The notes under the pieces were generated by a model. It did no database searches and was not told the origin of the DNA. It worked only from the letters and a program-made list of their open reading frames with translations. The position numbers and the translations under genes were made by a program. Source: Bacteroidota bacterium (lineage in GTDB: Bacteria > Bacteroidota > Bacteroidia > B-17B0 > Aurantibacillaceae). From it: 64,000 bases of DNA. Of this stretch, positions 1-64,000 are shown piece after piece (position 1 is the stretch's first letter; the number at the start of each line of letters is the position of its first letter). The stretch lies in contig JACCXH010000050.1 of assembly GCA_013697245.1 (NCBI GenBank), positions 1-64,000 on the forward strand, written 5' to 3'.

Positions 1-124
1 TATGCTCTTAAAACAACCCTTTTTAAAGTGGCCTATTTTGAATGAGAATCAATGGTACACTTTGGTGAGAATGAGTGGCCTATTTTGGATGAGTACAGGT
101 GGCCTATTATGATGAGAATCTACA
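1..124. repeat. Clustered ~23-bp repeats, probable IS21-type element end
   Basis: Four related units follow each other at about 23-bp spacing. Three contain GTGGCCTATT (near 28, 75 and 98) followed by a TGAG motif, and one contains GGTACACTTTGGTGAGAAT (near 54). The block finishes near 124 with ...GAGAATCTACA. Multiple short repeats near a terminus ending in CA are characteristic of IS21-family elements, where they bind the transposase. No transposase gene lies in the window, so it would have to lie upstream of position 1. The family assignment is from memory of similar Bacteroidota elements and is tentative. Confidence 0.4.
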
Positions 125-180
125 TTATGAAATAAAAATAGAAAGTGCCTTAAAAAATTAATTAGAAAAACTTTTTATAC

Positions 181-1395
181 TTATCTGCTAATTACAAAAC
201 GTTTATTGATTTTTAAATCTGAACTATGTAAACTTATATAATAAATACCATTTGGCAAATTTGCAGTGTTTATCGAAGTTTTTTTATTTTTAAAACTAAT
301 ATCTTCTTCTTTAATTAATGCTCCTATAGAATTATAAATTAAAACTGTTTTAAAATTTGCTTCTATGTCTAATGTAAAAGAAATATATAATTCATTGTTT
401 GCTGGGTTTGGGAATAAATTAAAGTTATTTTTAATTGCTTCGTTTTTTTGTATTCCAACCGCACTTTGATAAACTATGACTGTATCCCATTTTATAATGC
501 CGCAAATATCCTGCTTTACAACATAAGTACTTGTAGATATTGGGCTTACAAATATTCCTGCGGCAGTATCAATTGCCGTTGTTGTATTTGGTAATTTATA
601 CCATATACAGGCGTCGTCAATTCCTTCATCCTGAGGCTGGCCGATATAAACAGTGTTGCCAGGAATACAGAATTGATCTGCGCCCGCATTCGCAGCTAAA
701 TTAATGTCGATGCAAGAAACACCATCTATACAAACATCAGTAAATATTGCCGGTAAATTTGTGGGGTTAATTAAAACTTTATTGGTGCCTGTTGTGGTTT
801 TAAAATTTCCAATTATCATGTGTTTTTCATTACCTGTTGCCACAAAAGTACCTGTAATTAAAGTCCAGCCCAAAGTGTCGGTAATAATATTATTTGTTGC
901 ATTTTGAATTTGAGGGGTAATGTATGTTAGCGGAATACATTGGGTTATCGTGTCTAAACTATTATCACCAAAGTATGCGCCAAATCCATCCATACCATAA
1001 GTTGAATTATTACTAATATTCACGTGAAATTTAACACAATATGTTTTGCCGGATTGTAAGTTTGCTTTTAACCTGTTTCGTAAATATCCTCTGTTGCCTG
1101 TAGATGGGCAATTTGGTGGTTGACAAAAGAAATTACTTATAACATAAGATGTACCCGTTTTTGATTTTTGATAAGTAAGGCTATTTAATGGAACGCTTCC
1201 TAATCCAGAACAGGAACTATAATAACCACCACCATTGCAAACGGAATCCAAACTACGCCAATATTTTGCTTTGCTCATATCATTTGGTAAATTACAATTA
1301 TATCTATTTTCAAAGCTTCCGTTGCTTACATAATTAGCAATTTGACAATTAAAAAACACAGGGTATAATATGCATAAAAATAAAATTTTTCTCAT
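181..1395 (-). CDS. Secreted protein with T9SS type A sorting domain (paralogue A)
   Basis: A 404-aa secreted protein. An N-terminal hydrophobic signal (residues 1-18) leads into a beta-rich region that starts with an NGSFE motif, as in carbohydrate-binding jelly-roll modules of Bacteroidota cargo proteins (about 22-230). A short Ig-like segment follows, containing IDTAAGI and TYVVKQDICG. Residues 326-404 form a T9SS C-terminal domain: it opens with NLFPNPANNE, has LPNGIYYI near the end and terminates in a basic FVISR tail. The protein should be exported by Sec, then cross the outer membrane by T9SS and be anchored or released. The start codon overlaps the previous gene's stop as ATGA (1392-1395), which suggests translational coupling. 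It is about 40-50% alike by eye to the neighbouring 412-aa protein. The ligand is unknown. Confidence 0.85.
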   Translation of the reverse strand: MRKILFLCILYPVFFNCQIANYVSNGSFENRYNCNLPNDMSKAKYWRSLDSVCNGGGYYSSCSGLGSVPLNSLTYQKSKTGTSYVISNFFCQPPNCPSTGNRGYLRNRLKANLQSGKTYCVKFHVNISNNSTYGMDGFGAYFGDNSLDTITQCIPLTYITPQIQNATNNIITDTLGWTLITGTFVATGNEKHMIIGNFKTTTGTNKVLINPTNLPAIFTDVCIDGVSCIDINLAANAGADQFCIPGNTVYIGQPQDEGIDDACIWYKLPNTTTAIDTAAGIFVSPISTSTYVVKQDICGIIKWDTVIVYQSAVGIQKNEAIKNNFNLFPNPANNELYISFTLDIEANFKTVLIYNSIGALIKEEDISFKNKKTSINTANLPNGIYYISLHSSDLKINKRFVISR

Positions 1396-2630
1396 CGGGT
1401 TATAATTAAACGTTTATTAATAGATACTTTTTTTTCGCTTTTAAAATTTAAAAGATAAACTCCACTTGGTAATTCAGTGATATTTAGTTTTGTTATTTTA
1501 TTTCTAAATGCGATTTCCTGATCAAAAACTGATTGACCTAAACTATTTATAATCTGTAGTCGCATTTTATCGCTGTCATTTATAATGTTACATTCAATAC
1601 TTAAGCTCTCGTTTGCCGGATTAGGATATAAATTAAAATTTGTTTCGCCCATTTCCTGTTTAGTTATTCCAACCCCACTAGCATAAACAATCACGGTATC
1701 ATATTTTATTATCCCACAAATCTCCTGCCTTACCATGTAAGTATTTGTTGAAGAGGCAACGGTAACTGTAATACCTGCGGCTGTATCTATTACTGTTGTT
1801 GTGTTTGGCAGTTTATACCACGTACAGGCTTCGTCTATACCAACGTCTTGCGGCCTGCCTAAATAAACAGTATTGGAAGGTATACCCCAAATATCCGCTC
1901 CAGCATAAGCGGGTAAATTGAGATTAATACAACTTACGTCATCAATAAAATATTCGCTATAATTACCACCTACAGATGTATTAGCTACAGCAGTATTTGT
2001 TGCAACATCACTTTTAAAATTTGCAATTACAAGAAATTTTTCAGTTCCATTCGCGGTAAATGTTCCTGTAATAGGTACCCAATTCATAGTGTCATTAATG
2101 ATATTGCCTGTCGGATTTTCTACTTGAGGCGTTAAAAAAGTTAAAGGCAATCTACTATTAAAAATAATAGTATCTAAACTATTATCGCCAAAGTAAAAAC
2201 CAAAACCATCAATTGCTTTTGATGATACATCCTGAACATTTACATACATTTTTACGCAATATGTCTGCCCGGTCAATAATGGTTGTTTTAATCTATTTTT
2301 AATATTACTTCTTCTGAAATTTGAAGGGCATGTTGGGCAATATAATTGAACTCTAATGAAACCTGCGCCAGATCTAGGCATTTGATACCCTACTCCTGTT
2401 ACAGGCGCATTACCACAAACTGTGTTATATAGAAAAGCAGCAAATTGTGCAGAGTCTATGCTACTCCATCCCAACGCTTTATACTCATCAAAAGGTGAAG
2501 TGCAATTCGTAGTTTCAAAACTGCCATTACTCACAAAGTTTGCAATTTGGCCTTGTAATAGGCAGGGTGATAAAAAAAGAAAGAATAGAAAAGGCATTAT
2601 GCCTTTTCTATTCTTAAATAAAAAACACAT
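1392..2630 (-). CDS. Secreted protein with T9SS type A sorting domain (paralogue B)
   Basis: A paralogue of the 404-aa protein just downstream. It has the same order of modules: signal peptide, NGSFE-type beta module, Ig-like segment (CTWYKLPNTTTVIDTAAGI), and a T9SS C-terminal domain opening with NLYPNPANES and ending KRLIITR. The longest frame begins at 2672, inside the preceding gene. I prefer the ATG at 2630, just past that gene's stop, because it gives a normal signal peptide: MCFLFKNRKG followed by a hydrophobic core and a cut near LQGQ (412 aa). An ATG at 2597 would also give a hydrophobic leader but lacks the basic n-region. The signal-peptide codons overlap a perfect 16-bp inverted repeat with a T-rich tail, described separately. 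Binding specificity is unknown. Confidence 0.82.
   Translation of the reverse strand: MCFLFKNRKGIMPFLFFLFLSPCLLQGQIANFVSNGSFETTNCTSPFDEYKALGWSSIDSAQFAAFLYNTVCGNAPVTGVGYQMPRSGAGFIRVQLYCPTCPSNFRRSNIKNRLKQPLLTGQTYCVKMYVNVQDVSSKAIDGFGFYFGDNSLDTIIFNSRLPLTFLTPQVENPTGNIINDTMNWVPITGTFTANGTEKFLVIANFKSDVATNTAVANTSVGGNYSEYFIDDVSCINLNLPAYAGADIWGIPSNTVYLGRPQDVGIDEACTWYKLPNTTTVIDTAAGITVTVASSTNTYMVRQEICGIIKYDTVIVYASGVGITKQEMGETNFNLYPNPANESLSIECNIINDSDKMRLQIINSLGQSVFDQEIAFRNKITKLNITELPSGVYLLNFKSEKKVSINKRLIITR
2571..2615 (-). terminator. Terminator-like hairpin overlapping a signal-peptide coding sequence
   Basis: A perfect 16-bp inverted repeat with a 3-nt loop (2581-2596 and 2600-2615) is followed on the minus strand by TCTTTTTTTATC. 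This has the layout of an intrinsic terminator for the large cargo gene ending at 2635, although the stem is AT-rich. It also encodes part of the signal peptide of the next gene, and the alternative ATG at 2597 sits at the loop. It may therefore reduce read-through or translation of the downstream paralogue pair. Confidence 0.6.
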
Positions 2631-2634
2631 TTTA

Positions 2635-5600
2635 TTATTTGGCAATAACCAATTTTTTAGTTGTGCTTTCATTATTCGTGTTATTAATAGTTACGAAGTA
2701 TATTCCGTTAATTAAATTTAAGTCTAATTTACTGATAAAATTGCTAGTACGCAATCTTTGATTATACAAGATCTTACCTGCCACATCACGTATTATAACT
2801 GTTAAATTTTCACTCTCGGCATTGCTTACAATATTAAATTCGTTGCTCGCAGGGTTTGGAAACAAATCAACTGTCCAGTTATTTTTAGTACTTCCCGAAT
2901 TCTCATTGTTACCAATAGAATTAAATCTTGATCCGGAAATAATTACCTCGTCGCAATTTTCTTTATAATTTTTAACGGTTTTATAAATTAAATTATATAA
3001 AGCCCTTGCTTGGTAAACAACTGCTCCATCGATACCGGAACATAGCTTTGCTAAATTAATAAGCGTTAAACTATCTGGAACTGTAAAGTTACCCGTAGCA
3101 TGTTTAGAATACAAAGAATAAAAAGTCTTATAATTAGCCTCTACTGCATTTGTAACCGCAACAGCATTATTTATCAATTGTGCCTGTGAATACTGCCCAT
3201 TGTAAATATAGTTTTCAACCTGTAAGAATTTATCCAAACTACTGTTTGCCTTACCATTGTAAAAACTATTATAAGTTGCATTATTATTTTTTATGGCGGG
3301 GTTAGCAGCTAAATAACGGTAGCGGTTATTATCTGCAATATATTTTTTTTCATCTGATAACGATGGATCATTGCTTAATAATAAAACCTGAGATGATGAA
3401 CCTGAGCTTGCCATCATGTTTTGCGGTGGCGGTGGCCCTCCCGTGCAATAAAATGTTCCGGTAGTATTGTTAATAAAACCTGAATTATATGATTGTGAAG
3501 TTGGCGACCCGTTATTATTTATTGGGCCATTTGGCAGTATGCCAATATTTTTAACCCATAAGAGTGAGTTGCTTGCGAATGTAGAAGGGTCTGCTGTCCA
3601 AGTACAGAAAGTACCTATACCCCAGGCTCCGTTCCACAAATTATCAATTGGATTTCCGGCACTGCCTTGTGTTCCAATTATGCCGTTGTTACTTAATACA
3701 AAACCACGCGTATGCGTTTGCATTTTGTTCCCCATCCATTTTGTAGTGCCACTATTAACGCTGTTAAACTCAAAACCTTGGTAACTGTTACTAAGATCGT
3801 TGCAGGTTACGCTTGGTGAATTTGTACCTGCATTACTACCGCTAAATACTAAAGTAGTAAGCGTATTTGTAACGCCAGTACCGCTTAATGTATTTGTAGT
3901 TACGATGGCATTGCCTAAAGTGTTTGTTAGATCAATACCATGTTGTGTTGCGGAAGTAAAATTATCATCGGCAACTTTAACTTTATTATTTGCAACGCTA
4001 ATTGGATATCCGTTCATTCCACTCAAATAAGCACCCCTATAAACACGGTTAAAATTATTATTTTCTACATACAATTTTGTGCCGGCAACAGTTTGCCACG
4101 CAACACTGTTTGTACCGCCAACATAAATGGCATTATTAAGATATTGAGTCGTAACCGAAGAAAGGCTATTAGTTACCGGCCCAAAGAAATTATTATTTAT
4201 TAAATTATTGTTTGCGTAAATACCATTTTGTGTACCTGCTCCAACATCATAATTGCCAGTAAAAATGCTTTGGCCTATGGCATTGTTTATGTTGCTAAAC
4301 TCATTGTTACGGATATAATAATTAAAACGGTTAGTTTGTATTGTAATACCTGTATTACCCGGTAACATTACATTTCCATTTACAGTAGACTGGCTGCTTC
4401 TGAAAGTCGCATACTCGCAGTTAAACTGATAGGTATATAAACCTTCAACGCCGCGATGGCAATCCCAAAAACGATTTCCAACACTTGGGCTGGTACTGAA
4501 TGAACCCGTAGCTGTTAAATTTAATTTTGCATTTAATAAACTGTAAACGCTATGGCGAATTGCCGAACCACCGTTATATCTGCAACGAGGGGTGCAGATT
4601 AATAAGCGCTGTGTATTTTGATAAACGTTGTTTAAACTGTTTACATTAGAGTTTGTGGCATCAATACCATACATCAAATCATCAAACAAATTAAATTCAG
4701 ATGCATTTGTAGGATCACCAATTGTAATTCCATAAAAATTGCTATTGGTTATACCAACGTTATTAAGGGAAATTCCTGCAAATGCCGGTTGAGCGCTGTA
4801 AGGAGCTTTTAGATTAACAAGCGCAGCACTTTGTAATAAATAAGGTGCCGCTAAGCCAGTAGTTGGATTGGTTGCGCTACGCAAATCTGTTGTGTTTGCA
4901 TATGGCCAAGTTGTTGGCGAAAACGTAAAATTACGTGAACTGAATACTGAACTTATTACAGAAATAGGATAAGGAGAAAACGTTCTTTGATAACCATCTA
5001 CTTTTATACCAATATAATTTTTATTAAAAACCGTATTTACAACTTGTAAAATGTAAGGTGTAACTGTGCTTGTTGTATTAGCGGTGATGTCGAAAGCAAC
5101 AATAGCATCTTCTATTAAATTTTGTTTTGTAGATCTTGCCATACCACCATCATTAATAACAATACCTTGCCACATGGTTGTTCCACAGGCGTATAAATGC
5201 GATGTGGATATATCCAATCTTGCACCGCCACTCACAATTAAACTTACTCCGGGAGCAAATAAAAACTGTGAATTATTTAGTGCAACGGTCATGCTCGCGG
5301 GAATAGTTACATTATTATTAAATACCAAAGGTGAAGTATAAGATATATTTCCTAAGGTATTGGTTGGGAATGCTGTTCCCACAAATGCAGGAATAGTGGA
5401 TGTGCAACAAGAATTTGAAACTAAGATATTAACTGTTTGAGAATTAGTACAGCCGCCTTGTGTGGCAAACAAAGTATAGGTAGTTGTAACCGTTGGGCTA
5501 ACAACTGGACTGCTGCCAGTTAAACTACCCGGTTGCCACGAATATGTTGGGCTACCATTACTTGTTGCAATAAGCGTAGAACTTTGACCTGTATTTGAAC

Positions 5601-7077
5601 AAACAAAAGTTTGATTTGTGGTTGCCGAAACAGTCACAGAAGGAATTGTAATATTTACACTTACTGTAGCTGTATTTACAATTGTACTAAGAGTATTTGT
5701 ACCTGTTTGAGTAAGAGTATATATAATAGGGGAACTTAAAGTTACAATCGGATTAAGAATATTTGGGTTACTTAAACCAGTTGAAGGGCTCCATGAATAA
5801 GAATATGATGTTGTTGAATTATCAAATTCACAAACTGAAGGATTAAATTGAAAGGGAATGCCGCAAGTTGCAGTAACAGGTGAACTAAGTGTTACGCTGG
5901 GTGTAATTAAGGAAACGTCATCAATGAAATAATAAGCATTGCTATTACCGTAAGGAACAGCCGTGGACGTATTTGCAATCCATGTTGTACTAGCGTCGTC
6001 CCTAAAATTTCCGATCGTGAGTTTATCGTAATTACCTGTTGCCGTAAAAGTAACAAGGAATTTTTGCCAAACTGTATTTGTTATAACACTACTTGAAATA
6101 TCTAGTTGCTGACCTGTTAGTGTAGTTGTATTTATATTATTTATACCGGGTTGACATGGTGTAGTATTACTTAAAAACACACTTACATCTTTTGCAAAAT
6201 ACTCTTTAAAAGCCGCTTTAGTATATAATGATAACTGATAAGTCTTACTTGGAATAAGTGGAGCATTTAATGGCTGTGTAATGTATTCTCTATAACTACC
6301 ATTATTTCCCGGATTAAGGCTAAATGAATTCCAAGCAAAAATAAACAAACCTATGTGACCGCTTCCAGTATTTGAAGGTGTCAAAAAATTATAACCATAA
6401 AAATAATTTGTAGCTGTTCCGCAAGCGTTAATATAATCGGGTGTGCCAGTTAAAGAAAAATTTCCGGGAAAACTACAATTTGATGGTATTTGCCATTCAC
6501 ATACGGGTGGAACAAATCCCGCGGCTGTAAGACCTAAATTAGCACATGGAGCATAGAAATTTTCAAAGGAAGGGTTTTTTACAATATTGCAACCTAATGG
6601 GGTTGCCAAACATCTTGCCAAATCATTAGCACCTTCAGTAATATAAATATTAAATTTAGTTGGTGTTGCGGTACATGTGCCACAGGAATTGTTGAAGTTA
6701 AATTTTAAATAAATCCGGTTGCTTATGTCAAATCCATTAAAATTAAATACCGTTGTATTATTTGTTCTTAAACTGTCACGGTAGCTTCTTAACACCGTAC
6801 CTGACCCATTCGTAATAAATACTTCGGCGGAAACAAAAGAGTTTGTGAAGCTCTGAACAGTTAATAATGAACTTAGTAAAATATTCGGCTGAGTTGGTGT
6901 GATCTTATACCACTTTGTTGTGCTATCTGGGCTTTGATTGATTAAACTGCTTGTGCCAGCTGTTACTACAATAGGGTTAACAGATGTTGTACCCGGCGTT
7001 TGTGCTTTCATTACTGTAAAGCTTAGCAAGGCATACAGGAGGATTGAAATTTTTTTACTTGTTTTTGATTTTTGCAT
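2635..7077 (-). CDS. Large secreted beta-helix protein with T9SS sorting domain
   Basis: A 1480-aa cell-surface or secreted protein. The signal peptide spans residues 1-26 (ends MKAQ). It is followed by a PPC-like beta domain (about 30-150, WYKITPTQPN), then an NPSFEN beta module (about 165-395) of the kind also present in the two downstream paralogues. Next come PKD/Ig-like segments (about 395-555, with SYSWSPSTGLSNP) and a long stretch with asparagine/valine ladders and repeated NN(F/V) turns typical of a right-handed parallel beta-helix (about 560-1200). A helical region (about 1240-1390) precedes the T9SS C-terminal domain (about 1400-1480, DLFPNPASNEF to KKLVIAK). Beta-helix cargo of this type is often adhesive or polysaccharide-active, but no catalytic motif was recognised. 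It is the first gene of the three-gene cargo group. Confidence 0.85.
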   Translation of the reverse strand: MQKSKTSKKISILLYALLSFTVMKAQTPGTTSVNPIVVTAGTSSLINQSPDSTTKWYKITPTQPNILLSSLLTVQSFTNSFVSAEVFITNGSGTVLRSYRDSLRTNNTTVFNFNGFDISNRIYLKFNFNNSCGTCTATPTKFNIYITEGANDLARCLATPLGCNIVKNPSFENFYAPCANLGLTAAGFVPPVCEWQIPSNCSFPGNFSLTGTPDYINACGTATNYFYGYNFLTPSNTGSGHIGLFIFAWNSFSLNPGNNGSYREYITQPLNAPLIPSKTYQLSLYTKAAFKEYFAKDVSVFLSNTTPCQPGINNINTTTLTGQQLDISSSVITNTVWQKFLVTFTATGNYDKLTIGNFRDDASTTWIANTSTAVPYGNSNAYYFIDDVSLITPSVTLSSPVTATCGIPFQFNPSVCEFDNSTTSYSYSWSPSTGLSNPNILNPIVTLSSPIIYTLTQTGTNTLSTIVNTATVSVNITIPSVTVSATTNQTFVCSNTGQSSTLIATSNGSPTYSWQPGSLTGSSPVVSPTVTTTYTLFATQGGCTNSQTVNILVSNSCCTSTIPAFVGTAFPTNTLGNISYTSPLVFNNNVTIPASMTVALNNSQFLFAPGVSLIVSGGARLDISTSHLYACGTTMWQGIVINDGGMARSTKQNLIEDAIVAFDITANTTSTVTPYILQVVNTVFNKNYIGIKVDGYQRTFSPYPISVISSVFSSRNFTFSPTTWPYANTTDLRSATNPTTGLAAPYLLQSAALVNLKAPYSAQPAFAGISLNNVGITNSNFYGITIGDPTNASEFNLFDDLMYGIDATNSNVNSLNNVYQNTQRLLICTPRCRYNGGSAIRHSVYSLLNAKLNLTATGSFSTSPSVGNRFWDCHRGVEGLYTYQFNCEYATFRSSQSTVNGNVMLPGNTGITIQTNRFNYYIRNNEFSNINNAIGQSIFTGNYDVGAGTQNGIYANNNLINNNFFGPVTNSLSSVTTQYLNNAIYVGGTNSVAWQTVAGTKLYVENNNFNRVYRGAYLSGMNGYPISVANNKVKVADDNFTSATQHGIDLTNTLGNAIVTTNTLSGTGVTNTLTTLVFSGSNAGTNSPSVTCNDLSNSYQGFEFNSVNSGTTKWMGNKMQTHTRGFVLSNNGIIGTQGSAGNPIDNLWNGAWGIGTFCTWTADPSTFASNSLLWVKNIGILPNGPINNNGSPTSQSYNSGFINNTTGTFYCTGGPPPPQNMMASSGSSSQVLLLSNDPSLSDEKKYIADNNRYRYLAANPAIKNNNATYNSFYNGKANSSLDKFLQVENYIYNGQYSQAQLINNAVAVTNAVEANYKTFYSLYSKHATGNFTVPDSLTLINLAKLCSGIDGAVVYQARALYNLIYKTVKNYKENCDEVIISGSRFNSIGNNENSGSTKNNWTVDLFPNPASNEFNIVSNAESENLTVIIRDVAGKILYNQRLRTSNFISKLDLNLINGIYFVTINNTNNESTTKKLVIAK

Positions 7078-7143
7078 AAAATTATTTTTGATTGTTTATT
7101 TTACTAAAAAAATTAGGCGTGAACCTCAACTATTACATTCAAC

Positions 7144-7261
7144 TACAACAGGCACTTGGAAGAGCCTTGACAGATTGAAGGAAACAGAAAGATGAACACG
7201 CCGTTCTGGCGTGTTGCTTCTAACTGTCCTTCTGCTGTCAAATTTTCCAAGTTTTGTTGTA
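7144..7261. repeat. Long imperfect inverted repeat (~118 nt)
   Basis: Nested complementary arms span the region: TACAACA/TGTTGTA (7144-7150 with 7255-7261), CTTGGAA/TTCCAAG (7155-7161 with 7245-7251), TTGACAG/CTGTCAA (7167-7173 with 7235-7241), AAGGA/TCCTT, GAA/TTC, and AACACGCC/GGCGTGTT (7195-7202 with 7208-7215) around a 5-nt loop. Several internal bulges break the stem. It lies upstream of the large T9SS gene and at the left side of the accessory element. It could be a REP- or MITE-like palindrome, a structured RNA or an element boundary. No T-tract supports a simple terminator. Confidence 0.7.
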
Positions 7262-7425
7262 CAGAAGAACATTAAGCAACGCTTAATATTATTATAAAAG
7301 TTCAAGCCTCGCTCAAAACTTTGTTTTTTATTTAATTATATCTGTTTTTTAAAACTAAATTTCGTTTATTAAATATAGTTCCTTTAATTAAAGCATAAGA
7401 TTAAGAAATCTTTATTAAACTTCAT

Positions 7426-7468
7426 ATAGGTAATATTACCTATTTTAAAGTAGGGTAATATTACCTAT
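7426..7468. promoter_or_regulatory. Pair of GGTAATATTACC palindromes
   Basis: A perfect 18-bp palindrome centred on AATATT (7426-7443) is followed by a near-identical copy sharing the core GGTAATATTACC (7454-7465). Their centres are 25 bp apart. Such paired symmetric sites usually bind a dimeric regulator or recombination-directionality protein. The bound protein is unknown. The two HTH proteins of the element are the obvious candidates. Confidence 0.5.
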
Positions 7469-7526
7469 CTAAACTGTTAAACACAAACAATATAATTCTG
7501 TTTCAATCATTACTATCAGCTAAAAG

Positions 7527-7577
7527 TTAATCGATTAATCGGGTGATTAATCGATTAATTTCACTTTAATCGATTAA
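7527..7577. repeat. Left array of three TTAATCGATTAA palindromes
   Basis: Three exact copies of the 12-bp palindrome TTAATCGATTAA lie at 7527-7538, 7547-7558 and 7566-7577, with centres 20 and 19 bp apart (about two helical turns). The same palindrome recurs three times upstream of the ATPase gene at 9397-9460, so the gene is bracketed by matching sites. Candidate roles are operator, partition-like or iteron sites. Confidence 0.75.
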
Positions 7578-7622
7578 TTACTTGCTAATAGGGGCTTACA
7601 GAGGTTATACTCGTTTTACTCC

Positions 7623-7650
7623 AAAAAAAAAGGGCGGTAACAAACGCCCT
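7623..7650 (-). terminator. Intrinsic terminator of the RecA-like ATPase gene
   Basis: AGGGCG (7631-7636) pairs with CGCCCT (7645-7650) across an 8-nt loop. On the minus strand the stem is followed by at least eight T residues (A-run at 7623-7630). It sits 24 bp past the stop of the 564-aa gene. Confidence 0.85.
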
Positions 7651-7673
7651 CAGTCTTTTATGGAAATTCTGTT

Positions 7674-9368
7674 TTAATCAATATTATCAGGGTCGAAATA
7701 GTTGTCTTCGTTGCCTTTATTGCCCTTTTTATTCACGGTAAAGTCGGCAGTTTTAAAAGAAACACCTTTAGCTTTAAAACGGTTCTTAGTAGTTTCGGCG
7801 ATATAATCTTTAACATTTACTACAATATCTACAAGGTGCTTTTTTTCATTTGCACCTAAAAGATCACCCTTTTTATTGTTCTGGTCGATACAAATAAAGG
7901 CGGTGTTTTTATACCTTTCAAAAATCGCTTTTAATTTTTTAGCGTCAATTTCCATATCGTGAAGGCTGTCTAAGATGATAAAATTAAATTCGTTTACGCC
8001 GACCTCATTTATCAATTCATCCCCAGTTCTAACATCCAACACATAAAAATCTTCTACTTCGGCCTTACAGTAAATTAACTTATCCTTAAAGGTTTTATTT
8101 AAACCCTCTTCACCGCTGACATAAAGTACCACGCCAAAATTTTCAGCAAGGTAACGGGCAAACCACATACTAAAGGTAGATTTACCTTCGCCCGAATTAC
8201 CATGTATTAAAGCGTGAAAATTAACAGCCGGACAGCCGAAAAATTCTTTCCATAAGCCATCAAAACTAAAAGCCTTATAATCAATTTTAGCTAAGTCGGT
8301 GGCTGGGATAATTTTATCGCTTTTAAATGTAGCGGGCTTTTTTGGCTTTAATCCTTTTTTTGAATTACCGTTTAGGTTATTCTCAGGCTCTATATTTTCA
8401 ACCGCCTTGTTTAATGCTTTTTCGTAGGCAGGATTAATTACCTTTTCTACAATGATTGTATATTGAGTTGTTTTTGATAATACCTCTTTGGTTTTATTAA
8501 TTGCAGCTATGCAATTTTGATGGTGTTGTTTGACAGCGATTATTTTATTTTTTATCGCTGCTATTTGTACCTGCTTATCTTTTTCCCTGCTATCCTCTGT
8601 TAAGACTTGTGTACCCTTTCCTATGGCAGCGCCAATGATTGCAAATTTAAAAACATCCCACCACACAGAAGTTTGTGGTTTCTTTCTTTTCTTTTTTTGA
8701 TAGTCTTTAGCGTCATTTTTAGTTTTATTCTCATCGCTCTTAACCAAACCAATTACTGAACCAAGACCTGCACCAATTCCAATTAATTCATTCCCGCTAC
8801 GTCCCTCCTGGATTTTTAATTGAGCTTCTAATGTTTTAAGCTCTTGCTCTAATTTTTGTTTGCGTTGTTGCTGTGATTGTAAATCTGATAAGAAAAATTT
8901 ATAAAATTGATTTTCTGATTTCACTTCTTTATTGATATACTTTTCGGGCAAAGTGTTCTTAATTGGAATTTCTTTTGGTTCTATTGTCCCGATGTCTTGT
9001 CCTTGCTTATTCTCATTTTGATTATCAATGGAATGTTCGATCTTGTTATCAACGTTAAAAACTGTTTCGCTAATCAATTCCTTAAAAAAATCAGAATCAA
9101 TAGTCGAATTTGAGTTTTTTAAATTAAATGTTGGCTTATCGCTTGCCTGTTCATTTTTTTGTTTGGCATCATTATCAATCACTCCCCTTAAAGATTTTTC
9201 CAGCGGGTTTTCTTTTTCGGGTTGCTGTTTATTTTTATCTATAATTCCTTTTAACTGGCCTACACGTTCTTTGTAGCTGTATTTATTTTTACAGGCTAAA
9301 GAACAAAATCGTGCGCCACCTCTCTTATCAGAAAGTAAAGCGCCACACATTAAACAGTACTTTTTCAT
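7674..9368 (-). CDS. Zinc-finger / RecA-like ATPase of the integrative element
   Basis: A 564-aa protein with an unusual architecture. Residues 5-26 form a C4 zinc ribbon (C5, C8, C22, C26, with FCSLAC). A glutamine/lysine-rich segment likely to be coiled coil follows at about 160-190. Two short glycine-rich hydrophobic stretches (about 194-208 and 237-251) could insert in or contact a membrane. A RecA/RadA/KaiC-type core starts near 380: Walker A GNSGEGKST (390-398), a YVSGEEG motif like the RadA catalytic region (416-422), and Walker B FIILDS (463-468). RadA also combines a zinc finger with this ATPase fold, but the spacing and middle region here differ and no Lon-like domain follows. The protein may act in DNA transactions of the element such as replication, partition or recombination. 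Matching TTAATCGATTAA palindromes on both sides suggest site-specific DNA binding or autoregulation, which is inference. Confidence 0.75.
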   Translation of the reverse strand: MKKYCLMCGALLSDKRGGARFCSLACKNKYSYKERVGQLKGIIDKNKQQPEKENPLEKSLRGVIDNDAKQKNEQASDKPTFNLKNSNSTIDSDFFKELISETVFNVDNKIEHSIDNQNENKQGQDIGTIEPKEIPIKNTLPEKYINKEVKSENQFYKFFLSDLQSQQQRKQKLEQELKTLEAQLKIQEGRSGNELIGIGAGLGSVIGLVKSDENKTKNDAKDYQKKKRKKPQTSVWWDVFKFAIIGAAIGKGTQVLTEDSREKDKQVQIAAIKNKIIAVKQHHQNCIAAINKTKEVLSKTTQYTIIVEKVINPAYEKALNKAVENIEPENNLNGNSKKGLKPKKPATFKSDKIIPATDLAKIDYKAFSFDGLWKEFFGCPAVNFHALIHGNSGEGKSTFSMWFARYLAENFGVVLYVSGEEGLNKTFKDKLIYCKAEVEDFYVLDVRTGDELINEVGVNEFNFIILDSLHDMEIDAKKLKAIFERYKNTAFICIDQNNKKGDLLGANEKKHLVDIVVNVKDYIAETTKNRFKAKGVSFKTADFTVNKKGNKGNEDNYFDPDNID

Positions 9369-9394
9369 GGTCGTTATTTTTAATCGTTTACTAC

Positions 9395-9460
9395 AATTAA
9401 TCGATTAATTATCCGATTAATCGGTTATTCAGGGGTTTAATCGATTAATTAATCGATTAA
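9395..9460. repeat. Right array of TTAATCGATTAA palindromes upstream of the ATPase
   Basis: Exact TTAATCGATTAA copies lie at 9397-9408, 9437-9448 and 9449-9460, the last two abutting to form a 24-bp palindrome. A phase-shifted palindrome CCGATTAATCGG lies at 9413-9424. The array occupies the 5' leader of the ATPase gene, which starts at 9368, so a bound protein would control its transcription. It matches the three-copy array beyond the gene's 3' end. Confidence 0.78.
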
Positions 9461-9473
9461 TTTTTACTTGTTT

Positions 9474-9500
9474 AAAAAGGGGCAGTATTTCCGCCCCTTA
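9474..9500 (-). terminator. Intrinsic terminator of the 80-aa acidic protein gene
   Basis: AAGGGGC and GCCCCTT form a stem around a 9-nt loop, and the minus strand continues into TTTTTAAAC. It lies 21 bp past the stop codon of the 80-aa gene and separates it from the ATPase gene. Confidence 0.8.
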
Positions 9501-9520
9501 GTTTTTAACCCGCTTTTGGA

Positions 9521-9763
9521 TTACTTGTCCTCGTCTTCTTCCTCTTCATCATCATCTTCTTCTTCGATGTTCTCGATAAGTTCCTCAAGATGTTCTTCTA
9601 ACTCATCAATGATCTTAGCGTCTTCTTTGTCATAGAAAACTTCGATTTCGATTTCATCGTCTTCGTTCTTTCCTAAAACTCGGTTGTTTAAACCTGTTTC
9701 TGCTAACTTTTCTGTGAAGTCACCGAATACTTCGGTTGGCACTTCAAATTCAATTTTTCTCAT
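9521..9763 (-). CDS. Small acidic protein of unknown function
   Basis: An 80-aa cytoplasmic protein. The first ~50 residues could form a small alpha/beta fold (IEFEVPTEVFGDFTEKLAE, then IEIEVFYDKEDAKIIDEL). The remainder is a helical, extremely acidic tail (EEHLEELIENIEEEDDDEE and on). I do not recognise the family. Acidic tails of this kind occur in DNA mimics, chaperone-like partners and basic-protein binders. The gene lies inside the integrative element with its own terminator and a stem-loop upstream. The ATG at 9763 is the only sensible start. No signal peptide or membrane segment is seen. Confidence 0.65.
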   Translation of the reverse strand: MRKIEFEVPTEVFGDFTEKLAETGLNNRVLGKNEDDEIEIEVFYDKEDAKIIDELEEHLEELIENIEEEDDDEEEEDEDK

Positions 9764-9819
9764 ATTCTTTGGTTTTAAATTTTAATGTAATTTGTTTTTT
9801 TCTTTGCTTTTTAACTTTC

Positions 9820-9865
9820 GTAAGGAGGGCAAACTTTTTTTAATGCCTGTTTGCCCTGCTCTTAC
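9820..9865. promoter_or_regulatory. Strong stem-loop upstream of the 80-aa gene
   Basis: AGGGCAAAC (9826-9834) pairs with GTTTGCCCT (9849-9857), extended by GTAAG/CTTAC outside a small bulge. On the minus strand no T-run follows directly, so it resembles a structured leader or processing site more than a clean terminator. It lies between the HTH gene ending at 9899 and the 80-aa gene starting at 9763. Confidence 0.6.
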
Positions 9866-9898
9866 TGACTATTTTACCTAATACCCGTTTAACGTTTT

Positions 9899-10213
9899 TT
9901 AGGTGATGATAACCCGTTTGCGTTTTAAGCTTTTCATAAAATTTAAGACTTCGGCTTTTTTAAAAAGCAGCTTGCGCCCGATCCTATAAAAAGGCATACC
10001 CAATTTTTTATAATTGTGTATGCTTACCTTTGAGCATCTTAGGAATTTTGACAGTTCCAAAATATTAAATACTTCTTCTTCCGATTTAATATCGTTTTTG
10101 ATTGTGCCATCTCCTTCTTTGCTCCCGTTTATTGCTTCTGCTATCAACTTTTTGGTTAGTGTTATAAACTCTTCTATGGTGAGAGTGTATAACGGTTTAT
10201 TATCTTCACTCAT
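9899..10213 (-). CDS. Excisionase-family HTH DNA-binding protein
   Basis: A 104-aa cytoplasmic protein. The C-terminal half (about residues 47-98) matches the MerR-like/HTH_17 excisionase fold: EEVFNILELSKFLRCSKVSI, then a wing with PFYRIGRKLLFKKAEVLNFM and a basic tail. In Bacteroidota integrative elements such small proteins commonly act as recombination directionality factors or repressors. A second protein of the same fold lies directly upstream at 10285-10563. The pair may therefore control excision by the tyrosine recombinase. Which sites they bind is unknown. The palindromes at 7426-7468 and 7527-9460 are candidates. The family assignment is secure at the fold level, the role is inferred. 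Confidence 0.8.
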   Translation of the reverse strand: MSEDNKPLYTLTIEEFITLTKKLIAEAINGSKEGDGTIKNDIKSEEEVFNILELSKFLRCSKVSIHNYKKLGMPFYRIGRKLLFKKAEVLNFMKSLKRKRVIIT

Positions 10214-10284
10214 TTTTCCTTCTTTTTTTAATCAATGGTTTTGAAAACTCTAAGTTTTCGTAGCCAATAACAACCCTTGATTAT

Positions 10285-10563
10285 TTATTCATGGTTCACC
10301 TCCTTTTCTTTTTTTGTTTTCATCCATGCGTTTAATTCATGCTTGGAGAAATGTAATTTTTTGCCCTTCTTATGAAAAGGTATTTTTTTGTTGCTTGTAT
10401 AATCGTATAATGTCGTCACCGGCATTTTTAAATACTGGCTTGCCTGCTGTACATTAAAAAACTCGTCTTCATCCTGCTTTTGTTTTAAACCTTGCTCAAC
10501 GGCTTCACTGATAATTATTTTTAAATCATCTGCGCTTAGGTTTTCTATTATCAATCGTTTCAT
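10285..10563 (-). CDS. Excisionase-family HTH DNA-binding protein (second copy)
   Basis: A 92-aa protein starting at the ATG at 10563. An in-frame ATG at 10602 would add 13 residues, but the shorter form begins with the conserved-looking MKRLIIENLSADDLKIIISE. The HTH_17 domain occupies about residues 33-86: FFNVQQASQYLKMPVTTLYD, IPFHKKGKKLHFSKHELNAW, then a lysine-rich tail. The N-terminal helix resembles that of the neighbouring 104-aa HTH protein (both have a short ..EEFI/ADDL.. helix before the domain), so the two are probably old duplicates. Expected role: DNA bending or repression in excision control of the element. Confidence 0.8.
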   Translation of the reverse strand: MKRLIIENLSADDLKIIISEAVEQGLKQKQDEDEFFNVQQASQYLKMPVTTLYDYTSNKKIPFHKKGKKLHFSKHELNAWMKTKKEKEVNHE

Positions 10564-10699
10564 GGTAAATAATTTTTTAAATAAATAAGAGTTCTTTCTC
10601 ACTTATAAGTAAAGGTAATAGGCAAAGAAGGGGGCGGGGTAGCCCCGATTTACACCCCGATTTTAGGAATGTTTTGTTTTGATGAGCATAGAAACGAAA

Positions 10700-10731
10700 A
10701 ACCCCAAACAGATTGAGGTCTGTTTGGGGTT
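10700..10731 (-). terminator. Strong intrinsic terminator of the 270-aa gene
   Basis: A perfect 13-bp stem (10700-10712 with 10719-10731, AACCCCAAACAGA and its complement) closes a 6-nt loop. The minus strand continues TTTCG after the stem. It sits about 20 bp beyond the stop of the gene at 10751. Confidence 0.88.
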
Positions 10732-10750
10732 AGTTAGAGTTTTGTATTGA

Positions 10751-11563
10751 TTACAAAGTTTTATTTATAGAATCAATTTCTTTTTGAACTAAGGCAATAC
10801 CATCTGCGTGTTTAATATCTGCAAATTGTCTTTTGACGAATTCAAGATCTGCCAACAATAGCTTGTCTGCCTTTATATAAGGAAGATCTTTAATAACTTT
10901 ATACAAGGGTGCATTATCAATATTACTGTATGGCCAGTTAAATAGTGCATGGCCAAACCTTGTTAATGCGGCTAATGAAACATCGTCTTTACGTGTTTGT
11001 ATGCCCATTATTTTAAGAACAAAATAATACATTAAGGCTTGCCTTTTACGGGTAAATTCAGGGTTTTTTATTTTGCCTTCTGTTTCTTCTAGTGTTTTTG
11101 GTAGTTCAGTTATAGTATCTTTCCCTGCATTAACATTACCCACTGGTAACAACAATAATTTATCTAAATATATTGATAGAACTCTATACACGCCATTGGT
11201 GTAATGTTCAAAATCCAACTCGGCGAAAATAGGCTCGTTTATTTTAAGTTTTTGAAACAGTAAGGTTTTACTATATTCATCATCATTAAAATAATTAGTT
11301 AGGTTGGTGCGTACAAATGAAACCATCTTATCTCTATACTTAGTGAGCAGCTTTTTTCGGATAAATTCTTCTCTGTCAAAATCGACGGTTTCAAAATACT
11401 CATTGGGCGGTACAACACTAAAAATTCCTGTTATATATTCCCGCAAGGTTTCAACAAAGTAAATTTGATCGTTAATATCCGATAGGGGCTTTATACTTTC
11501 ATTAAAGTCTTTAACAAAGGCATTATAAACTATTGCTACAACTTGCTTTCGGTCATCTATCAT
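10751..11563 (-). CDS. Unrecognised 270-aa protein of the integrative element
   Basis: A predicted soluble, mainly helical protein with no signal peptide or membrane segment. I do not recognise a family. Visible features are an aromatic/acidic N-terminal half (FVETLREYITGIFSVVPPNE, then TNLTNYFNDDEYSKTLLF) and a helical C-terminal half with MYYFVLKIMGIQTRKDDVS and FGHALFNWPYSNIDN. It is comparable in size to the RteC-like regulators found in Bacteroidota conjugative elements, but I could not align it convincingly to RteC. It is monocistronic: a terminator lies on each side (11644-11666 upstream, 10700-10731 downstream). A role in element maintenance or regulation is inferred from position only. 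Confidence 0.7.
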   Translation of the reverse strand: MIDDRKQVVAIVYNAFVKDFNESIKPLSDINDQIYFVETLREYITGIFSVVPPNEYFETVDFDREEFIRKKLLTKYRDKMVSFVRTNLTNYFNDDEYSKTLLFQKLKINEPIFAELDFEHYTNGVYRVLSIYLDKLLLLPVGNVNAGKDTITELPKTLEETEGKIKNPEFTRKRQALMYYFVLKIMGIQTRKDDVSLAALTRFGHALFNWPYSNIDNAPLYKVIKDLPYIKADKLLLADLEFVKRQFADIKHADGIALVQKEIDSINKTL

Positions 11564-11643
11564 AAATTAATAACGGTAAAATGAATTATAAATTACAGGC
11601 TAAAATAGATATATTTCTAGCTATTTTATCAAATTAAAATAAA

Positions 11644-11666
11644 AAACGGGGCTATTTACCCCGTTT
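11644..11666 (-). terminator. Intrinsic terminator between integrase and 270-aa gene
   Basis: AAACGGGG (11644-11651) pairs with CCCCGTTT (11659-11666) across a 7-nt loop. On the minus strand it runs into TTTATTTTAA. It lies upstream of the 270-aa gene, so it insulates that gene from integrase and repeat-region transcription. Confidence 0.82.
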
Positions 11667-11809
11667 AAACCGCTACTTTAAAAAAACAAGCGTTAGTGAC
11701 TAAACGCCCGATAAGCAAATATAGTTAAGGAAACAATTAAATCAAATTTTCGGTTGTACTAGCAAGCTAGTTTAGAAAAAGCACGAATAATCACGCAAAA
11801 GCAATTTCC
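11667..11809. other. Non-coding stretch between terminator and tandem array
   Basis: No gene is seen. It contains the palindrome CTAGCAAGCTAG (11759-11770), which carries the same TAGCA core as the adjacent tandem array and may be another site for the same protein. Confidence 0.4.
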
Positions 11810-11916
11810 TAGCAATAACATAGCAACTTTGTAGCAAGTTTGGTGTTTTATAGCATTATCATAGCAACATTATAGCACTTTAATAGCAACTTTATAGCAC
11901 TTTTGTAGCATTAACA
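11810..11916. repeat. 11-bp tandem TAGCA array behind the integrase
   Basis: Nine TAGCA-headed units lie in a row. Eight are exactly 11 bp (starting 11810, 11821, 11851, 11862, 11873, 11884, 11895 and 11906) and one is 19 bp (11832-11850). The consensus is roughly TAGCAnnTTTA. Spacing of about one helical turn puts every copy on the same DNA face. It lies immediately 3' of the recombinase gene. Likely roles are arm-type integrase or excisionase binding sites or an iteron-like array. There are no spacers, so it is not CRISPR. Confidence 0.85.
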
Positions 11917-11949
11917 AGACAGCATTAAAAACTGTCTCGTCATGCCTCC

Positions 11950-13221
11950 TTAGCTTTTTCTTTGCTTTTTCACAAGAGAAACACCCCCAAAAACTTTTGT
12001 CATTTCTTTAGCTCTTAAAGTATCTGCAATTTTAAAATAGCGTTGGGCTGATTTATAACTCCTGTTTCCCGTTATTGCCATAGCGGTTGTTAAACTTCCG
12101 CCACGCTCTAAAAAATTGGTGACAAAGGATTTTTTACTGGTATGAAAGGTGGCACATTGCCAAAGCGGTTGTGTTTCCTCAAATCGGTTAGCACCTCTAA
12201 AATGGATGATCTGAACACTACGTGTTAGTTTAGCTTTTTCCATCACTTTTTTTAAATACTGGTTGGCTTCGCCACCTCTATGTTGTGGCATACAAAACGG
12301 CAAATGCTTTTTAGCATGGCGTTTTATAATTTTCCGGCTATGTGGATTTAAAGGTATAATATTAGGTTCTTTTGTTTTAATAGTCCTGTTGACAATTAAA
12401 TCTCCCTGTATATTTTCGGGCTTCAATCCTTTTATATCTGAATACCTCATGCCTGTAAAACATCCCAAACAATACATATCCCTTACTTCTGCTAATGTCT
12501 TATCTTCCAGTTTTAAATTTAAGAGGGTCATTACTTCATCATAATACAGGTAAATGATCTCTGTATTTTCCCATGTGTTTTTGAATTCTTCTTTTTTGAA
12601 CTCTACTGTTTTATGATAGCCATTTTTATGCGCCCAATTTAAAAAGGCTTTTAGTCGCTTTAAATTTGTCCCGACATAATTATTAAAATACTTTTTTTCA
12701 TTAAAGCAGTAATCCAAATATTCATCATAAAACCGTTGGTTAATATTCTCAAAAGTTAATTTATATCTCCTGCTTTTGCTAAAATTTTCTAAGATTTTAT
12801 AATTTAGCTTAGCATTAGAAACCGTTTTTGGTGTTTTACTAACTGCAAGGCTTTTTAAATAATCCTTATATGCCTCCCATATTGTTTTTTTGTCGGTCAA
12901 ATCCAATAAACGACCATTTAAGTTATCTCTAAAGTATTCGAGTGTTGGGGTTTCATTTAATACTTTGGCTTTATCCGACAACTCTTCTACTTTTGCCTTT
13001 AGTCGGGTTAGTTCTCTGTTATATTCTCCTGCTTCTGAATAGTTCTTTTTTACCTTCATAGTTTCATCACTCCACTTTTGAGCATCAATCCTCATATTGG
13101 TATAATATTGTAACCTTTGCCCGTGAAAACTGTAAAAAAGGAAAATAGGAACATTCTTGATAATAATTTCACCTGTACTCTTATCTTTCCGTTTCTCTAA
13201 ATAAAATTTAACTTCTGCCAT
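11950..13221 (-). CDS. Tyrosine recombinase / integrase (Bacteroidota type)
   Basis: A 423-aa site-specific recombinase with the usual three parts: an N-terminal arm-binding domain (about 1-100), a SAM-like core-binding domain (about 108-205, WEAYKDYLKSLAVSKTPKTV) and a catalytic domain (about 220-410). Visible catalytic positions are R259 (TGMRYSDI), a lysine near 282-284 (TIKTKE), H360 and K363 (FHTSKKSF), N386 (ITGNRSYKS) and the nucleophile Y395 (QRYFKI). The family norm at two of these is Arg (HxxR) and His (GH), so K363 and N386 are unusual. The gene begins 345 bp from serC, and an 11-bp tandem array lies behind it, consistent with attachment-site arm sequences. It should catalyse integration and excision of the 6-kb element. 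Confidence 0.9.
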   Translation of the reverse strand: MAEVKFYLEKRKDKSTGEIIIKNVPIFLFYSFHGQRLQYYTNMRIDAQKWSDETMKVKKNYSEAGEYNRELTRLKAKVEELSDKAKVLNETPTLEYFRDNLNGRLLDLTDKKTIWEAYKDYLKSLAVSKTPKTVSNAKLNYKILENFSKSRRYKLTFENINQRFYDEYLDYCFNEKKYFNNYVGTNLKRLKAFLNWAHKNGYHKTVEFKKEEFKNTWENTEIIYLYYDEVMTLLNLKLEDKTLAEVRDMYCLGCFTGMRYSDIKGLKPENIQGDLIVNRTIKTKEPNIIPLNPHSRKIIKRHAKKHLPFCMPQHRGGEANQYLKKVMEKAKLTRSVQIIHFRGANRFEETQPLWQCATFHTSKKSFVTNFLERGGSLTTAMAITGNRSYKSAQRYFKIADTLRAKEMTKVFGGVSLVKKQRKS

Positions 13222-13493
13222 AGTATGCTTTTTATGGGGTTATATTAACATCTTTCTACATACGAATTTACATACATTTTTTGGTTAATTGGCTTAAATT
13301 CCCATTTATCCTGTTTAAGTTATAAACAGTCTGAAACGCCATATAATAGGCTATATTATTAAATAAAGTAAAGTTAATTTATTTTGTTTAAGTGTTCACA
13401 TACCTCCTCCGTAGGAGGATATTGTGTTTGCATACATGTAAGCACCAAATACAAGTCCTTCTCCTTTGGAGAAGGATTTAGGATGAGGCCAAC
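13222..13493. other. Non-coding region between integrase and serC terminator
   Basis: No gene is seen. It is AT-rich near the integrase start and contains the attachment-site candidate at 13356-13369. Two small palindromes follow: CCTCC/GGAGG (13406-13418) and the dispersed TCCTTCTCC/GGAGAAGGA repeat (13456-13488). The right end of the integrative element probably lies here. Confidence 0.5.
13456..13488 (-). repeat. Dispersed palindromic repeat, copy 1
   Basis: TCCTTCTCC, a TTT loop, then GGAGAAGGA, followed by TTTAGGATGAGG. A second copy in the opposite orientation is at 44252-44286, so this is a REP-like repeat family. Similar sequences are common between genes in Bacteroidota as I remember them. 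No transposase accompanies either copy. Confidence 0.75.
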
Positions 13494-13523
13494 AAAAAAG
13501 GTGAACAATAAGCTCACCTTTTT
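13494..13523 (-). terminator. Intrinsic terminator downstream of serC
   Basis: AAAAAGGTGA pairs with TCACCTTTTT around a 9-nt loop (13505-13513). The T-run on the minus strand follows the stem. It sits about 45 bp past the serC stop, separating serC from the integrative element. Confidence 0.85.
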
Positions 13524-13566
13524 AAAATCAGCGCCAATCATATTCATCAGCGTCATCTGCGTTCCA

Positions 13567-14640
13567 TTACGCAAATTTATTTTCAAACTCTTTCATTACA
13601 TCTACCAACACTTGTACACTTTCTAAAGGCAAAGCATTGTACATAGAGGCGCGGTAACCACCCACATCGCGGTGTCCGCGAATACCACTGATATTTGCGT
13701 CTTTCCATAATTTATCAAACTCAGGTTCTAATTCCGGTTTGGTAATTAAGAAACAGGCGTTCATGTTACTGCGGTCTTCTACAGCAGTTGTGCCTACAAA
13801 TAAAGTATTGCGATCGATCTCGTTATATAAAAGATCGGCTTTTTGTTGGTTAATTTTTTCGATCCAGGCAACTCCCCCATTCTTCTTTAACCATTTTAAA
13901 GTTAATAGCGTGACATAAATTGGAAATACCGGTGGCGTATTATACATACTACCACCTTTAATGTGTACCTGGTAATCCAGCATTGACAGCATCTTGCGGC
14001 CTGTTTTTCCTAAAGCGCCTTTTTTTACCATTACCATGGTGCTTCCGGCCGGACCCATATTTTTTTGAGCACCGGCATAAATTAAAGTAAAATCTTTAGC
14101 ATTTATTTTCCTGCTAAAAATATCGGAACTCATATCGCATACCAAAGGAATATTAGTTTTAGGAAATTGTTTTAGCTGCGTTCCAAAAATTGTATTGTTG
14201 CTGGTAATGTGTAAATAATCTGCATCAGTTGGGATCTCGTAACCTTTTGGGATATAATTAAAGTTCTTATCCTCTGAGCTTGCAATTACTTTTGTGTTAC
14301 CAAGGATCTTTGCTTCTTTAATAGCCTTGCTGGCCCATACACCGGTATTTACATAAGCTGCGTAACCTTTATCGGTTAAAAGATTATAAGGCACCATAGC
14401 AAATTGCAAACTGGCACCGCCTCCTAAATACATGACATCGTAATCATCGCCCACTTCAAATAATTCTTTTATAATGGCATGCGATTCGTCAATTACCTTT
14501 TCGTAATTTTTGCTACGGTGCGAAATTTCCAGCAACGATAAATTTAAATTATCAAAATTGATACAAGCATCTGAAGCTTGTTTTAAAACTTCTTCGGGTA
14601 AAATTCCGGGGCCTGCGCTAAAATTGTGTGGCTTTGACAT
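13567..14640 (-). CDS. serC: Phosphoserine aminotransferase
   Basis: A 357-aa PLP-dependent class V aminotransferase, the usual length for SerC. It converts 3-phosphohydroxypyruvate and glutamate to O-phosphoserine in serine synthesis, and the analogous vitamin B6 pathway step in many bacteria. Signatures seen are the N-terminal HNFSAGPGILPEEVL, the substrate loop HRSKNYEKVI, the cofactor region YLGGGASLQFAMVPYNL, the PLP lysine segment LIYAGAQKNMGPAGSTMVMV (Lys in QKN) and the C-terminal GIRGHRDVGGYRASMYNALP. It lies 54 bp after the WG-repeat gene on the same strand and has its own terminator. No serA neighbour is visible. The integrative element begins just beyond its 3' end. Confidence 0.97.
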   Translation of the reverse strand: MSKPHNFSAGPGILPEEVLKQASDACINFDNLNLSLLEISHRSKNYEKVIDESHAIIKELFEVGDDYDVMYLGGGASLQFAMVPYNLLTDKGYAAYVNTGVWASKAIKEAKILGNTKVIASSEDKNFNYIPKGYEIPTDADYLHITSNNTIFGTQLKQFPKTNIPLVCDMSSDIFSRKINAKDFTLIYAGAQKNMGPAGSTMVMVKKGALGKTGRKMLSMLDYQVHIKGGSMYNTPPVFPIYVTLLTLKWLKKNGGVAWIEKINQQKADLLYNEIDRNTLFVGTTAVEDRSNMNACFLITKPELEPEFDKLWKDANISGIRGHRDVGGYRASMYNALPLESVQVLVDVMKEFENKFA

Positions 14641-14694
14641 ATAATTTGGTTTAGTTTTTAAATGCTGTTTGAGACTTTAAAATTAATAAATGTT

Positions 14695-16824
14695 TTAATC
14701 ATGTAGTAATTTTATTGATCCATTATTTAAAGTAATTAGTAATATTTTACTGTTTATGGGCTGAATATTACTGATATCGCTAAAAACAAGCTCACCCTTA
14801 AAGTTAACCAAAAGTTCACTTTCGTTATGCACCAGATAATAATGCGGACTTATTTTTTGAATTTCTGCAATAGAAGAATAGATCTCTTTACCCTTTAAAT
14901 TAATTAAAAAGAACTTATCTTTTAATTGCACTAACGCACAGCTGTCTTTAAAATCGCTTGCTTTGCTATATTTATAAGGTATTACAAGGTTCAGTTTACG
15001 ATCAACAAAGCCATACTTATTTTTATTTTTTACTCTTATTAAACCGTTAGATGCAAAATTAATTTCATCGTACACGCCAAAATCAATACTGGTGCGGCCG
15101 TTAACATCCATTAAAGCCTGTTGGTTCTTTTTAACCAGCTTAAATACCTGACCATTTGTATAAAAATCTGCCGGTTTTTCTTTTGCAAAATCATAAGCAA
15201 CAGCACTTAAAAAACAGCCGTAGCTATTATAAAAACCGTAAAGGTTATTAAGCACCACAATATAAATACCATTGTTTGCTTTTATTACCTGATCGTATTT
15301 TGTATCCAGTATTATTTTACCACCGGCGTTTATTAAACCATAAGAGTTGCCTATTTTTACAATAGCTATCTTATCGGTACTAAAGTCTGAAAGCCAGTCA
15401 AATTCAGGCTTGTGCACATAACCCTCTTTTGAAACAAAACCACTTTTATTCTCAGAACGGTAATAAGCAAAACCATTTTTAAAATCACCCAGCTCTTCAA
15501 ATTTAGGTTCTAAAATTACTTGCCCGAAATTATTTAATGCGCCAAATTTTCCATTTAATTTAACGGTATAAAAATTATCAGAGATCTCGTTTATTTCGTC
15601 ATACACCTGCGAAATAATTTGTCCTTGGCGGTTTATAAAACTCCATTGTTTACCATATTTTACCGGTGCAATACCATTATTAAAAGAGTAGGCGTCTACA
15701 AAATACTGATCAAAGGGATTGGTATCTTCTTTGTTGATGAAGAACACCGAATCGTTCCTGCTCACAACCGATAGACCTTCTGAAAAACCGCTCACAGCAT
15801 CAAACACAGGCTGAATAATAATTTTAGCACTTGCATCAACAAAACCAAACAGATCTTCTTTTTGATAAGGATAGAGCACTAAATTATTTAACTCCAACTC
15901 TTTTAAAATAGAATTCTTTAATGGAAAATTTGGATTCTCTTCCAAAAATTTCTCCAATTCGCTATTTGAAAAAGATTTAACGGTAAGGGCGAACAATAAT
16001 TTCCAGGCTTCCAGGTTTTGTGGGGCTTTGGGATAATTGCTCACAAAAGTTTTTAATCCCGCTACATCGGAATTTTGTTTGTAAATAGAAAATAGTTTTT
16101 CGTAAGCAGAATTAAGTAAGATATTTTTTGGATTGATCTTAATAAAACTGATATACGCTCTATCCGTATTATCTTTAGTCGACTCATCAAAGATCTGCCT
16201 GTCAATTAGCAATAAGGCTTCCTGCACAAAAGCGCTTTGCGGATGCGTGATCACAAACTCTTTAGTTTGCCTGCTATCATTGTAATTCACGGTTTCATTA
16301 TACTCCAGTTCATCACGTAAATAGACGACTTCATTCAATAAATTTTTATTGGCCAAATAATTTTGTTTTAAGAAGCTGTTGCATTTATTAATCGATATTT
16401 CTTTTTTGAGTTTTTCAAATCCTTTTGCGGCAACAGAATCTACCAATTGTAAAATGTGTACGCCATCAATTTTAAATTGAAAAAATACTTTGCTTTGGTT
16501 CTTTATAAAAAAGAGATTGTAACTTAAACTAATATATTTGGAGGCAGAATCTAAATTAAAAAAAGGATTGTCGTTACGGCTATAAATTACTGCCATACCG
16601 TATGAAGAATACGGATCGTTTTTACTCTTAAAATTTGCGGCAAATAATTTTTTTGCTTTAAAATAATCATAGATCGAGAGCGCTTTAAAACCATTCTCTA
16701 ATTTAGAGGCACTTAATTTAGAAAGGCAAAAAATAAACAGAAAAATAAAAAGGGAACCCTGTATGTTGAATTTAAATTTCACGTTTGGAAGCCTCAAGTT
16801 TGTTATAATTTTAAGATCAAGCAA
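14695..16824 (-). CDS. WG-repeat protein, exported
   Basis: A 709-aa protein. An N-terminal hydrophobic segment (about residues 24-40, LFIFLFIFCLSKLSA) is a signal peptide or anchor. The N-terminal half is helical (TPR-like, about 45-310). From about residue 320 to the end there are repeated units of the form (Y/F)GFVD..G.(V/I)I.P.(Y/F)D....F..G.A.V, the WG/KWG repeat seen in Bacteroidota (DLFGFVDASAKIIIQPVFDA, GKWGALNNF-like, KYGFVDRKLNLVIPYKYSKA). WG repeats form beta structures with probable binding roles, but no function is established. An internal GTG at 16784 would give a shorter leader and could be the true start. It may share a transcript with serC, 54 bp downstream. Confidence 0.8.
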   Translation of the reverse strand: MLDLKIITNLRLPNVKFKFNIQGSLFIFLFIFCLSKLSASKLENGFKALSIYDYFKAKKLFAANFKSKNDPYSSYGMAVIYSRNDNPFFNLDSASKYISLSYNLFFIKNQSKVFFQFKIDGVHILQLVDSVAAKGFEKLKKEISINKCNSFLKQNYLANKNLLNEVVYLRDELEYNETVNYNDSRQTKEFVITHPQSAFVQEALLLIDRQIFDESTKDNTDRAYISFIKINPKNILLNSAYEKLFSIYKQNSDVAGLKTFVSNYPKAPQNLEAWKLLFALTVKSFSNSELEKFLEENPNFPLKNSILKELELNNLVLYPYQKEDLFGFVDASAKIIIQPVFDAVSGFSEGLSVVSRNDSVFFINKEDTNPFDQYFVDAYSFNNGIAPVKYGKQWSFINRQGQIISQVYDEINEISDNFYTVKLNGKFGALNNFGQVILEPKFEELGDFKNGFAYYRSENKSGFVSKEGYVHKPEFDWLSDFSTDKIAIVKIGNSYGLINAGGKIILDTKYDQVIKANNGIYIVVLNNLYGFYNSYGCFLSAVAYDFAKEKPADFYTNGQVFKLVKKNQQALMDVNGRTSIDFGVYDEINFASNGLIRVKNKNKYGFVDRKLNLVIPYKYSKASDFKDSCALVQLKDKFFLINLKGKEIYSSIAEIQKISPHYYLVHNESELLVNFKGELVFSDISNIQPINSKILLITLNNGSIKLLHD

Positions 16825-16864
16825 GTCAAAAACAGCAAATTATTACATACATTTGTTGATAATT

Positions 16865-17056
16865 ATGTTCACAACCGGAAGACTCGTTTTTATCCTAATT
16901 TTTTTAGTTGCCTTTATTGGCTATTTGGCCTGGAGCTACCGTAAAGACAGGAAAGTGACCAAAGTGCATTTCAATAAACCTTATCTTATTCTTATCGCAA
17001 TATTAAGTTTTTTAACAATTCTGTATATAATTGTTAAAATAAGGAAATTTCTATAA
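16865..17056 (+). CDS. Small two-helix membrane protein, conserved in Bacteroidota
   Basis: A 63-aa protein beginning MFTTGRLVFILIF. It has one transmembrane helix at about 5-24, a basic loop (YRKDRKVTKVHFNKP) and a second helix at about 40-57 ending in a basic tail. The frame is open from 16763, but the first 34 codons overlap the divergent WG gene and look unlike coding sequence, so the ATG at 16865 is chosen. Proteins of this size and pattern (MFSTGQLIF...YRKD) recur in Flavobacteriia and relatives as I remember them. Function unknown. Confidence 0.75.
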   Translation: MFTTGRLVFILIFLVAFIGYLAWSYRKDRKVTKVHFNKPYLILIAILSFLTILYIIVKIRKFL

Positions 17057-17064
17057 AAATCATC

Positions 17065-17089
17065 GATAGATTTGCTATATTTGTCTATC
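17065..17089 (+). promoter_or_regulatory. Probable promoter with flanking inverted repeat
   Basis: TATATTTG (17076-17083) fits the Bacteroidota -7 consensus TAnnTTTG and lies 25 bp before the ATG at 17108. GATAGA (17065-17070) and TCTATC (17084-17089) flank it symmetrically and could be an operator. No clear -33 TTG is visible. Confidence 0.45.
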
Positions 17090-17107
17090 AAAAATTAATA
17101 TACGACA

Positions 17108-17890
17108 ATGAAAAATTTCTTGATTTTAATGTGTTTTCTGGGTTTTAGCACTTCTATTAACTCTGCAACACTTGTTATTGAGGGAAAATACCAGAATAAG
17201 AACGTATTTGTTCAAAATGCATATGGCGTTAATGGCGTAGGTTTTTGTGCACAAGAGATAAAGGTAAACGGTAAGATTACTACTGACGAGACCAATTCCA
17301 GCGCTTTTGAAATAGACCTTGCTGCTTTACAATTAAAATACGGTCAAAAAGTTGTTATCGAGATCGTTCATAAAGACAATTGTGTACCTAAAGTATTAAA
17401 TTTAGAAGATCTTAAATCAAAACCTACATTCGAAATTTTAACCATGAATATTTCTCCAACAGGAATATTAAAATGGAATTCAAAAAACGAAACAGGTTCT
17501 TTACCTTATATCATCGAACAATTTAAATGGAACAAATGGATCCCAATTGGCGAGATGGATGGTGTTGGAAGTCCTGAGCCACACGAATATTCTTTCCAGG
17601 TTACCATGCACAGCGGCGAAAATAAATACCGCGTAAAACAAAAGGGTTTAAATTCATTTTCAAAATATTCACAAGAAGTTAGTTTGAAATCAACTACAGA
17701 AAAACCTTCTTTTGCAATTCCAAAAAGCGGTAAAAGTATCGACTTTAATATGGAAACTGCTTATGAGGTATTTGATGTTTATGGTGATGTTGTGAAGAAG
17801 GGTTTCGGAAATCAAGTAAACATTGATAATCTTAAAAAAGGAAAATACTATTTATGTTACGATAACACGATGACAGACTTTACGAAATAG
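17108..17890 (+). CDS. Exported protein of unknown function with sorting-domain-like C-terminus
   Basis: A 260-aa protein. The signal peptide spans about 1-19 (MKNFLILMCFLGFSTSINSA). The remainder is beta-rich, with two cysteines (near 49 and 93) that may pair in the periplasm. The last ~40 residues, TAYEVFDVYGDVVKKGFGNQ then NIDNLKKGKYYLCYDN, resemble the shape of a T9SS type A domain (strand, turn, LxxGxYY strand) but lack the usual NPxxN opening and basic end. I recall this protein as a conserved hypothetical in Bacteroidota with no function assigned. Its 3' end overlaps the convergent Nudix gene by 11 bp. Confidence 0.75.
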   Translation: MKNFLILMCFLGFSTSINSATLVIEGKYQNKNVFVQNAYGVNGVGFCAQEIKVNGKITTDETNSSAFEIDLAALQLKYGQKVVIEIVHKDNCVPKVLNLEDLKSKPTFEILTMNISPTGILKWNSKNETGSLPYIIEQFKWNKWIPIGEMDGVGSPEPHEYSFQVTMHSGENKYRVKQKGLNSFSKYSQEVSLKSTTEKPSFAIPKSGKSIDFNMETAYEVFDVYGDVVKKGFGNQVNIDNLKKGKYYLCYDNTMTDFTK

Positions 17891-18509
17891 TTCGTAAGAT
17901 CGTTTTTAGCTCGTTAAGTATCATAGCAGTTGCACCCCAAACCTTATTGCCCTCTACCAAAAAGTAGGGGGCTTTTATTTTAAAGCCGTCCGCATCCACA
18001 GTGCCCTGCTCTATTGTGGCATCCTCCATTAATTTTTGAAGCGGAAGTTTAATAATATTCTTTACTTCACGCTCATGTGGAATTATTTTTGGATTTTTTA
18101 TTTTACAAAAGCCAACATAAGGTTCCACCACAAAATGACTTACAGGAATATATAATCGCGTAAGTTTACCCAACACTTCTATCTCATGTTGCAGACCAAT
18201 TTCTTCAAAACATTCGCGCCGTGCGGTATTCTGTAAATTACCATCCGTTTCTTCATACTTACCGCCTGGGAAGCTCACCTGCGCGCTATGCGCGCCATTA
18301 TATGAAAACCGTTCAATTAAAGGAATGTATAAATTATCGGCCGCATCCATACAAAATAAAATCATTACAGCGCTTGGCTTGTATTGCTGTTCAGCTAATC
18401 CGGCAACATCCACTTTATTTCGTGAAACATGCGCCATGCCATATTGTGCAGGCCATCCGGGCAGCGGCTTTTGTAGTTCGTTTTTAAGTTTATTTAGAAG
18501 TTGTGTCAA
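17880..18509 (-). CDS. Nudix hydrolase, CoA pyrophosphatase type
   Basis: A 209-aa cytoplasmic Nudix protein. The Nudix box runs over about residues 83-106 (GKYEETDGNLQNTARRECFE then EIGL), with catalytic glutamates in RECFEEIG. The preceding SAQVSFPGGK matches the SGQISFPGGK motif of the CoA pyrophosphatase (NudL/Nudt7) subgroup, which hydrolyses CoA and its derivatives to 4'-phosphopantetheine and 3',5'-ADP. The Asp replacing the first Glu of the box is normal for this subgroup. It is divergent from ribBA with only 48 bp between start codons, and its 3' end overlaps the neighbouring gene by 11 bp. The exact substrate is inferred from the subgroup. Confidence 0.88.
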   Translation of the reverse strand: MTQLLNKLKNELQKPLPGWPAQYGMAHVSRNKVDVAGLAEQQYKPSAVMILFCMDAADNLYIPLIERFSYNGAHSAQVSFPGGKYEETDGNLQNTARRECFEEIGLQHEIEVLGKLTRLYIPVSHFVVEPYVGFCKIKNPKIIPHEREVKNIIKLPLQKLMEDATIEQGTVDADGFKIKAPYFLVEGNKVWGATAMILNELKTILRTIS

Positions 18510-18540
18510 ATATATTCGGCAAATTAAGGGTTAAATTAAG

Positions 18541-18548
18541 TAAATTTG
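18541..18548 (+). promoter_or_regulatory. Probable -7 box of ribBA
   Basis: TAAATTTG matches the Bacteroidota -7 consensus TAnnTTTG and lies 10 bp before the ribBA ATG. That predicts a very short leader, leaving no room for an FMN riboswitch in this 48-bp divergent region. Confidence 0.5.
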
Positions 18549-18557
18549 TAACACATT

Positions 18558-19763
18558 ATGAGCGAGTTTAAATTAAATACAATTGAGGAAGCCTTAGAGG
18601 ATATTCGCAAAGGTAAGGTTATTATAGTTGTTGACGACGAGGACCGTGAGAACGAAGGCGATTTTATTACTGCTGCGGCAAATGCTACACCAGAGGTAAT
18701 TAATTTTATGGCCACACATGGCCGTGGATTAATTTGCACCGCCATTACCGAACAAAAAGCAAAAGAGTTGCAATTAGATATGATGGTAAGTGCAAATACC
18801 AGCACGCACGAAACCGCATTTACTGTTTCTATAGATCTTTTAGGATTTGGCTGTACTACCGGCATTTCGGCATCCGACAGGAGTAAAACCATTTTAGCAT
18901 TAATTGATCCAACAAAAAAAGCAAGTGATTTTGGAAGGCCCGGACATATTTTTCCATTAAAGGCAAAAGAAGCGGGTGTGTTGAGAAGAACAGGGCATAC
19001 AGAAGCAACTATTGATCTTGCACGCTTAGCTGGTTTTGATCCATGTGGTGCATTGGTTGAAATTATGAATGAAGATGGCAGTATGGCGCGCCTACCCGAT
19101 CTTGTAAAAATTGCCAAACGTTTTGATCTGAAAATTATTACCATCAAAGACCTTATTAGTTATCGCCTGGCAAAAGAAACAATTGTTGAACGTGTTGTTG
19201 AAGTGAAGATGCCAACCGTGTGGGGTGACTTTGAATTGATAGCCTATAAAGTGCACACTAACGGCCAGGAGCACATGGCATTGGTAAAAGGTAAATGGGA
19301 AAAAGATGAACCTATATTAGTGCGCGTGCATTCAAGTTGTGTTACAGGCGATGTGTTTGGAAGTTGCCGCTGCGACTGTGGTCCGCAATTACATGCCGCC
19401 ATGGAAATGATAGAGAAAGCAGGCAAAGGTGTTATTGTTTATATGAACCAGGAAGGCCGCGGCATTGGCTTATTAAATAAATTAAAAGCTTACAAGTTGC
19501 AGGAAAATGGCAGAGATACTGTTGAAGCGAATATTGAACTTGGTTTTAAAATGGATGAACGGGATTATGGAATTGGTGCACAAATTTTACGCGACCTTGG
19601 TTTGAATAAAATTAAATTGCTTACCAATAATCCTAAAAAGCGCGCAGGCCTTATTGGTTATGGTTTAGAGATAGTAGAGAACTTGCCTATCATTATTGAG
19701 TCGAATCCACATAATGCAAAATATTTGCAGACCAAGAAAGAAAAAATGGGACACTCGTTTTAA
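18558..19763 (+). CDS. ribBA: Bifunctional 3,4-DHBP synthase / GTP cyclohydrolase II
   Basis: A 401-aa riboflavin-synthesis enzyme. Residues about 1-200 are the RibB domain, which makes 3,4-dihydroxy-2-butanone 4-phosphate from ribulose 5-phosphate: [32 protein letters not shown] and [16 protein letters not shown]. Residues about 205-401 are the RibA domain, which opens GTP: zinc ligands in [15 protein letters not shown], then [12 protein letters not shown] and NNPKK. Both active-site sets look intact, so it supplies both branches of the pathway. Length and fusion are typical for Bacteroidota. No other rib genes are nearby. Confidence 0.97.
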
Positions 19764-19776
19764 TTCTAAAACGAAA

Positions 19777-21291
19777 TTATTTTGAGTAAGCTTCTAAATT
19801 AATTTCAGGCATTTTGCATACCGCACACAAATTACATTTATTATAGGTTAGCCAATGGTCGCGCTCATTATACGGATACTTATTTACGTAAGGCTTTAGA
19901 ACGATTTTTTGTTTAAGCCATAATGAAGTGATTTTAGGATTGAAGGAATAAAATTTTAAAGCCCTTAAGGGGAATTTTAAAAGATCTTGCCTGGCAATTG
20001 GATAACGTGTTACTAAACGAATACAAACAATATCCATGTTCTTTTCCAGTGTTAACTGATCATAAACCTCTACCACAAGGCCATAGCCTATGGTTAACAC
20101 ATCACCACCCCATATTTTTTTAAACCCAAATAACATTTTATTTCCGGATGTATTAATTAAAAGTTTGCTATTTTGGATGGGAATGATTGAGCGTTGAGCA
20201 TGCAATCTTTTATTTTCGAAATGAACATTTATAAATGTTTCTTCTTTTGCATCGGTTAATTTTATCGAAAAGCAAACATCTTCGATCACTTTTGGATGAT
20301 ATAGTTTTTTATTAAAGTTTGCCCAGGTGTTTATTTGTTTCACCAACTCATCAATATTCTCATCCTCAATTAAAATTATTTTATCTGCTTCTTTTATTTC
20401 GGCAGCATAATGTTCGTATGCCAGATCGTGCTGCTTATCCTCCTCTATTTTATGAAGCGCTGAAATTTCTTCCATTTCACTATTCTCGATGGTGTCGCCG
20501 GGATAAGGAATAAGAAATTTTGCAGGGACTTTACTTCCAAATTCATTTAAATAATAATCTTCTACTTTTTTGCGTGAGAATTTTATATGGTTGATCCATT
20601 TATTTTCTTTGTTAAGCAATACAAAGCCCGAAGCAAATGGTATGGCTACCGCAGGTTTTAAGATCTCAACAAAGCGACAAAAATTATTTGCAAAATATTG
20701 CTCTCTTAATTTTCCGATCTCAATATCATCTTTACCGGGATATCTTATCTGGTTTGGAAAGTAGCTTGCCCCACTCCAGCCGGAAAGAACATAATCTATT
20801 TTTGTCCAACGTTTGTTTATTTCTTTTAAAATAAAATCTACCGCGTTCTCATGATTTGAATTTAACGCGTCGTTCACGTTTACAACCACCTCATTTTTGT
20901 ATTCAATCACAATTACACTTTCTAATGAAAAACTTATATAAGTGATCTTTACATCGTTTATTAAATAGGTTTTAAAATTTACAGCTTCGGTAATAGTTTC
21001 AAAACCTAAATGATTTAAAAATGGTTTTATGCCTGCGCGCCATTGAAATGAAAAAAACACTTCAGCATTTTTTTTCATCGCTTTTAATGTTTCGCTATGC
21101 AAATGATCTTCGTGACCATGAGAGATCAAAATAGCATCTACGTCGAGGGCACCCGGCTCATCAACCGGTAAAGGCCACAAGAACCATTGTTTGTAGTAAG
21201 CTGGGCCTTTAAGCCAAGGATCTAAAACCAGTTTTGTGTTGCCACAAGTTATTAAAAAAGAAGAATGCGCTAAATATTTAAGCTTAATCAT
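19777..21291 (-). CDS. Metallo-beta-lactamase-fold hydrolase
   Basis: A 504-aa protein. The N-terminal ~280 residues are an MBL-fold domain of the UlaG/NAPE-PLD-like branch: YLAHSSFLITCGNTKLVLDP at the start and the metal motif SHGHEDHLH (about 57-65). The C-terminal ~200 residues are beta-rich, and the protein ends with a cysteine cluster (CNLCAVC) that might bind a metal. The overall layout resembles large Rieske-less MBL proteins that sit in sugar or lipid metabolism, but the substrate is unknown. It is convergent with ribBA, 13 bp away, and stands alone on its strand. No signal peptide. Confidence 0.82.
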   Translation of the reverse strand: MIKLKYLAHSSFLITCGNTKLVLDPWLKGPAYYKQWFLWPLPVDEPGALDVDAILISHGHEDHLHSETLKAMKKNAEVFFSFQWRAGIKPFLNHLGFETITEAVNFKTYLINDVKITYISFSLESVIVIEYKNEVVVNVNDALNSNHENAVDFILKEINKRWTKIDYVLSGWSGASYFPNQIRYPGKDDIEIGKLREQYFANNFCRFVEILKPAVAIPFASGFVLLNKENKWINHIKFSRKKVEDYYLNEFGSKVPAKFLIPYPGDTIENSEMEEISALHKIEEDKQHDLAYEHYAAEIKEADKIILIEDENIDELVKQINTWANFNKKLYHPKVIEDVCFSIKLTDAKEETFINVHFENKRLHAQRSIIPIQNSKLLINTSGNKMLFGFKKIWGGDVLTIGYGLVVEVYDQLTLEKNMDIVCIRLVTRYPIARQDLLKFPLRALKFYSFNPKITSLWLKQKIVLKPYVNKYPYNERDHWLTYNKCNLCAVCKMPEINLEAYSK

Positions 21292-21448
21292 TTGAACATT
21301 AACGCCAAATGCTCAGAATTATTGTTTGACATGATTGCAGGAATAAAATGCGCTATTTTTTATTTGGATAATTTAAAACAATTGATTTACTTTTCGCTTG
21401 GCATAAGCGATGGTTGAATTTGTTTGGTGCACTAAATATTATTCACGA

Positions 21449-22108
21449 TTATTCGTGTATCATAGCAATGGCTCTAACGGGCGAGCCGTCGGCAGCTTCA
21501 ATATTTAGAGGCAAACATTGAAATGAAAATATACCTTCCGGCAATTTGTCTAAGTTGGTAAGGTTCTCAATTAAAAGAAAATCTTTAGCTAATAAAATAT
21601 AATGATTAGGTAAATTTTCGGGAGTGACTATATGAGCAGACACAATTTTATCAACCGAAAAAGCATCGAAGCCAATACCTTTAAGTTTACAATTTGCTAA
21701 CCAATTTGCGGCCTCTGCATTAGGTGTTGGGCAATCATCAAAATAGTGTTTGGTATTCCATTTAAATTGCCAACCGGTAAAGAACAAAACAAAATCAACC
21801 TGCTTTATTTTCTCTTCAAATTTTTTAAGGAATTCAACGGTAATTTCTTTTTCTTTTTGACAGGGAATTACAATAGCGTTTCCCATAAATTTTTCAATCG
21901 GGAACTGGTCGAGTGACTTTGTATCTTTTAAAATGTGGCAAGGCGCATCAATGTGCGTGCCTGTGTGAAGTACCATATCTATTTTCAGTTCGGCAAACCC
22001 GTGCTCCTCTACCCAATTAAGAACTTCAATTTTAGGCCCAACGGTGTCGGGATAAACCGTCATCTTTTCGTTAATAAGGTGCGTAAGGTCTATAGTTTTT
22101 GATGGCAT
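21449..22108 (-). CDS. Cyclase-family hydrolase, kynurenine formamidase-like
   Basis: A 219-aa cytoplasmic protein of the cyclase / arylformamidase (KynB) family. The metal-binding motif HTGTHIDAPCH (about 48-58) matches HxGTHxDxPxH, and the N-terminus IDLTHLINEKMTVYPDT is typical. KynB hydrolyses N-formylkynurenine in tryptophan breakdown, but this family also includes isatin hydrolases and other amidases, and no kynurenine-pathway genes lie nearby. It precedes no gene closely (39 bp after the 122-aa gene) and could be part of a small amino-acid catabolic run with fumarylacetoacetase. Confidence 0.8.
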   Translation of the reverse strand: MPSKTIDLTHLINEKMTVYPDTVGPKIEVLNWVEEHGFAELKIDMVLHTGTHIDAPCHILKDTKSLDQFPIEKFMGNAIVIPCQKEKEITVEFLKKFEEKIKQVDFVLFFTGWQFKWNTKHYFDDCPTPNAEAANWLANCKLKGIGFDAFSVDKIVSAHIVTPENLPNHYILLAKDFLLIENLTNLDKLPEGIFSFQCLPLNIEAADGSPVRAIAMIHE

Positions 22109-22147
22109 ATTTTAAAAGTAAACATTTCTAATTAAAATACAAAGGTA

Positions 22148-22516
22148 TTACCTGCAATGAAACAAGTGAACAGCCATAGCAACAATAGAATCAAGTTCTT
22201 TTTTGTCGACAGCAGAATATTTTGCAGCAAAGTCATTGGCCATTTTTTTATAATCAAAATCTTCCATGTCGCTGTACTCTTTATCTGACTTTGTATAATA
22301 CACCGACTTATTATATAAATGGATCTCTTTAGAAAGTTCTTCGGTTAATTGACGTAGCATGGCAACACGAGCTTCATCGTAAGCCCCTAACTTATTGTAT
22401 TTAAGTATAGCCTTAATTTTCTTTTCAGAGTCTTTTAGTTTATTATCACCATACTCATAGGCAAGAACCATAAAACAAGAGTGATCGTATGTAGCGGCGC
22501 TTGTTTTTTTGGGCAT
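22148..22516 (-). CDS. Conserved-looking hypothetical protein, 122 aa
   Basis: A soluble, largely helical protein (KKTSAATYDHSCFMVLAYEY; EARVAMLRQLTEELSKEIHL; DSIVAMAVHLFHC at the end). No signal peptide or membrane helix. I do not recognise a family. It lies 9 bp after the fumarylacetoacetase gene and is probably co-transcribed with it. Coding character and position support a real gene. Confidence 0.65.
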   Translation of the reverse strand: MPKKTSAATYDHSCFMVLAYEYGDNKLKDSEKKIKAILKYNKLGAYDEARVAMLRQLTEELSKEIHLYNKSVYYTKSDKEYSDMEDFDYKKMANDFAAKYSAVDKKELDSIVAMAVHLFHCR

Positions 22517-22525
22517 GAAATTATT

Positions 22526-23779
22526 TTATTTGGTCGGAAGCAAAGTAGCCATGCATTCCCCAAAACCAACACGCAGGCCATCCTTTTCGCAATAGCCACG
22601 AATAATAATGGTATCGTTATCGTTCACAAACTTACGTTCAGTGCCATCTTTTAATGTAATTGGTTTTGTGCCGCGCCAGGTTAATTCCATCATGCTGCCA
22701 AACTCGCTTGGATCGGGGCCACTAATAGTACCGCTTGCCATGATATCGCCCACATTTACATTGCAACCATTAACGGTATGATGCGCTAATTGTTGCTCCA
22801 TGGTCCAATACATATACTTGTAATTAGAAGAGCAGATCTTATTTTCTTCGCCGTTTTGTGGTTTTAAGAAAACATCTAATTTAATGTCAATATTTTTATC
22901 GCCTTTGTATTCAAGATACGGCAATACTTTTGGCTCCTGCACGTATCCTTTCGTGCGAAAAGGTTCAAGCGCTTCTAATGTAACTATCCATGGAGAAACG
23001 GTACTTGCAAAATTCTTGGATAAGAATGGTCCTAATGGAACATACTCCCAGGTTTGAATATCGCGCGCGCTCCAATCGTTAAATAATAACATACCAAAAA
23101 TATGATCGTCCGCTTTATTAGTGCTAATACTGTCGCCCATTTGTGTAGACTTACCAATAACAAAAGCAGTTTCCAATTCAATATCCAATAATTTTGTTGG
23201 ACCAAAAACAGGGTTATCAGCATCAGCAGGTTTTTGTTGACCTTTTGGGCGGTGAAAATTTGTGCCCGAAACTGTAATGGATGAAGCCCTGCCGTGATAA
23301 CCCACCGGTAAATGTTTCCAGTTTGGCATTAATGCATTTTTTGGATCGCGGATCATGGTCCCAATATTGGTAGCATGATCAATACTACTATAAAAATCAG
23401 TATAGTCGCCAACACTAACAGGCATCAACATTTTAACTGCACTCTGTTTTTTAAAAACAGAATCAAATAATTTTTTATCTGTTTTGAGAACAGAATTCTC
23501 TTCGCACAAAATTTCGATAAGCTTTGTTCTTATTCTATTGGTAATAGGTTTACCTAATTCAATAAAAGCATTTAAATATTTTTGATCAAAAACAGAACGG
23601 TCAATATCTAAAAGGTCTTGACTCTCTAATTCGAACAGGTCGATAATGTAATCACCAATGGCAGAACACACGTGATGCTCTACTTTATTATCAGAATAAA
23701 TACCAAAAGGAATGTTGTGAATAGAAAAATCCGAGTTGGAACTAATTTCTATCCAGGGTTTTAAATTTTTGTCGGCCAT
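22526..23779 (-). CDS. fahA: Fumarylacetoacetase
   Basis: A 417-aa enzyme of tyrosine/phenylalanine catabolism that hydrolyses 4-fumarylacetoacetate to fumarate and acetoacetate. Both the SH3-like N-terminal domain (PWIEISSNSDFSIHNIPFGI) and the catalytic FAH domain are present, including DFYSSIDHATNIG, LPVGYHGRASSITVSGT, LELETAFVIGK-type metal ligands (DIELETAFVIG) and FNDWSARDIQTWEYVPLGPF. Length matches the eukaryotic-type family. It is transcribed with the 122-aa gene after it and 6 bp after the 170-aa gene, so it may belong to the same run as the MoxR gene. Other tyrosine-degradation genes are not in the window. Confidence 0.95.
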   Translation of the reverse strand: MADKNLKPWIEISSNSDFSIHNIPFGIYSDNKVEHHVCSAIGDYIIDLFELESQDLLDIDRSVFDQKYLNAFIELGKPITNRIRTKLIEILCEENSVLKTDKKLFDSVFKKQSAVKMLMPVSVGDYTDFYSSIDHATNIGTMIRDPKNALMPNWKHLPVGYHGRASSITVSGTNFHRPKGQQKPADADNPVFGPTKLLDIELETAFVIGKSTQMGDSISTNKADDHIFGMLLFNDWSARDIQTWEYVPLGPFLSKNFASTVSPWIVTLEALEPFRTKGYVQEPKVLPYLEYKGDKNIDIKLDVFLKPQNGEENKICSSNYKYMYWTMEQQLAHHTVNGCNVNVGDIMASGTISGPDPSEFGSMMELTWRGTKPITLKDGTERKFVNDNDTIIIRGYCEKDGLRVGFGECMATLLPTK

Positions 23780-23785
23780 AAATAA

Positions 23786-24298
23786 TTAAACTATTCTTGA
23801 TTTAATATTGGTTATAAGGTCGATCATAAGTTCGCGGTTACTGCTATTTGAGCTTTGTGCAATTTCCAGGGCTTTTGATAAGGTACTTTCGTCAATCGTT
23901 CCTTCACAGTTTTCAACAACAGTAAGCCCTTCAAGCGACAATAATAAAATATCATTACAGGCTAACTCAACAAAAAACAAAAAGTGGTTTGAGAAATCCA
24001 GACAGGATTCCCAGCAGGCAGCGGTTAAAATTATTTTCTCTTCCAGGCGCTTAGCTTTCTTTATGGCATCTACCATCATGTCGACCGAATTAGATCCTTT
24101 TAACTTTAAAAAGATTTCTTCGCTTTCGGCCCTAGTAATTTCCTTGTCCAATAAGCCTTCCAAAAGATCGGCGGCATTATTTTCTTTTTTATTAAAGCCA
24201 TCACGCTTAATGATCAGCGTGCTATACTCCTCTTCGTTAAATAATTTTTTAGGATCAAAAGCGTCCTCATCTAATAATTCTTTTACGATATCGCTCAT
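23786..24298 (-). CDS. Helical hypothetical protein next to MoxR
   Basis: A 170-aa soluble, acidic, helical protein (MSDIVKELLDEDAFDPKKLF; AADLLEGLLDKEITRAESEE; ACWESCLDFSNHFLFFVELA). HEAT-like pairs of helices are possible in the middle, but I do not recognise a family. Its ATG overlaps the moxR-type gene's stop by 1 bp, which implies translational coupling and suggests it is a partner or adaptor of that ATPase. It lies 6 bp before fahA. Confidence 0.7.
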   Translation of the reverse strand: MSDIVKELLDEDAFDPKKLFNEEEYSTLIIKRDGFNKKENNAADLLEGLLDKEITRAESEEIFLKLKGSNSVDMMVDAIKKAKRLEEKIILTAACWESCLDFSNHFLFFVELACNDILLLSLEGLTVVENCEGTIDESTLSKALEIAQSSNSSNRELMIDLITNIKSRIV

Positions 24299-25260
24299 TA
24301 TAATAATTGTTTAATAATATCTTCTACGCTAACACCTTCTGCTTCGGCCTTGTAATTTAAAACAATACGATGCCGTAAGATTGGAATGGTTATGGCTTTT
24401 ACATCTTCAATATCCGGGCTAAACTTCCCATTAATAGCTGCATGTGCTTTTGCACCAATAATTAAATACTGCGAAGCCCTTGGGCCTGCGCCCCATTGTA
24501 AATATTTTTTTGTAACCTCTGCGGTGTACTCGCTATTTAAACGTGTTTTATTTACCAACTTAACGGCATATTCAATAACGTTATCTGCCACAGGGATCTT
24601 ACGAATAAGATCCTGGAAAAAAACTATTTCCTGGGCATTTAAAATTTTATTAAGCTCTACTTTTATGTTAGCGGTGGTTAGTTTTACCACTTGTAATTCT
24701 TCAGCAAATTTTGGGTAATCCAACCACACATTAAACATAAAACGATCTAATTGCGCTTCGGGTAAAGGATAGGTCCCCTCCTGCTCTATTGGATTTTGAG
24801 TGGCCAATACAAAGAAAGGCGTGTCTAAAATATATTTTTTACCAGCTGCTGTTACCTGGCGTTCCTGCATGGCTTCTAATAAGGCAGCTTGTGTTTTTGG
24901 CGGTGTACGGTTGATCTCATCGGCCAAAATTATATTGGCAAATAATGGGCCTTTAATAAATTTAAAATTACGGTCTTCATCCAGGATCTCGCTACCAATA
25001 ATATCACTTGGCATAAGATCGGGCGTGAACTGAATACGGTTAAATGAAAGACCAAGTGAATCAGAGATGGTATTTACCAATAAAGTTTTAGCTAAACCGG
25101 GCACCCCAACCAACAAACAATGTCCTTTACTAAACACAGAGATCAGAACATTCTTAATAGTTTCTTCCTGCCCAACAATAACTTTTGCTATTTCTTTTGT
25201 TAACTGGTTATACTTGCTAACAAAATCCTGTAAAGCTTCGGTATCTGATTTGTATTGCAT
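24298..25260 (-). CDS. MoxR-family AAA+ ATPase
   Basis: A 320-aa AAA_3-type ATPase. Walker A is GVPGLAKT (about 53-60), Walker B is IILADEINRT (about 112-121), and the following PKTQAALLEAMQERQVT is the MoxR signature. A C-terminal lid domain follows (GAGPRASQYLIIGAKAHA). MoxR proteins usually work as chaperones with VWA-domain and DUF58 proteins encoded alongside. None is present here. Instead the gene sits between the coupled 170-aa protein and the TraB/GumN giant, 29 bp upstream. This gene order may define a variant MoxR system. Cytoplasmic. Confidence 0.9.
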   Translation of the reverse strand: MQYKSDTEALQDFVSKYNQLTKEIAKVIVGQEETIKNVLISVFSKGHCLLVGVPGLAKTLLVNTISDSLGLSFNRIQFTPDLMPSDIIGSEILDEDRNFKFIKGPLFANIILADEINRTPPKTQAALLEAMQERQVTAAGKKYILDTPFFVLATQNPIEQEGTYPLPEAQLDRFMFNVWLDYPKFAEELQVVKLTTANIKVELNKILNAQEIVFFQDLIRKIPVADNVIEYAVKLVNKTRLNSEYTAEVTKKYLQWGAGPRASQYLIIGAKAHAAINGKFSPDIEDVKAITIPILRHRIVLNYKAEAEGVSVEDIIKQLL

Positions 25261-25289
25261 AATTATTTTTTTGTTTATTGCTTTTATTA

Positions 25290-28200
25290 TTAATATCCCG
25301 CAGCTGTAACAGCCCGTTTACGATAGGTCAAATTAAAATAATCCAGGATCTCGTTATAATTTTCAGTTTCTGTTTTTGTTTTATCGATATAGTAACCTGA
25401 ATTTATAACCTGCACATTAGAAGAGATGCCCGATTTTGACTCCGGAACAAAAGCTACCGACCAACGCTCATCATCAGCCTTACTTTTAATGATACGATAA
25501 ACATAGATCTTTCCTTTTTGATATTTATTTTTTGCATCCAACTCTTTAATAAAAAGTAAAGAATCTTTTTTGCCCTTGTCTTTATCGTAACTGTAAATAT
25601 TAGATAATTGCGTTTGCGCTGTTAATACAGATTCAATCAAACTCATTTGTGTTAAATATTTTTTATCGAATTTCTCGGTCAGTTTTTCTTTTTCCAACTC
25701 AGTGTAAAAATAAGCGCGGGTAAATTTATTTTTAGAATAAAAATTAGTGAGTGTATCGTTTATAACAATATTACTTTTTAATAAATTAATAGCTACCGGC
25801 ATGGCAATGCTTTGCGTTTTAAGTTTAGAAAGTTTGGTGAAGAATTGTTTTGTTTTTTCATCCGTTTTATAAAATGGCGATAAAATAATAGCATAGTTTA
25901 CCAAAGGGCTTCGGTTAAAGGTTTCAAGGCCTTTTAAATAAGCAGAACCTTTAAATAGATTGTTATTTGTAAAGCCATCTAAACTTTGCTGAATGCTTTC
26001 TGCCAGTTCTTTTATGGACTTATCTAAGTAATCATATTCGCTGTATTCGCCCGATGATTTATTGCTTGCCGGGTTATAGCGTTTTAAAGCAAGATTGGCA
26101 TCAGCCAGGATATTATCTTTTTGGGCAAGGTAAGCAGCCGAAGTAATAATCTTTTTATTTACTAACTCCGACATCAATGTATAAACAGCATCTTTGTATT
26201 CATCATACTTGGTTAATACCATCATGCCCGGAAAGAAATTCTTACACAATTCTAAAGAGTCGTGTAAAACCGCAAATACATCCGACACAATACTTACCTC
26301 TCCAACCAAAGGTGTTTCGCTTAAAATAAGGCTGTTAAAAGCCGCAAAAGATGCCGGTGTTTTAAGGTAAGCCAAACCTTTTAGCATGCATAGTTGCATA
26401 TAAAAGCTATCTGTGTATTGTTTATAAAGCAGTTTATAAGGTTCAATTATTTTATTATTACTCATAGTGCCGCCATTCACAAATAATTGCGCGCGACTAT
26501 CTTCACTTACCAGACTTAAATTTTTACTTCCAATAAATTTAATGAACTCATCAATATAAACTTTATTCATACTTAACGAGTTCAATAAAGACGAATTAGC
26601 TCTTTGACGCACAACCGTATCGTTACTGCAAAGATCGTTAAGTAAATTCTTGAATTTATTTTCGAAAATATTTTTACCTATAACTGTATCTTGCGGAATA
26701 AAACTTTCCATGAAATCTTTTGTCCAGCCTTTTAAACCAATTACCGAATCATATGGCGCAATGATCTCCTGCATAATGCCGTTCTTAAAATAGATCTTTA
26801 CATCCATTACACGCGACGTAGCCGTGTCTTTTAAAGTACACTTATAAGAAAAGATCCCGTCTTTATTGCTTGTACTGCGATTCGTGATCAATAAGCCTGT
26901 TGTGTTTTTTATAGAGGTATTTATACTTTGTTCTATCTCATGAATATCGCGGTAATCGTAATCATTATATTTTTCATATGTAATATTCACATACTCGTTG
27001 CTGGATGGAGAATAATAAGATTTATTACTTGAATGGTAATCATAATCGCCGGTATTTTTTTCTTTTTTTACTTTGGCTGCTTCGTATTCTTTAGCATAAG
27101 CTTCGTTAAATTTACTGGAAGCATTAACCGTTACCTCATCTTTCACCTTAAAATGATAATCGTTATCGGTAATTGTTTTTATTGGATTAATAAATTCAAA
27201 ATCAGTTAATTTAAAAGAAGTGAAAAAATCGTTATTAAAACTACTTTCTTTTTCACAGATAAAATAAGCTAAGTAGTAATGAATACCTTTAATAAACAAT
27301 TTGCCGTAGAAATTAGAACCTGTTTTATTTTTTGCTTTAAATTTTATGCAAGGCAGGCTTTGCTCTTTTACCAGTTCTCGTGAAATGTCCTGGCTAAAGT
27401 CATAGTTCTTTAAAATATTCTTTGAAAATAAATTCAATTCAAATGTATCTTCTTCCAAATATTCGAAATCATTGTATACAGCATGCTTTATGCCGTAAAA
27501 TTGTTTTTGAATGTTATTATAAGCATAAAGGTCTTCTATCAAACCTTTTGAAGAAGCGGTGCTGTTTTTTGTGTAATTATAATTGGCTGGAACTTTAACC
27601 GTAAATCCTTTTGTCTTTGGTGTAAAATCTACTGTATTTTGTCCCTTTGGAAAGAACTGTATTGAATTAAAAAACTGTTTTGACTCGCTACCCGTTGCAT
27701 AACCTTGTTTGCCTCCTAATTTGATCATGATCATTTCAAGATCATTGAAAAATATCTGGTAATGCTGTTCATCGCCGCGACGGGTTTTATTTACAACTTC
27801 AAAACCTTTTAAACCATTATTAGAAGTGATCTCTTTTTTAAGGATTATTTTTCCAGGAATATTCTCAAACAATAAACTATCAACTTTTTGCATCATTTGC
27901 GAAATGCTTACGTTAAATAAAGGACCGAAATGTTTTAATTTTGCAATAGTATAAAAACTACCATTGGTCATATCTGCATAGATATAATATTTGATAGTTT
28001 CAAAATTTACGATCTGCGTTAACTTACCCGGTAAATTCATTGCCATAGAAGAATCGCCCAAAAATTGTTTTTGAAAGGTAACCGGCTTTACCATTATATC
28101 TAATTCATCACGCGTGGCATCGCTCTTTTTTGTATTCTTAGGAAACACCGGCTCAACGGTGTAGCCTTTTTTCCTTAATAATTCTATAACGCCATCTTCG

Positions 28201-29000
28201 CCCGGTAAATGCGCCGCCCCTACACCACTAAACAAAGACTTCGTTCTTAAGACCGAATCTATTGTATTCACAAAAAAAACATTCCGATCGTTGATCAAAT
28301 ATTTTTGAGTGTTCTTTGAACTTGTTTTTTTGCTTAAGCTATCCAAAACATCCAAGTTACCATCGCGGTAGGCATCTTCTATCTTTTGGCTGTTAAAATA
28401 AAAATTGCTGCTATTTTCTGAATCAGTTTCTTCGTTCAATTCATTATCCGGTAAAGCAGAAAGTCGCGCTTTTATTTCAGAAGCAGCAAAATCTTCGAGG
28501 CTTATTAATTGTTTATTTAGTTTGGAGGCGGATTGATAAATAAAAAGATCGATATAAGTGTTTTCTTCAAAATTTTCTTTGCTGCGATTATGCCTATACA
28601 GTAAACCGTTTATGATATCCGGATCATAACTTAATATTCCCTGCAATACGCGCTTATCCGGAAAGCTGGCCATAAACGTAGAACGGTAAAAATCTTTTCT
28701 GTAATTGTTACTGGCAACTATTTGGTTTGCCTGATCAAGCTCGCCTGTCTTCTCCATATTTATTAACCAATCGCCCGGGTTTGTTTCCAAACCTACTACA
28801 TCTACACTTTTTAGTGCTTCAAAAAATTGTTCAGATAAATGGTACGCCAGCCTGCTACTTACATGCATAGTACCATATAGGTAAGAGGGTTTTTTAAGAT
28901 CTTTTCCGGTAATTTTCCAAAGTAAGGTTGGGTATTTTTTTTGTGCTTGCGAAAAGGTAAAAAAAGGTAATAAAATAAGTATGTAAAAAAGTCTCTTCAT
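25290..29000 (-). CDS. Giant TraB/GumN-family protein, exported
   Basis: A 1236-aa protein, far longer than the ~300-aa TraB/GumN family. The signal peptide spans about 1-19 (ends FSQA). The TraB/GumN domain covers about residues 20-295: LWKITGKDLKKPSYLYGTMH, VVGLETNP and the C-terminal FSGVGAAHLPGEDGVIELLR, which carry the conserved GTMH, glutamate and GAAHL positions of this putative metalloprotease-like fold. The remaining ~900 residues contain two beta-rich segments (about 300-640), a linker rich in Ser/Tyr/Asp (about 650-690) and an all-helical HEAT-like region (about 790-1180). Function is not established. It precedes the MoxR gene by 29 bp and is likely co-transcribed with it. Confidence 0.85.
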   Translation of the reverse strand: MKRLFYILILLPFFTFSQAQKKYPTLLWKITGKDLKKPSYLYGTMHVSSRLAYHLSEQFFEALKSVDVVGLETNPGDWLINMEKTGELDQANQIVASNNYRKDFYRSTFMASFPDKRVLQGILSYDPDIINGLLYRHNRSKENFEENTYIDLFIYQSASKLNKQLISLEDFAASEIKARLSALPDNELNEETDSENSSNFYFNSQKIEDAYRDGNLDVLDSLSKKTSSKNTQKYLINDRNVFFVNTIDSVLRTKSLFSGVGAAHLPGEDGVIELLRKKGYTVEPVFPKNTKKSDATRDELDIMVKPVTFQKQFLGDSSMAMNLPGKLTQIVNFETIKYYIYADMTNGSFYTIAKLKHFGPLFNVSISQMMQKVDSLLFENIPGKIILKKEITSNNGLKGFEVVNKTRRGDEQHYQIFFNDLEMIMIKLGGKQGYATGSESKQFFNSIQFFPKGQNTVDFTPKTKGFTVKVPANYNYTKNSTASSKGLIEDLYAYNNIQKQFYGIKHAVYNDFEYLEEDTFELNLFSKNILKNYDFSQDISRELVKEQSLPCIKFKAKNKTGSNFYGKLFIKGIHYYLAYFICEKESSFNNDFFTSFKLTDFEFINPIKTITDNDYHFKVKDEVTVNASSKFNEAYAKEYEAAKVKKEKNTGDYDYHSSNKSYYSPSSNEYVNITYEKYNDYDYRDIHEIEQSINTSIKNTTGLLITNRSTSNKDGIFSYKCTLKDTATSRVMDVKIYFKNGIMQEIIAPYDSVIGLKGWTKDFMESFIPQDTVIGKNIFENKFKNLLNDLCSNDTVVRQRANSSLLNSLSMNKVYIDEFIKFIGSKNLSLVSEDSRAQLFVNGGTMSNNKIIEPYKLLYKQYTDSFYMQLCMLKGLAYLKTPASFAAFNSLILSETPLVGEVSIVSDVFAVLHDSLELCKNFFPGMMVLTKYDEYKDAVYTLMSELVNKKIITSAAYLAQKDNILADANLALKRYNPASNKSSGEYSEYDYLDKSIKELAESIQQSLDGFTNNNLFKGSAYLKGLETFNRSPLVNYAIILSPFYKTDEKTKQFFTKLSKLKTQSIAMPVAINLLKSNIVINDTLTNFYSKNKFTRAYFYTELEKEKLTEKFDKKYLTQMSLIESVLTAQTQLSNIYSYDKDKGKKDSLLFIKELDAKNKYQKGKIYVYRIIKSKADDERWSVAFVPESKSGISSNVQVINSGYYIDKTKTETENYNEILDYFNLTYRKRAVTAAGY

Positions 29001-29114
29001 CCTAAAGGAATATTACTATATAAACTTAAACATTTAATTGGTTACAAAAAAATAAACCCATTCTCTTATTTTATGAGTTTAAATAACCCTTAAACGTTAC
29101 GGTATTTACGAAAA

Positions 29115-30065
29115 TTAATGTATGCCGGATGACGCAAGATAACGTTCAGCATCTAATGCGCCCATGCAACCGCTGCCGGCAGCGGTTACTGCCTGACGAT
29201 ATGTTTTATCGGCGCAATCGCCAACAGCATAAACGCCTTCAATATTAGTTTTTGAACTTCCCGGAATTATTGTCAAATAACCCAAATCATCCATATTTAA
29301 CTGGCCTTTAAAAATATCGGTATTTGGCTTGTGGCCAATAGCCACAAAAAAGCCCGTAACATCTAACGTTCTGTTCTCGCTTGTCTCGCTATTTTTTACT
29401 ACCACACCCTCTACTGCGTCTTTACCAAGTATATCAACGGTTTCGGAGTTCCATAAAATTTCGATGTTTGCCGTATTTTTTACGCGATGCTGCATAGCTT
29501 TACTGGCGCGCATTTCACCCCTTCTTACAATCATGTAAACTTTTTTACAAAGTTTAGAAAGGTAAGTTGCCTCTTCTGCTGCAGTATCACCCGCACCTAC
29601 AATAGCAACTTCTTGTCCTTTAAAGAAAAAACCGTCGCAAACTGCACAGGCACTTACACCACCGGCATTCATGCGCAAACGTGTTTCGTTCTCCAACCCT
29701 ATCCATTTAGCACTTGCCCCTGTTGAGATAATAACTGTATCGGCCGTCATTTCTATTGTTTCATCAATCCACACTTTTTTTGGAGTAGATTTCAAATCCA
29801 CTTTTGTAGCCAATCCAAATCTTACCTGTGTGCCAAAGCGCTCTGCCTGGGCCTTAAGGTCTTCCATTAATTCCGGACCGGTAATTCCTTTTGGGTATCC
29901 CGGAAAATTATCTACTTCTGTTGTTTCTGTTAATTGGCCACCTGGCGTTAAGCCTGTATATAATACCGGTTTAAGGTCGGCACGGGCAGCATATATGGCA
30001 GCAGTATAACCCGCAGGGCCCGAACCAATTATCAAACAAGTAACGTGTTCTATTTTTGATTGCAT
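29115..30065 (-). CDS. trxB: Thioredoxin-disulfide reductase
   Basis: A 316-aa flavoenzyme that uses NADPH to reduce thioredoxin. FAD-binding GSGPAGYTAAIYAAR (14-28), PGGQLTETTEVDNFPG, the redox pair CAVC (140-143), NADPH-binding GAGDTAAEEA (157-166) and the C-terminal VYAVGDCADKTYRQAVTAAG are all present. Length and motifs are canonical. It stands alone with 168 bp upstream in which nothing further is seen. Confidence 0.97.
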   Translation of the reverse strand: MQSKIEHVTCLIIGSGPAGYTAAIYAARADLKPVLYTGLTPGGQLTETTEVDNFPGYPKGITGPELMEDLKAQAERFGTQVRFGLATKVDLKSTPKKVWIDETIEMTADTVIISTGASAKWIGLENETRLRMNAGGVSACAVCDGFFFKGQEVAIVGAGDTAAEEATYLSKLCKKVYMIVRRGEMRASKAMQHRVKNTANIEILWNSETVDILGKDAVEGVVVKNSETSENRTLDVTGFFVAIGHKPNTDIFKGQLNMDDLGYLTIIPGSSKTNIEGVYAVGDCADKTYRQAVTAAGSGCMGALDAERYLASSGIH

Positions 30066-30233
30066 AAGAATTTAGTAAAATTTTGAATTGTAAAGTTAAC
30101 GCTTACAGGCGAATAGTGTTCTAGTGAAAGGGCGATTTTTACACAATTTATGATTAGTTTTTAAAAGAGTAAAGCCTTTAAATTTTAACAGCTTGGAAGC
30201 AAATATACTTTATCGGTTGATGCTTGGCACTAT

Positions 30234-30659
30234 TTATGAAAGAACTCTATTCTCAAGGGTTTCAATGGTTTTTTTAAGTTCATTGCTCATGTTTACTTTA
30301 CTTTTTTTATCATAATCAAAAACCACAACCGTATCTAAAGATTCGGCCACCACATTTTCTTTATCATCTACAATCAAATGTGCTAATTGGAAACTTGAAT
30401 TTTTGATCCACTCGGTCTTGGAATATATTTTTACACTACCCGGATATTGTAAAGGAATTTTAAAAGTGCAGTTGGTTGATACCACAATGAAGCTTAATTT
30501 ATTTTTTTCGTTAATGGAAGTTAAGCCGATAGACTCGCAGTAATTAACCCTGGCAGCCTGGATGTATTTAAAAAAAGCAACATTGTTAACATGACCAAAA
30601 AGGTCTAACTCACTCCAGTCTATTTTTAAAATAATGTGTGTATTGTAACCAGGAAACAT
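30234..30659 (-). CDS. Hotdog-fold acyl-CoA thioesterase
   Basis: A 141-aa protein of the 4-hydroxybenzoyl-CoA thioesterase/YbgC branch. The active-site loop DLFGHVNNVAFFKYIQAARV (about 17-36) contains the conserved Asp and GHVNN. It should hydrolyse a short or aromatic acyl-CoA, but the substrate is unknown. It begins 4 bp after the lectin-like gene's stop and is probably co-transcribed with it. Cytoplasmic. Confidence 0.85.
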   Translation of the reverse strand: MFPGYNTHIILKIDWSELDLFGHVNNVAFFKYIQAARVNYCESIGLTSINEKNKLSFIVVSTNCTFKIPLQYPGSVKIYSKTEWIKNSSFQLAHLIVDDKENVVAESLDTVVVFDYDKKSKVNMSNELKKTIETLENRVLS

Positions 30660-30663
30660 TTAT

Positions 30664-31689
30664 TTATTTTCCTAATGTCAGCTTTACATTGTATCCGCCT
30701 TTATTAGCTGCATTGTAAACTGTTTCGTAGATAGCGATATAAAGCATACCACTTTTTTTAGCCGTGCCGTTAAACTTGGCGCCAGCTTTTAAATTCTCTG
30801 TAGTACTCTCGCCTATTCTGTAAACTACCTGGCCGTAACTTGGGTAACTACCCCCGTCATACTCTTCAGTACTTCCGTAAGGTTTTGTCCACTCTGTAGC
30901 GGTTTCAGCTTTACTGCTACCATCCGGTTTATATTTTGAATTACTTAAACTGGCCATGGTTACTTCGCCATTGGATTGCAATGAAAAACGCTGACCATTT
31001 TTTAGCATAACTCCTGTTTTTAACCAACCGCCATTTGTATTGCCGCTAATATGTTTTGAAGCATTTAATTTAAAAGTGTATTCCCCCGATCCGGGCTCTG
31101 TAGCAACGGTAATATCAATGGTCTTAATTTTTTCTTTGGGCACGCTTAGGCTGCCATATTCTGTTTTAATATCCAGTTTTGTAAAATTATAATTCCCACC
31201 CATAATATAAATGTTATCAATAGTAAGAATATCCTCTTTAGGAAGGTCACCGGAAATATTGCTGGCAGCCTGAATCTCAGCCAAGGCATTATCTATTGTA
31301 AACTCACCTGTGTAAGTATCTTCGCCGGAAACATTTTTTGGATCATTATAAAAGTCCTGTATAAATGGAATGGCTTTGATACCTATTTTTACAAGATCGC
31401 TGTAAGCACCTTTACGCGTATCTTCAACCGTACTGGTAGAAAGGATCTTTAAATTACTTTTCACTTTTTCAGCTACCGAATTGTCTTTTCCAATACCAAT
31501 TTCGATATGACTTACTTTTGAAACAGGAATTTGCAATTTCCCGAAAGCAGTTACCAATTCAATATCGGCAAGGCTTGTGGTTCCTTTAATGACATTGCCA
31601 TCTAAAAGATCCAAACTAACCTCAGCTTGTTTTTGAGAAAAACCTATGGCAGCAGTAAGTACAAAAAATAATAAAGTTAATTTTTTCAT
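30664..31689 (-). CDS. Secreted protein with PA-IL (LecA)-like jelly-roll domain
   Basis: A 341-aa protein. The signal peptide spans about 1-18 (ends GFSQ). Residues about 20-200 contain two similar short beta modules (IKGTTSLADIELVTAFGKLQ and the later GNYNFTKLDIKTEYGSLSVP), each followed by a K..I..I(D/E)I motif. These resemble the DUF4097-like or cohesin-style strand-turn repeats of secreted Bacteroidota proteins. Residues about 215-341 resemble the PA-IL/LecA jelly roll: GWLKTGVMLKNGQRFSLQSN, then GQVVYRIGES and SGMLYIAIYETVYNAANKGG before the final strand. The calcium/galactose site of true LecA is only partly recognisable. Sugar binding is therefore a hypothesis. Confidence 0.7.
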   Translation of the reverse strand: MKKLTLLFFVLTAAIGFSQKQAEVSLDLLDGNVIKGTTSLADIELVTAFGKLQIPVSKVSHIEIGIGKDNSVAEKVKSNLKILSTSTVEDTRKGAYSDLVKIGIKAIPFIQDFYNDPKNVSGEDTYTGEFTIDNALAEIQAASNISGDLPKEDILTIDNIYIMGGNYNFTKLDIKTEYGSLSVPKEKIKTIDITVATEPGSGEYTFKLNASKHISGNTNGGWLKTGVMLKNGQRFSLQSNGEVTMASLSNSKYKPDGSSKAETATEWTKPYGSTEEYDGGSYPSYGQVVYRIGESTTENLKAGAKFNGTAKKSGMLYIAIYETVYNAANKGGYNVKLTLGK

Positions 31690-31714
31690 GTGTTGAATTT
31701 AAATCGTAGTAAGA

Positions 31715-32614
31715 TTATATACCGCTGGTACCGCTTAAAATACTAAGGTCAGTGTCAGAAGCTACAGGCCTGATACAAATTACAGGCACTTTACTTAAAT
31801 GAATAACCTGTTGCGAATATGGCCCTAAAAAGAAACCACTTAATTCAGCATCCTGGTCTGTCATAATGATGATAAGGTCGGCACCGATCTTAGCAGAATG
31901 ACTAACTGTAGAAACTGCCCTGTTTTTTACATTAGAGATAACATCGTGATGATAAGAAACGCCTTCTTTTTTGGCAATAACATCAATTTGATGTAAAATT
32001 AATTCCATTGCCGGTTTTTCAGTTTCCTCATTATGATCCAACAAAGCAATTGCATGCACCGATGCGCTGAATTTTTTTGCTAGGCCAATAGCATAATTTA
32101 CTTTTTGGCGTGAGTGGGCGCTTGTATCAATAGGTAATAATATTGTATTGTATCCTTTGTGATCTGCATCACTATTCATTGCCATTGTTGGGCATGGCGA
32201 TTTTGTTATTACTTTTAATGCGGTGCTGCCAATTACCAACTCTTCTATAGCCGAGTAACCGTGGGTTCCCATAACTATTAAAGTTGCTTTTATCTCTTTA
32301 GCTACATCAATTATTTCGCGGTTTGGAGAGCCTATTTTAGTAATGCATTCTACATTTACACCATATTCTGATTTTACCTGTTCGCCTAATTGTAATAATC
32401 TTTCTTGTGCTATTTTCTCAAAATCGGTTTGTGTATGCACACTTACCGTTGGCAGAAACATATCCTGCGAAAAAAATTGAATATTTATTACGTGTAGCAA
32501 ATACACATTACCTCTTGTTAACTGGGCTGTAAATGCACCGTGTTTAATAGCTAACATCGAAGTTTCGCTAAAATCAACAGGGATTAAAATGCGTGATGAG
32601 TCAAAATTATTCAT
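31715..32614 (-). CDS. Tandem universal stress protein
   Basis: A 299-aa protein made of two UspA domains (about 8-145 and 155-285). The first carries the nucleotide-binding pattern VMGTHGYSAIEELVIGSTAL. In the second the equivalent region reads MTDQDAELSGFFLGPYSQQV, so nucleotide binding there is doubtful. Tandem UspAs are common in Bacteroidota and respond to starvation or redox stress. The client process is unknown. It is a likely single gene, 25 bp before the lectin-like gene's start. Confidence 0.92.
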   Translation of the reverse strand: MNNFDSSRILIPVDFSETSMLAIKHGAFTAQLTRGNVYLLHVINIQFFSQDMFLPTVSVHTQTDFEKIAQERLLQLGEQVKSEYGVNVECITKIGSPNREIIDVAKEIKATLIVMGTHGYSAIEELVIGSTALKVITKSPCPTMAMNSDADHKGYNTILLPIDTSAHSRQKVNYAIGLAKKFSASVHAIALLDHNEETEKPAMELILHQIDVIAKKEGVSYHHDVISNVKNRAVSTVSHSAKIGADLIIIMTDQDAELSGFFLGPYSQQVIHLSKVPVICIRPVASDTDLSILSGTSGI

Positions 32615-32701
32615 AAGGTTATATTTTTAGTAAGTATAAATATATATTTTTTTTTGTAATTGAGGGCTTATCTTCAACTTTATCTTGTAATAAGGTCCTT
32701 A

Positions 32702-34399
32702 TTATTTTACCGCCAGTTTTTTATAACGCGGTCTTTTTGGCTCCACATTACCTAAGCGTTTTTTACGATTCTCTTCATACTCACTATAGCCTCCTTCGAA
32801 CCAGTATACGCTACTATCGCCTTCAAAAGCTAAAATATGCGTACAAACGCGATCAAGGAACCATCTATCGTGACTAATAATTACACCGCAACCTGCAAAA
32901 TTTTCCAAACCTTCTTCCAAAGCTCTTAATGTATTAACATCTAAATCGTTGGTTGGTTCATCTAATAACAAAACATTTCCTTCTTCTTTTAAGGCCATTG
33001 CCAAATGCAGGCGGTTGCGCTCGCCACCGGAAAGCACTGAAACCTTTTTACCCTGGTCGCTACCGGCAAAATTAAAACGCGAAATATATGCTCTTGAGTT
33101 CATTGGTTTGCCACCCAATATAATATTATCAAGACCACCACTAATAACATCGTAAACTGTTTTATTAGGGTCCAACTCTTTATGGTTTTGATCAACATAA
33201 GCGATCTTAACCGTAGGCCCAACAGCAAATGTGCCGCTGGTTGGCTTTTCTTCGCCCATGATCATACGGAACAACGTTGTTTTACCGGCACCATTTGGCC
33301 CAATAATACCAACAATTCCGGCAGGGGGTAATTTAAAATTCAAACCTTCGTATAATAACCTGTCGCCAAATCCTTTTGAAACTGCATTGGCTTCAATAAC
33401 TTCATTACCAAGGCGCGGACCGTTAGGAATGAAGATCTCAAGGTTATCTTCTTTTGCACGAGCATCCTCGCCCATCATTTTTTCGTAATTATTTAAACGC
33501 GCTTTTTGTTTCACGCCACGTCCTTTAACACCCTGGCGGATCCAATCTAATTCACGTGCCAACACTTTTTGGCGTTTGCTTTCTGTTTTTTCTTCTTGTT
33601 TTAAACGCGCTCCTTTTTGCTCTAACCAACTGCTGTAATTACCTTTCCATGGAATGCCTTCTCCCCTGTCCAACTCTAAGATCCAGCCTGCCACGTTATC
33701 TAAGAAGTAACGATCGTGGGTTACAGCAATGATAGTACCTTTGTATTGTTGTAAATGTTGTTCTAACCAATCCACACTCTCGGCATCCAAGTGATTGGTA
33801 GGCTCATCTAATAATAAAATATCCGGTTCTTGTAACAACAAGCGGCATAAAGCCACGCGACGGCGCTCGCCACCGGATAATACTTTAACCTGGGCATTAC
33901 TCTCAGGACAACGTAAAGCATCCATAGAACGTTCTAAACGGTTATCCAAATTCCAAAGATCGTGCTGATCGATCAATTCCTGCAATACCGCTTGACGATT
34001 GATCAACTTATCCATCTTATCCGGATCGTTAAGGATCTCTTCGTCACCAAACTTATTATTTACTTCCTCAAACTCATTTAAAATATCTACATATTTTTGA
34101 ACGCCTTCGCGCACAATTTCTATAACGGTTTTTGTTTCATCAAGCTTTGGCTCTTGCTCTAACATTCCAACCGAGTAGCCCGGCGACTGGTGAATCTCGC
34201 CAATATAATCCTTGTCCATTCCGGCAATGATGCGAAGAAGAGATGATTTACCGGAACCATTTAAACCTAAAACACCAATTTTGGCGCCATAATAAAAGGA
34301 AATATAAATATCTTTTAAAACTTGTTTTTGCGGTGGATGTATCTTTGATACATTTACCATACTAAATATGATCTGGCGGCCTTCGGGTGTGGTTGACAT
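32702..34399 (-). CDS. ettA: ABC-F ribosome-associated ATPase EttA
   Basis: A 565-aa ABC-F protein with two ATPase domains: Walker A GLNGSGKSSLL and GPNGAGKTTLF, signatures LSGGERRRVAL and LSGGERNRLHL, and Walker B LLLDEPTNHLD and LLLDEPTNDLD. The linker includes the arm and P-tip region (WIRQGVKGRGVKQKARLNNY). Length and overall order match EttA, which gates the first elongation step on the ribosome according to energy state. It has no membrane part. It is divergent from the DUF2779 nuclease gene. Confidence 0.95.
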   Translation of the reverse strand: MSTTPEGRQIIFSMVNVSKIHPPQKQVLKDIYISFYYGAKIGVLGLNGSGKSSLLRIIAGMDKDYIGEIHQSPGYSVGMLEQEPKLDETKTVIEIVREGVQKYVDILNEFEEVNNKFGDEEILNDPDKMDKLINRQAVLQELIDQHDLWNLDNRLERSMDALRCPESNAQVKVLSGGERRRVALCRLLLQEPDILLLDEPTNHLDAESVDWLEQHLQQYKGTIIAVTHDRYFLDNVAGWILELDRGEGIPWKGNYSSWLEQKGARLKQEEKTESKRQKVLARELDWIRQGVKGRGVKQKARLNNYEKMMGEDARAKEDNLEIFIPNGPRLGNEVIEANAVSKGFGDRLLYEGLNFKLPPAGIVGIIGPNGAGKTTLFRMIMGEEKPTSGTFAVGPTVKIAYVDQNHKELDPNKTVYDVISGGLDNIILGGKPMNSRAYISRFNFAGSDQGKKVSVLSGGERNRLHLAMALKEEGNVLLLDEPTNDLDVNTLRALEEGLENFAGCGVIISHDRWFLDRVCTHILAFEGDSSVYWFEGGYSEYEENRKKRLGNVEPKRPRYKKLAVK

Positions 34400-34519
34400 G
34401 GTTTAATTATTTTTAAGAAGCCGAAGTTAACGATTCTTTAAGAATTAAAAAATGGTTTTAATTCTGCAAAAAGGCCATAAATTTGTGTAATTCGTTTTTG
34501 TGACGATGGTAATTAATTG

Positions 34520-35983
34520 ATGAGTAACCCTCTTGACCTGATAAGCAAAACAGCTTACTTAAAATTTGAACAATGTCAAAAGGCATTTTTCTTTTATAAA
34601 AGACACCCTTATTTACGCGACAAAGTTAGCGTTGATAAGCAACTTACCTTTAACCGCGGGCATCAGGTGGGCGATCTTGCGCAGGCTTTATTCCCGGGCG
34701 GTATTGACGTTTCAAAACAAACAAAGAATTCTTCTGAGGCACTAGCCTTAACATTAACTTTAATTGAAAATAAAATGCCGGTTATTTACGAGGCCACCGT
34801 TACATTTAACGGTGCTTTAATAATGGTGGATATTTTGTGTTTAGAGAACGAAAAATATACCGCCTATGAAGTAAAAAGCTCTTTTAAAATTTCAGAGATC
34901 TATTTAAAAGATGCCTGCCTGCAATATTATGTTCTAAAAAATGCTTTGTCTAATCTGGAAGATCTGTTTTTGGTGACACTTAACCAAGATTATATTTTTG
35001 AAAATGAATTAAAGCCTAAACAACTATTTAAAAAACGCAGCGTTAAGGCCGAAAGTGAAAAGAACCTTCCCTATTTTGAATCGCAATTAAGCGCAGCGCA
35101 ATTGTTGCTGGAACAGAATAAGATCCCCAACATTGCTATTGGCGCACAGTGTTTTAAACCTTATACCTGCGATTATTTTGGTAATTGCTGGAAAGATACA
35201 GTAGCCGATAACAGCATTTTTCATTTACCACTATTAAATAAAGAAAAATTGTTTGAATGGTATAACAGCGGCATAAGAACAATTGATCAAATTGGCGAAG
35301 AGCAGGATACCAAAGCCATTATTTATAAAATTAAGGAGGCTTATTTTGATAATAAACCAATTATTGACAAAGATAGAATTACGGCCTTTTTAGCGAAGAT
35401 ACAATTGCCCATGGCCGCTATGGATATGGAAATGTGGGGGCCTGCCATTCCAAAAATAAATGGCACAAAACCTTTTGAGCAATTGCCTTACCTGGTTTGT
35501 TTTTTTGATGGAAGCACACATTCGAATATTTTTATTGATTATACAAAAGATGAACGAAAACATTTTGCCGAGGAGTTGATTAAATCTACCAAAACATTTA
35601 ATTCTATTTTGGTTTACGATGGCACCATGGAAAAAATGGTGATCAATAACCTTAGTAAATTATTTTTTGAATTAAAGCCTGAATTGGAAGCATTAAAAAA
35701 CAAGTTTATAGATGTGTTTGATGTTTTTCTGGATTTTAGTTATTATCATCCCGCTTTTAAAACTAATTTTTCGTTAAAGACCGCTTCAAGCGTATTGCTT
35801 GATGATATTAATTATTCTAAAATTACTTCAGGATTAGAAGCCATGGCTTATTACGACCAATTTAGGCTTGAAACAAACCCTGTTGAAAGAGAGCTTATTA
35901 AAGAAGAGCTTATCAATTATTGCAAAACAGATACATTAGCAACGTATCGTTTGACTGAGTTTTTGCAAAGCATTATAAAATAG
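34520..35983 (+). CDS. DUF2779-family nuclease with two nuclease-like domains
   Basis: A 487-aa protein. The ATG at 34520 is chosen over an adjacent TTG at 34517. The N-terminal part (about 8-230) resembles Cas4-type PD-(D/E)XK nucleases: SKTAYLKFEQCQKAFFFYKR, GHQVGDLAQALFPGG, the catalytic-type VDILCLENEKYTAYEVKSS, and cysteines in AQCFKPYTCDYFGNCW. The latter (with an early Cys in FEQCQK) could hold an Fe-S cluster as in Cas4/AddB. The C-terminal part (about 290-487) looks like a DEDD-type 3'-5' exonuclease fold: AMDMEMWGP at the first motif and INYCKTDTLATYRL at the last. No CRISPR or known defence genes are nearby. Function is unproven. Confidence 0.8.
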   Translation: MSNPLDLISKTAYLKFEQCQKAFFFYKRHPYLRDKVSVDKQLTFNRGHQVGDLAQALFPGGIDVSKQTKNSSEALALTLTLIENKMPVIYEATVTFNGALIMVDILCLENEKYTAYEVKSSFKISEIYLKDACLQYYVLKNALSNLEDLFLVTLNQDYIFENELKPKQLFKKRSVKAESEKNLPYFESQLSAAQLLLEQNKIPNIAIGAQCFKPYTCDYFGNCWKDTVADNSIFHLPLLNKEKLFEWYNSGIRTIDQIGEEQDTKAIIYKIKEAYFDNKPIIDKDRITAFLAKIQLPMAAMDMEMWGPAIPKINGTKPFEQLPYLVCFFDGSTHSNIFIDYTKDERKHFAEELIKSTKTFNSILVYDGTMEKMVINNLSKLFFELKPELEALKNKFIDVFDVFLDFSYYHPAFKTNFSLKTASSVLLDDINYSKITSGLEAMAYYDQFRLETNPVERELIKEELINYCKTDTLATYRLTEFLQSIIK

Positions 35984-36075
35984 GACGCAAATAACGCTGA
36001 TCTGTATGATCAAATATGATCTGTTTCTTTAAAGATAAGTGATAATCATACCAATCTGCGTCATAGGCGTTTCAT
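35984..36075. repeat. Possible dispersed inverted repeat after the DUF2779 gene
   Basis: GACGCA (35984-35989) and TGCGTC (36058-36063) bound an AT-rich insert containing three ATGATC/TGATCT-like segments. Similar wording (ATCAGCGTCATCTGCGTTCC) occurs after serC at 13550-13565. This looks like a degenerate intergenic repeat family shared by the two sites. Confidence 0.35.
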
Positions 36076-36091
36076 AAGACCCAAAACAAAA

Positions 36092-36116
36092 AACCCCTCC
36101 TGATACAGGAAGGGTT
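36092..36116 (-). terminator. Intrinsic terminator of the alanine-rich lipoprotein gene
   Basis: AACCC CTCCTG pairs with CAGGA A GGGTT across a 3-nt loop. The minus strand continues with TTTTTGTTTT. It lies 25 bp past the lipoprotein stop. Confidence 0.8.
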
Positions 36117-36140
36117 CTTTTAAAGAAATTATTTTATCAA

Positions 36141-36410
36141 TTATTTCTTTTTGCCACCTTTAGCGTGAGCTAAAGAATCAGCCATGTGGATCGAATCAGC
36201 TTTTGCTTTTTCAGCAGCAGCAGCAGCTTCAGCAGCAACAGCAGCCTCAGCTTCAGCAGCAGCGATAGAATCTTGTTTAGATTTTTCTACTGCAGCGATT
36301 GAATCTTGTTTTTCTTTTTCGCGTTTTTCGATTTCTTCTTTAGAAGGACCGCAAGCTACGAATGCAACTGATAAAGCAGCTACAGCAACGATTGATAATA
36401 CTTTTTTCAT
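36141..36410 (-). CDS. Small alanine-rich lipoprotein with helical repeats
   Basis: An 89-aa protein. A lipoprotein signal peptide (VLSIVAVAALSVAFVACG) has its lipobox cysteine at residue 20. After the cysteine the sequence is one long charged helix with repeated KQDSIAAxE units and a run of alanines, ending in basic GGKKK. The layout resembles short coiled-coil lipoproteins that trimerise in the periplasm, as Lpp does in enterobacteria. Whether it contacts peptidoglycan (the terminal lysines would suit that) is inference. It has its own terminator and faces pyrD across 149 bp of AT-rich DNA. Confidence 0.85.
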   Translation of the reverse strand: MKKVLSIVAVAALSVAFVACGPSKEEIEKREKEKQDSIAAVEKSKQDSIAAAEAEAAVAAEAAAAAEKAKADSIHMADSLAHAKGGKKK

Positions 36411-36559
36411 TTTAGTTTTTTGTTTAAATTTAAATTCTTTGCAAAACTACAATTTTTTTAATATCAAATACAAAAAAACCAAAAAATCGTAATTTTTTAG
36501 TGAAATTTCCTACAAGAAGGTCGTTATGAGCGGTAATTTGCCTTAAATTTACATAGTTT

Positions 36560-37591
36560 ATGTACAAAATAATAAAGTCATTTCTTTTTTTAATAAACCC
36601 CGAAAGCGCCCACCATTTAACGTTTTCAGCCTTAAAATTTAGCAAGTTTTTACCGGGTTTTTCCTTGTTTTTTAAAAAAAGTGCTATAAATCGTCATCCC
36701 TCTCTTTCGAGGCAACTTTTTGGCCTAAATTTTAGAAATCCGGTAGGTTTAGCCGCCGGTTTAGATAAAGATGCCATTGCTTTTAATGAATTGGGCGATT
36801 TTGGCTTTGGTTTTATTGAAATTGGCACTGTAACCCCTAAACCTCAACCCGGAAACCCAAAACCCCGTTTATTTAGACTGCCAAAAAACGAAGCCCTAAT
36901 TAATAGAATGGGCTTTAATAACCATGGTGTTGTAGAAGCCGCTATAAGATTAAGGAACCGTAAAGACAGCAGCCTTATTATTGGTGGAAATATTGGCAAA
37001 AACAAGAACACACCCAACGAGGAAGCCGTTAACGATTATATTATTTGTTTTAACGAGCTGTTTGAGGTGGTAGATTATTTTGTAGTGAATGTTTCTTCGC
37101 CAAACACACCTAATTTACGCGACCTGCAGGAAAAAGAACCCCTTACCAATCTATTGAACACCCTGCAAATCCTCAACCTTAAGAGACAAAAACCAAAACC
37201 TATTCTTTTAAAAATAGCGCCCGATCTTACTAATACACAGCTTGATGATATTATTGATATTGTAAAACAAACCAAAATTGCCGGGGTTATAGCTACAAAC
37301 ACTACTATTAGCCGCGAAGGCTTGAATTATACCGCCGCTGAACTTGAGAGTTTTGGAGCCGGGGGCTTAAGCGGTTTGCCTTTAACCAAACGAAGTACCG
37401 AAGTGATCCGTTATTTAAAACAAAGATCTAACAATGCTTTTCCGATAATGGGTGTGGGCGGAATACACAGTGCAGAAGACGCCATTGAAAAAATAAATGC
37501 CGGGGCTGATCTTGTGCAGCTTTATACCGGTTTTATTTATAAAGGGCCAAAATTAATAAGTGATATAAATAATGCTTTACTTAAAAAGTAA
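36560..37591 (+). CDS. pyrD: Dihydroorotate dehydrogenase (quinone), class 2
   Basis: A 343-aa membrane-associated flavoenzyme of pyrimidine synthesis, passing electrons from dihydroorotate to quinone. The N-terminal helices ([20 protein letters not shown]) form the quinone tunnel. FMN and substrate motifs include [45 protein letters not shown] (catalytic Ser region), [16 protein letters not shown] and [11 protein letters not shown]. Length is right for class 2. Its 3' end overlaps the next lipoprotein gene by 20 bp. A TAAATTTA box at 36543-36550 is a plausible -7 element. Confidence 0.96.
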
Positions 37592-38207
37592 AATAATTTC
37601 TTTAACCATTTTATTGGTGCTTTTATTTGCTTCCTGCAGTAATATTGAAACCCCTGTTGAAAAAAAAGATGCTCTCGTATCAGACTCAACCATTTTATCG
37701 GCAAATGAAACATTTACAATCTTATTATCCGGGCCACCTCCACCAATTATGTATAGCAATGCATTAGATATTATTGGCAAAAGGTATAGAATTGATTTTG
37801 TTTATGCGGCAGGCTGTATTGTTAGCGAACGCCTGGACGATAGCATTTCTACTTTTAACGATGAGAGCCTTTATAAATTGAACAAGTATTATCATAAAGA
37901 TCTTTCATTAGGCTTATTTGACCAGTTGGATAAAGAAAATTCTTTTTTAAACAGGGTCGATAGCAGCATTCGCAATAAAGAAAGTATTAAAAAGACCTAT
38001 GATGTTGCAGACAAGTCGATCTATTACACTAAAAAGAACAAGAGCTATTTAGCGCATTTTATTAGTTCAAATACCGAAGGTAAAATTATGACCTTCCGGT
38101 TAAATTTGATCATGACCATTGATAGTGCCACAAAAAATATTACCAAAACAGTTCTAAAAGATTCTCTTATTGATTATAACTTTAGAAATTTAAGTGCCAA
38201 TGATTAA
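37572..38207 (+). CDS. Hypothetical lipoprotein
   Basis: A 211-aa protein. A lipoprotein signal ([17 protein letters not shown]) places the lipidated Cys at about residue 22. The mature part is mixed alpha/beta with no recognised domain. Its start lies within the last 20 bp of pyrD and its stop overlaps the HMG-CoA lyase start by 8 bp, so the three genes are almost certainly one operon. The presence of a membrane lipoprotein between two metabolic enzymes is unexplained. Confidence 0.75.
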
Positions 38208-39057
38208 AATAACCGAATGCCCACGCGATGCCATGCAAGGAATAAAACAACTAATCCCAGCAGACTTAAAAGCAAACTATATTAACCAATTATTAAAAGT
38301 TGGTTTTGATACAATAGACTTTGGAAGTTTTGTATCGCCCAAGGCCATCCCACAAATGCAGGATACAGGAGAGGTTTTAAAAAAACTGGATCTTTCAAAG
38401 ACCAATTCAAAATTACTGGCCATTATTGCCAACAAACGCGGTGCTGAAGATGCTTTACAGTTTAACGAGATCACTTATCTGGGTTTTCCATTCTCTATTT
38501 CAGAAACCTTTCAGCAGCGTAATGCCAATTCAAGCATTCAGGAATCTCTGATCCGTGTGGAAGAGATCCAGAACCTTTGCTTAAAGGCCAATAAAAAATT
38601 ATTGGTGTACATTTCAATGGCATTTGGCAATCCATATGGCGATGAGTGGCATGCCGATATTGCCATTGACTGGTGCAAAAAACTGAATCAACTTGGCATT
38701 AATAACCTGGCGCTTGCCGATACTACAGGCTCTTCTAATCCTGAAAGTATTACACAATTATTTTCTTCTTTAATTCCTGAACTAAAAACGGTTGAGTTTG
38801 CAGCTCATTTACATTCTACGCAATTACAGGCGCCGGGAAAAATAGAGGCTGCCTATAAAAGTGGCTGTCGTAGTTTTGATGTGGCCATTCATGGTTTTGG
38901 CGGTTGCCCCATGGCGTCAGATGCCCTTACAGGTAACGTTCCTACTGAAAGCCTTGAGCTTTTTGCCGATACAAATAACATTCAACTTAATTTAAATAAA
39001 GAAGAACTTCATAAGTGTTACGAAAACAGTTGGGAGATATTTAATAATTATCATTAA
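38200..39057 (+). CDS. Hydroxymethylglutaryl-CoA lyase
   Basis: A 285-aa TIM-barrel enzyme that cleaves HMG-CoA into acetyl-CoA and acetoacetate in leucine/ketone metabolism. Motifs are ITECPRDAMQG (the catalytic Arg and metal Asp), VSPKAIPQMQD, the metal His pair in AAHLHSTQLQAPG, and the C-terminal signature GFGGCPMA with the catalytic Cys. The ATG at 38200 is chosen (an in-frame GTG lies 6 bp earlier). It overlaps the lipoprotein gene by 8 bp and ends 28 bp before the LRR gene. Confidence 0.93.
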   Translation: MIKITECPRDAMQGIKQLIPADLKANYINQLLKVGFDTIDFGSFVSPKAIPQMQDTGEVLKKLDLSKTNSKLLAIIANKRGAEDALQFNEITYLGFPFSISETFQQRNANSSIQESLIRVEEIQNLCLKANKKLLVYISMAFGNPYGDEWHADIAIDWCKKLNQLGINNLALADTTGSSNPESITQLFSSLIPELKTVEFAAHLHSTQLQAPGKIEAAYKSGCRSFDVAIHGFGGCPMASDALTGNVPTESLELFADTNNIQLNLNKEELHKCYENSWEIFNNYH

Positions 39058-39085
39058 TTTGAGCCGTAAATAAACCCCATTTTTT

Positions 39086-39946
39086 GTGAGCTTGTCAAAA
39101 ATTAAAATACTTCTTTTATGTTTTGTGTCTCTTAATTTAATTGGACAAAAAGAATTTGATAAATACGGTCCGGCAGGCTGCGTTGTATATACCGATCTTA
39201 AAGAAGCATTAAAAGTTGAAACAAGAGTTTACAAACTTGATCTTAGTTACAAAAAAATTGAACCCAAAGCTTACGAAAAACTCCACAAGTTAAAAGACCT
39301 ACAGGCTTTAAAACTGGGTAGCAATGAGCTTACTGATTACCCAAAAGATTTTGAAAACCTTACCAACCTTGTTTATTTTGCTTCTTATAACAATAAGCTC
39401 ACCGCCTTCCCCCCTAATCTAAGACCATTTGGTTTGTTATACTATCTTGAATTGCAGCATACAAAAATTGACAGCATACCTGCACAAATTGCATTTTTAA
39501 ATAAACTGCAATCGTTTAAGTTTGGAAATACCGATGATACTTTAAGTTTACCTACTACTTTAAATTTTTTAAAGAATTTAAAAGATGTCAGTATTGAGAA
39601 TTGCGTTATGGATAGCTTCCCAAAACAGCTTTTTAAGGTTACTACATTAAATTTTTTGAATCTCTCAAACACCAACACACATTATTTAACCAAACACTTT
39701 GAGCGTTTTCAAAATCTGGAAATTTTAATCATAGAGAATAATCCTTTAGCTACAATTCCATTTGACATCTATAAAGCACAAAAATTGCGCCTTATTTCGC
39801 TTAGAGGTAACAAAATTACCAAACTACCGGACAGCATTTCTCAGTTAGAGAATTTGACTTTACTTGACTTGAGGGGGAATCCAATGGATAAAGAAGAAAT
39901 AGAAAAACTAAAGATTCTTTTACCCGGCTGCGAAATTAAATTTTAA
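39086..39946 (+). CDS. Secreted leucine-rich-repeat protein
   Basis: A 286-aa protein. The signal peptide spans about 1-20 (ends LIGQ). Start is GTG at 39086; no in-frame ATG precedes the signal. Residues about 60-280 are LRR units of about 23 residues (LKDLQALKLGSNELTDYPKD, LTNLVYFASYNNKLTAFPPN, LENLTLLDLRGNPMD), the bacterial type with P.....L spacing. LRRs of this kind mediate protein-protein contact at the cell surface. The partner is unknown. Its stop overlaps the convergent M23 gene by 11 bp. Confidence 0.85.
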   Translation: MSLSKIKILLLCFVSLNLIGQKEFDKYGPAGCVVYTDLKEALKVETRVYKLDLSYKKIEPKAYEKLHKLKDLQALKLGSNELTDYPKDFENLTNLVYFASYNNKLTAFPPNLRPFGLLYYLELQHTKIDSIPAQIAFLNKLQSFKFGNTDDTLSLPTTLNFLKNLKDVSIENCVMDSFPKQLFKVTTLNFLNLSNTNTHYLTKHFERFQNLEILIIENNPLATIPFDIYKAQKLRLISLRGNKITKLPDSISQLENLTLLDLRGNPMDKEEIEKLKILLPGCEIKF

Positions 39947-40916
39947 TTTTCTGGCCAATCCTTAAAACTGTACTTTCTTTTAAACGATTTTTCTTACACA
40001 AAGATTTAATGGTTGTATGATTGCGCTTAGCTATCTTGCCTAAATTATCGCCATTACGTACAAAGTAAATACCATTCTTAGCTGCAGGGCCTGTATATTT
40101 TCCACCTTTAGTAGCTCTTGCATAACCAATGTCTCTTTTATGACGGGTATGTAAAGCTCTTAGATCGTATTTATTTTCAACATCGGCTTTGCGTAAGGTA
40201 AAGCAATAGTCTTTTAAAGTACCTTTTTCGTAATCAATAAAATCTTCCGTATCCAAAGCCTGGCCTAAATAACGGAATTCGAAATGTAAATGGCTTCCGC
40301 TTGAGCGTCCGGTGTTTCCACCTAAAGCTATAAGATCGCCGGCAGTTACTTTTTGTCCCGGCTCTACCAATAATTTTGAAAGGTGACCGTAAACAGTTTC
40401 CAATCCATTATTATGTCTTATTATAACACAGTTACCATAACCCTGGCAATATTTGGCAAATCTAACCATGCCATCAAATGCAGAAACTATCTGGTCTCCG
40501 GTCTCAATATCAATATCAGTGCCGTAATGCGGGCGGTATCTTCTCCAGCCAAAAACGCTGGTCAATGGTCCTTTAATCGGCATGGCAAAACCACCGTCTC
40601 CCATGTTAGTTAATTGAATTACAACAGAGTCGACTTTAAAACACTCATTAAAATTATATGGGTGGGCAGATAAGGTATCCCAGGTAGCATAAAGGTCGTG
40701 GCTTGGAAAAAGGATCTGAGCCGTATCCGGGCTTTCTTCATCACCCTCTAAAATATTTTGGTTATTAACAACAAACCTGGTAGTATCGTCACGCTTTATT
40801 TTGTTCTTTTTGTCGTCTCCTGGTTTGTTCTTATCATCTCCATACGAATAACGGTTTGCATTTAGGTTAAAAAAACCCAAGCAAGTTATTGATAATATGA
40901 CGAATAGCCTTTTCAT
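39936..40916 (-). CDS. M23 peptidase with LysM domain
   Basis: A 326-aa exported protein. The signal peptide spans about 1-20. A low-complexity charged stretch (about 26-65) leads to an M23 (lysostaphin-type) zinc peptidase domain (about 110-220). Its ligand set is complete: H130 and D134 in HYGTDIDI, H178 in YGHLS, and H209/H211 in SHLHFEF. A C-terminal LysM domain (about 282-326, YFVRNGDNLGKIAKRNHTTI) binds peptidoglycan. It should cut peptide cross-links during growth or division. It is convergent with the LRR gene, overlapping by 11 bp. Confidence 0.92.
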   Translation of the reverse strand: MKRLFVILSITCLGFFNLNANRYSYGDDKNKPGDDKKNKIKRDDTTRFVVNNQNILEGDEESPDTAQILFPSHDLYATWDTLSAHPYNFNECFKVDSVVIQLTNMGDGGFAMPIKGPLTSVFGWRRYRPHYGTDIDIETGDQIVSAFDGMVRFAKYCQGYGNCVIIRHNNGLETVYGHLSKLLVEPGQKVTAGDLIALGGNTGRSSGSHLHFEFRYLGQALDTEDFIDYEKGTLKDYCFTLRKADVENKYDLRALHTRHKRDIGYARATKGGKYTGPAAKNGIYFVRNGDNLGKIAKRNHTTIKSLCKKNRLKESTVLRIGQKIKI

Positions 40917-41058
40917 GATTAAAGAAGATTTGCAAAGATTAATTTTTTAACGAGAAAAGCAAACCCAACGTTCCCCTTTTGGGGTAAAAGTTATTAACAA
41001 TTAGCTTTTTTAAGGCTTTTTTGTGGGGAAATCACTACATTATTCGGGGAATGTTAAT

Positions 41059-41571
41059 TTATTGATCCAAAAACTGAAATTTGAAGCTTTTTTCGGGATT
41101 GGTGCATTTGAGGCTTTTTTTGGAATTATTTACCTCTATCTCAACAATATTTATTTGCTCTTTTAAGTGATCATATAGTAAGGTATTGTCTACATCCACT
41201 TCTTTTGGCGTTTCAGTTTTCTCAAATTCTATATACATTAAAACAGATTCTTCTTCTCTTTCAAAACCAATTAATTTATAGCTGGTTTTTTTATCATTTA
41301 CCTTCAACTCAAAATGTTTTTTTAAATAATCAGATAAGATAATAGTTACTGCTTCTTTATTTTTTACATTAATAAGGTCGATAGTATTATTGTGTGCCTT
41401 TTTTAAGGCGCCCTCAAGATCGTTGGTAAAAAGCTTTACAGAGCCCTGCAGGTTTTTTTCTTTGACATTATAAACCAGATCTGTAACCCCCAAATAATAA
41501 GGATGCGTAAAGGCCGACAGAAAAAATACTGAGAGGCATATTAAAAATTTAAAATTATTCGTTTTTAACAT
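41059..41571 (-). CDS. DUF6702-type exported protein
   Basis: A 170-aa protein starting at the ATG at 41571. The longer frame from 41631 has no signal-like start. The signal peptide (about 1-22, FKFLICLSVFFLSAFTHP) is followed by a beta-rich ~150-residue domain opening YYLGVTDLVYNVKEKNLQGS, which I recall as the DUF6702 family. Function unknown. A weak CCCC/GGGG hairpin lies just past the stop. It is well separated from its neighbours. Confidence 0.75.
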   Translation of the reverse strand: MLKTNNFKFLICLSVFFLSAFTHPYYLGVTDLVYNVKEKNLQGSVKLFTNDLEGALKKAHNNTIDLINVKNKEAVTIILSDYLKKHFELKVNDKKTSYKLIGFEREEESVLMYIEFEKTETPKEVDVDNTLLYDHLKEQINIVEIEVNNSKKSLKCTNPEKSFKFQFLDQ

Positions 41572-41643
41572 AATTGAGATCAAAGTTAAGCTAAATTTTA
41601 ACCACATAAAAAAAGGCTCACTAACCGCCAAGAGGTTCGCATA

Positions 41644-41668
41644 ATTTTCTTCGCAAAGCGAAGAAAAT
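41644..41668. repeat. Perfect 11-bp palindromic hairpin
   Basis: ATTTTCTTCGC, AAA loop, GCGAAGAAAAT. A second small hairpin (CCCC AAAT GGGG) follows at 41753-41765. Both lie in the 188-bp gap between divergent genes and look like intergenic palindromes of the same general style as the CTCCTTTGGAG repeats elsewhere. Confidence 0.6.
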
Positions 41669-41819
41669 ACTATGTTCTATTTTTAAATTTTGCTTTTCTC
41701 TTTGAAAACTATATGGTTAAATATCCTTTGCAGCTAATTTGTCTCGATTTCCCCCCAAATGGGGGTTGTTTGCCTTGAATTAAACTTATAAATTTATCCT
41801 CGTATTTAAATCTTCACTT

Positions 41820-44192
41820 ATGTATAATTGCTTAAAAAATAACACCAAAACAATTTTCGGATTTTTTTTAATTCTATTCGCTTTTGTTTCGGTTGCACAA
41901 AACATTCATAACAATCCGCAATCCAATCACGGTAACCGATTTGAACAATTAGGAACCATTCTACCAACTCCAAATGAATATCGTACTGCATCCGGTGCGC
42001 CGGGTAATAAATATTGGCAGCAAAAAGCCGATTACGATATTGATGTAAAGCTTGATGAAAAAAATCTTTCGATTATTGGAACAGAAACAGTTACATATTC
42101 AAACAATTCGCCCGACGTTTTAAATTACATTTGGTTACAATTAGACGAGAACCAACACGACCCAACCAACGAAGTAAATTATTTTGACGAGAATAAATTA
42201 TTTGAGCCTATTACCGAACAAAATATTAAAGGTCTGCAAACAAAAGAAAATTTAGCCGGTCTGGGCGATAAAATTGACGGTGTAACTGATGATTTAGGTA
42301 AAGCCTTAAAATATATAATTAATGGAACCATGATGCGTATTGATCTTCCAAAAGCATTGGCATCAAAAGCAAAAACAAAATTTATTGTAAAGTGGCATTA
42401 TAAAATGATAAACCGTACACTTTTTGGCGGACGCGGAGGCTACGAATATTTTCCTGAGGATGGTAATTATTTATTTACATTAACACAGTGGTATCCGCGC
42501 TTATGTGTGTACAGCGATTTTCATGGCTGGCAAAATAAACAATTTACCGGTCGCGGTGAATTTGCTTTAGCTTTTGGGAATTTTAAAGTAAAAATGACAG
42601 TTCCTTCAGACCATTTGGTTTGTTCTACCGGCGAATGCCAAAACTACCAGCAGGTTTTAACGCCCGCACAATTTGGTCGCTGGCAAAAAGCACAAACAGC
42701 TACAGAACCTTTAGAAATTGGTTTATTGGCAGACGCTATTGAAGCAGAAAAATCCGGTGCCACAGGTGCAGCTGCACAAAAAACAAAAACATTTATTTTT
42801 AAAGCAGATAGTGTACGCGATTTTGCATGGGGTTCTTCCCGCAAATATTGCTGGGATGCCATGCCTGTAAATGTAGAAGGCAAAAAAGTAATGTGCATGA
42901 GTTTTTATGGTAAAGAGGCATATGGTTTGTACCGAAAGTATTCTACCAAAGTGGTAGCACATACAATTAAAACCTATTCAAAATATACTATTCCTTATCC
43001 TTACCCTGTGGCGCAAAGTATAGAAGCCGCCAATGGCATGGAATATCCAATGATCTGTTTTAATTTTGGAAGAACAGAAAAAGACGGAACCTACACTGAA
43101 GGATCAAAAAATGGAATGATCTTAGTTATTATACATGAGGTCGGCCACAACTTTTTTCCGATGATCATTAACTCTGACGAACGCCAATGGAGTTGGTTAG
43201 ATGAGGGTTTAAATACCTTTGTGCAATTTTTAACGGAGCAGGAATTTGATTCTAACTATCCTTCGCAACGCGGACCTGCGCATAAAATGACCGACTATAT
43301 GCGTTTACCAAAAAGTCAATTAGAACCAATTATGACCAACAGCGAAAATATTATTGGTTTTGGTCCTAATGCATACGGTAAACCCGCAACAGCATTAAAT
43401 ATCTTACGTGAAACAGTAATGGGCCGAGAGTTATTTGATTTTGCTTTTAAACAATATTGTACCCGCTGGGCATTTAAACATCCTGAGCCTGCAGATTTTT
43501 TCAGGAGCATGGAAGATGCCAGCGCAGTAGACCTAGACTGGTTTTGGAGAGGCTGGTTCTACGATATTGAACCGGTGGATATTGCTATTGATACGGTAAA
43601 AGCATTTACAGTAACAAAAGGAAATAAGATTCCCGTATTATTTGATACCATATACACCTACCCAAAGCAAAAAGAGTTTGTGTTTATTACACAACTGCGC
43701 AATAAAGAAAGTGGTTTAGTTTCTTTAGTAGATAAGGATACAACATTGCGTGATTTTTATTACCACTACAAACCAACAGAAATAACAAAAGAGGTAAAGA
43801 ACCGTTTTGATGAGATAGAACCAATAAGCGATACTGCGTTAGCAAAGTATGCCAACAAATTTATTTATGAAATAAGATTTAAAAATAGAGGCGGTTTGGT
43901 TTCTCCTTTAATTATAGAATTTAATTATACCGATGGTAGTAGCGAGGTTGAACGTATTGGGGCTTATGTTTGGCGCAAGAATGAATATGAAGTGACTAAA
44001 ACCTTTATGAAAAATAAAAAAGTGGCCAGCATTATTTTAGATCCAATGCGCGAGACCTGCGATATTAACGAACGTAATAATGCCTGGAATGTAAAACCGG
44101 AAATAAGCAAGTTCGACCTGTTTAAAGCCAAAGCTGCTAAAACACGCGGTCAAAGTACAGGAGAAAATCCCATGCAAAAAGCGAAAAAATAA
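41820..44192 (+). CDS. Secreted M1-family metallopeptidase
   Basis: A 790-aa protein. The signal peptide spans about 1-26 (ends VAQ). The M1 aminopeptidase fold is clear: the zinc motif HEVGHNFFP (439-447) with the third ligand E462 in WSWLDEGLNTF. The exopeptidase motif reads GMEYP (406-410) instead of GAMEN, a known variant in this branch. N-terminal beta saddle and C-terminal helical region are present (RGWFYDIEPVDIAIDTVKAF). It presumably trims peptides outside the cytoplasm, but substrate and location beyond the signal peptide are unproven. Confidence 0.9.
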   Translation: MYNCLKNNTKTIFGFFLILFAFVSVAQNIHNNPQSNHGNRFEQLGTILPTPNEYRTASGAPGNKYWQQKADYDIDVKLDEKNLSIIGTETVTYSNNSPDVLNYIWLQLDENQHDPTNEVNYFDENKLFEPITEQNIKGLQTKENLAGLGDKIDGVTDDLGKALKYIINGTMMRIDLPKALASKAKTKFIVKWHYKMINRTLFGGRGGYEYFPEDGNYLFTLTQWYPRLCVYSDFHGWQNKQFTGRGEFALAFGNFKVKMTVPSDHLVCSTGECQNYQQVLTPAQFGRWQKAQTATEPLEIGLLADAIEAEKSGATGAAAQKTKTFIFKADSVRDFAWGSSRKYCWDAMPVNVEGKKVMCMSFYGKEAYGLYRKYSTKVVAHTIKTYSKYTIPYPYPVAQSIEAANGMEYPMICFNFGRTEKDGTYTEGSKNGMILVIIHEVGHNFFPMIINSDERQWSWLDEGLNTFVQFLTEQEFDSNYPSQRGPAHKMTDYMRLPKSQLEPIMTNSENIIGFGPNAYGKPATALNILRETVMGRELFDFAFKQYCTRWAFKHPEPADFFRSMEDASAVDLDWFWRGWFYDIEPVDIAIDTVKAFTVTKGNKIPVLFDTIYTYPKQKEFVFITQLRNKESGLVSLVDKDTTLRDFYYHYKPTEITKEVKNRFDEIEPISDTALAKYANKFIYEIRFKNRGGLVSPLIIEFNYTDGSSEVERIGAYVWRKNEYEVTKTFMKNKKVASIILDPMRETCDINERNNAWNVKPEISKFDLFKAKAAKTRGQSTGENPMQKAKK

Positions 44193-44251
44193 TTGATTGC
44201 CTCACCTTTGGAGTGGGTGAAAAAGTGATACTGGCATTCCAATTGTTCAAG

Positions 44252-44286
44252 CCTCATCCTAAATCCTTCTCCTTTGGAGAAGGATT
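44252..44286 (+). repeat. Dispersed palindromic repeat, copy 2
   Basis: CCTCATCCTAAA leads into ATCCTTCTCC, TTT, GGAGAAGGAT. It matches copy 1 at 13456-13488 read on the other strand, except that the loop is reversed. A related shorter stem TCACC/GGGTGA lies at 44202-44220 just after the M1 peptidase stop. The rest of 44193-44392 shows no gene. Confidence 0.75.
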
Positions 44287-44392
44287 TTCTTTCTCGTTTT
44301 AACATGGTTCTCACTTTTTGCTGTTTATAAAACACTATATAAAAACTGTTATCTCTATTTTATTTGGGTTTTGCATTTAGTAACTTTAATAT

Positions 44393-44560
44393 ATGCAAAA
44401 CTCACAAACCCTTCCGCCAAACAGCAACTTTATTAAGTCGCTTATTAAAATCGCCAATCCTGATTGGACACCAGAACAAATTGAAGCCGAAGCTCAAAAG
44501 AAAATGCTTGAAATTGCTAACGATAACGGTGATGGAAGCTGTGAGTTTTGTTCGAGTTAG
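44393..44560 (+). CDS. Putative small protein, 55 aa, with Cys-rich C-terminus
   Basis: A 55-aa open frame starting at the ATG at 44393. It reads like a genuine protein: MQNSQTLPPNSNFIKSLIKI, then a helix ending QKKMLEIANDN, then GDGSCEFCSS at the C-terminus. A longer overlapping frame starting at 44364 (74 aa) looks like noise by composition. TAACTTTA at 44381-44388 could be a -7 box. The short helical leader followed by a Gly/Cys/Ser core resembles ribosomally made modified-peptide precursors, but no maturase or transporter is nearby. Alternatively it is a small metal-binding protein. Not recognised. Confidence 0.45.
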   Translation: MQNSQTLPPNSNFIKSLIKIANPDWTPEQIEAEAQKKMLEIANDNGDGSCEFCSS

Positions 44561-44829
44561 AATAATAATGATTCTTATTTTGAATTAATTATTTTAATAA
44601 AATAGATACCTTTTTAAATAAAATAAGTTTTTATTTAATATTCGTTAATTCTTCTTTTAATTAAATTATTTTTTATTACTAATATGAAATACGAGTATTT
44701 TACATATTACATTTAAAGAAGGCTATGGAATAAAAAGATTTTAGATATAATAAAAGTCGCAACAGAATATCTCAAAAAATAAAAAATATTCTTCAAAAAT
44801 AATTATTTTTGAATATTAAATTTTAGAAT
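44561..44829. other. AT-rich non-coding stretch
   Basis: No gene is seen. A perfect 22-bp AT-rich palindrome at 44792-44813 lies just downstream of the response-regulator stop and may act as a weak terminator for the signalling operon. Confidence 0.5.
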
Positions 44830-45183
44830 TTAGTTGTCAAGCGCCTCTCTTAACATTTCTATATTAATTGGCTTTATTAAAAAAGACCGCATATTTGTAC
44901 CCTTAGCCCTTGCAAGTGTTTCTGCATCTGAGTTACCGGTAATGTATATTACGGCTGTATTAGCAAATTTTTCTATCTCTTTCATTGTATCTATCCCATC
45001 CAAATCTCCTTTTATTTTTATATCCATTAAAATAATATCTGGCTTTAGTTTTTTGATCAATTGTATTGCATCTAATCCATTATTAGATTTTCCAACTACT
45101 TTATGACCCAGTTCATGTATTAACATTGTATTCACGAGAACTAATATTCCTTCGTCTTCAACAATAAAGATATTTTTAACCAT
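44830..45183 (-). CDS. Single-domain response regulator
   Basis: A 117-aa receiver domain without an output domain. Key residues are intact: acidic pocket E9/D10, phospho-acceptor D54 (ILMDIKIKG), switch T82 (YITG) and K104 (FLIKPI). Its start overlaps the upstream kinase gene's stop by 8 bp, so the two are translationally linked. It probably relays phosphate or binds a partner such as the SpoIIE-type phosphatase encoded two genes upstream. That link is inference. Confidence 0.9.
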   Translation of the reverse strand: MVKNIFIVEDEGILVLVNTMLIHELGHKVVGKSNNGLDAIQLIKKLKPDIILMDIKIKGDLDGIDTMKEIEKFANTAVIYITGNSDAETLARAKGTNMRSFLIKPINIEMLREALDN

Positions 45184-46456
45184 AAAATGTCAACTTAAAA
45201 CTCATTCCTTCTTGTAAATTAAAACTACTAACTCCGTTTAACTGTGATGAAAGTGAATCAATAAGATTAAAGGCATACGATTTATAATAATTATTTATAA
45301 AATGTTCGTCTCTTAAAAAGTTATCGGTATAAAGAATGGTTACAGTATTTTTGAGATTTTTAAGCTCAATAAATATTGTTTTATTTTTAGAATACAGATT
45401 GTAATGCTTTACCGAACCAACAATAAGTTCATTTAACATTAATGCAATTGGAAGTGCTACATCACTTGCAAGAAAAACCTCATCAACATTACAATTGATC
45501 TCGATATCTTTATTTTTAATACTATATGTATTAATTATATTTTGTTTAAGTAGTTTTAAATACTCACTTATATTTACATTACCTGTGTTCTTATCCTGAT
45601 ATTGCTGTTCGTGTAATAAAGCAATTGCTTTAATTCTGTTATTACTATCTTTAATTGCATTATTTAACGTGCTATCATTTGTATAAGTGTTTTCTAACTC
45701 AAGCAGCGCGGATATTATTGCTAGGTTATTTTTTACACGATGATTAATTTCTTTGAGTAAAAGACTTTTGTCCGCAAGAAGAGACACCAGCTCAGTCTCT
45801 GCTCTTTCACGGATAGAGATTTCGTTTTTAAGAATAGTTTGTTGATCCAGTAATACCTCGTTCTTTTTATTTAGAAGCATATTAACGTTTAAATTGTTAT
45901 ATGAATAATAAAACAATAATGTAATGATTATAAAGATGGTAAAAGTAAAATTAAGAAGATACATTATATTGCTTTGCTCCGGTTGAACTATTGGAGATTC
46001 GAAATTGTAATATTTATACAACAATATCAAAGCGAAGAAATTTAGGCAATAACTTAAAATTGATAAAAAAATTATCAGACGTTGTTTTGGTTCAAACAAC
46101 ATAAATGTTATTAATGGTGATGTTAGAAGATAAATATGAAAACCTGAATTAAAACCAAAAAGCATAGATGTAAATAACACCGAAAAGTTAGTAACAAGAA
46201 TGATAATTGTTTTTGAAAGCGAATAGTATTCAAGATAATTACAAATAATAGATAAGACGAAAAATGTAATGCTTATTGAAATACAAATAGAGCCTATAAA
46301 AAAATCGTTTTTTAAAAAATAAAATAAATAAACAGTAGAAAAAACGGCACAGATGAGGGCAAAATGATTTCTTGCAATTAATTTATCTGTAAAAAAAATT
46401 GTTTGGTTTGCATTTACGCCTGAATTAGAGGCTGAAAGCAGAATTTTTTTTATCAT
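45176..46456 (-). CDS. Membrane histidine kinase of HisKA_2 type, degenerate ATP site
   Basis: A 426-aa protein. Six transmembrane helices lie at about 30-190. A coiled-coil linker leads to a HisKA_2 dimerisation segment with H239 in LLKEINHRVKNNLAIISALL. The ATP-binding region departs from the family. The N box reads NELIVGSVKH, where the metal-binding Asn of NELxxNAxKH is Gly. The G1 box reads DNF rather than DNG, and the G2 region (SYAFNLIDSL) lacks its glycines. It may therefore bind ATP poorly or not at all. It starts 30 bp after the GAF/SpoIIE gene and overlaps the response regulator. Confidence 0.85.
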   Translation of the reverse strand: MIKKILLSASNSGVNANQTIFFTDKLIARNHFALICAVFSTVYLFYFLKNDFFIGSICISISITFFVLSIICNYLEYYSLSKTIIILVTNFSVLFTSMLFGFNSGFHIYLLTSPLITFMLFEPKQRLIIFLSILSYCLNFFALILLYKYYNFESPIVQPEQSNIMYLLNFTFTIFIIITLLFYYSYNNLNVNMLLNKKNEVLLDQQTILKNEISIRERAETELVSLLADKSLLLKEINHRVKNNLAIISALLELENTYTNDSTLNNAIKDSNNRIKAIALLHEQQYQDKNTGNVNISEYLKLLKQNIINTYSIKNKDIEINCNVDEVFLASDVALPIALMLNELIVGSVKHYNLYSKNKTIFIELKNLKNTVTILYTDNFLRDEHFINNYYKSYAFNLIDSLSSQLNGVSSFNLQEGMSFKLTFYG

Positions 46457-46485
46457 GGTACAGTTTAAGGCTACTTAGCAGGTAT

Positions 46486-49400
46486 TTATATTTTAACTCC
46501 GATCAAACACACATCATCTACTTGCTCAAGGGCGCCTTTCCATGATTCGAAAGCCTGATCGATAACGATCTTTTGTTGATGCATTGGTTTATTTGAGTTT
46601 GCTAAAATAAGCTCTTTTAAATTTTTGAATTTAAATTTCTTTCCTTTATCTCCGCCAAACTGGTCGGCATAACCATCAGTTACTAAATAAATCTGATCTC
46701 CCGGAAAAACTTCGATCTCGTTAAGATCAAAATGTTTTCCATCGGTAGAATGGCCACCAATTGAGAATTTATTAGCTTTGTATTCCAATATCTCGTTACC
46801 GCGTATTATTAAAAGCGGACGGTGTGCACCGGCGTAATTTAAAATATTGTCATTTTTAGAATAAGCGCACAATGCAATATCCATTCCATCATTTGCTGCA
46901 GCTTCTGAACTCTTTTTAATTAACTGAACAAGTTTTTCGTCGATACCTTTTAAGGCTTTTGCAGGGCTTGTAATTTTTTGATCGTTAATTACCTTGTACA
47001 TTATATCGCTGCAAATAAGCGACATAAAGGCTCCAGGCACACCGTGACCCGTGCAATCGGCAGCCGCAAAAATGGTAGTATCTCCAAAATGTTCGAACCA
47101 ATAAAAATCGCCGGAAACAATATCTTTTGGTTTGTATAAAATAAAAGAGTCAACAAAATTTTTATTAAACTCATCAATATTTGGCGCAATGGCTTGTTGA
47201 ATTTTTTTCGCGTAACGTATACTATCGGTAATGTCTTTATTCTTTTCTTCGATGATGGCTTTTTGTTTATTTACCTCCATCGTTCTAACATTTACTTTCT
47301 CTTCAAGGTTTTGATAGAGGTTAGCGTTATCTAAAGCAATACCAACAGATACCGCTAATGTTTTTAAGATATTAAATTGATATTCGGTATAAACATTTTT
47401 CTCAAAACTTTGAACGGTTAAAACCCCAATAGCAACTTCTTTTGAGAAAATTGGAATGTAAATAATAGAGGCGGAATCTTTACCGGAGACAGGCACCTGC
47501 ATACCTTCAATATATTTTTTATACTCAACAGAATAATCGTTAATGAAAATTTCTTTTTTGTTGGTAAAACATTGTGCAGCGAGACGGTTTGGGTCGTTTG
47601 ACAGATATGAAAAAGCTTCCATGGCCTGATTGTTCTCCATAAAACCCTTAAACTCTAAATGGTTATTTAATGGGTTATGAAGGCCAATACCAAACATCGT
47701 AGCATCCATGAGTTTATTGACATTTTCATAAACTTTACTGTTAATGGTTTCTACTGACAAGGATGAGCTGATATCTTCGGCGATCTGACTTAACAAACGC
47801 GTGTTTTCGTATGCAATACGAATTTCTTCGGTTCTTTCTTTTACCCGAACCTCAAGGTTATTGTATAACGAGGCATTATCTAATGCAATAGCAGTGTATA
47901 ACGCCAGGCTTTTTAACAATTGTAAATGATAATCTGTATAAATGTTGGCCTTAAAACTTTGTACTGTTATAACACCAATTTTTTTAGAGCCTTGTGTAAT
48001 TGGCACATACATAATTCCTTCGGGCAACTCGCCCTGCTTTGCAGAAACTTTGGTTTCCTTAAAATCACGTGCATAATTATTTATGAGATAATCTTTTTGC
48101 TCTGTAAAACATTTTATAGCCGGGCGGTGCGTTTCTGTTAAAGAGTATGAGAACACGTTCAGTTTTTCACTTCTCTCAATTACACCTTCAAAAACAATAT
48201 TATTTTTTTCTTCATCATAAATACCAATTCCGAAAACGGTGGCATCCATTAATTTATTTACATTTTTATAAACTTTCGCAATAATATCTTCTATAGAAAA
48301 CGTACTTGATATTTCTTTTCCGATCTCGCTCACCAAGCGCGTGTTCTCGTAAGTTTTTACGATCTCTTCTTTTTGTTTTACAACTTCAAGCGTACGCTCG
48401 TTTACTTTTTCTTCGAGGTTCTGATATAAATTGGCATTATCTAAGGCAATACCAATAGATACGACTAAATTTTTAAGGAGGCTTACATGATAATCGGTGT
48501 AAGAATTTTTTTCTAAACTTTGTACGGTAATAACACCTATTACTTCGCTTTTAGAATACAATGGCAAGTAAATAATAGAAGCAGTTGCTTTACCATAAGT
48601 GGGCACCATTTCTAAAGTAACGAATTTAGAATGTTCGGTATAAAAATCGTTAATAATAATTTCTTTTTTATTATGAAAACAAATAGCACCTAAGCGATTA
48701 AGATCCGTAACATCTACCTGGAAATTAGGAAGGATCTCATTGTTCTCTCTAAAACCATTAAATTCTAAAGTATAATTTTTTGGATCAAAAATGGCGATAC
48801 CAAAACTATCGGCTTTCATTAAACGGTGAATGTTTTTGTAAACCGAAGCAATAATGGTGTCAATAGAAAGAGATGAACTTATCTCTTTTGCTATCTCACC
48901 CAACAAACGAGTATCGTTATAATTTTTTTCTATTTCCTCAGTTCTTTCTTCAACACGTGTTTCCATGTTGGTATAAAGCGAGGCATTATCAATGGCAATG
49001 GCAGCATATGTTGCCACAGATTTAATTAATTGTAAATGATAATCGCTATAAACATGTGGCTTAAAACTTTGCACCGTTATTACACCTATTTTTTTCTTGT
49101 TTTGTGTAAGCGGGATGTATATGATAGATTCTGTATTCCGGCCCGGCAAAGAGTGACGGTTAAGGATCTTATTCGTCTTTACAAACTCTTCGGTAAAATT
49201 GTGGATCACATAATCTTCTTGATTTGTAAAACACAGTACTGCTGGACGTGCTACATCTGTCAGATCATAAAAATAATCTTCCAGCACTTCACCCTCCTCT
49301 AACACACCACTAAAATTAATACGCTTAACTGCCGGATCGTAAATACCAATACCAAACATGGTAGCATCCATTAATTTATTAATGCTGTTATATACCTTAC

Positions 49401-51708
49401 CAATAATATCTTCTATTGAGAAAGTAGTTGAGATCTCTTTTCCGATCTCACTCACCAAACGTGTATTCTCAAAGGTTTTTTCTATTTCTTCTTTTTGTTT
49501 TACAATTTCCTTAGTACGGTCTTTTACCTTATCCTCCATGTGTTCATAGAGATAAGCATTCTCTAAAGCAATAGCAGTATATGTTCCGAGAGTTCGTAAA
49601 ATATCAATGTGGTGCGATTGGTAAGCGAATTTTTTAAAACTCTGAACAGTAATAACGCCAATAATTTTCTCACCCAACATCATTGGCGTGAACAATAATG
49701 AGTTTGGCATTGAACCTGCTACTACACGTATTTCTTTAACGTATTTTTGATATTCGTTAACGTTATCATTCAGGAAAATATCTTTCCGGTTCTTAACACA
49801 CCAAACCGTATAGTTGTTTTCATCGGTTAAAGGAATGGTGGCCACATCCTGATCTAACACACCATTCTCTATTTCGTATTTATATTCTACAGCACCAATA
49901 TCAGGGCGGTAAAGACGTACACCAAAACAATCGGCTTCCATAATTTCTTTAATGGATGCATGTAATTTTTTAAAGATCTTACCAAGGTTTAAGCTCGATG
50001 TAATTTCTTTACCTATCTCGCTTAACTTTTTATTGTTCTCGTAGGTCTTTTCAATTTCTTCTTTACTTTTAACTAACTCTTTGGTTCTTTCGGCAACTTT
50101 AAGTTCCTGCTCTTCGTACATCTTTGCATTCTCTAATGCAATAGCTGTGTAGGTGGCAAGGTTTTTAAAAATATTTACCTGATATTTACCGTAAGCATTT
50201 TTATTAAAGCTTTGCACGGTCATTACACCTAAAAGCACTTCTTTATTCCTTAGCGGAAGATAAATGAGCGATGATACATGCTTTCCTGCCTTAGGCGTAG
50301 TGTTGGTAGTTGTAAGGTAATCTGAGATCTCGTTTTCATAATCGTTAATAACGATCTCGCGGCCCTGTTTAAAACAAATGGTAGTTAAACGATCGTCCTC
50401 GTTCAACTCATATTTAATATTCTCAAAACGGTCTTCACCTTCTATATATAACGGATAGACAATGGTATTATCTTCCTGCTGGTAAATGGCAATACCAAAA
50501 CCGGTGGCATCCATTAACTCGTTAACGCTTTTGTAAACAGTGTTTACGATGGTTGCAACCGATAAGTTTGAAATGATCTTTTGCCCTACTTCACGCATTA
50601 ATACCAAACTGTCTGAGAAATTCTCAAGTTCTTTGGCGCGTTCTTCAAGTATCGCTTTTTCGGCTTGTGATTGAAGTACTTTATTTTGAAGCTCTAAACT
50701 TTTTGATAATTGTGCGCTTTTGTGATTACGCACATCTTCTTTAGCCTGGTGAAAAACCTTGTAATATTTTAAAGCATCAGCAGAATTCTTTTGCTGCTCA
50801 AAGAGCTCAGCTAATTTTTCGCTTGCCTGAAAAGCCGCTTCTTTACTATGTATCTGAACAGCCAGCTCGTAAGCTTCGATTAAGTTTTTAATGGCATTGG
50901 CATTATCTTTCTTTTGAATATATAATTTGCCAATATTATTTAATGTGGTGGCTACACCAAATTTAAAATCAATGTCCTTACGGATCTTTAAACTCTGATC
51001 GAATTTTTCTAAAGCTTTATCAAATTGTTTTAAGCCGGTATAAGCTCTTCCCAGGCCATCTAAAGCAAAAGCTGCCACCCTGAAATTACCGGTTAGTTCT
51101 GCAATAATACTTAAACAATCGTTATAATAGTCAAGTGCTTTATTGTATTCTTTTAAATTGTATTGGGTCTCGCCAAGACCATCCAATACTTTAATTAAAA
51201 TACTCTTAAGGTCGTACTTACGGCAAATCTTTTCGCTTTTGGTAAGTACATCCAAAGCACTCTCATTCTGTTCGATGGTGTAATACACGGTGCCCATGCC
51301 ATTTAAGCCATCAGCCATTCCAAACTCAAAATTTATCTCGGTACTTAGATCGTAACTTTTTTTATAATATTTAATAGACGTATCGTAATCAGAAAGGTAG
51401 AAAAAGTTGCTCCCTAAAATATAAGTAGTCTCTGCTTCGTGTTTTTTATCTTTTAAACTCTGGAATAAAGCAATGGCCTCAAAACAATAATTGGCAGCGT
51501 CTTCATTTTTGGAAGTCCATACATGACAGGCGCCAAGGGTTTTTTTTGCACAGGCAATACCAAGTGTATAATTCGCTGCAACAGAGTTTTCGAGAGCTCG
51601 GGTAGCCAATTCAATTGATTTTACAGCATTTTCACGATTTAAACTCCATGCGGTTGCATTTAATTCATCGATCTCAGCGGTAGAATTATTTAAGGTAGGT
51701 GTGTCCAA
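46486..51708 (-). CDS. TPR / six-GAF / SpoIIE-type protein phosphatase
   Basis: A 1740-aa cytoplasmic signalling protein. Residues about 10-330 are TPRs (GLGRAYTGLKQFDKALEKFD and similar). Between about 345 and 1470 there are six GAF domains at ~190-residue spacing, each preceded by a coiled-coil of the form ERTxEIxKxYENTRLLSEI and an (E)ISSSLSIxxI helix. GAF 3/5 and GAF 4/6 resemble each other pairwise. The C-terminal SpoIIE/PP2C domain (about 1495-1740) has its metal aspartates: DCTGHGVPGAFMS, VTDGYADQFGGD and VDDVCLIGV. Such phosphatases dephosphorylate anti-sigma-antagonist-type partners. No STAS or anti-sigma gene is nearby. It heads the three-gene signalling operon. Confidence 0.92.
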   Translation of the reverse strand: MDTPTLNNSTAEIDELNATAWSLNRENAVKSIELATRALENSVAANYTLGIACAKKTLGACHVWTSKNEDAANYCFEAIALFQSLKDKKHEAETTYILGSNFFYLSDYDTSIKYYKKSYDLSTEINFEFGMADGLNGMGTVYYTIEQNESALDVLTKSEKICRKYDLKSILIKVLDGLGETQYNLKEYNKALDYYNDCLSIIAELTGNFRVAAFALDGLGRAYTGLKQFDKALEKFDQSLKIRKDIDFKFGVATTLNNIGKLYIQKKDNANAIKNLIEAYELAVQIHSKEAAFQASEKLAELFEQQKNSADALKYYKVFHQAKEDVRNHKSAQLSKSLELQNKVLQSQAEKAILEERAKELENFSDSLVLMREVGQKIISNLSVATIVNTVYKSVNELMDATGFGIAIYQQEDNTIVYPLYIEGEDRFENIKYELNEDDRLTTICFKQGREIVINDYENEISDYLTTTNTTPKAGKHVSSLIYLPLRNKEVLLGVMTVQSFNKNAYGKYQVNIFKNLATYTAIALENAKMYEEQELKVAERTKELVKSKEEIEKTYENNKKLSEIGKEITSSLNLGKIFKKLHASIKEIMEADCFGVRLYRPDIGAVEYKYEIENGVLDQDVATIPLTDENNYTVWCVKNRKDIFLNDNVNEYQKYVKEIRVVAGSMPNSLLFTPMMLGEKIIGVITVQSFKKFAYQSHHIDILRTLGTYTAIALENAYLYEHMEDKVKDRTKEIVKQKEEIEKTFENTRLVSEIGKEISTTFSIEDIIGKVYNSINKLMDATMFGIGIYDPAVKRINFSGVLEEGEVLEDYFYDLTDVARPAVLCFTNQEDYVIHNFTEEFVKTNKILNRHSLPGRNTESIIYIPLTQNKKKIGVITVQSFKPHVYSDYHLQLIKSVATYAAIAIDNASLYTNMETRVEERTEEIEKNYNDTRLLGEIAKEISSSLSIDTIIASVYKNIHRLMKADSFGIAIFDPKNYTLEFNGFRENNEILPNFQVDVTDLNRLGAICFHNKKEIIINDFYTEHSKFVTLEMVPTYGKATASIIYLPLYSKSEVIGVITVQSLEKNSYTDYHVSLLKNLVVSIGIALDNANLYQNLEEKVNERTLEVVKQKEEIVKTYENTRLVSEIGKEISSTFSIEDIIAKVYKNVNKLMDATVFGIGIYDEEKNNIVFEGVIERSEKLNVFSYSLTETHRPAIKCFTEQKDYLINNYARDFKETKVSAKQGELPEGIMYVPITQGSKKIGVITVQSFKANIYTDYHLQLLKSLALYTAIALDNASLYNNLEVRVKERTEEIRIAYENTRLLSQIAEDISSSLSVETINSKVYENVNKLMDATMFGIGLHNPLNNHLEFKGFMENNQAMEAFSYLSNDPNRLAAQCFTNKKEIFINDYSVEYKKYIEGMQVPVSGKDSASIIYIPIFSKEVAIGVLTVQSFEKNVYTEYQFNILKTLAVSVGIALDNANLYQNLEEKVNVRTMEVNKQKAIIEEKNKDITDSIRYAKKIQQAIAPNIDEFNKNFVDSFILYKPKDIVSGDFYWFEHFGDTTIFAAADCTGHGVPGAFMSLICSDIMYKVINDQKITSPAKALKGIDEKLVQLIKKSSEAAANDGMDIALCAYSKNDNILNYAGAHRPLLIIRGNEILEYKANKFSIGGHSTDGKHFDLNEIEVFPGDQIYLVTDGYADQFGGDKGKKFKFKNLKELILANSNKPMHQQKIVIDQAFESWKGALEQVDDVCLIGVKI

Positions 51709-51804
51709 TTTTAAAGTTAAAACACATAAATATAAGGTAGTTTAAACTAAAATCAAAATTTTCTTATTAAGCTGCCAAAACGATGCTTTTTTGTAGCTAA
51801 ACCC

Positions 51805-53583
51805 TTATTCTACAAGCATTTCAAAAGGTAAACGGGCTTGAATACCCTTAACATTTACTATTTTTTGTAGTTGTTTGAAATAAGTGTAAGAAATACCAAG
51901 GTTCTTTTTTATCAGGCGCGATTCCAGCTCGGATTCCTTCTTACCTAAAAAAGCATCAAACGGGCTTTTTTGTTTTGGCAACTCAACCAATTTGTAATCA
52001 GTTAATTTTGCTTTTTTCACAGCATAAGCTATGGCATCATTTAATCCTCCCAATTCATCCACCAAATTTATCTTTAAGGCGTCAGAACCTGTCCACACGC
52101 GACCCTGACCAATACTATCCACATCTGCCTGGCTCATCTTACGACCTTCAGCAACACGCTTGGTAAATATATCGTACACCCTTTCAACTCCGCCTTGAAT
52201 ATAATCATATTCAGATGCAGAAACAGATCTTAAAGCACCACCCACATCACTGTGAAGGTTAGTGTTTACAGTATCTACCGTAATTCCTAATTTTTGATCC
52301 AAAGCTTTTTGAATGTTTGGAATTAAACCAAAAACACCAATAGAACCGGTAATAGTATTCGGCTGCGCGAAGATATGATCGGCAGCACAGCTAATGTAAT
52401 AACCACCGCTGGCCGCCAAATTACCCATACTTACAATCACCGGTTTTTCTTTTTTTGCAAGAACTACTTCTCTCCAAATTACATCACTGGCTAAAGCGCT
52501 GCCGCCCGGCGAGTTAACACGTAATACAATTGCTTTTATTTTATCATTCAGACGTGCTTCTTTAATTGTTCTTGCCAATGCATCGCTACCAATCTCGTCA
52601 TCGCCTCCATCACCACTCGAAATACTTCCGCTGGCATATATAATTGCAATTTTTTGGGCATCTTTTGCTACTACTTTTTTATCTTTTGGCTCATATTTTT
52701 CAAACTCTAATAAATTTAATTTATCCTTTACGGCAACGCCAACTTTCTTTTTAAGCTCTGCAATCACTTCGTCTTCATAAATGGCCGCATCAACCAATTT
52801 ACCAACGGCATCTTCCGGAAAGCGGATCTGTAAAGTGTTTGCCATTTTATTAAGCTCTTCAACAGAAATTTTTCTGTCTTTTGCGATCTGTGCCAGCATG
52901 GTGTTCCAGATACTGTTTAAAAATGTTTCAGACTGGATCCTGTTTGAGGCACTCATTTTATCCAACAAAAAAGGTTCAACAGCGCTTTTAAATTTTCCAT
53001 GACGGAAAACCTGTACCTCTACACCCAATTTTTCAAATGCATTTTTGAAGAACATCAGGCTCATGCTTAATCCCTTCCAATCAAGGTCGCCTTGCGGGTT
53101 TAAGTAGATCTTATCAGCAACCGAAACCAGGTAATATTCTTTTTGGCCGTAAAATTCGGCGTAGCTATAAATAAATTTTCCTGACTTTTTAAAATCTTCT
53201 AAGGCATTTCTTAATTCTTCAATATTTGCAAAGCCTGCCTCAAGATGTTTGGAATACAAATAAATACCTTTTATTTTATCGTCGGTCTTAGCTTTATTTA
53301 TCTTATCAAGCATTACATTTAAGCCGATGCCGCCTTTATCTGCAAAGGAGGCTAACTCGCCAAGTTCTTTAAAAGGATTTTCTTTTTCACGGTCAATAAT
53401 TGGTCCATCAAGCTCTAACTTTAAAATAGTATTTTCTTTTGCGGTTGAAATTTCGTCCTCATCTTTTGTATCAGGCCCTCCAAAGCTAGATTTTACCACT
53501 CCCACTACCATAACTACTGCTATAATTGTAGCCAAAATAATTCCTATCACTGACCCGAAAAATGCTCCAAAAAACTGTTTCAT
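51805..53583 (-). CDS. sppA: Signal peptide peptidase SppA, long (67K) form
   Basis: A 592-aa membrane serine protease. An N-terminal membrane anchor (about 7-30) precedes two S49 domains. The catalytic Lys is K199 (FRHGKFKSAVEPF) in the first half and the Ser is S392 (NLAASGGYYIS) in the second, as in E. coli SppA, where the two halves complete one active site. It degrades cleaved signal peptides in the membrane. It is divergent from the FolK fusion gene by 64 bp. Confidence 0.95.
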   Translation of the reverse strand: MKQFFGAFFGSVIGIILATIIAVVMVVGVVKSSFGGPDTKDEDEISTAKENTILKLELDGPIIDREKENPFKELGELASFADKGGIGLNVMLDKINKAKTDDKIKGIYLYSKHLEAGFANIEELRNALEDFKKSGKFIYSYAEFYGQKEYYLVSVADKIYLNPQGDLDWKGLSMSLMFFKNAFEKLGVEVQVFRHGKFKSAVEPFLLDKMSASNRIQSETFLNSIWNTMLAQIAKDRKISVEELNKMANTLQIRFPEDAVGKLVDAAIYEDEVIAELKKKVGVAVKDKLNLLEFEKYEPKDKKVVAKDAQKIAIIYASGSISSGDGGDDEIGSDALARTIKEARLNDKIKAIVLRVNSPGGSALASDVIWREVVLAKKEKPVIVSMGNLAASGGYYISCAADHIFAQPNTITGSIGVFGLIPNIQKALDQKLGITVDTVNTNLHSDVGGALRSVSASEYDYIQGGVERVYDIFTKRVAEGRKMSQADVDSIGQGRVWTGSDALKINLVDELGGLNDAIAYAVKKAKLTDYKLVELPKQKSPFDAFLGKKESELESRLIKKNLGISYTYFKQLQKIVNVKGIQARLPFEMLVE

Positions 53584-53647
53584 AATACTCTATATTTGTA
53601 ATTTGATTAAAGGTAAAGAATAAAGAGTTTTACTATTAAAGATTATT

Positions 53648-54736
53648 ATGAATGTAGCTTTTTTATGTTTAGGCGGAAATATTGGTAACCGAACAGAAAA
53701 CATCAATGCCGGCAAAAAAGCAATAGAACTGCTTTTGGGCAAAATCGTTAGCCAATCGGGCATTTATGAAACGGCAGCCTGGGGAAGCGATTCGAAGAAT
53801 AATTATTTGAACCAGGTAATACAAGTGCACACAAAATTACCGGTAAAAAAATTATTATCGGGTTTATTACAAATTGAAAAAAAACTGGGCAGGAAAAGGA
53901 ATTCAACAAAAAACAGCGACCGCACGCTTGATATTGATATTTTATTCTTTAATTCGGAAGTGATCGAACAAAAAGGCCTTCAGGTGCCGCATCCGCGCTT
54001 ACACGAGCGTAACTTTGTTTTAAAACCTTTAAATGATATTGCAGGTGGAGTAACACATCCGGTATTAAAAAAAACAGTTTCAACTCTTTTAAAGAACAGC
54101 AAAGATACGTTAGCAGTAAAACAACACGATCCAATAAAAAACCTCCAATACATTTGTATAGAAGGCAATATTGGCTCCGGCAAATCTACACTGGCACAAG
54201 CCTTGGCAAAAAACCTACAGACGTTGTACTTACCGGAAGAATTTGAGGACAATCTTTTATTACCTTTATTTTACGAAAATAAAAAGCTATTTGCTTTTCC
54301 TTTGGAATATAGTTTTTTGTTGGCCCGCTTTAACCAATTACAGCAAGTTTTTAAAACAGAGAAAAAATTAATTATTAGTGATTATAGTATTTATAAATGT
54401 CTTTGGTTTGCTAAAGTTAATTTAACACCAAAAAATTATTCACTTTTTAAAAAGCAGTTTAAAATAATGCTAGATCAATTGCCCAAGCCGGACCTGATCA
54501 TTTACCTTAGTACATCGACCGAAAATTTAAAACAAAATATAAAAAAGCGCGGCCGCAAATACGAGCAGGGCATCTCGGATGGTTATTTAAATGCGGTTAG
54601 TGCTCAATTTGATAAAGGCATAACTAAATTAAAAAATGTAAAAACATTGCATTTACCGCTAAGCGCATACCATCGTGGACTTGAGACCGATTCTATAAGA
54701 AAGATTAATAACTTTATAAAAGAAAATTTTGGCTAA
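53648..54736 (+). CDS. folK: FolK-deoxynucleoside kinase fusion
   Basis: A 362-aa two-domain enzyme. Residues 1-158 are 2-amino-4-hydroxy-6-hydroxymethyldihydropteridine pyrophosphokinase of folate synthesis: LCLGGNIGNRTENINAGKKA, YETAAWG, RTLDIDILFF and VPHPRLHERNFVLKPL. From about 168 on there is a dNK-type deoxynucleoside kinase with the P-loop EGNIGSGKST, catalytic-region LPEEFEDN, the ISDYSIYKCL motif and the LID arginines IKKRGRKYEQG. The fusion joins folate and nucleotide-salvage activities. I recall it from other Bacteroidota. No break separates the halves. Confidence 0.93.
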   Translation: MNVAFLCLGGNIGNRTENINAGKKAIELLLGKIVSQSGIYETAAWGSDSKNNYLNQVIQVHTKLPVKKLLSGLLQIEKKLGRKRNSTKNSDRTLDIDILFFNSEVIEQKGLQVPHPRLHERNFVLKPLNDIAGGVTHPVLKKTVSTLLKNSKDTLAVKQHDPIKNLQYICIEGNIGSGKSTLAQALAKNLQTLYLPEEFEDNLLLPLFYENKKLFAFPLEYSFLLARFNQLQQVFKTEKKLIISDYSIYKCLWFAKVNLTPKNYSLFKKQFKIMLDQLPKPDLIIYLSTSTENLKQNIKKRGRKYEQGISDGYLNAVSAQFDKGITKLKNVKTLHLPLSAYHRGLETDSIRKINNFIKENFG

Positions 54737-54773
54737 TAAACCCAAAAAAATTACATTTAGTTAATATTTGAAA

Positions 54774-56669
54774 ATGAAAAAAAATCTTCTTGTTTTATTT
54801 GCTGTTTTTTGTTTTGTGATCCTTAAAGGTCAGATAACCATTATAGGCCATAACGAAATTAATAGCTCACCCCTTTTAAACACAACTATTTTAATAAAAC
54901 AAGATGGTGTTATAAAAGAAACCATTCATACAAAAGCAAAAGCCGACTTTACTTTAAAGCTGAGTTTTGACCATAACTACAACATTTATTTCAGCAATAC
55001 AAAATACCAAAACATGTTCATGGAAGTTTATGGCAAAAACATTCCAAAAGAAAAACAAGACATTAATATGGTACACGAATTAAATATTCCTTTTGTTTTA
55101 AAAACAGATGAGGATATTGACACCAATGCTTTTAAAAAAGCTTTTTGCAAAATTGTGTTTGACGGAAACTCGAAAATGATATCCGACAGCATTTATAATA
55201 ATAATTTTAACAGAACCGTTTTAAAAAACACCCTACAAACGCAAATGACGGATGTTGTTAACCCTGTTGTTGAAGTACCTGTATTACTTGCGGGCAGGAT
55301 CTGTTTAAATAAAAATTTAAAATTGCCGGTCGTTAATCAAGTAATTACTGCATTGGATAAGAATGGAAAAGTTTTGAAGACCACTGCCACAAATAGATTT
55401 GGCGCATTTGCTTTTACCGGCATAAAAACATCAGAGATCGCAAAAATAAAAATGGAGTTAAAGAATGCCGAAGGTTCATTAGCCAGCGTCTCATTATTTA
55501 ATTCAAATAAAGTGTTGGTATCAGAAACAAAACTGGTTAATAATAATTGTGAATGGCTTTTAAAACCTACAGATGTTCAAAGCTTAACCAACAATCAATA
55601 CACTTTTAACATTGGCGGTAAATTATTATTATCATCGGCGCAGCAAAAAAAATTCTTCGCTAACAAAACTATTTACCTCTGTAATAAATATAATACCATC
55701 GTTAAAAAAACCACCTCAAATGTTTTAGGCGCTTTTGTTTTTGAAGATGTGAGGCCTGATGACACTTATTTTTTGGGCGTAGATATAAAAGAAGTTGGCA
55801 GCGGAGAGAAACTTGATTTTTTAAACAAAGATGATAATTACGTGAAGTTCTTTGATACTATTGCAGGTACAAGACGCTCGTTAAAAATAAATTCTAATTA
55901 CAATCAGGTATTTAATTCTATTTCCATTAGCGAAGACGAAATGAAAATGAATGTGAACGCTAAAGTTTATGGCGACCAAAACAATAATCCTTTAGGCAAA
56001 ATTAAAATTATTTTATTGAATGAAAATTATGTTGTAATAGATAGTGTGCTGACAGATGATTATGGCGCCTTTAAATTTAAATACCTCCCTTTTTTAAAGC
56101 GCTTTTATTTAAGTGCCCACAATTCGGATAATCTTTTAGATGCCTTTAAGAATATTTTAATTTATACAATGGATGATAAATTAGTGAAAATTATTACCAA
56201 CGAAAAAGGCAAACGTTTTATATACAAGCCAATTGATGCCGAAATAAATAAAATAAAAGATATTGAGTTAGATGATCCATGGTTAGATCTTATGAGCAAT
56301 AAACCAAAGACCAATAATACCATTATAGAGAATATTTTATTTGAAACAAATAAAACAGAGCTTTTACCGCAGGCTAAAGAAGTATTGAACAAGGTGATAT
56401 TGGTTTTAAATACGAACAAAGCCATTAAGATTGAGATAAGTGCACATACGGATAGTAAAGGTACCGATGCCGACAATTTAAAATTAAGTCAGCTTAGGGC
56501 AAAAACGGCCCTAACATATATTACAGATGCAGGTATTGATGCCGACAGGATTATTTCTATTGGCTATGGCGAAGGAAAATTATTAAATAAATGTAAAGAC
56601 AATGCACCCTGCAGCGAAATTGAACATGCTCAGAACAGGCGCGTAGAATTTAAAATATTACAAAACTAA
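54774..56669 (+). CDS. OmpA-family outer-membrane protein with repeat domains
   Basis: A 631-aa protein starting at the ATG at 54774. The signal peptide spans about 1-19 (ends LKGQ). Several beta-sandwich modules of the carboxypeptidase-regulatory-like type follow (residues about 20-500; KTTATNRFGAFAFTGI, KKTTSNVLGAFVFEDV and DSVLTDDYGAFKFKYL share the DxxGAFxF turn). The C-terminal OmpA domain (about 515-631) has IENILFETNKTELLP, ISAHTDSKGTDADNLKLSQL and NRRVEFKI, so it should bind peptidoglycan from the outer membrane. It lies just before gldC. Confidence 0.88.
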   Translation: MKKNLLVLFAVFCFVILKGQITIIGHNEINSSPLLNTTILIKQDGVIKETIHTKAKADFTLKLSFDHNYNIYFSNTKYQNMFMEVYGKNIPKEKQDINMVHELNIPFVLKTDEDIDTNAFKKAFCKIVFDGNSKMISDSIYNNNFNRTVLKNTLQTQMTDVVNPVVEVPVLLAGRICLNKNLKLPVVNQVITALDKNGKVLKTTATNRFGAFAFTGIKTSEIAKIKMELKNAEGSLASVSLFNSNKVLVSETKLVNNNCEWLLKPTDVQSLTNNQYTFNIGGKLLLSSAQQKKFFANKTIYLCNKYNTIVKKTTSNVLGAFVFEDVRPDDTYFLGVDIKEVGSGEKLDFLNKDDNYVKFFDTIAGTRRSLKINSNYNQVFNSISISEDEMKMNVNAKVYGDQNNNPLGKIKIILLNENYVVIDSVLTDDYGAFKFKYLPFLKRFYLSAHNSDNLLDAFKNILIYTMDDKLVKIITNEKGKRFIYKPIDAEINKIKDIELDDPWLDLMSNKPKTNNTIIENILFETNKTELLPQAKEVLNKVILVLNTNKAIKIEISAHTDSKGTDADNLKLSQLRAKTALTYITDAGIDADRIISIGYGEGKLLNKCKDNAPCSEIEHAQNRRVEFKILQN

Positions 56670-56675
56670 CAGCAC

Positions 56676-56999
56676 ATGAAGACCTCTGAAATAAAATTTA
56701 AAGTTACCGTAGACGAAAATAATTTACCCACCAGCATTGAATGGGATGCACCCGATGCTGGGGAAACCAGCAGATGTAAAAGTGTAATGATAGCGCTTTG
56801 GGATGAAAAAGAAAACAATACTTTGCGCATTGACCTATGGACAAAAGATATGATGGTGGATGAAATGAAAAAATTCTATCATCAAAACATTATGACTTTA
56901 ACCGATACTTATTTACGTGCAACAGGTGATACAAAAACTGCAGACAGTGTTAAAACAATTTTTAACGAGATAGGTAAAGACATTGGGGTTTTAAAATAA
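56676..56999 (+). CDS. gldC: Gliding motility protein GldC
   Basis: A 107-aa cytoplasmic protein with the GldC pattern: IKFKVTVDENNLPTSIEWDA, then ALWDEKENNTLRIDLWTKDM, MVDEMKKFYHQN and a helical C-terminus. GldC is required for or supports gliding in Flavobacterium, although its biochemical role is not known. It follows the OmpA-family gene by 6 bp, so the two are probably co-transcribed. Together with the PorG-like protein and T9SS cargo in this window it fits a gliding or T9SS-bearing organism. Confidence 0.9.
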   Translation: MKTSEIKFKVTVDENNLPTSIEWDAPDAGETSRCKSVMIALWDEKENNTLRIDLWTKDMMVDEMKKFYHQNIMTLTDTYLRATGDTKTADSVKTIFNEIGKDIGVLK

Positions 57000-57035
57000 G
57001 CCGCATCCAATTATCCAGAATAGTGGCCATTTGGT

Positions 57036-57578
57036 TTAACTATTTTGGGTATTCTCAAAAAAACTAAAGTTCACATTGCCGTAACTTCTTTTTTGCACAA
57101 AACCCGGAAGTGTTTCCAGATTAGTTCTAGGGCCATGTTCAATAATTAAAATTCCATTTTCATTTAAAAGTTGTTTGTCAAAAACCAATTGATGGATGGT
57201 TGGAATATTTTCCATTTCGTATGGAGGATCGGCAAAGATCAGGTCAAATTTTTGATTACATTTTTTTAAAAAATCAAATACATCGCTTTTAATGGTATCA
57301 ATTTCAAATTTTAATTCTTTGCTTGTTGCTTTTAAAAAACCAACGCATTTAAAATGTTTATCAACGCTTAAAATAGACCTACTGCCTCTTGAAGCAAACT
57401 CTAAAGAGATATGTCCGGTGCCACTAAAAAGATCCAGCACTTTTGTTTCTTCGTAATTGATCTTATTATTTAAAATATTAAAAAGGCCTTCTTTTGCAAA
57501 ATCAGTTGTTGGCCTTACCGGTAAATCTTTAGGCACTTTAACAACCCTTCCTTTATGTGTTCCGTTTATGATACGCAC
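57036..57578 (-). CDS. rsmD: 16S rRNA (guanine-966 N2) methyltransferase
   Basis: A 180-aa SAM-dependent methyltransferase. The SAM site includes VLDLFSGTGHISLEFASRGS, and the catalytic motif IV is FADPPYEM. The N-terminal MRIINGTHKGRVVKVPKDLP is the family signature. It methylates G966 of 16S rRNA. The start overlaps the DUF3822 gene's stop by 13 bp. Confidence 0.95.
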   Translation of the reverse strand: MRIINGTHKGRVVKVPKDLPVRPTTDFAKEGLFNILNNKINYEETKVLDLFSGTGHISLEFASRGSRSILSVDKHFKCVGFLKATSKELKFEIDTIKSDVFDFLKKCNQKFDLIFADPPYEMENIPTIHQLVFDKQLLNENGILIIEHGPRTNLETLPGFVQKRSYGNVNFSFFENTQNS

Positions 57579-58423
57579 AGATGTTGGTTTAATAAAGTAA
57601 AATAATGATGCTGTGGTAATTTAGACAATTCGCCTTCAGGTTTTATTTCTGAATGATGCACTACAAAACTTACTTGTTTAATGTATTTTTTAATGCTTAA
57701 GATCAAAGGATCGTTTGTTTGAACTTGTCCGCTAATAACCAGCTTTATTTGTAGTGGGTTTAAATTAAACTGTTCCATCATAAAAAGTAAATAATACAAA
57801 ACGTCTTCGTTGTTTTCGTAATTAAATACATTGTAAAATAATAATTCATTCTTTTCTTTGGCAGCAATTTCAATTAAACCATCATTAATGGCTAAAAACA
57901 AATTACAGTTTATTAAAGAGTGGTTGCTAAAAAAAAGATCGGTGTTTATCGCTCCTGCATGTTTAATAATTGCCTGTGTATATGTTCGTTCTAAATATTG
58001 AATAAGTTCCGGATCAAAAACATAGCAAAACTTTACATTTTTTATAGAGTGCACCAAAGGGTTTTTAACTTCGGTTAAACCTGAAGAAAATGCCAGAAAT
58101 TCTTTCATATCACCTGAATTTGAAAAAGCTTCGGGTACAATGGTAAAATCCTTACTTAAAATAGAAATGATTATTTTTTCGAATTTTTTTTGTGCCAGCT
58201 GGTAATTATTTAACAAAAAAGCGATCTTTTCGGCAAAAGTTTTGTCACCTCCACCGGTATTTAAAAGCTCAACGTGCCCTAATTGCTGGATATTCTTAAA
58301 ATTTTTGTCTGAGATAGCGAACAGTAAAGAGTTATGGCTAATAACAAGTGATAAGGAATTAGCCTCTTTTACATTGGCTTTATCTGTTAAAATCAGCCTT
58401 TCTTTATAATATTCGCCCAACAT
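57566..58423 (-). CDS. DUF3822-family protein
   Basis: A 285-aa cytoplasmic protein of the DUF3822 family, which is found next to rsmD in Bacteroidota. The fold resembles ASKHA-type actin/Hsp70 ATPases at the level of strand pattern (SLSLVISHNSLLFAISDKNF early and KIIISILSKDFTIVPEAF later), but the nucleotide motifs are not clearly retained. Function unknown. It overlaps rsmD by 13 bp, so the two are probably co-translated, hinting at a ribosome-related role. Confidence 0.85.
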   Translation of the reverse strand: MLGEYYKERLILTDKANVKEANSLSLVISHNSLLFAISDKNFKNIQQLGHVELLNTGGGDKTFAEKIAFLLNNYQLAQKKFEKIIISILSKDFTIVPEAFSNSGDMKEFLAFSSGLTEVKNPLVHSIKNVKFCYVFDPELIQYLERTYTQAIIKHAGAINTDLFFSNHSLINCNLFLAINDGLIEIAAKEKNELLFYNVFNYENNEDVLYYLLFMMEQFNLNPLQIKLVISGQVQTNDPLILSIKKYIKQVSFVVHHSEIKPEGELSKLPQHHYFTLLNQHLCVS

Positions 58424-58530
58424 GAAGTAACAAATCTAAGGTATTATTAAAAATAATACATTTTTTTTTTAAACCGATTAAACCTTTTTGTATATTTATT
58501 ATCATAGATGAAATATTAAAAACATATACC

Positions 58531-59457
58531 ATGAAAACTTCAAAAATTTATTTAGGATTAGCAATTACTTTAATTGCAGGTTCCATTACATTTAGCTCTT
58601 GCCGCAAAAAGGAAAAAACCCCTGAAACCCCTGCTGATAATGAGCAGTCAACTGCTACAGATAATAACTTGGCCGAAAGCACTTCAAGTGATATTGAGTC
58701 GATGGGAAGCCAGGTATGTGAAAGTTTTACTATGACAACTTTTAGAACAAGTGGAAACGATATTATCAGCCTGGCGCCTTGTGCCTCGGTTATTACTAAT
58801 ACTGCTACCAAAAGCTATACAGTAGATTTTGGAACAACCGGTTGTGTTGGCACTGATGGCCGCACCAGGACTGGTAAATTATTTTTCAATTATTCAGGTT
58901 CTACGCCTGCCACAGCTATTTATTACCGTAACCCGGGCTTTAAATTGGTTGTAACTAGCTCTAACTATGTGGTAGATGGCAACGCTGTAACAATTAATAA
59001 TAAAACTATCACCAATACTACGCCTGCAGGGGCTCCTGCCGGAACCAACCTAACATGGCTGGTTAGTGCTGATATATCTATTGCAAAAGCTAATAATGGC
59101 GGAAATGTTTCCTGGACCTGCACACGTGTAAAAGAACTTACTAATTCATTTGCACCATGTTATAACGGCCAAACAACTTCAATAAATTGGACATTAGCAA
59201 AAATTAAGATCAATGGTGATGCAAGTGGTTCTAATACAAAGGGCGAAAGTTTTACAGCGCACGCTACTAATCTAGTTAGAGATTTTACCTGCGCGCCTGA
59301 TAATACAAAACCACACCGTCATCCATTTATTAGTGGAACAATTTCTTACACCCCTGGTTCACGCCCTACTCGTTTAATTGATTTTGGAAATGGCGCTTGT
59401 GATTTTAATGGCACCATTACCATTAACGGTCAAACCTGGTCATTTACTTTACAATAA
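58531..59457 (+). CDS. Hypothetical lipoprotein, beta-rich
   Basis: A 308-aa protein. The lipoprotein signal (IYLGLAITLIAGSITFSSCR) places the Cys at about 24. A Thr/Glu/Asn-rich linker (about 27-60) is followed by an all-beta region of about 250 residues (SYTVDFGTTGCVGTDGRTRT, VDGNAVTINNKTITNTTPAG, TINGQTWSFTLQ at the end). I do not recognise the family. Two pairs of cysteines may form disulfides. A strong terminator follows. Confidence 0.75.
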   Translation: MKTSKIYLGLAITLIAGSITFSSCRKKEKTPETPADNEQSTATDNNLAESTSSDIESMGSQVCESFTMTTFRTSGNDIISLAPCASVITNTATKSYTVDFGTTGCVGTDGRTRTGKLFFNYSGSTPATAIYYRNPGFKLVVTSSNYVVDGNAVTINNKTITNTTPAGAPAGTNLTWLVSADISIAKANNGGNVSWTCTRVKELTNSFAPCYNGQTTSINWTLAKIKINGDASGSNTKGESFTAHATNLVRDFTCAPDNTKPHRHPFISGTISYTPGSRPTRLIDFGNGACDFNGTITINGQTWSFTLQ

Positions 59458-59477
59458 ATAAACGCTCATAAAAAATT

Positions 59478-59505
59478 AAAAGCCGCTCTCATTAGGGCGG
59501 CTTTT
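59478..59505 (+). terminator. Intrinsic terminator of the lipoprotein gene
   Basis: AAAAGCCGC (59478-59486) pairs with GCGGCTTTT (59497-59505) across a 10-nt loop, followed by further T residues. It lies 21 bp past the stop and ends the transcript before the helicase gene. Confidence 0.88.
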
Positions 59506-59525
59506 TTATTTAATTTTAGTCTCCC

Positions 59526-60956
59526 ATGACTAAAATAAACTCGTCTTTTGATTTTGAAAAAATAGTGTCAGGGTATTTGCCTTTTACGGCAAATGAAGAT
59601 CAAAAAATTGCGATAGAAAAAATTTCAGAGTTTATTTTTAATGCCGATGAGCGCAGTGTTTTTATTTTAAGAGGTTATGCCGGTACCGGTAAAACCAACC
59701 TTATTTCGGCATTCACAAAAGCATTGCCAAACATAAAATGGCGCAGTGTATTGCTTGCCCCAACAGGCCGCGCTGCTAAGGTGCTGGGCATGTATTCGCA
59801 AAAAGCAGCGCAAACCATTCATAAAAAAATATTCAGGAAACAAGTTGGTGCCGATGGTGCTTTTTATTTTTCGCTGGCCGAAAATTTGCACAAGAACACT
59901 TTATTTATTGTTGATGAAGCGTCTATGATCAGCGCCGATTCAGGAGGTGAAAGTTTACTGAACAGCTTACTTGAAAACTTATTTGAATATGTTTATAGCG
60001 GCGATAATTGTAAATTAATTCTTATTGGCGATACGGCACAGCTTCCACCTGTTGGCAGTAACCAAAGCCCTGCATTGGATGAAAAATATTTACGAGCCGC
60101 TTTTCATTTGAATATTAATTTTTTCGAGTTAAAAGAAGTAGCCCGTCAGCGTTTAGAAAGCGGGATCTTATTAAATGCTACTAACATAAGAAATGCTATT
60201 GGCCAAAAAATATTTGAATTCCCAAAAGTAATTTGCCAAAAAGATGTTGTTAATTTGCCCGGTGATGAACTGGAAGATACCATCAATTATGCTATTTCAA
60301 ACTATGGCGAAGAAAATGTAGTGATCATAACACGCAGTAATAAAAGGGCAAATTTATTTAATCAAAGTTTTCGTAATAGAATTAAATTATACGAAGAAGA
60401 TCTTTGCACCGGGGATAAAATAATGATTGTAAAAAATAATTATTTTTGGCTACCTGAAAATAATGGAGAGGCAGGCTTTATCGCAAATGGCGACATGGTG
60501 GAAATCACGCGCATGATAAAACGAGAAAATTTATATGGATTAAATTTTTGTGAATGTCAGGTTCGTTTTGTTGATTACCCAAATTTACCCGAACAGCAAG
60601 TGAAAATAATCACCGACTCGCTTTTTTCAGATAACCCTACTTTAACACAGGAAGAGCAAAAACATTTGTTTGAGGCTGTAATGGCCGATGTGAGACACGA
60701 ACCGGCTAAGGGCATAAGAATGGCTTATTTAAAAAACAGCCCGTATTATAACGCTTTGCAAGTAAAATTCAGTTATGCAATAACCTGCCATAAGTCGCAA
60801 GGTGGCCAGTGGCCGGTGGTTTTCATTGATCAGGGTTACTTAAAAGAAGAGAACATAGATGAGAACTTTTTGAGATGGCTATATACGGCTATTACAAGGG
60901 CAACCGAAAAAGTGTATTTGATAAACTTTAATCAGTTGTTTTTTAACAAGTTATAG
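59526..60956 (+). CDS. RecD2-like superfamily 1B DNA helicase
   Basis: A 476-aa ATPase with Walker A GYAGTGKTNL (about 48-57), motif Ia LLAPTGRAAKVL, Walker B LFIVDEASMIS and motif III IGDTAQLPPVGSNQSPAL. A UvrD_C_2-type C-terminal motif follows: AITCHKSQGGQWPVVF then LYTAITRATEKVYLI. It is shorter than RecD2 and lacks the extra N-terminal region, as is usual for the Bacteroidota RecD-like paralogue. It should move 5' to 3' on single-stranded DNA. The repair pathway it serves is unknown. Confidence 0.9.
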   Translation: MTKINSSFDFEKIVSGYLPFTANEDQKIAIEKISEFIFNADERSVFILRGYAGTGKTNLISAFTKALPNIKWRSVLLAPTGRAAKVLGMYSQKAAQTIHKKIFRKQVGADGAFYFSLAENLHKNTLFIVDEASMISADSGGESLLNSLLENLFEYVYSGDNCKLILIGDTAQLPPVGSNQSPALDEKYLRAAFHLNINFFELKEVARQRLESGILLNATNIRNAIGQKIFEFPKVICQKDVVNLPGDELEDTINYAISNYGEENVVIITRSNKRANLFNQSFRNRIKLYEEDLCTGDKIMIVKNNYFWLPENNGEAGFIANGDMVEITRMIKRENLYGLNFCECQVRFVDYPNLPEQQVKIITDSLFSDNPTLTQEEQKHLFEAVMADVRHEPAKGIRMAYLKNSPYYNALQVKFSYAITCHKSQGGQWPVVFIDQGYLKEENIDENFLRWLYTAITRATEKVYLINFNQLFFNKL

Positions 60957-61043
60957 AGCTCTTAACATTGCCTTTTCAAAAATATAGCATCTTCTATATG
61001 GTCTTTTGCGTTTTTTTTCTTATTTTTATTGGATTAAACCTAA

Positions 61044-61985
61044 ATGAGAAGAGTACTACTTTTACTTATTGTTTCTTTTTTTGTCCTAATTACTGAGGCT
61101 CAGAATTTTACGCGCCCAGGTGATTGGAAAAAATACAGAAAGGAGATCTTCATTTCAGTTGGCGCTTCTAATTTTTTAGGTGACCTTGGGGGCAGAAATC
61201 AAATTGGAAAAGATTACAGTCCTGTCGATCTTAATTTTCCGGAAACAAAAACAGCATTTGGACTTGGTTATCGTTATAAATTAGATACCTGGATAAACGT
61301 AGTTGGTAAATTCAATTACCTTATTGTAAAAGGCGATGATGCCTTAACCCAAGAACCATATAGAAATAATCGTAACTTAAATTTTAAATCCAATATTTTT
61401 GAATTATCAGGCCGTGTTGAGATTGGTTATCAAAGTAGCAAAGCAGGTAACCGTTATGGCATTAAGAGAACTTTAGGCCGTAGGATGAAAGCTAACACGC
61501 ATTCATTTTTTGTTTTTGCCGGCATTGGTGGATTTTATTATAACCCAAAAGGCCGGGCGCCTAATGGAAAATATATCAAGTTAATGCCTTTACATACGGA
61601 AGGGCAGGGCTTACCCGGTGGACCAAAAAAATACACCAATTACAGCATTTGTATTCCTTTAGGCGCATTTTACAAATACACCATTAACAAACAATGGAGC
61701 GTTGGTCTTGAAATTTCGTGGCGTAAAACCTTTACCGATTATATTGATGATGTGGGTACAAGCTATTACGATTCTACCGCACTTGCAACTAATTTTGGTC
61801 CCTTAGCAGCAGTAATGGCAGATCCAAACAAGCACCTTATTACAGGACAAACATCACCAGACGCTTCTGGAGTTGCCGCACAAAGGGGTGACAAGCAAAA
61901 AGATTCTTACGTAACTTTAGAGTTAACCGTTGGTTATATTTTTAAGCAAAAACGTAAACGTGCCAGATTAAGAAGTAAGTTCTAA
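61044..61985 (+). CDS. PorG/DUF6089-like outer-membrane beta-barrel
   Basis: A 313-aa protein. The signal peptide spans about 1-19 (ends TEAQ). The rest shows alternating beta strands with aromatic girdles (EIFISVGASNFLGDLGGRNQ, TAFGLGYRYKLDTWINVVGK, RVEIGYQSS) and ends in a basic RARLRSKF tail. The opening resembles the DUF6089/PorG family, a component associated with the T9SS outer-membrane ring. Whether this copy works in T9SS or is an unrelated barrel cannot be told from sequence alone. Confidence 0.75.
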   Translation: MRRVLLLLIVSFFVLITEAQNFTRPGDWKKYRKEIFISVGASNFLGDLGGRNQIGKDYSPVDLNFPETKTAFGLGYRYKLDTWINVVGKFNYLIVKGDDALTQEPYRNNRNLNFKSNIFELSGRVEIGYQSSKAGNRYGIKRTLGRRMKANTHSFFVFAGIGGFYYNPKGRAPNGKYIKLMPLHTEGQGLPGGPKKYTNYSICIPLGAFYKYTINKQWSVGLEISWRKTFTDYIDDVGTSYYDSTALATNFGPLAAVMADPNKHLITGQTSPDASGVAAQRGDKQKDSYVTLELTVGYIFKQKRKRARLRSKF

Positions 61986-62016
61986 TTTCTTTTACCTCAA
62001 GTTTCCAAATTATTTT

Positions 62017-62520
62017 ATGAATTTTACATTAAGACCATGGACCATTGACGATCTTGAGAGCCTTATAAAAAACGGCAACAACAAAGAGATTGCCAAAAAC
62101 ATGACCAATAAATTTCCGCATCCCTATACAGAGGAAAATGGAAGGTCTTTTATTGAATTCGCAACCACAAGCACTTCTTCTTGCGTGTTTGCAATTGATG
62201 TTAACGAAAAGGCTGTTGGCGGCATTGGACTGCATTTACAGGACGATATTCATTGTAGGAATGCGGAACTTGGTTATTGGTTGGGCGAAGCATTTTGGGG
62301 CAAGGGAATTATTACAAAAGCAATTACTCAAATGGTTGATCATGGCTTTAAAAGTTTTGAAATTGACAGAATATTTGCCAGGCCTTTTGGAATAAATTTA
62401 GCATCACAAAAAGTGCTTGAAAAAGCCGGCTTTAAACTTGAAGCGCGTTTTGAAAAAGTATTGTTTAAGAATGGAGAATATTTAGATGAAATGGTTTATG
62501 CGATCAGGCGTAGCAAATAA
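62017..62520 (+). CDS. GNAT acetyltransferase, RimJ/RimL-type
   Basis: A 167-aa cytoplasmic acetyltransferase. The N-terminal FTLRPWTIDDLESLIKNGNN and the acetyl-CoA region LGYWLGEAFWGKGIITKAIT (the R/QxxGxG/A loop reads WGKGI) and ARPFGINLASQKVLEKAGFK are typical of the RimJ/RimL GNAT group. The acceptor may be a protein N-terminus or a small amine. It lies 31 bp after the barrel gene. Confidence 0.88.
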   Translation: MNFTLRPWTIDDLESLIKNGNNKEIAKNMTNKFPHPYTEENGRSFIEFATTSTSSCVFAIDVNEKAVGGIGLHLQDDIHCRNAELGYWLGEAFWGKGIITKAITQMVDHGFKSFEIDRIFARPFGINLASQKVLEKAGFKLEARFEKVLFKNGEYLDEMVYAIRRSK

Positions 62521-62799
62521 AAAATAAATTATAGTACCTATCTTGCTTTTCAAAATTTATTTACGCTTAGAAATTAGTTTTAATTATTGTTTTTTTTGTT
62601 TTTATTTTTAGTGATGAATAACGGAATATTTTAATTTTTTGCCTTTAATAAAAATAATTTATTGTGACATCAAATTTTATGCCGCATAAAAAACATAGTG
62701 TTTTCAGGGCTTAAGCCTACTAAAACAAAAATAGTGCGAGGAGTTTATTTCCCAAAAGTTAATTTGACATTTTACTGATAAACGTGAGTTTAAGAGTTG
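62521..62799. other. AT-rich non-coding stretch
   Basis: No gene or strong structure is seen, only poly-T tracts and a near-palindrome around AGGGCTTAAGCCT (62707-62719). Confidence 0.4.
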
Positions 62800-62807
62800 T
62801 ATATTTG
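62800..62807 (+). promoter_or_regulatory. Probable -7 box of the ECF sigma gene
   Basis: TATATTTG lies 14 bp upstream of the GTG start and matches TAnnTTTG. A well-placed -33 element is not obvious. Confidence 0.4.
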
Positions 62808-62820
62808 AGATTGAAAACGT

Positions 62821-63333
62821 GTGAGGTTGACAGATAAATTTGAAATAATATACAAAACCTATTACAGTATACTTAGAAATACAGTTGAAAACATTATCGA
62901 CGATAAAGATGCGTCGCACGATGTTGTACAAGAAGTTTTTTTAAAACTGTGGGATAAAAAAGATGAACTAGATCTGATACTTCATCTAAAAGCTTATCTT
63001 TTTAAATCGGCAATTAATGCTTCCATCACTTATCTTGAAAATAATAAAAAAAGTGTTCGATTATCTGATATAAAGATGGAATTTTCTACTAGTGAAAATT
63101 CAACCATTTATACTAAAGAACTCGAAATAAAGATTCAGCTGGCGTTAGACAAACTTCCTCCAAAGTGCCGCGCAATTTTTGTATTGTGCAGGTTTGAGAA
63201 TATGAAGTATAAAGAAGTTGCTCAATATCTTGGCGTATCCCTTAAAACAATAGAAAATCAAATGGGAATTGCCTTAAAGCGTTTACGGAACGATTTAAAA
63301 CCATATTTAGCTAAGGAAAATGTGTCTTCATAA
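62821..63333 (+). CDS. ECF sigma factor (Bacteroidota, SusC/D-associated type)
   Basis: A 170-aa RNA polymerase sigma factor. The start is a GTG; no ATG fits before the conserved region. Region 2 is visible (EIIYKTYYSILRNTVENIID then DVVQEVFLKLWDKKDELD), and region 4 ends with the recognition helix YKEVAQYLGVSLKTIENQMG. It is followed after 146 bp by a FecR-type anti-sigma gene. In this phylum the pair normally responds to a TonB-dependent receptor and controls a SusC/SusD operon, which would lie beyond the window. Confidence 0.92.
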   Translation: MRLTDKFEIIYKTYYSILRNTVENIIDDKDASHDVVQEVFLKLWDKKDELDLILHLKAYLFKSAINASITYLENNKKSVRLSDIKMEFSTSENSTIYTKELEIKIQLALDKLPPKCRAIFVLCRFENMKYKEVAQYLGVSLKTIENQMGIALKRLRNDLKPYLAKENVSS

Positions 63334-63479
63334 ATAAAAAATTCTATTCTGGATTATTTTATTTTCTCTCATGCTCAAGCAGTTAAGATAATTATGGTAA
63401 TCTCTTTGGGGGTAAAACTCCTTTTTTTGGTCTTATAATAAAGCTATAGCTACTTTTTAAATTTTTCAGAATACACGGC

Positions 63480-64000
63480 ATGAAAATAGAAATTGACATA
63501 CTTCTTGGAAAATATCTTTCAGGTAACGCTTCAGAAGAAGAGGAAAAAAAAGTAAACGACTGGTTGAAAGAAGATCCAGCTAATGAAGAAGAATTGGCTC
63601 GGATAAAAAAGATCTGGGACCTTTCATTACATTTAAAAAAGGACGATACAACGGATGCTGAAAAAGCCTGGCAGGATTTTAAATTACTTGCGGAAACAAG
63701 AAATATTCCTACCACAAGAAAAAATCAGTTTTACCCTATTAGGATAGCAGCTGCCATATTATTGATCGCTGTTTTTTTTATTCTTATTAAATTTTTTGCA
63801 GTAAATACAACCGTACCTGCTACCACTCCTATTACAGAAGAAAGGCAAGCTATTAAAGAAGAAAAAATGGCAACAATTGCCATAACAACTGTGAAAACAA
63901 AAGACACGGCAAAAACTTTTTATCTGCCGGATAGCAGCTGTGTCCACCTAAACACTAACAGCACTTTTGTGTATCCGGAAAAATTTGACGGTCCGGAAAG
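63480..64000 (+). CDS. FecR-family anti-sigma factor, truncated by window end
   Basis: The 5' part (173 codons) of a FecR-type anti-sigma gene, starting at the ATG at 63480 and running off the window. A cytoplasmic helical sigma-binding region (KIEIDILLGKYLSGNASEEE, then KVNDWLKEDPANEEELARIK) is followed by one transmembrane helix (about 83-102, IRIAAAILLIAVFFILIKFF). The periplasmic FecR motif follows near the end: FYLPDSSCVHLNTNSTFVYP. It should hold the upstream ECF sigma factor inactive until a signal arrives from an outer-membrane receptor. Confidence 0.9.
   Translation, partial: MKIEIDILLGKYLSGNASEEEEKKVNDWLKEDPANEEELARIKKIWDLSLHLKKDDTTDAEKAWQDFKLLAETRNIPTTRKNQFYPIRIAAAILLIAVFFILIKFFAVNTTVPATTPITEERQAIKEEKMATIAITTVKTKDTAKTFYLPDSSCVHLNTNSTFVYPEKFDGPE

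Follow-up and report, generated by a model that had tools for sequence, protein, structure and literature searches.

The O protein of phage lambda recognises its own iterons through an N-terminal domain, lacks a motor domain and loads DnaB through P. The alpha protein of P4, the helicase initiator of a small satellite, consists of a primase plus an SF3-type helicase and binds two separated iteron clusters, ori1 and crr. To our knowledge, RadA acts as a branch-migration helicase without sequence specificity. In the part of the source available to us, RadA was reported to be a hexameric DnaB-type helicase, whose KNRFG motif mutants were impaired or had lower activity (PMC5512693). According to the available part of another source, the lambda origin consists of iterons that are bound by O and lie within the O gene itself (PMC7466680). 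Rep proteins of SaPIs and PICIs bind iterons beside the rep gene (PMC6092414 and PMC7581432, available in part), and P4 alpha and its cognate site are mentioned in the accessible part of PMC6092414.

Here, we analysed a 64,000-nucleotide stretch of a Bacteroidota genome (the window), in which a 564-aa RadA-like ATPase and its flanking palindromes form one end of a small integrative element. The element runs from a tyrosine recombinase through a 270-aa protein, two HTH proteins and an acidic 80-aa protein to array, ATPase and array. The features are as follows.

7493..13418, no strand: integrative element, minimum extent by homology to the C17 copy (85.5% DNA identity to C17)
7527..7577, no strand: 3' array, three exact matches to TTAATCGATTAA at 7527-7538, 7547-7558 and 7566-7577; 3' arrays also in C17, C23, L114 and L117
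7623..7649, minus strand: terminator-like hairpin and T run after the ATPase gene, read from sequence
7674..9368, minus strand: 564-aa ATPase gene, open reading frame
9397..9460, no strand: 5' leader array, TTAATCGATTAA at 9397-9408, 9437-9448 and 9449-9460 plus CCGATTAATCGG at 9413-9424
9470..9499, minus strand: terminator-like hairpin separating acidic gene and leader array, read from sequence
9521..9763, minus strand: acidic 80-aa protein, companion of the ATPase, by profile; predicted beta-alpha-beta-beta-alpha (ferredoxin-like) fold
9899..10213, minus strand: HTH / DUF3853 protein, excisionase-like, by family matches
10285..10602, minus strand: HTH_17 protein, excisionase-like, by family matches
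10751..11563, minus strand: 270-aa protein with no assigned function, open reading frame
11950..13221, minus strand: tyrosine recombinase, 423 aa, with Arm-DNA-bind_5, SAM_5 and Phage_integrase matches

The HTH_17 protein probably starts at an internal ATG (MKRLIIENL), as in the homologous loci L005 and L114. The family search with the 270-aa protein gave nothing above cut-off or better than E 0.03, and comparison of the predicted fold of the acidic protein with the PDB gave no significant match (best E 0.065).

The original prediction was that TTAATCGATTAA occurs exactly six times, three on each side of the ATPase gene, and this was confirmed for the window. Exact copies start at 7527, 7547, 7566 and at 9397, 9437, 9449, and the 64-kb window held no one-mismatch copy beyond these six. 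When up to 1 mismatch was allowed in dinucleotide shuffles of the window, TTAATCGATTAA occurred 0.85 times on average and 4 times at most, and six copies were reached in 0/100 shuffles. The phase-shifted variant CCGATTAATCGG was found among the leader sites as predicted, and the left-hand spacing, given as 19-20 bp, was measured as 20 and 19 bp. Palindrome content of the window leader was also above shuffles (P 0.002). The count of six did not hold for the genome as a whole (4.44 Mb), where TTAATCGATTAA occurs 19 times: six times in each of C17, C23 and C30 (the window), and once in C33, at the end of an apparently unrelated ORF. Since 18 of the 19 copies lie inside three copies of the module, the array is part of the module, and the palindrome is not a common word of this genome. 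We found no distinctly AT-rich stretch between the two arrays of the window; positions 7301-7500, which lie beside the 3' array and outside the part common to C17, are 78-79% AT (element mean 67%).

The three copies were then compared. The C17 copy has the same gene set as the window, and the C23 copy has only 7493-9777 in common with it (array, ATPase, array and acidic gene, 82% identity). The recombinase of C23 is 19% identical to that of the window, and its 284-aa protein and HTH protein are also different ones. C17 and C23 carry an extra 106-111-aa ORF, absent from the window, that is convergent with the ATPase gene, which places the 3' array between the ends of two genes in both copies. 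The gene serC was present in 39/40 genomes of the genus. DNA matching 7493-13418 was found beside serC in 0/7 same-genus genomes (about 4-5 kb of neighbouring DNA in six, about 1 kb in one), and the serC neighbourhoods of these 7 genomes showed no clean empty site. The ends of the three copies showed no convincing direct repeats as att sites. The family search of the window element's proteins found an integrase and no primase, terminase or relaxase family, and, with no relaxase family among these proteins, the element does not look like an integrative and mobilizable element.

The ATPase had been predicted to combine a zinc ribbon, a coiled coil, glycine-rich hydrophobic segments and a RadA-like core with a YVSGEEG motif, and all of these were found. 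In the predicted model (overall pTM 0.40), a zinc ribbon at aa 1-36 with a helix at 24-36 is followed by a disordered stretch and a coiled-coil hairpin (154-189 / 236-299), which separates the ribbon from the motor. The RadA-like RecA domain (about 350-545) contains Walker A, YVSGEEG, DSL and KNRF. Residues C5, C8, C22 and C26, an N-terminal C4 zinc motif as in RadA, were invariant in 21 sequences, as were K528, N529 and R530 of KNRF, with F531 nearly so; the G that follows in RadA is replaced in the window (KNRFK). The closest solved relatives by sequence were RadA structures 5lkm and 8rxc (E 6e-9 and 7e-9). RadA also came first by fold, followed by UvsX, RecA, DnaB, T7 gp4 and Twinkle, with the match confined to the ATPase domain (TM-score 0.28 by query length). 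Features in common with RadA/Sms are the zinc motif with four Cys, the RecA core, a YVSGEE-type motif and KNRF, the last without the G. It differs in having no Lon-like C-terminal domain (it stops about 20 residues past the core), in its inserted coiled coil and C-x3-C second knuckle, and in lying on mobile elements with cognate arrays. It was rejected as RadA proper, scoring 26.4 bits against a RadA equivalog cut-off of 403. Assignment as a defence protein was likewise rejected, the sole match being mad8 (E 8e-4, 17 bits).

Site clusters around an ATPase gene could also be centromere-like, with the ATPase segregating the element or tethering it, perhaps at the membrane through the hydrophobic glycine-rich segments of the window family. 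Such a partition or copy-maintenance role seems quite improbable to us, as the motor is RadA-like and the match to a ParA-type family was weak (CbiA/ParA, E 0.044). Moreover, the two glycine-rich segments turned out not to be a family-wide feature, being missing in L040, L041 and L042.

Relatives of the ATPase were collected by profile searches. The first search of genome contigs and viral contigs returned no relatives, and the second found 27 loci in genomes and 5 weak ones in viral contigs. Of these 27 records, 26 were Bacteroidota metagenome-assembled genomes, and the 27th (L148), filed as Saccharibacteria, is outside the sample used below. With up to 3 candidates scored per genome, the ATPase core proved common, with matches in 35/395 genomes of the class at E <= 1e-40, and 13/48 match rows of the class search began at profile positions 1-3, i.e. 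in the ribbon. The core was found in 30/87 genomes of the order. The phylum search at E <= 1e-58 matched the own genome only (1/395, up to 3 candidates scored per genome), and the families of G051 and G039 yielded no further genome. Phage matches (best 20 of 35 records) and plasmid matches (9/9 records) covered the ATPase core only.

From the wider matches we took those extending into the ribbon and those with the top scores; further loci of the L124 kind, in which the search missed the ribbon, may exist among the rest. We kept 29 homologous loci in which ribbon and core were both present, the ATPases of L113, L121 and L122 being cut by contig ends. Left out were 15 loci with another ATPase N-terminus (L043-L057), those with the N-terminus missing (L120/L144, L123/L148 and L125/L134), and L139, L145 and L152. 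L126, L127, L128, L130, L132, L135, L136, L142, L143, L146, L147, L149 and L150 were treated as already-counted loci and used for structure alignments only. The 29 loci include near-duplicates; 24 have ribbon identity below 80%, and 20 of these have a leader class. By profile, the acidic gene lies upstream of the ATPase gene in 28/29 loci, the 29th being cut by the contig end; in L133, two genes lie between them.

Two settings look like DNA-processing neighbourhoods. In L133, the ribbon ATPase gene comes after genes for AAA_25 and DUF6371 proteins. The ATPase core also matched phrog_6891 'ATPase' (E 5e-25) and was 26.7% identical to a 'helicase' of Bacteroides phage p00 (E 4e-7). Both thus share the core with the window ATPase, and the p00 relative, a 225-aa CDS two genes after MuB and near MuA, differs in being too short for ribbon and coiled coil.

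A recombinase and an HTH gene lie near the ATPase gene in most of the 29 loci. Such an ATPase, tethered to the element, might help the tyrosine recombinase in excision or integration by branch migration. We regard this as improbable. The same module occurs with unrelated recombinases (C23 vs C30, 19% identity), L039 and L110 had no recombinase match in the DNA taken, and we know of no general need of tyrosine recombinases for a branch-migration helicase. What speaks for a recombination helper, besides the neighbouring genes, is the position of the short phage relative close to MuB and the description of RadA as a branch-migration helicase in the available part of PMC5512693.

We next examined the ATPase leaders. 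A palindromic or repeated motif was present in 25/29 loci, and most loci showed the order acidic gene, GC-rich hairpin with T run, repeats and ATPase start. Motif classes, assigned by eye, were TTAATCGATTAA in the window, L005, L006 and L118; TTAAGTGCTTAA in L114 and TTAAGCGCTTAA in L117; GACGTC-type leaders in 11 loci; and ACGCGT / ACACGTGT / ACACGTTTG types in 6 loci. The L119 leader has GAAACGTTTC, and that of L111 a single long palindrome, GTACAGTACGTACTGTAC. The leader array was absent from L124, L131, L133 and L140, and in the last three no array was seen at all. Perfect palindromes of at least 8 bp were above shuffles (P < 0.05) in 12/29 ATPase leaders vs 1/73 control leaders, which were those of HTH, acidic and recombinase genes (n=73). 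Repeated 6-mers were above shuffles in 21/29 ATPase leaders vs 9/73 controls, a comparison to which terminator hairpins contribute. Palindrome content was not above shuffles in L041, L042 and L116, and L042, L041 and L122 are among the loci that fail the palindrome and/or 6-mer test taken singly.

Homologues had been expected to keep TTAATCGATTAA on both sides of the gene. Among the 29 loci, the exact motif was found in one locus of another genome (L118), and arrays on both sides were restricted to the TTAA class (window, L005, L006, L114 and L117). The palindromes of the remaining homologues are different ones, located in the leader and often also within the ORF. By the literal refuting condition set for the module reading, homologues lacking flanking TTAATCGATTAA, that reading would fail.

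Second clusters of sites were found in several positions. The window, L005, L006, L114 and L117 have one downstream (+99 to +975 by site start), and L118 has a further cluster 1.3-1.5 kb upstream. In L151, about 540 bp of upstream DNA contain 8 GACGTC sites, and the ORF another 4. By eye, L124 has its array exclusively downstream. Within the ORF, loci of the GACGTC and ACGCGT classes have further sites near +220 to +440 and +550 to +875. Compared with synonymous-codon shuffles, 13 GACGTC sites were observed in the ORFs of 11 loci vs 2.2 expected (P 0.001), and 22 sites of the ACGCGT class in those of 6 loci vs 5.5 expected (P 0.001), both pooled counts including related loci. Singly, L137, L039 and L110 reached P 0.08-0.13, and the shuffle count gave zero in-ORF sites in L112, L040, L041, L121, L138 and L141. 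L111, L112 and L119 showed a second cluster neither within the ORF nor past it, and L040, L041, L121, L137, L138 and L141 have single sites there at most.

Such sites could be operators. The ribbon would then bind leader operators and a distal or intragenic auxiliary site, loop the DNA and control ATPase expression, and the ATPase itself would serve recombination help, defence or transfer. Looping autoregulation is the main rival to an initiator role, and we consider it possible at rather low probability. A terminator-like hairpin precedes the array in most leaders, which makes a separate promoter for the ATPase gene probable at that point, and the intragenic sites resemble auxiliary operators, for which lac O2 is a parallel. 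Against it, the array of L124 is exclusively 3' of the gene, the 3' arrays of C17 and C23 sit amid convergent genes, which is a poor position for an operator, and the sites of L151 exceed what operators need.

The zinc ribbon was found to co-vary with the palindrome. The residues past the last zinc Cys matched the motif class in 23/23 loci of the three main classes: [KQ]N[KR][YF]xY with TTAA4TTAA in 6/6 loci, KAxxWE with GACGTC in 11/11, and RWNxWR with ACGCGT/CACGTG in 6/6. Stray out-of-class regex matches occurred in L129, L042 and L131. In the predicted model, the class-sorting residues fall in the ribbon helix 24-36.

Pairwise identity of the ribbon (first 45 residues) predicted 'same palindrome class' with an AUC of 0.988, compared with 0.777 for the core, 0.621 for the acidic protein, 0.607 each for the HTH and mid proteins and 0.582 for the recombinase. 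In the 17 loci with all genes, the values were 0.992 for the ribbon, 0.862 for the core, 0.765 for the acidic protein, 0.545 for the HTH protein and 0.594 for the recombinase. A scan along the ATPase gave 0.81-0.84 at the ends of the core, with 0.84 in the C-terminal part of the core. The 17-locus and scan values mean that the core and the acidic protein are not free of signal. For the 20 non-redundant loci, AUC was 0.985 for the ribbon, 0.73 for the core, 0.55 for the acidic protein, 0.596 for the HTH protein, 0.617 for the recombinase and 0.567 for the mid protein. With loci treated as exchangeable, the ribbon had a label-permutation P of 0.0005 and the core one of 0.002; no other protein reached 0.05.

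Because the classes had been set by eye, a class-free Mantel test, which likewise takes loci as exchangeable, was performed. The results showed that leader 5-mer similarity correlated with ribbon identity (r 0.617, P 0.0002, 24 loci), with 0.57-0.58 for 6-mers and a longer leader. In partial tests on 23 loci, the ribbon given the core retained 0.606 (P 0.0005), and the core given the ribbon -0.011. Pairs of loci gave the same picture. The palindrome is common to the window and the C23 copy, whose ribbons are 91% identical, HTH proteins 35% and recombinases 19%. L116 and L138 differ in palindrome with 69% identity in the core, 85% in the HTH protein and 32% in the ribbon, and L137 and L116 do so with 72% in the core, 80% in the HTH protein, 68% in the recombinase and 30% in the ribbon. 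Pairs such as L137/L116 indicate that ribbon and array move together, apart from the rest.

The leader lies directly before the ribbon-coding DNA, and linkage alone could carry both. This objection is weakened, not removed, by the distant clusters and by the nearby acidic gene, which tracks the motif less well. Regions beyond leader and ribbon shared 25.1 8-mers with their own leader vs 18.3 with random ones (P 0.0002), and in these distal regions the own leader beat every different-class leader in 5/20 loci only.

By co-variation, binding specificity of the ribbon is well supported, and we are rather confident that the zinc ribbon is the specificity domain. The HTH proteins, which had been proposed as palindrome binders, are disfavoured because their identity hardly predicts the motif. 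The palindromes might still be arm sites of the recombinase or operators of the excisionase-like HTH protein that lie beside the ATPase gene by chance, and the recombinases do carry arm-type DNA-binding domains. This is very unlikely, given that recombinase and HTH reach AUC values of 0.58 and 0.61 and that C23 keeps TTAATCGATTAA despite a different recombinase and HTH protein; both were rejected as palindrome binders. The idea that a small integrative element here carries a self-contained module for DNA binding or replication was partly supported, by the recombinase and HTH neighbours, the three copies, one of them with a different recombinase set, and the palindromes that co-vary with the ribbon.

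A recognition code may also be glimpsed, KNKY going with TCGA, QNKY with GTGC and QNRF with GCGC in one or two independent cases each, and, for the other classes, KAxxWE with GACGTC and RWNxWR with ACGCGT/CACGTG.

We propose that the ATPase and its arrays form a DNA-recognition and motor module, most likely a replication initiator with its origin, a proposal we give roughly even chances. The arrays, the RadA likeness, the element context and the co-variation of ribbon and array are evident from the DNA and its translations. An initiator is favoured because repeats at its own gene, a matched binding domain and a helicase-type motor follow the logic of iteron initiators; judged by co-variation, the repeated sites in or beside the ATPase gene match its own ribbon. 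The N-terminal zinc ribbon, through helix 24-36, would physically bind the element's own palindrome, and several protomers would assemble, presumably as a ring, on the leader cluster and the second site. The RadA-like RecA domain, of the DnaB-fold helicase class, would then act on DNA at the arrays, unwinding the excised element for replication by its own helicase activity or loading a helicase there. The ATPase might also autoregulate at the leader sites. Lambda O, SaPI Rep and P4 alpha are the parallels for such an initiator with its origin. The lack of a primase and of an AT-rich gap between the arrays, and the loci without a second cluster, count against a simple origin.

As a putative initiator, the ATPase can be compared with the systems above. 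The module resembles lambdoid O/ori-lambda, as far as described in the available part of PMC7466680, in that the initiator has its own iterons mid-gene. Its putative binding domain is N-terminal, as in lambda O, but is a zinc ribbon joined to a RecA-type ATPase. According to the accessible parts of the sources, SaPI/PICI Rep-ori likewise joins a binding domain to a helicase and has two sets of iterons and an origin adjoining rep in a small integrative element; it differs in its helicase families and C-terminal binding domain. The PICI iteron sets described there flank an AT-rich stretch 3' of rep, whereas those of the window flank the ATPase gene itself, and those of homologues also lie inside the gene. 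The window element does not have the PICI rep-pri layout, as its two sets flank the gene and its proteins include no primase family. P4 alpha is similar to the proposed ATPase role in its two separated iteron clusters and helicase initiator. No description of such a module was found in the limited, open-licence library searched. We regard the module as a variant of initiator/origin pairs, the new part being that a RadA-like motor carries a swappable zinc ribbon as its specificity domain.

Somewhat more tentatively, and at slightly less than even chances, we suggest that a family of Bacteroidota elements replicates via a RadA-like motor with its own sequence-specific zinc-ribbon origin-binding domain, that ribbon and array form a swappable cassette exchanged independently of motor, excisionase and recombinase, and that the recognition code may be legible. 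If true, element-specific DNA processing would start in a new way, by a RadA-like motor into which a diversifying DNA-recognition domain is built. The ribbon/array pairs offer a natural experiment in how zinc ribbons recognise DNA. Such modules could yield small replicons or orthogonal origins for Bacteroidota, and they could explain how small integrative elements persist without relaxase or primase.

A second repeated sequence, a TGCTAT (or TGCTAC) core in direct repeats that are mostly spaced in steps of 11 bp, was detected by scanning the 29 loci that encode a homologous RadA-like ATPase, and an array of this type was present in three of them.

TGCTAT/TGCTAC arrays
11820-11905, window
6981-7056, L005 (same-genome copy on contig C17)
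7644-7730, L117

The core occurred 8, 6, and 6 times within 130 bp, respectively, and the array was unrelated to the ATPase palindromes. In two elements it lay directly beyond the recombinase gene, while in the third it lay beyond the ATPase gene. These repeats are perhaps arm sites, or else a further array of phased binding sites.

At the edge of the element, GGTAATATTACCTA was found twice (7429-7448 and 7454-7473, 25 bp apart), and this pair lay immediately beyond the element's homologous part. An identical 124 bp opened both our contig C30 and contig C23, which carries another same-genome copy, L006 (window 1-124; L006 3-126); this common start is probably a repeat at which the assembly broke.

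The setting of several other ATPase loci was also inspected. In L039 and L110, which come from two species of a single genus, the ATPase and the acidic companion gene lay near a gene that by eye resembles dnaN, and no recombinase match was found in the fetched DNA of either locus; this is perhaps a domesticated copy. In L151, a long stretch without a clear gene (5800-6400) lies 5' of the acidic and ATPase genes, and its repeated units bear GACGTC palindromes, the leader class of this locus, in pairs; it looks like a putative expanded origin. L041 contained two near-perfect 27-bp dyads of the AATTGTCGTGACAGTGTCACGACAATT type (9993-10019 and 10101-10127), both within one ORF, which resembles DUF1016. 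Finally, the DNA 3' of the L040 ATPase (5929-15000), read by eye, appears to encode an AbiE pair along with a type I restriction system; the ATPase module may carry defence genes.
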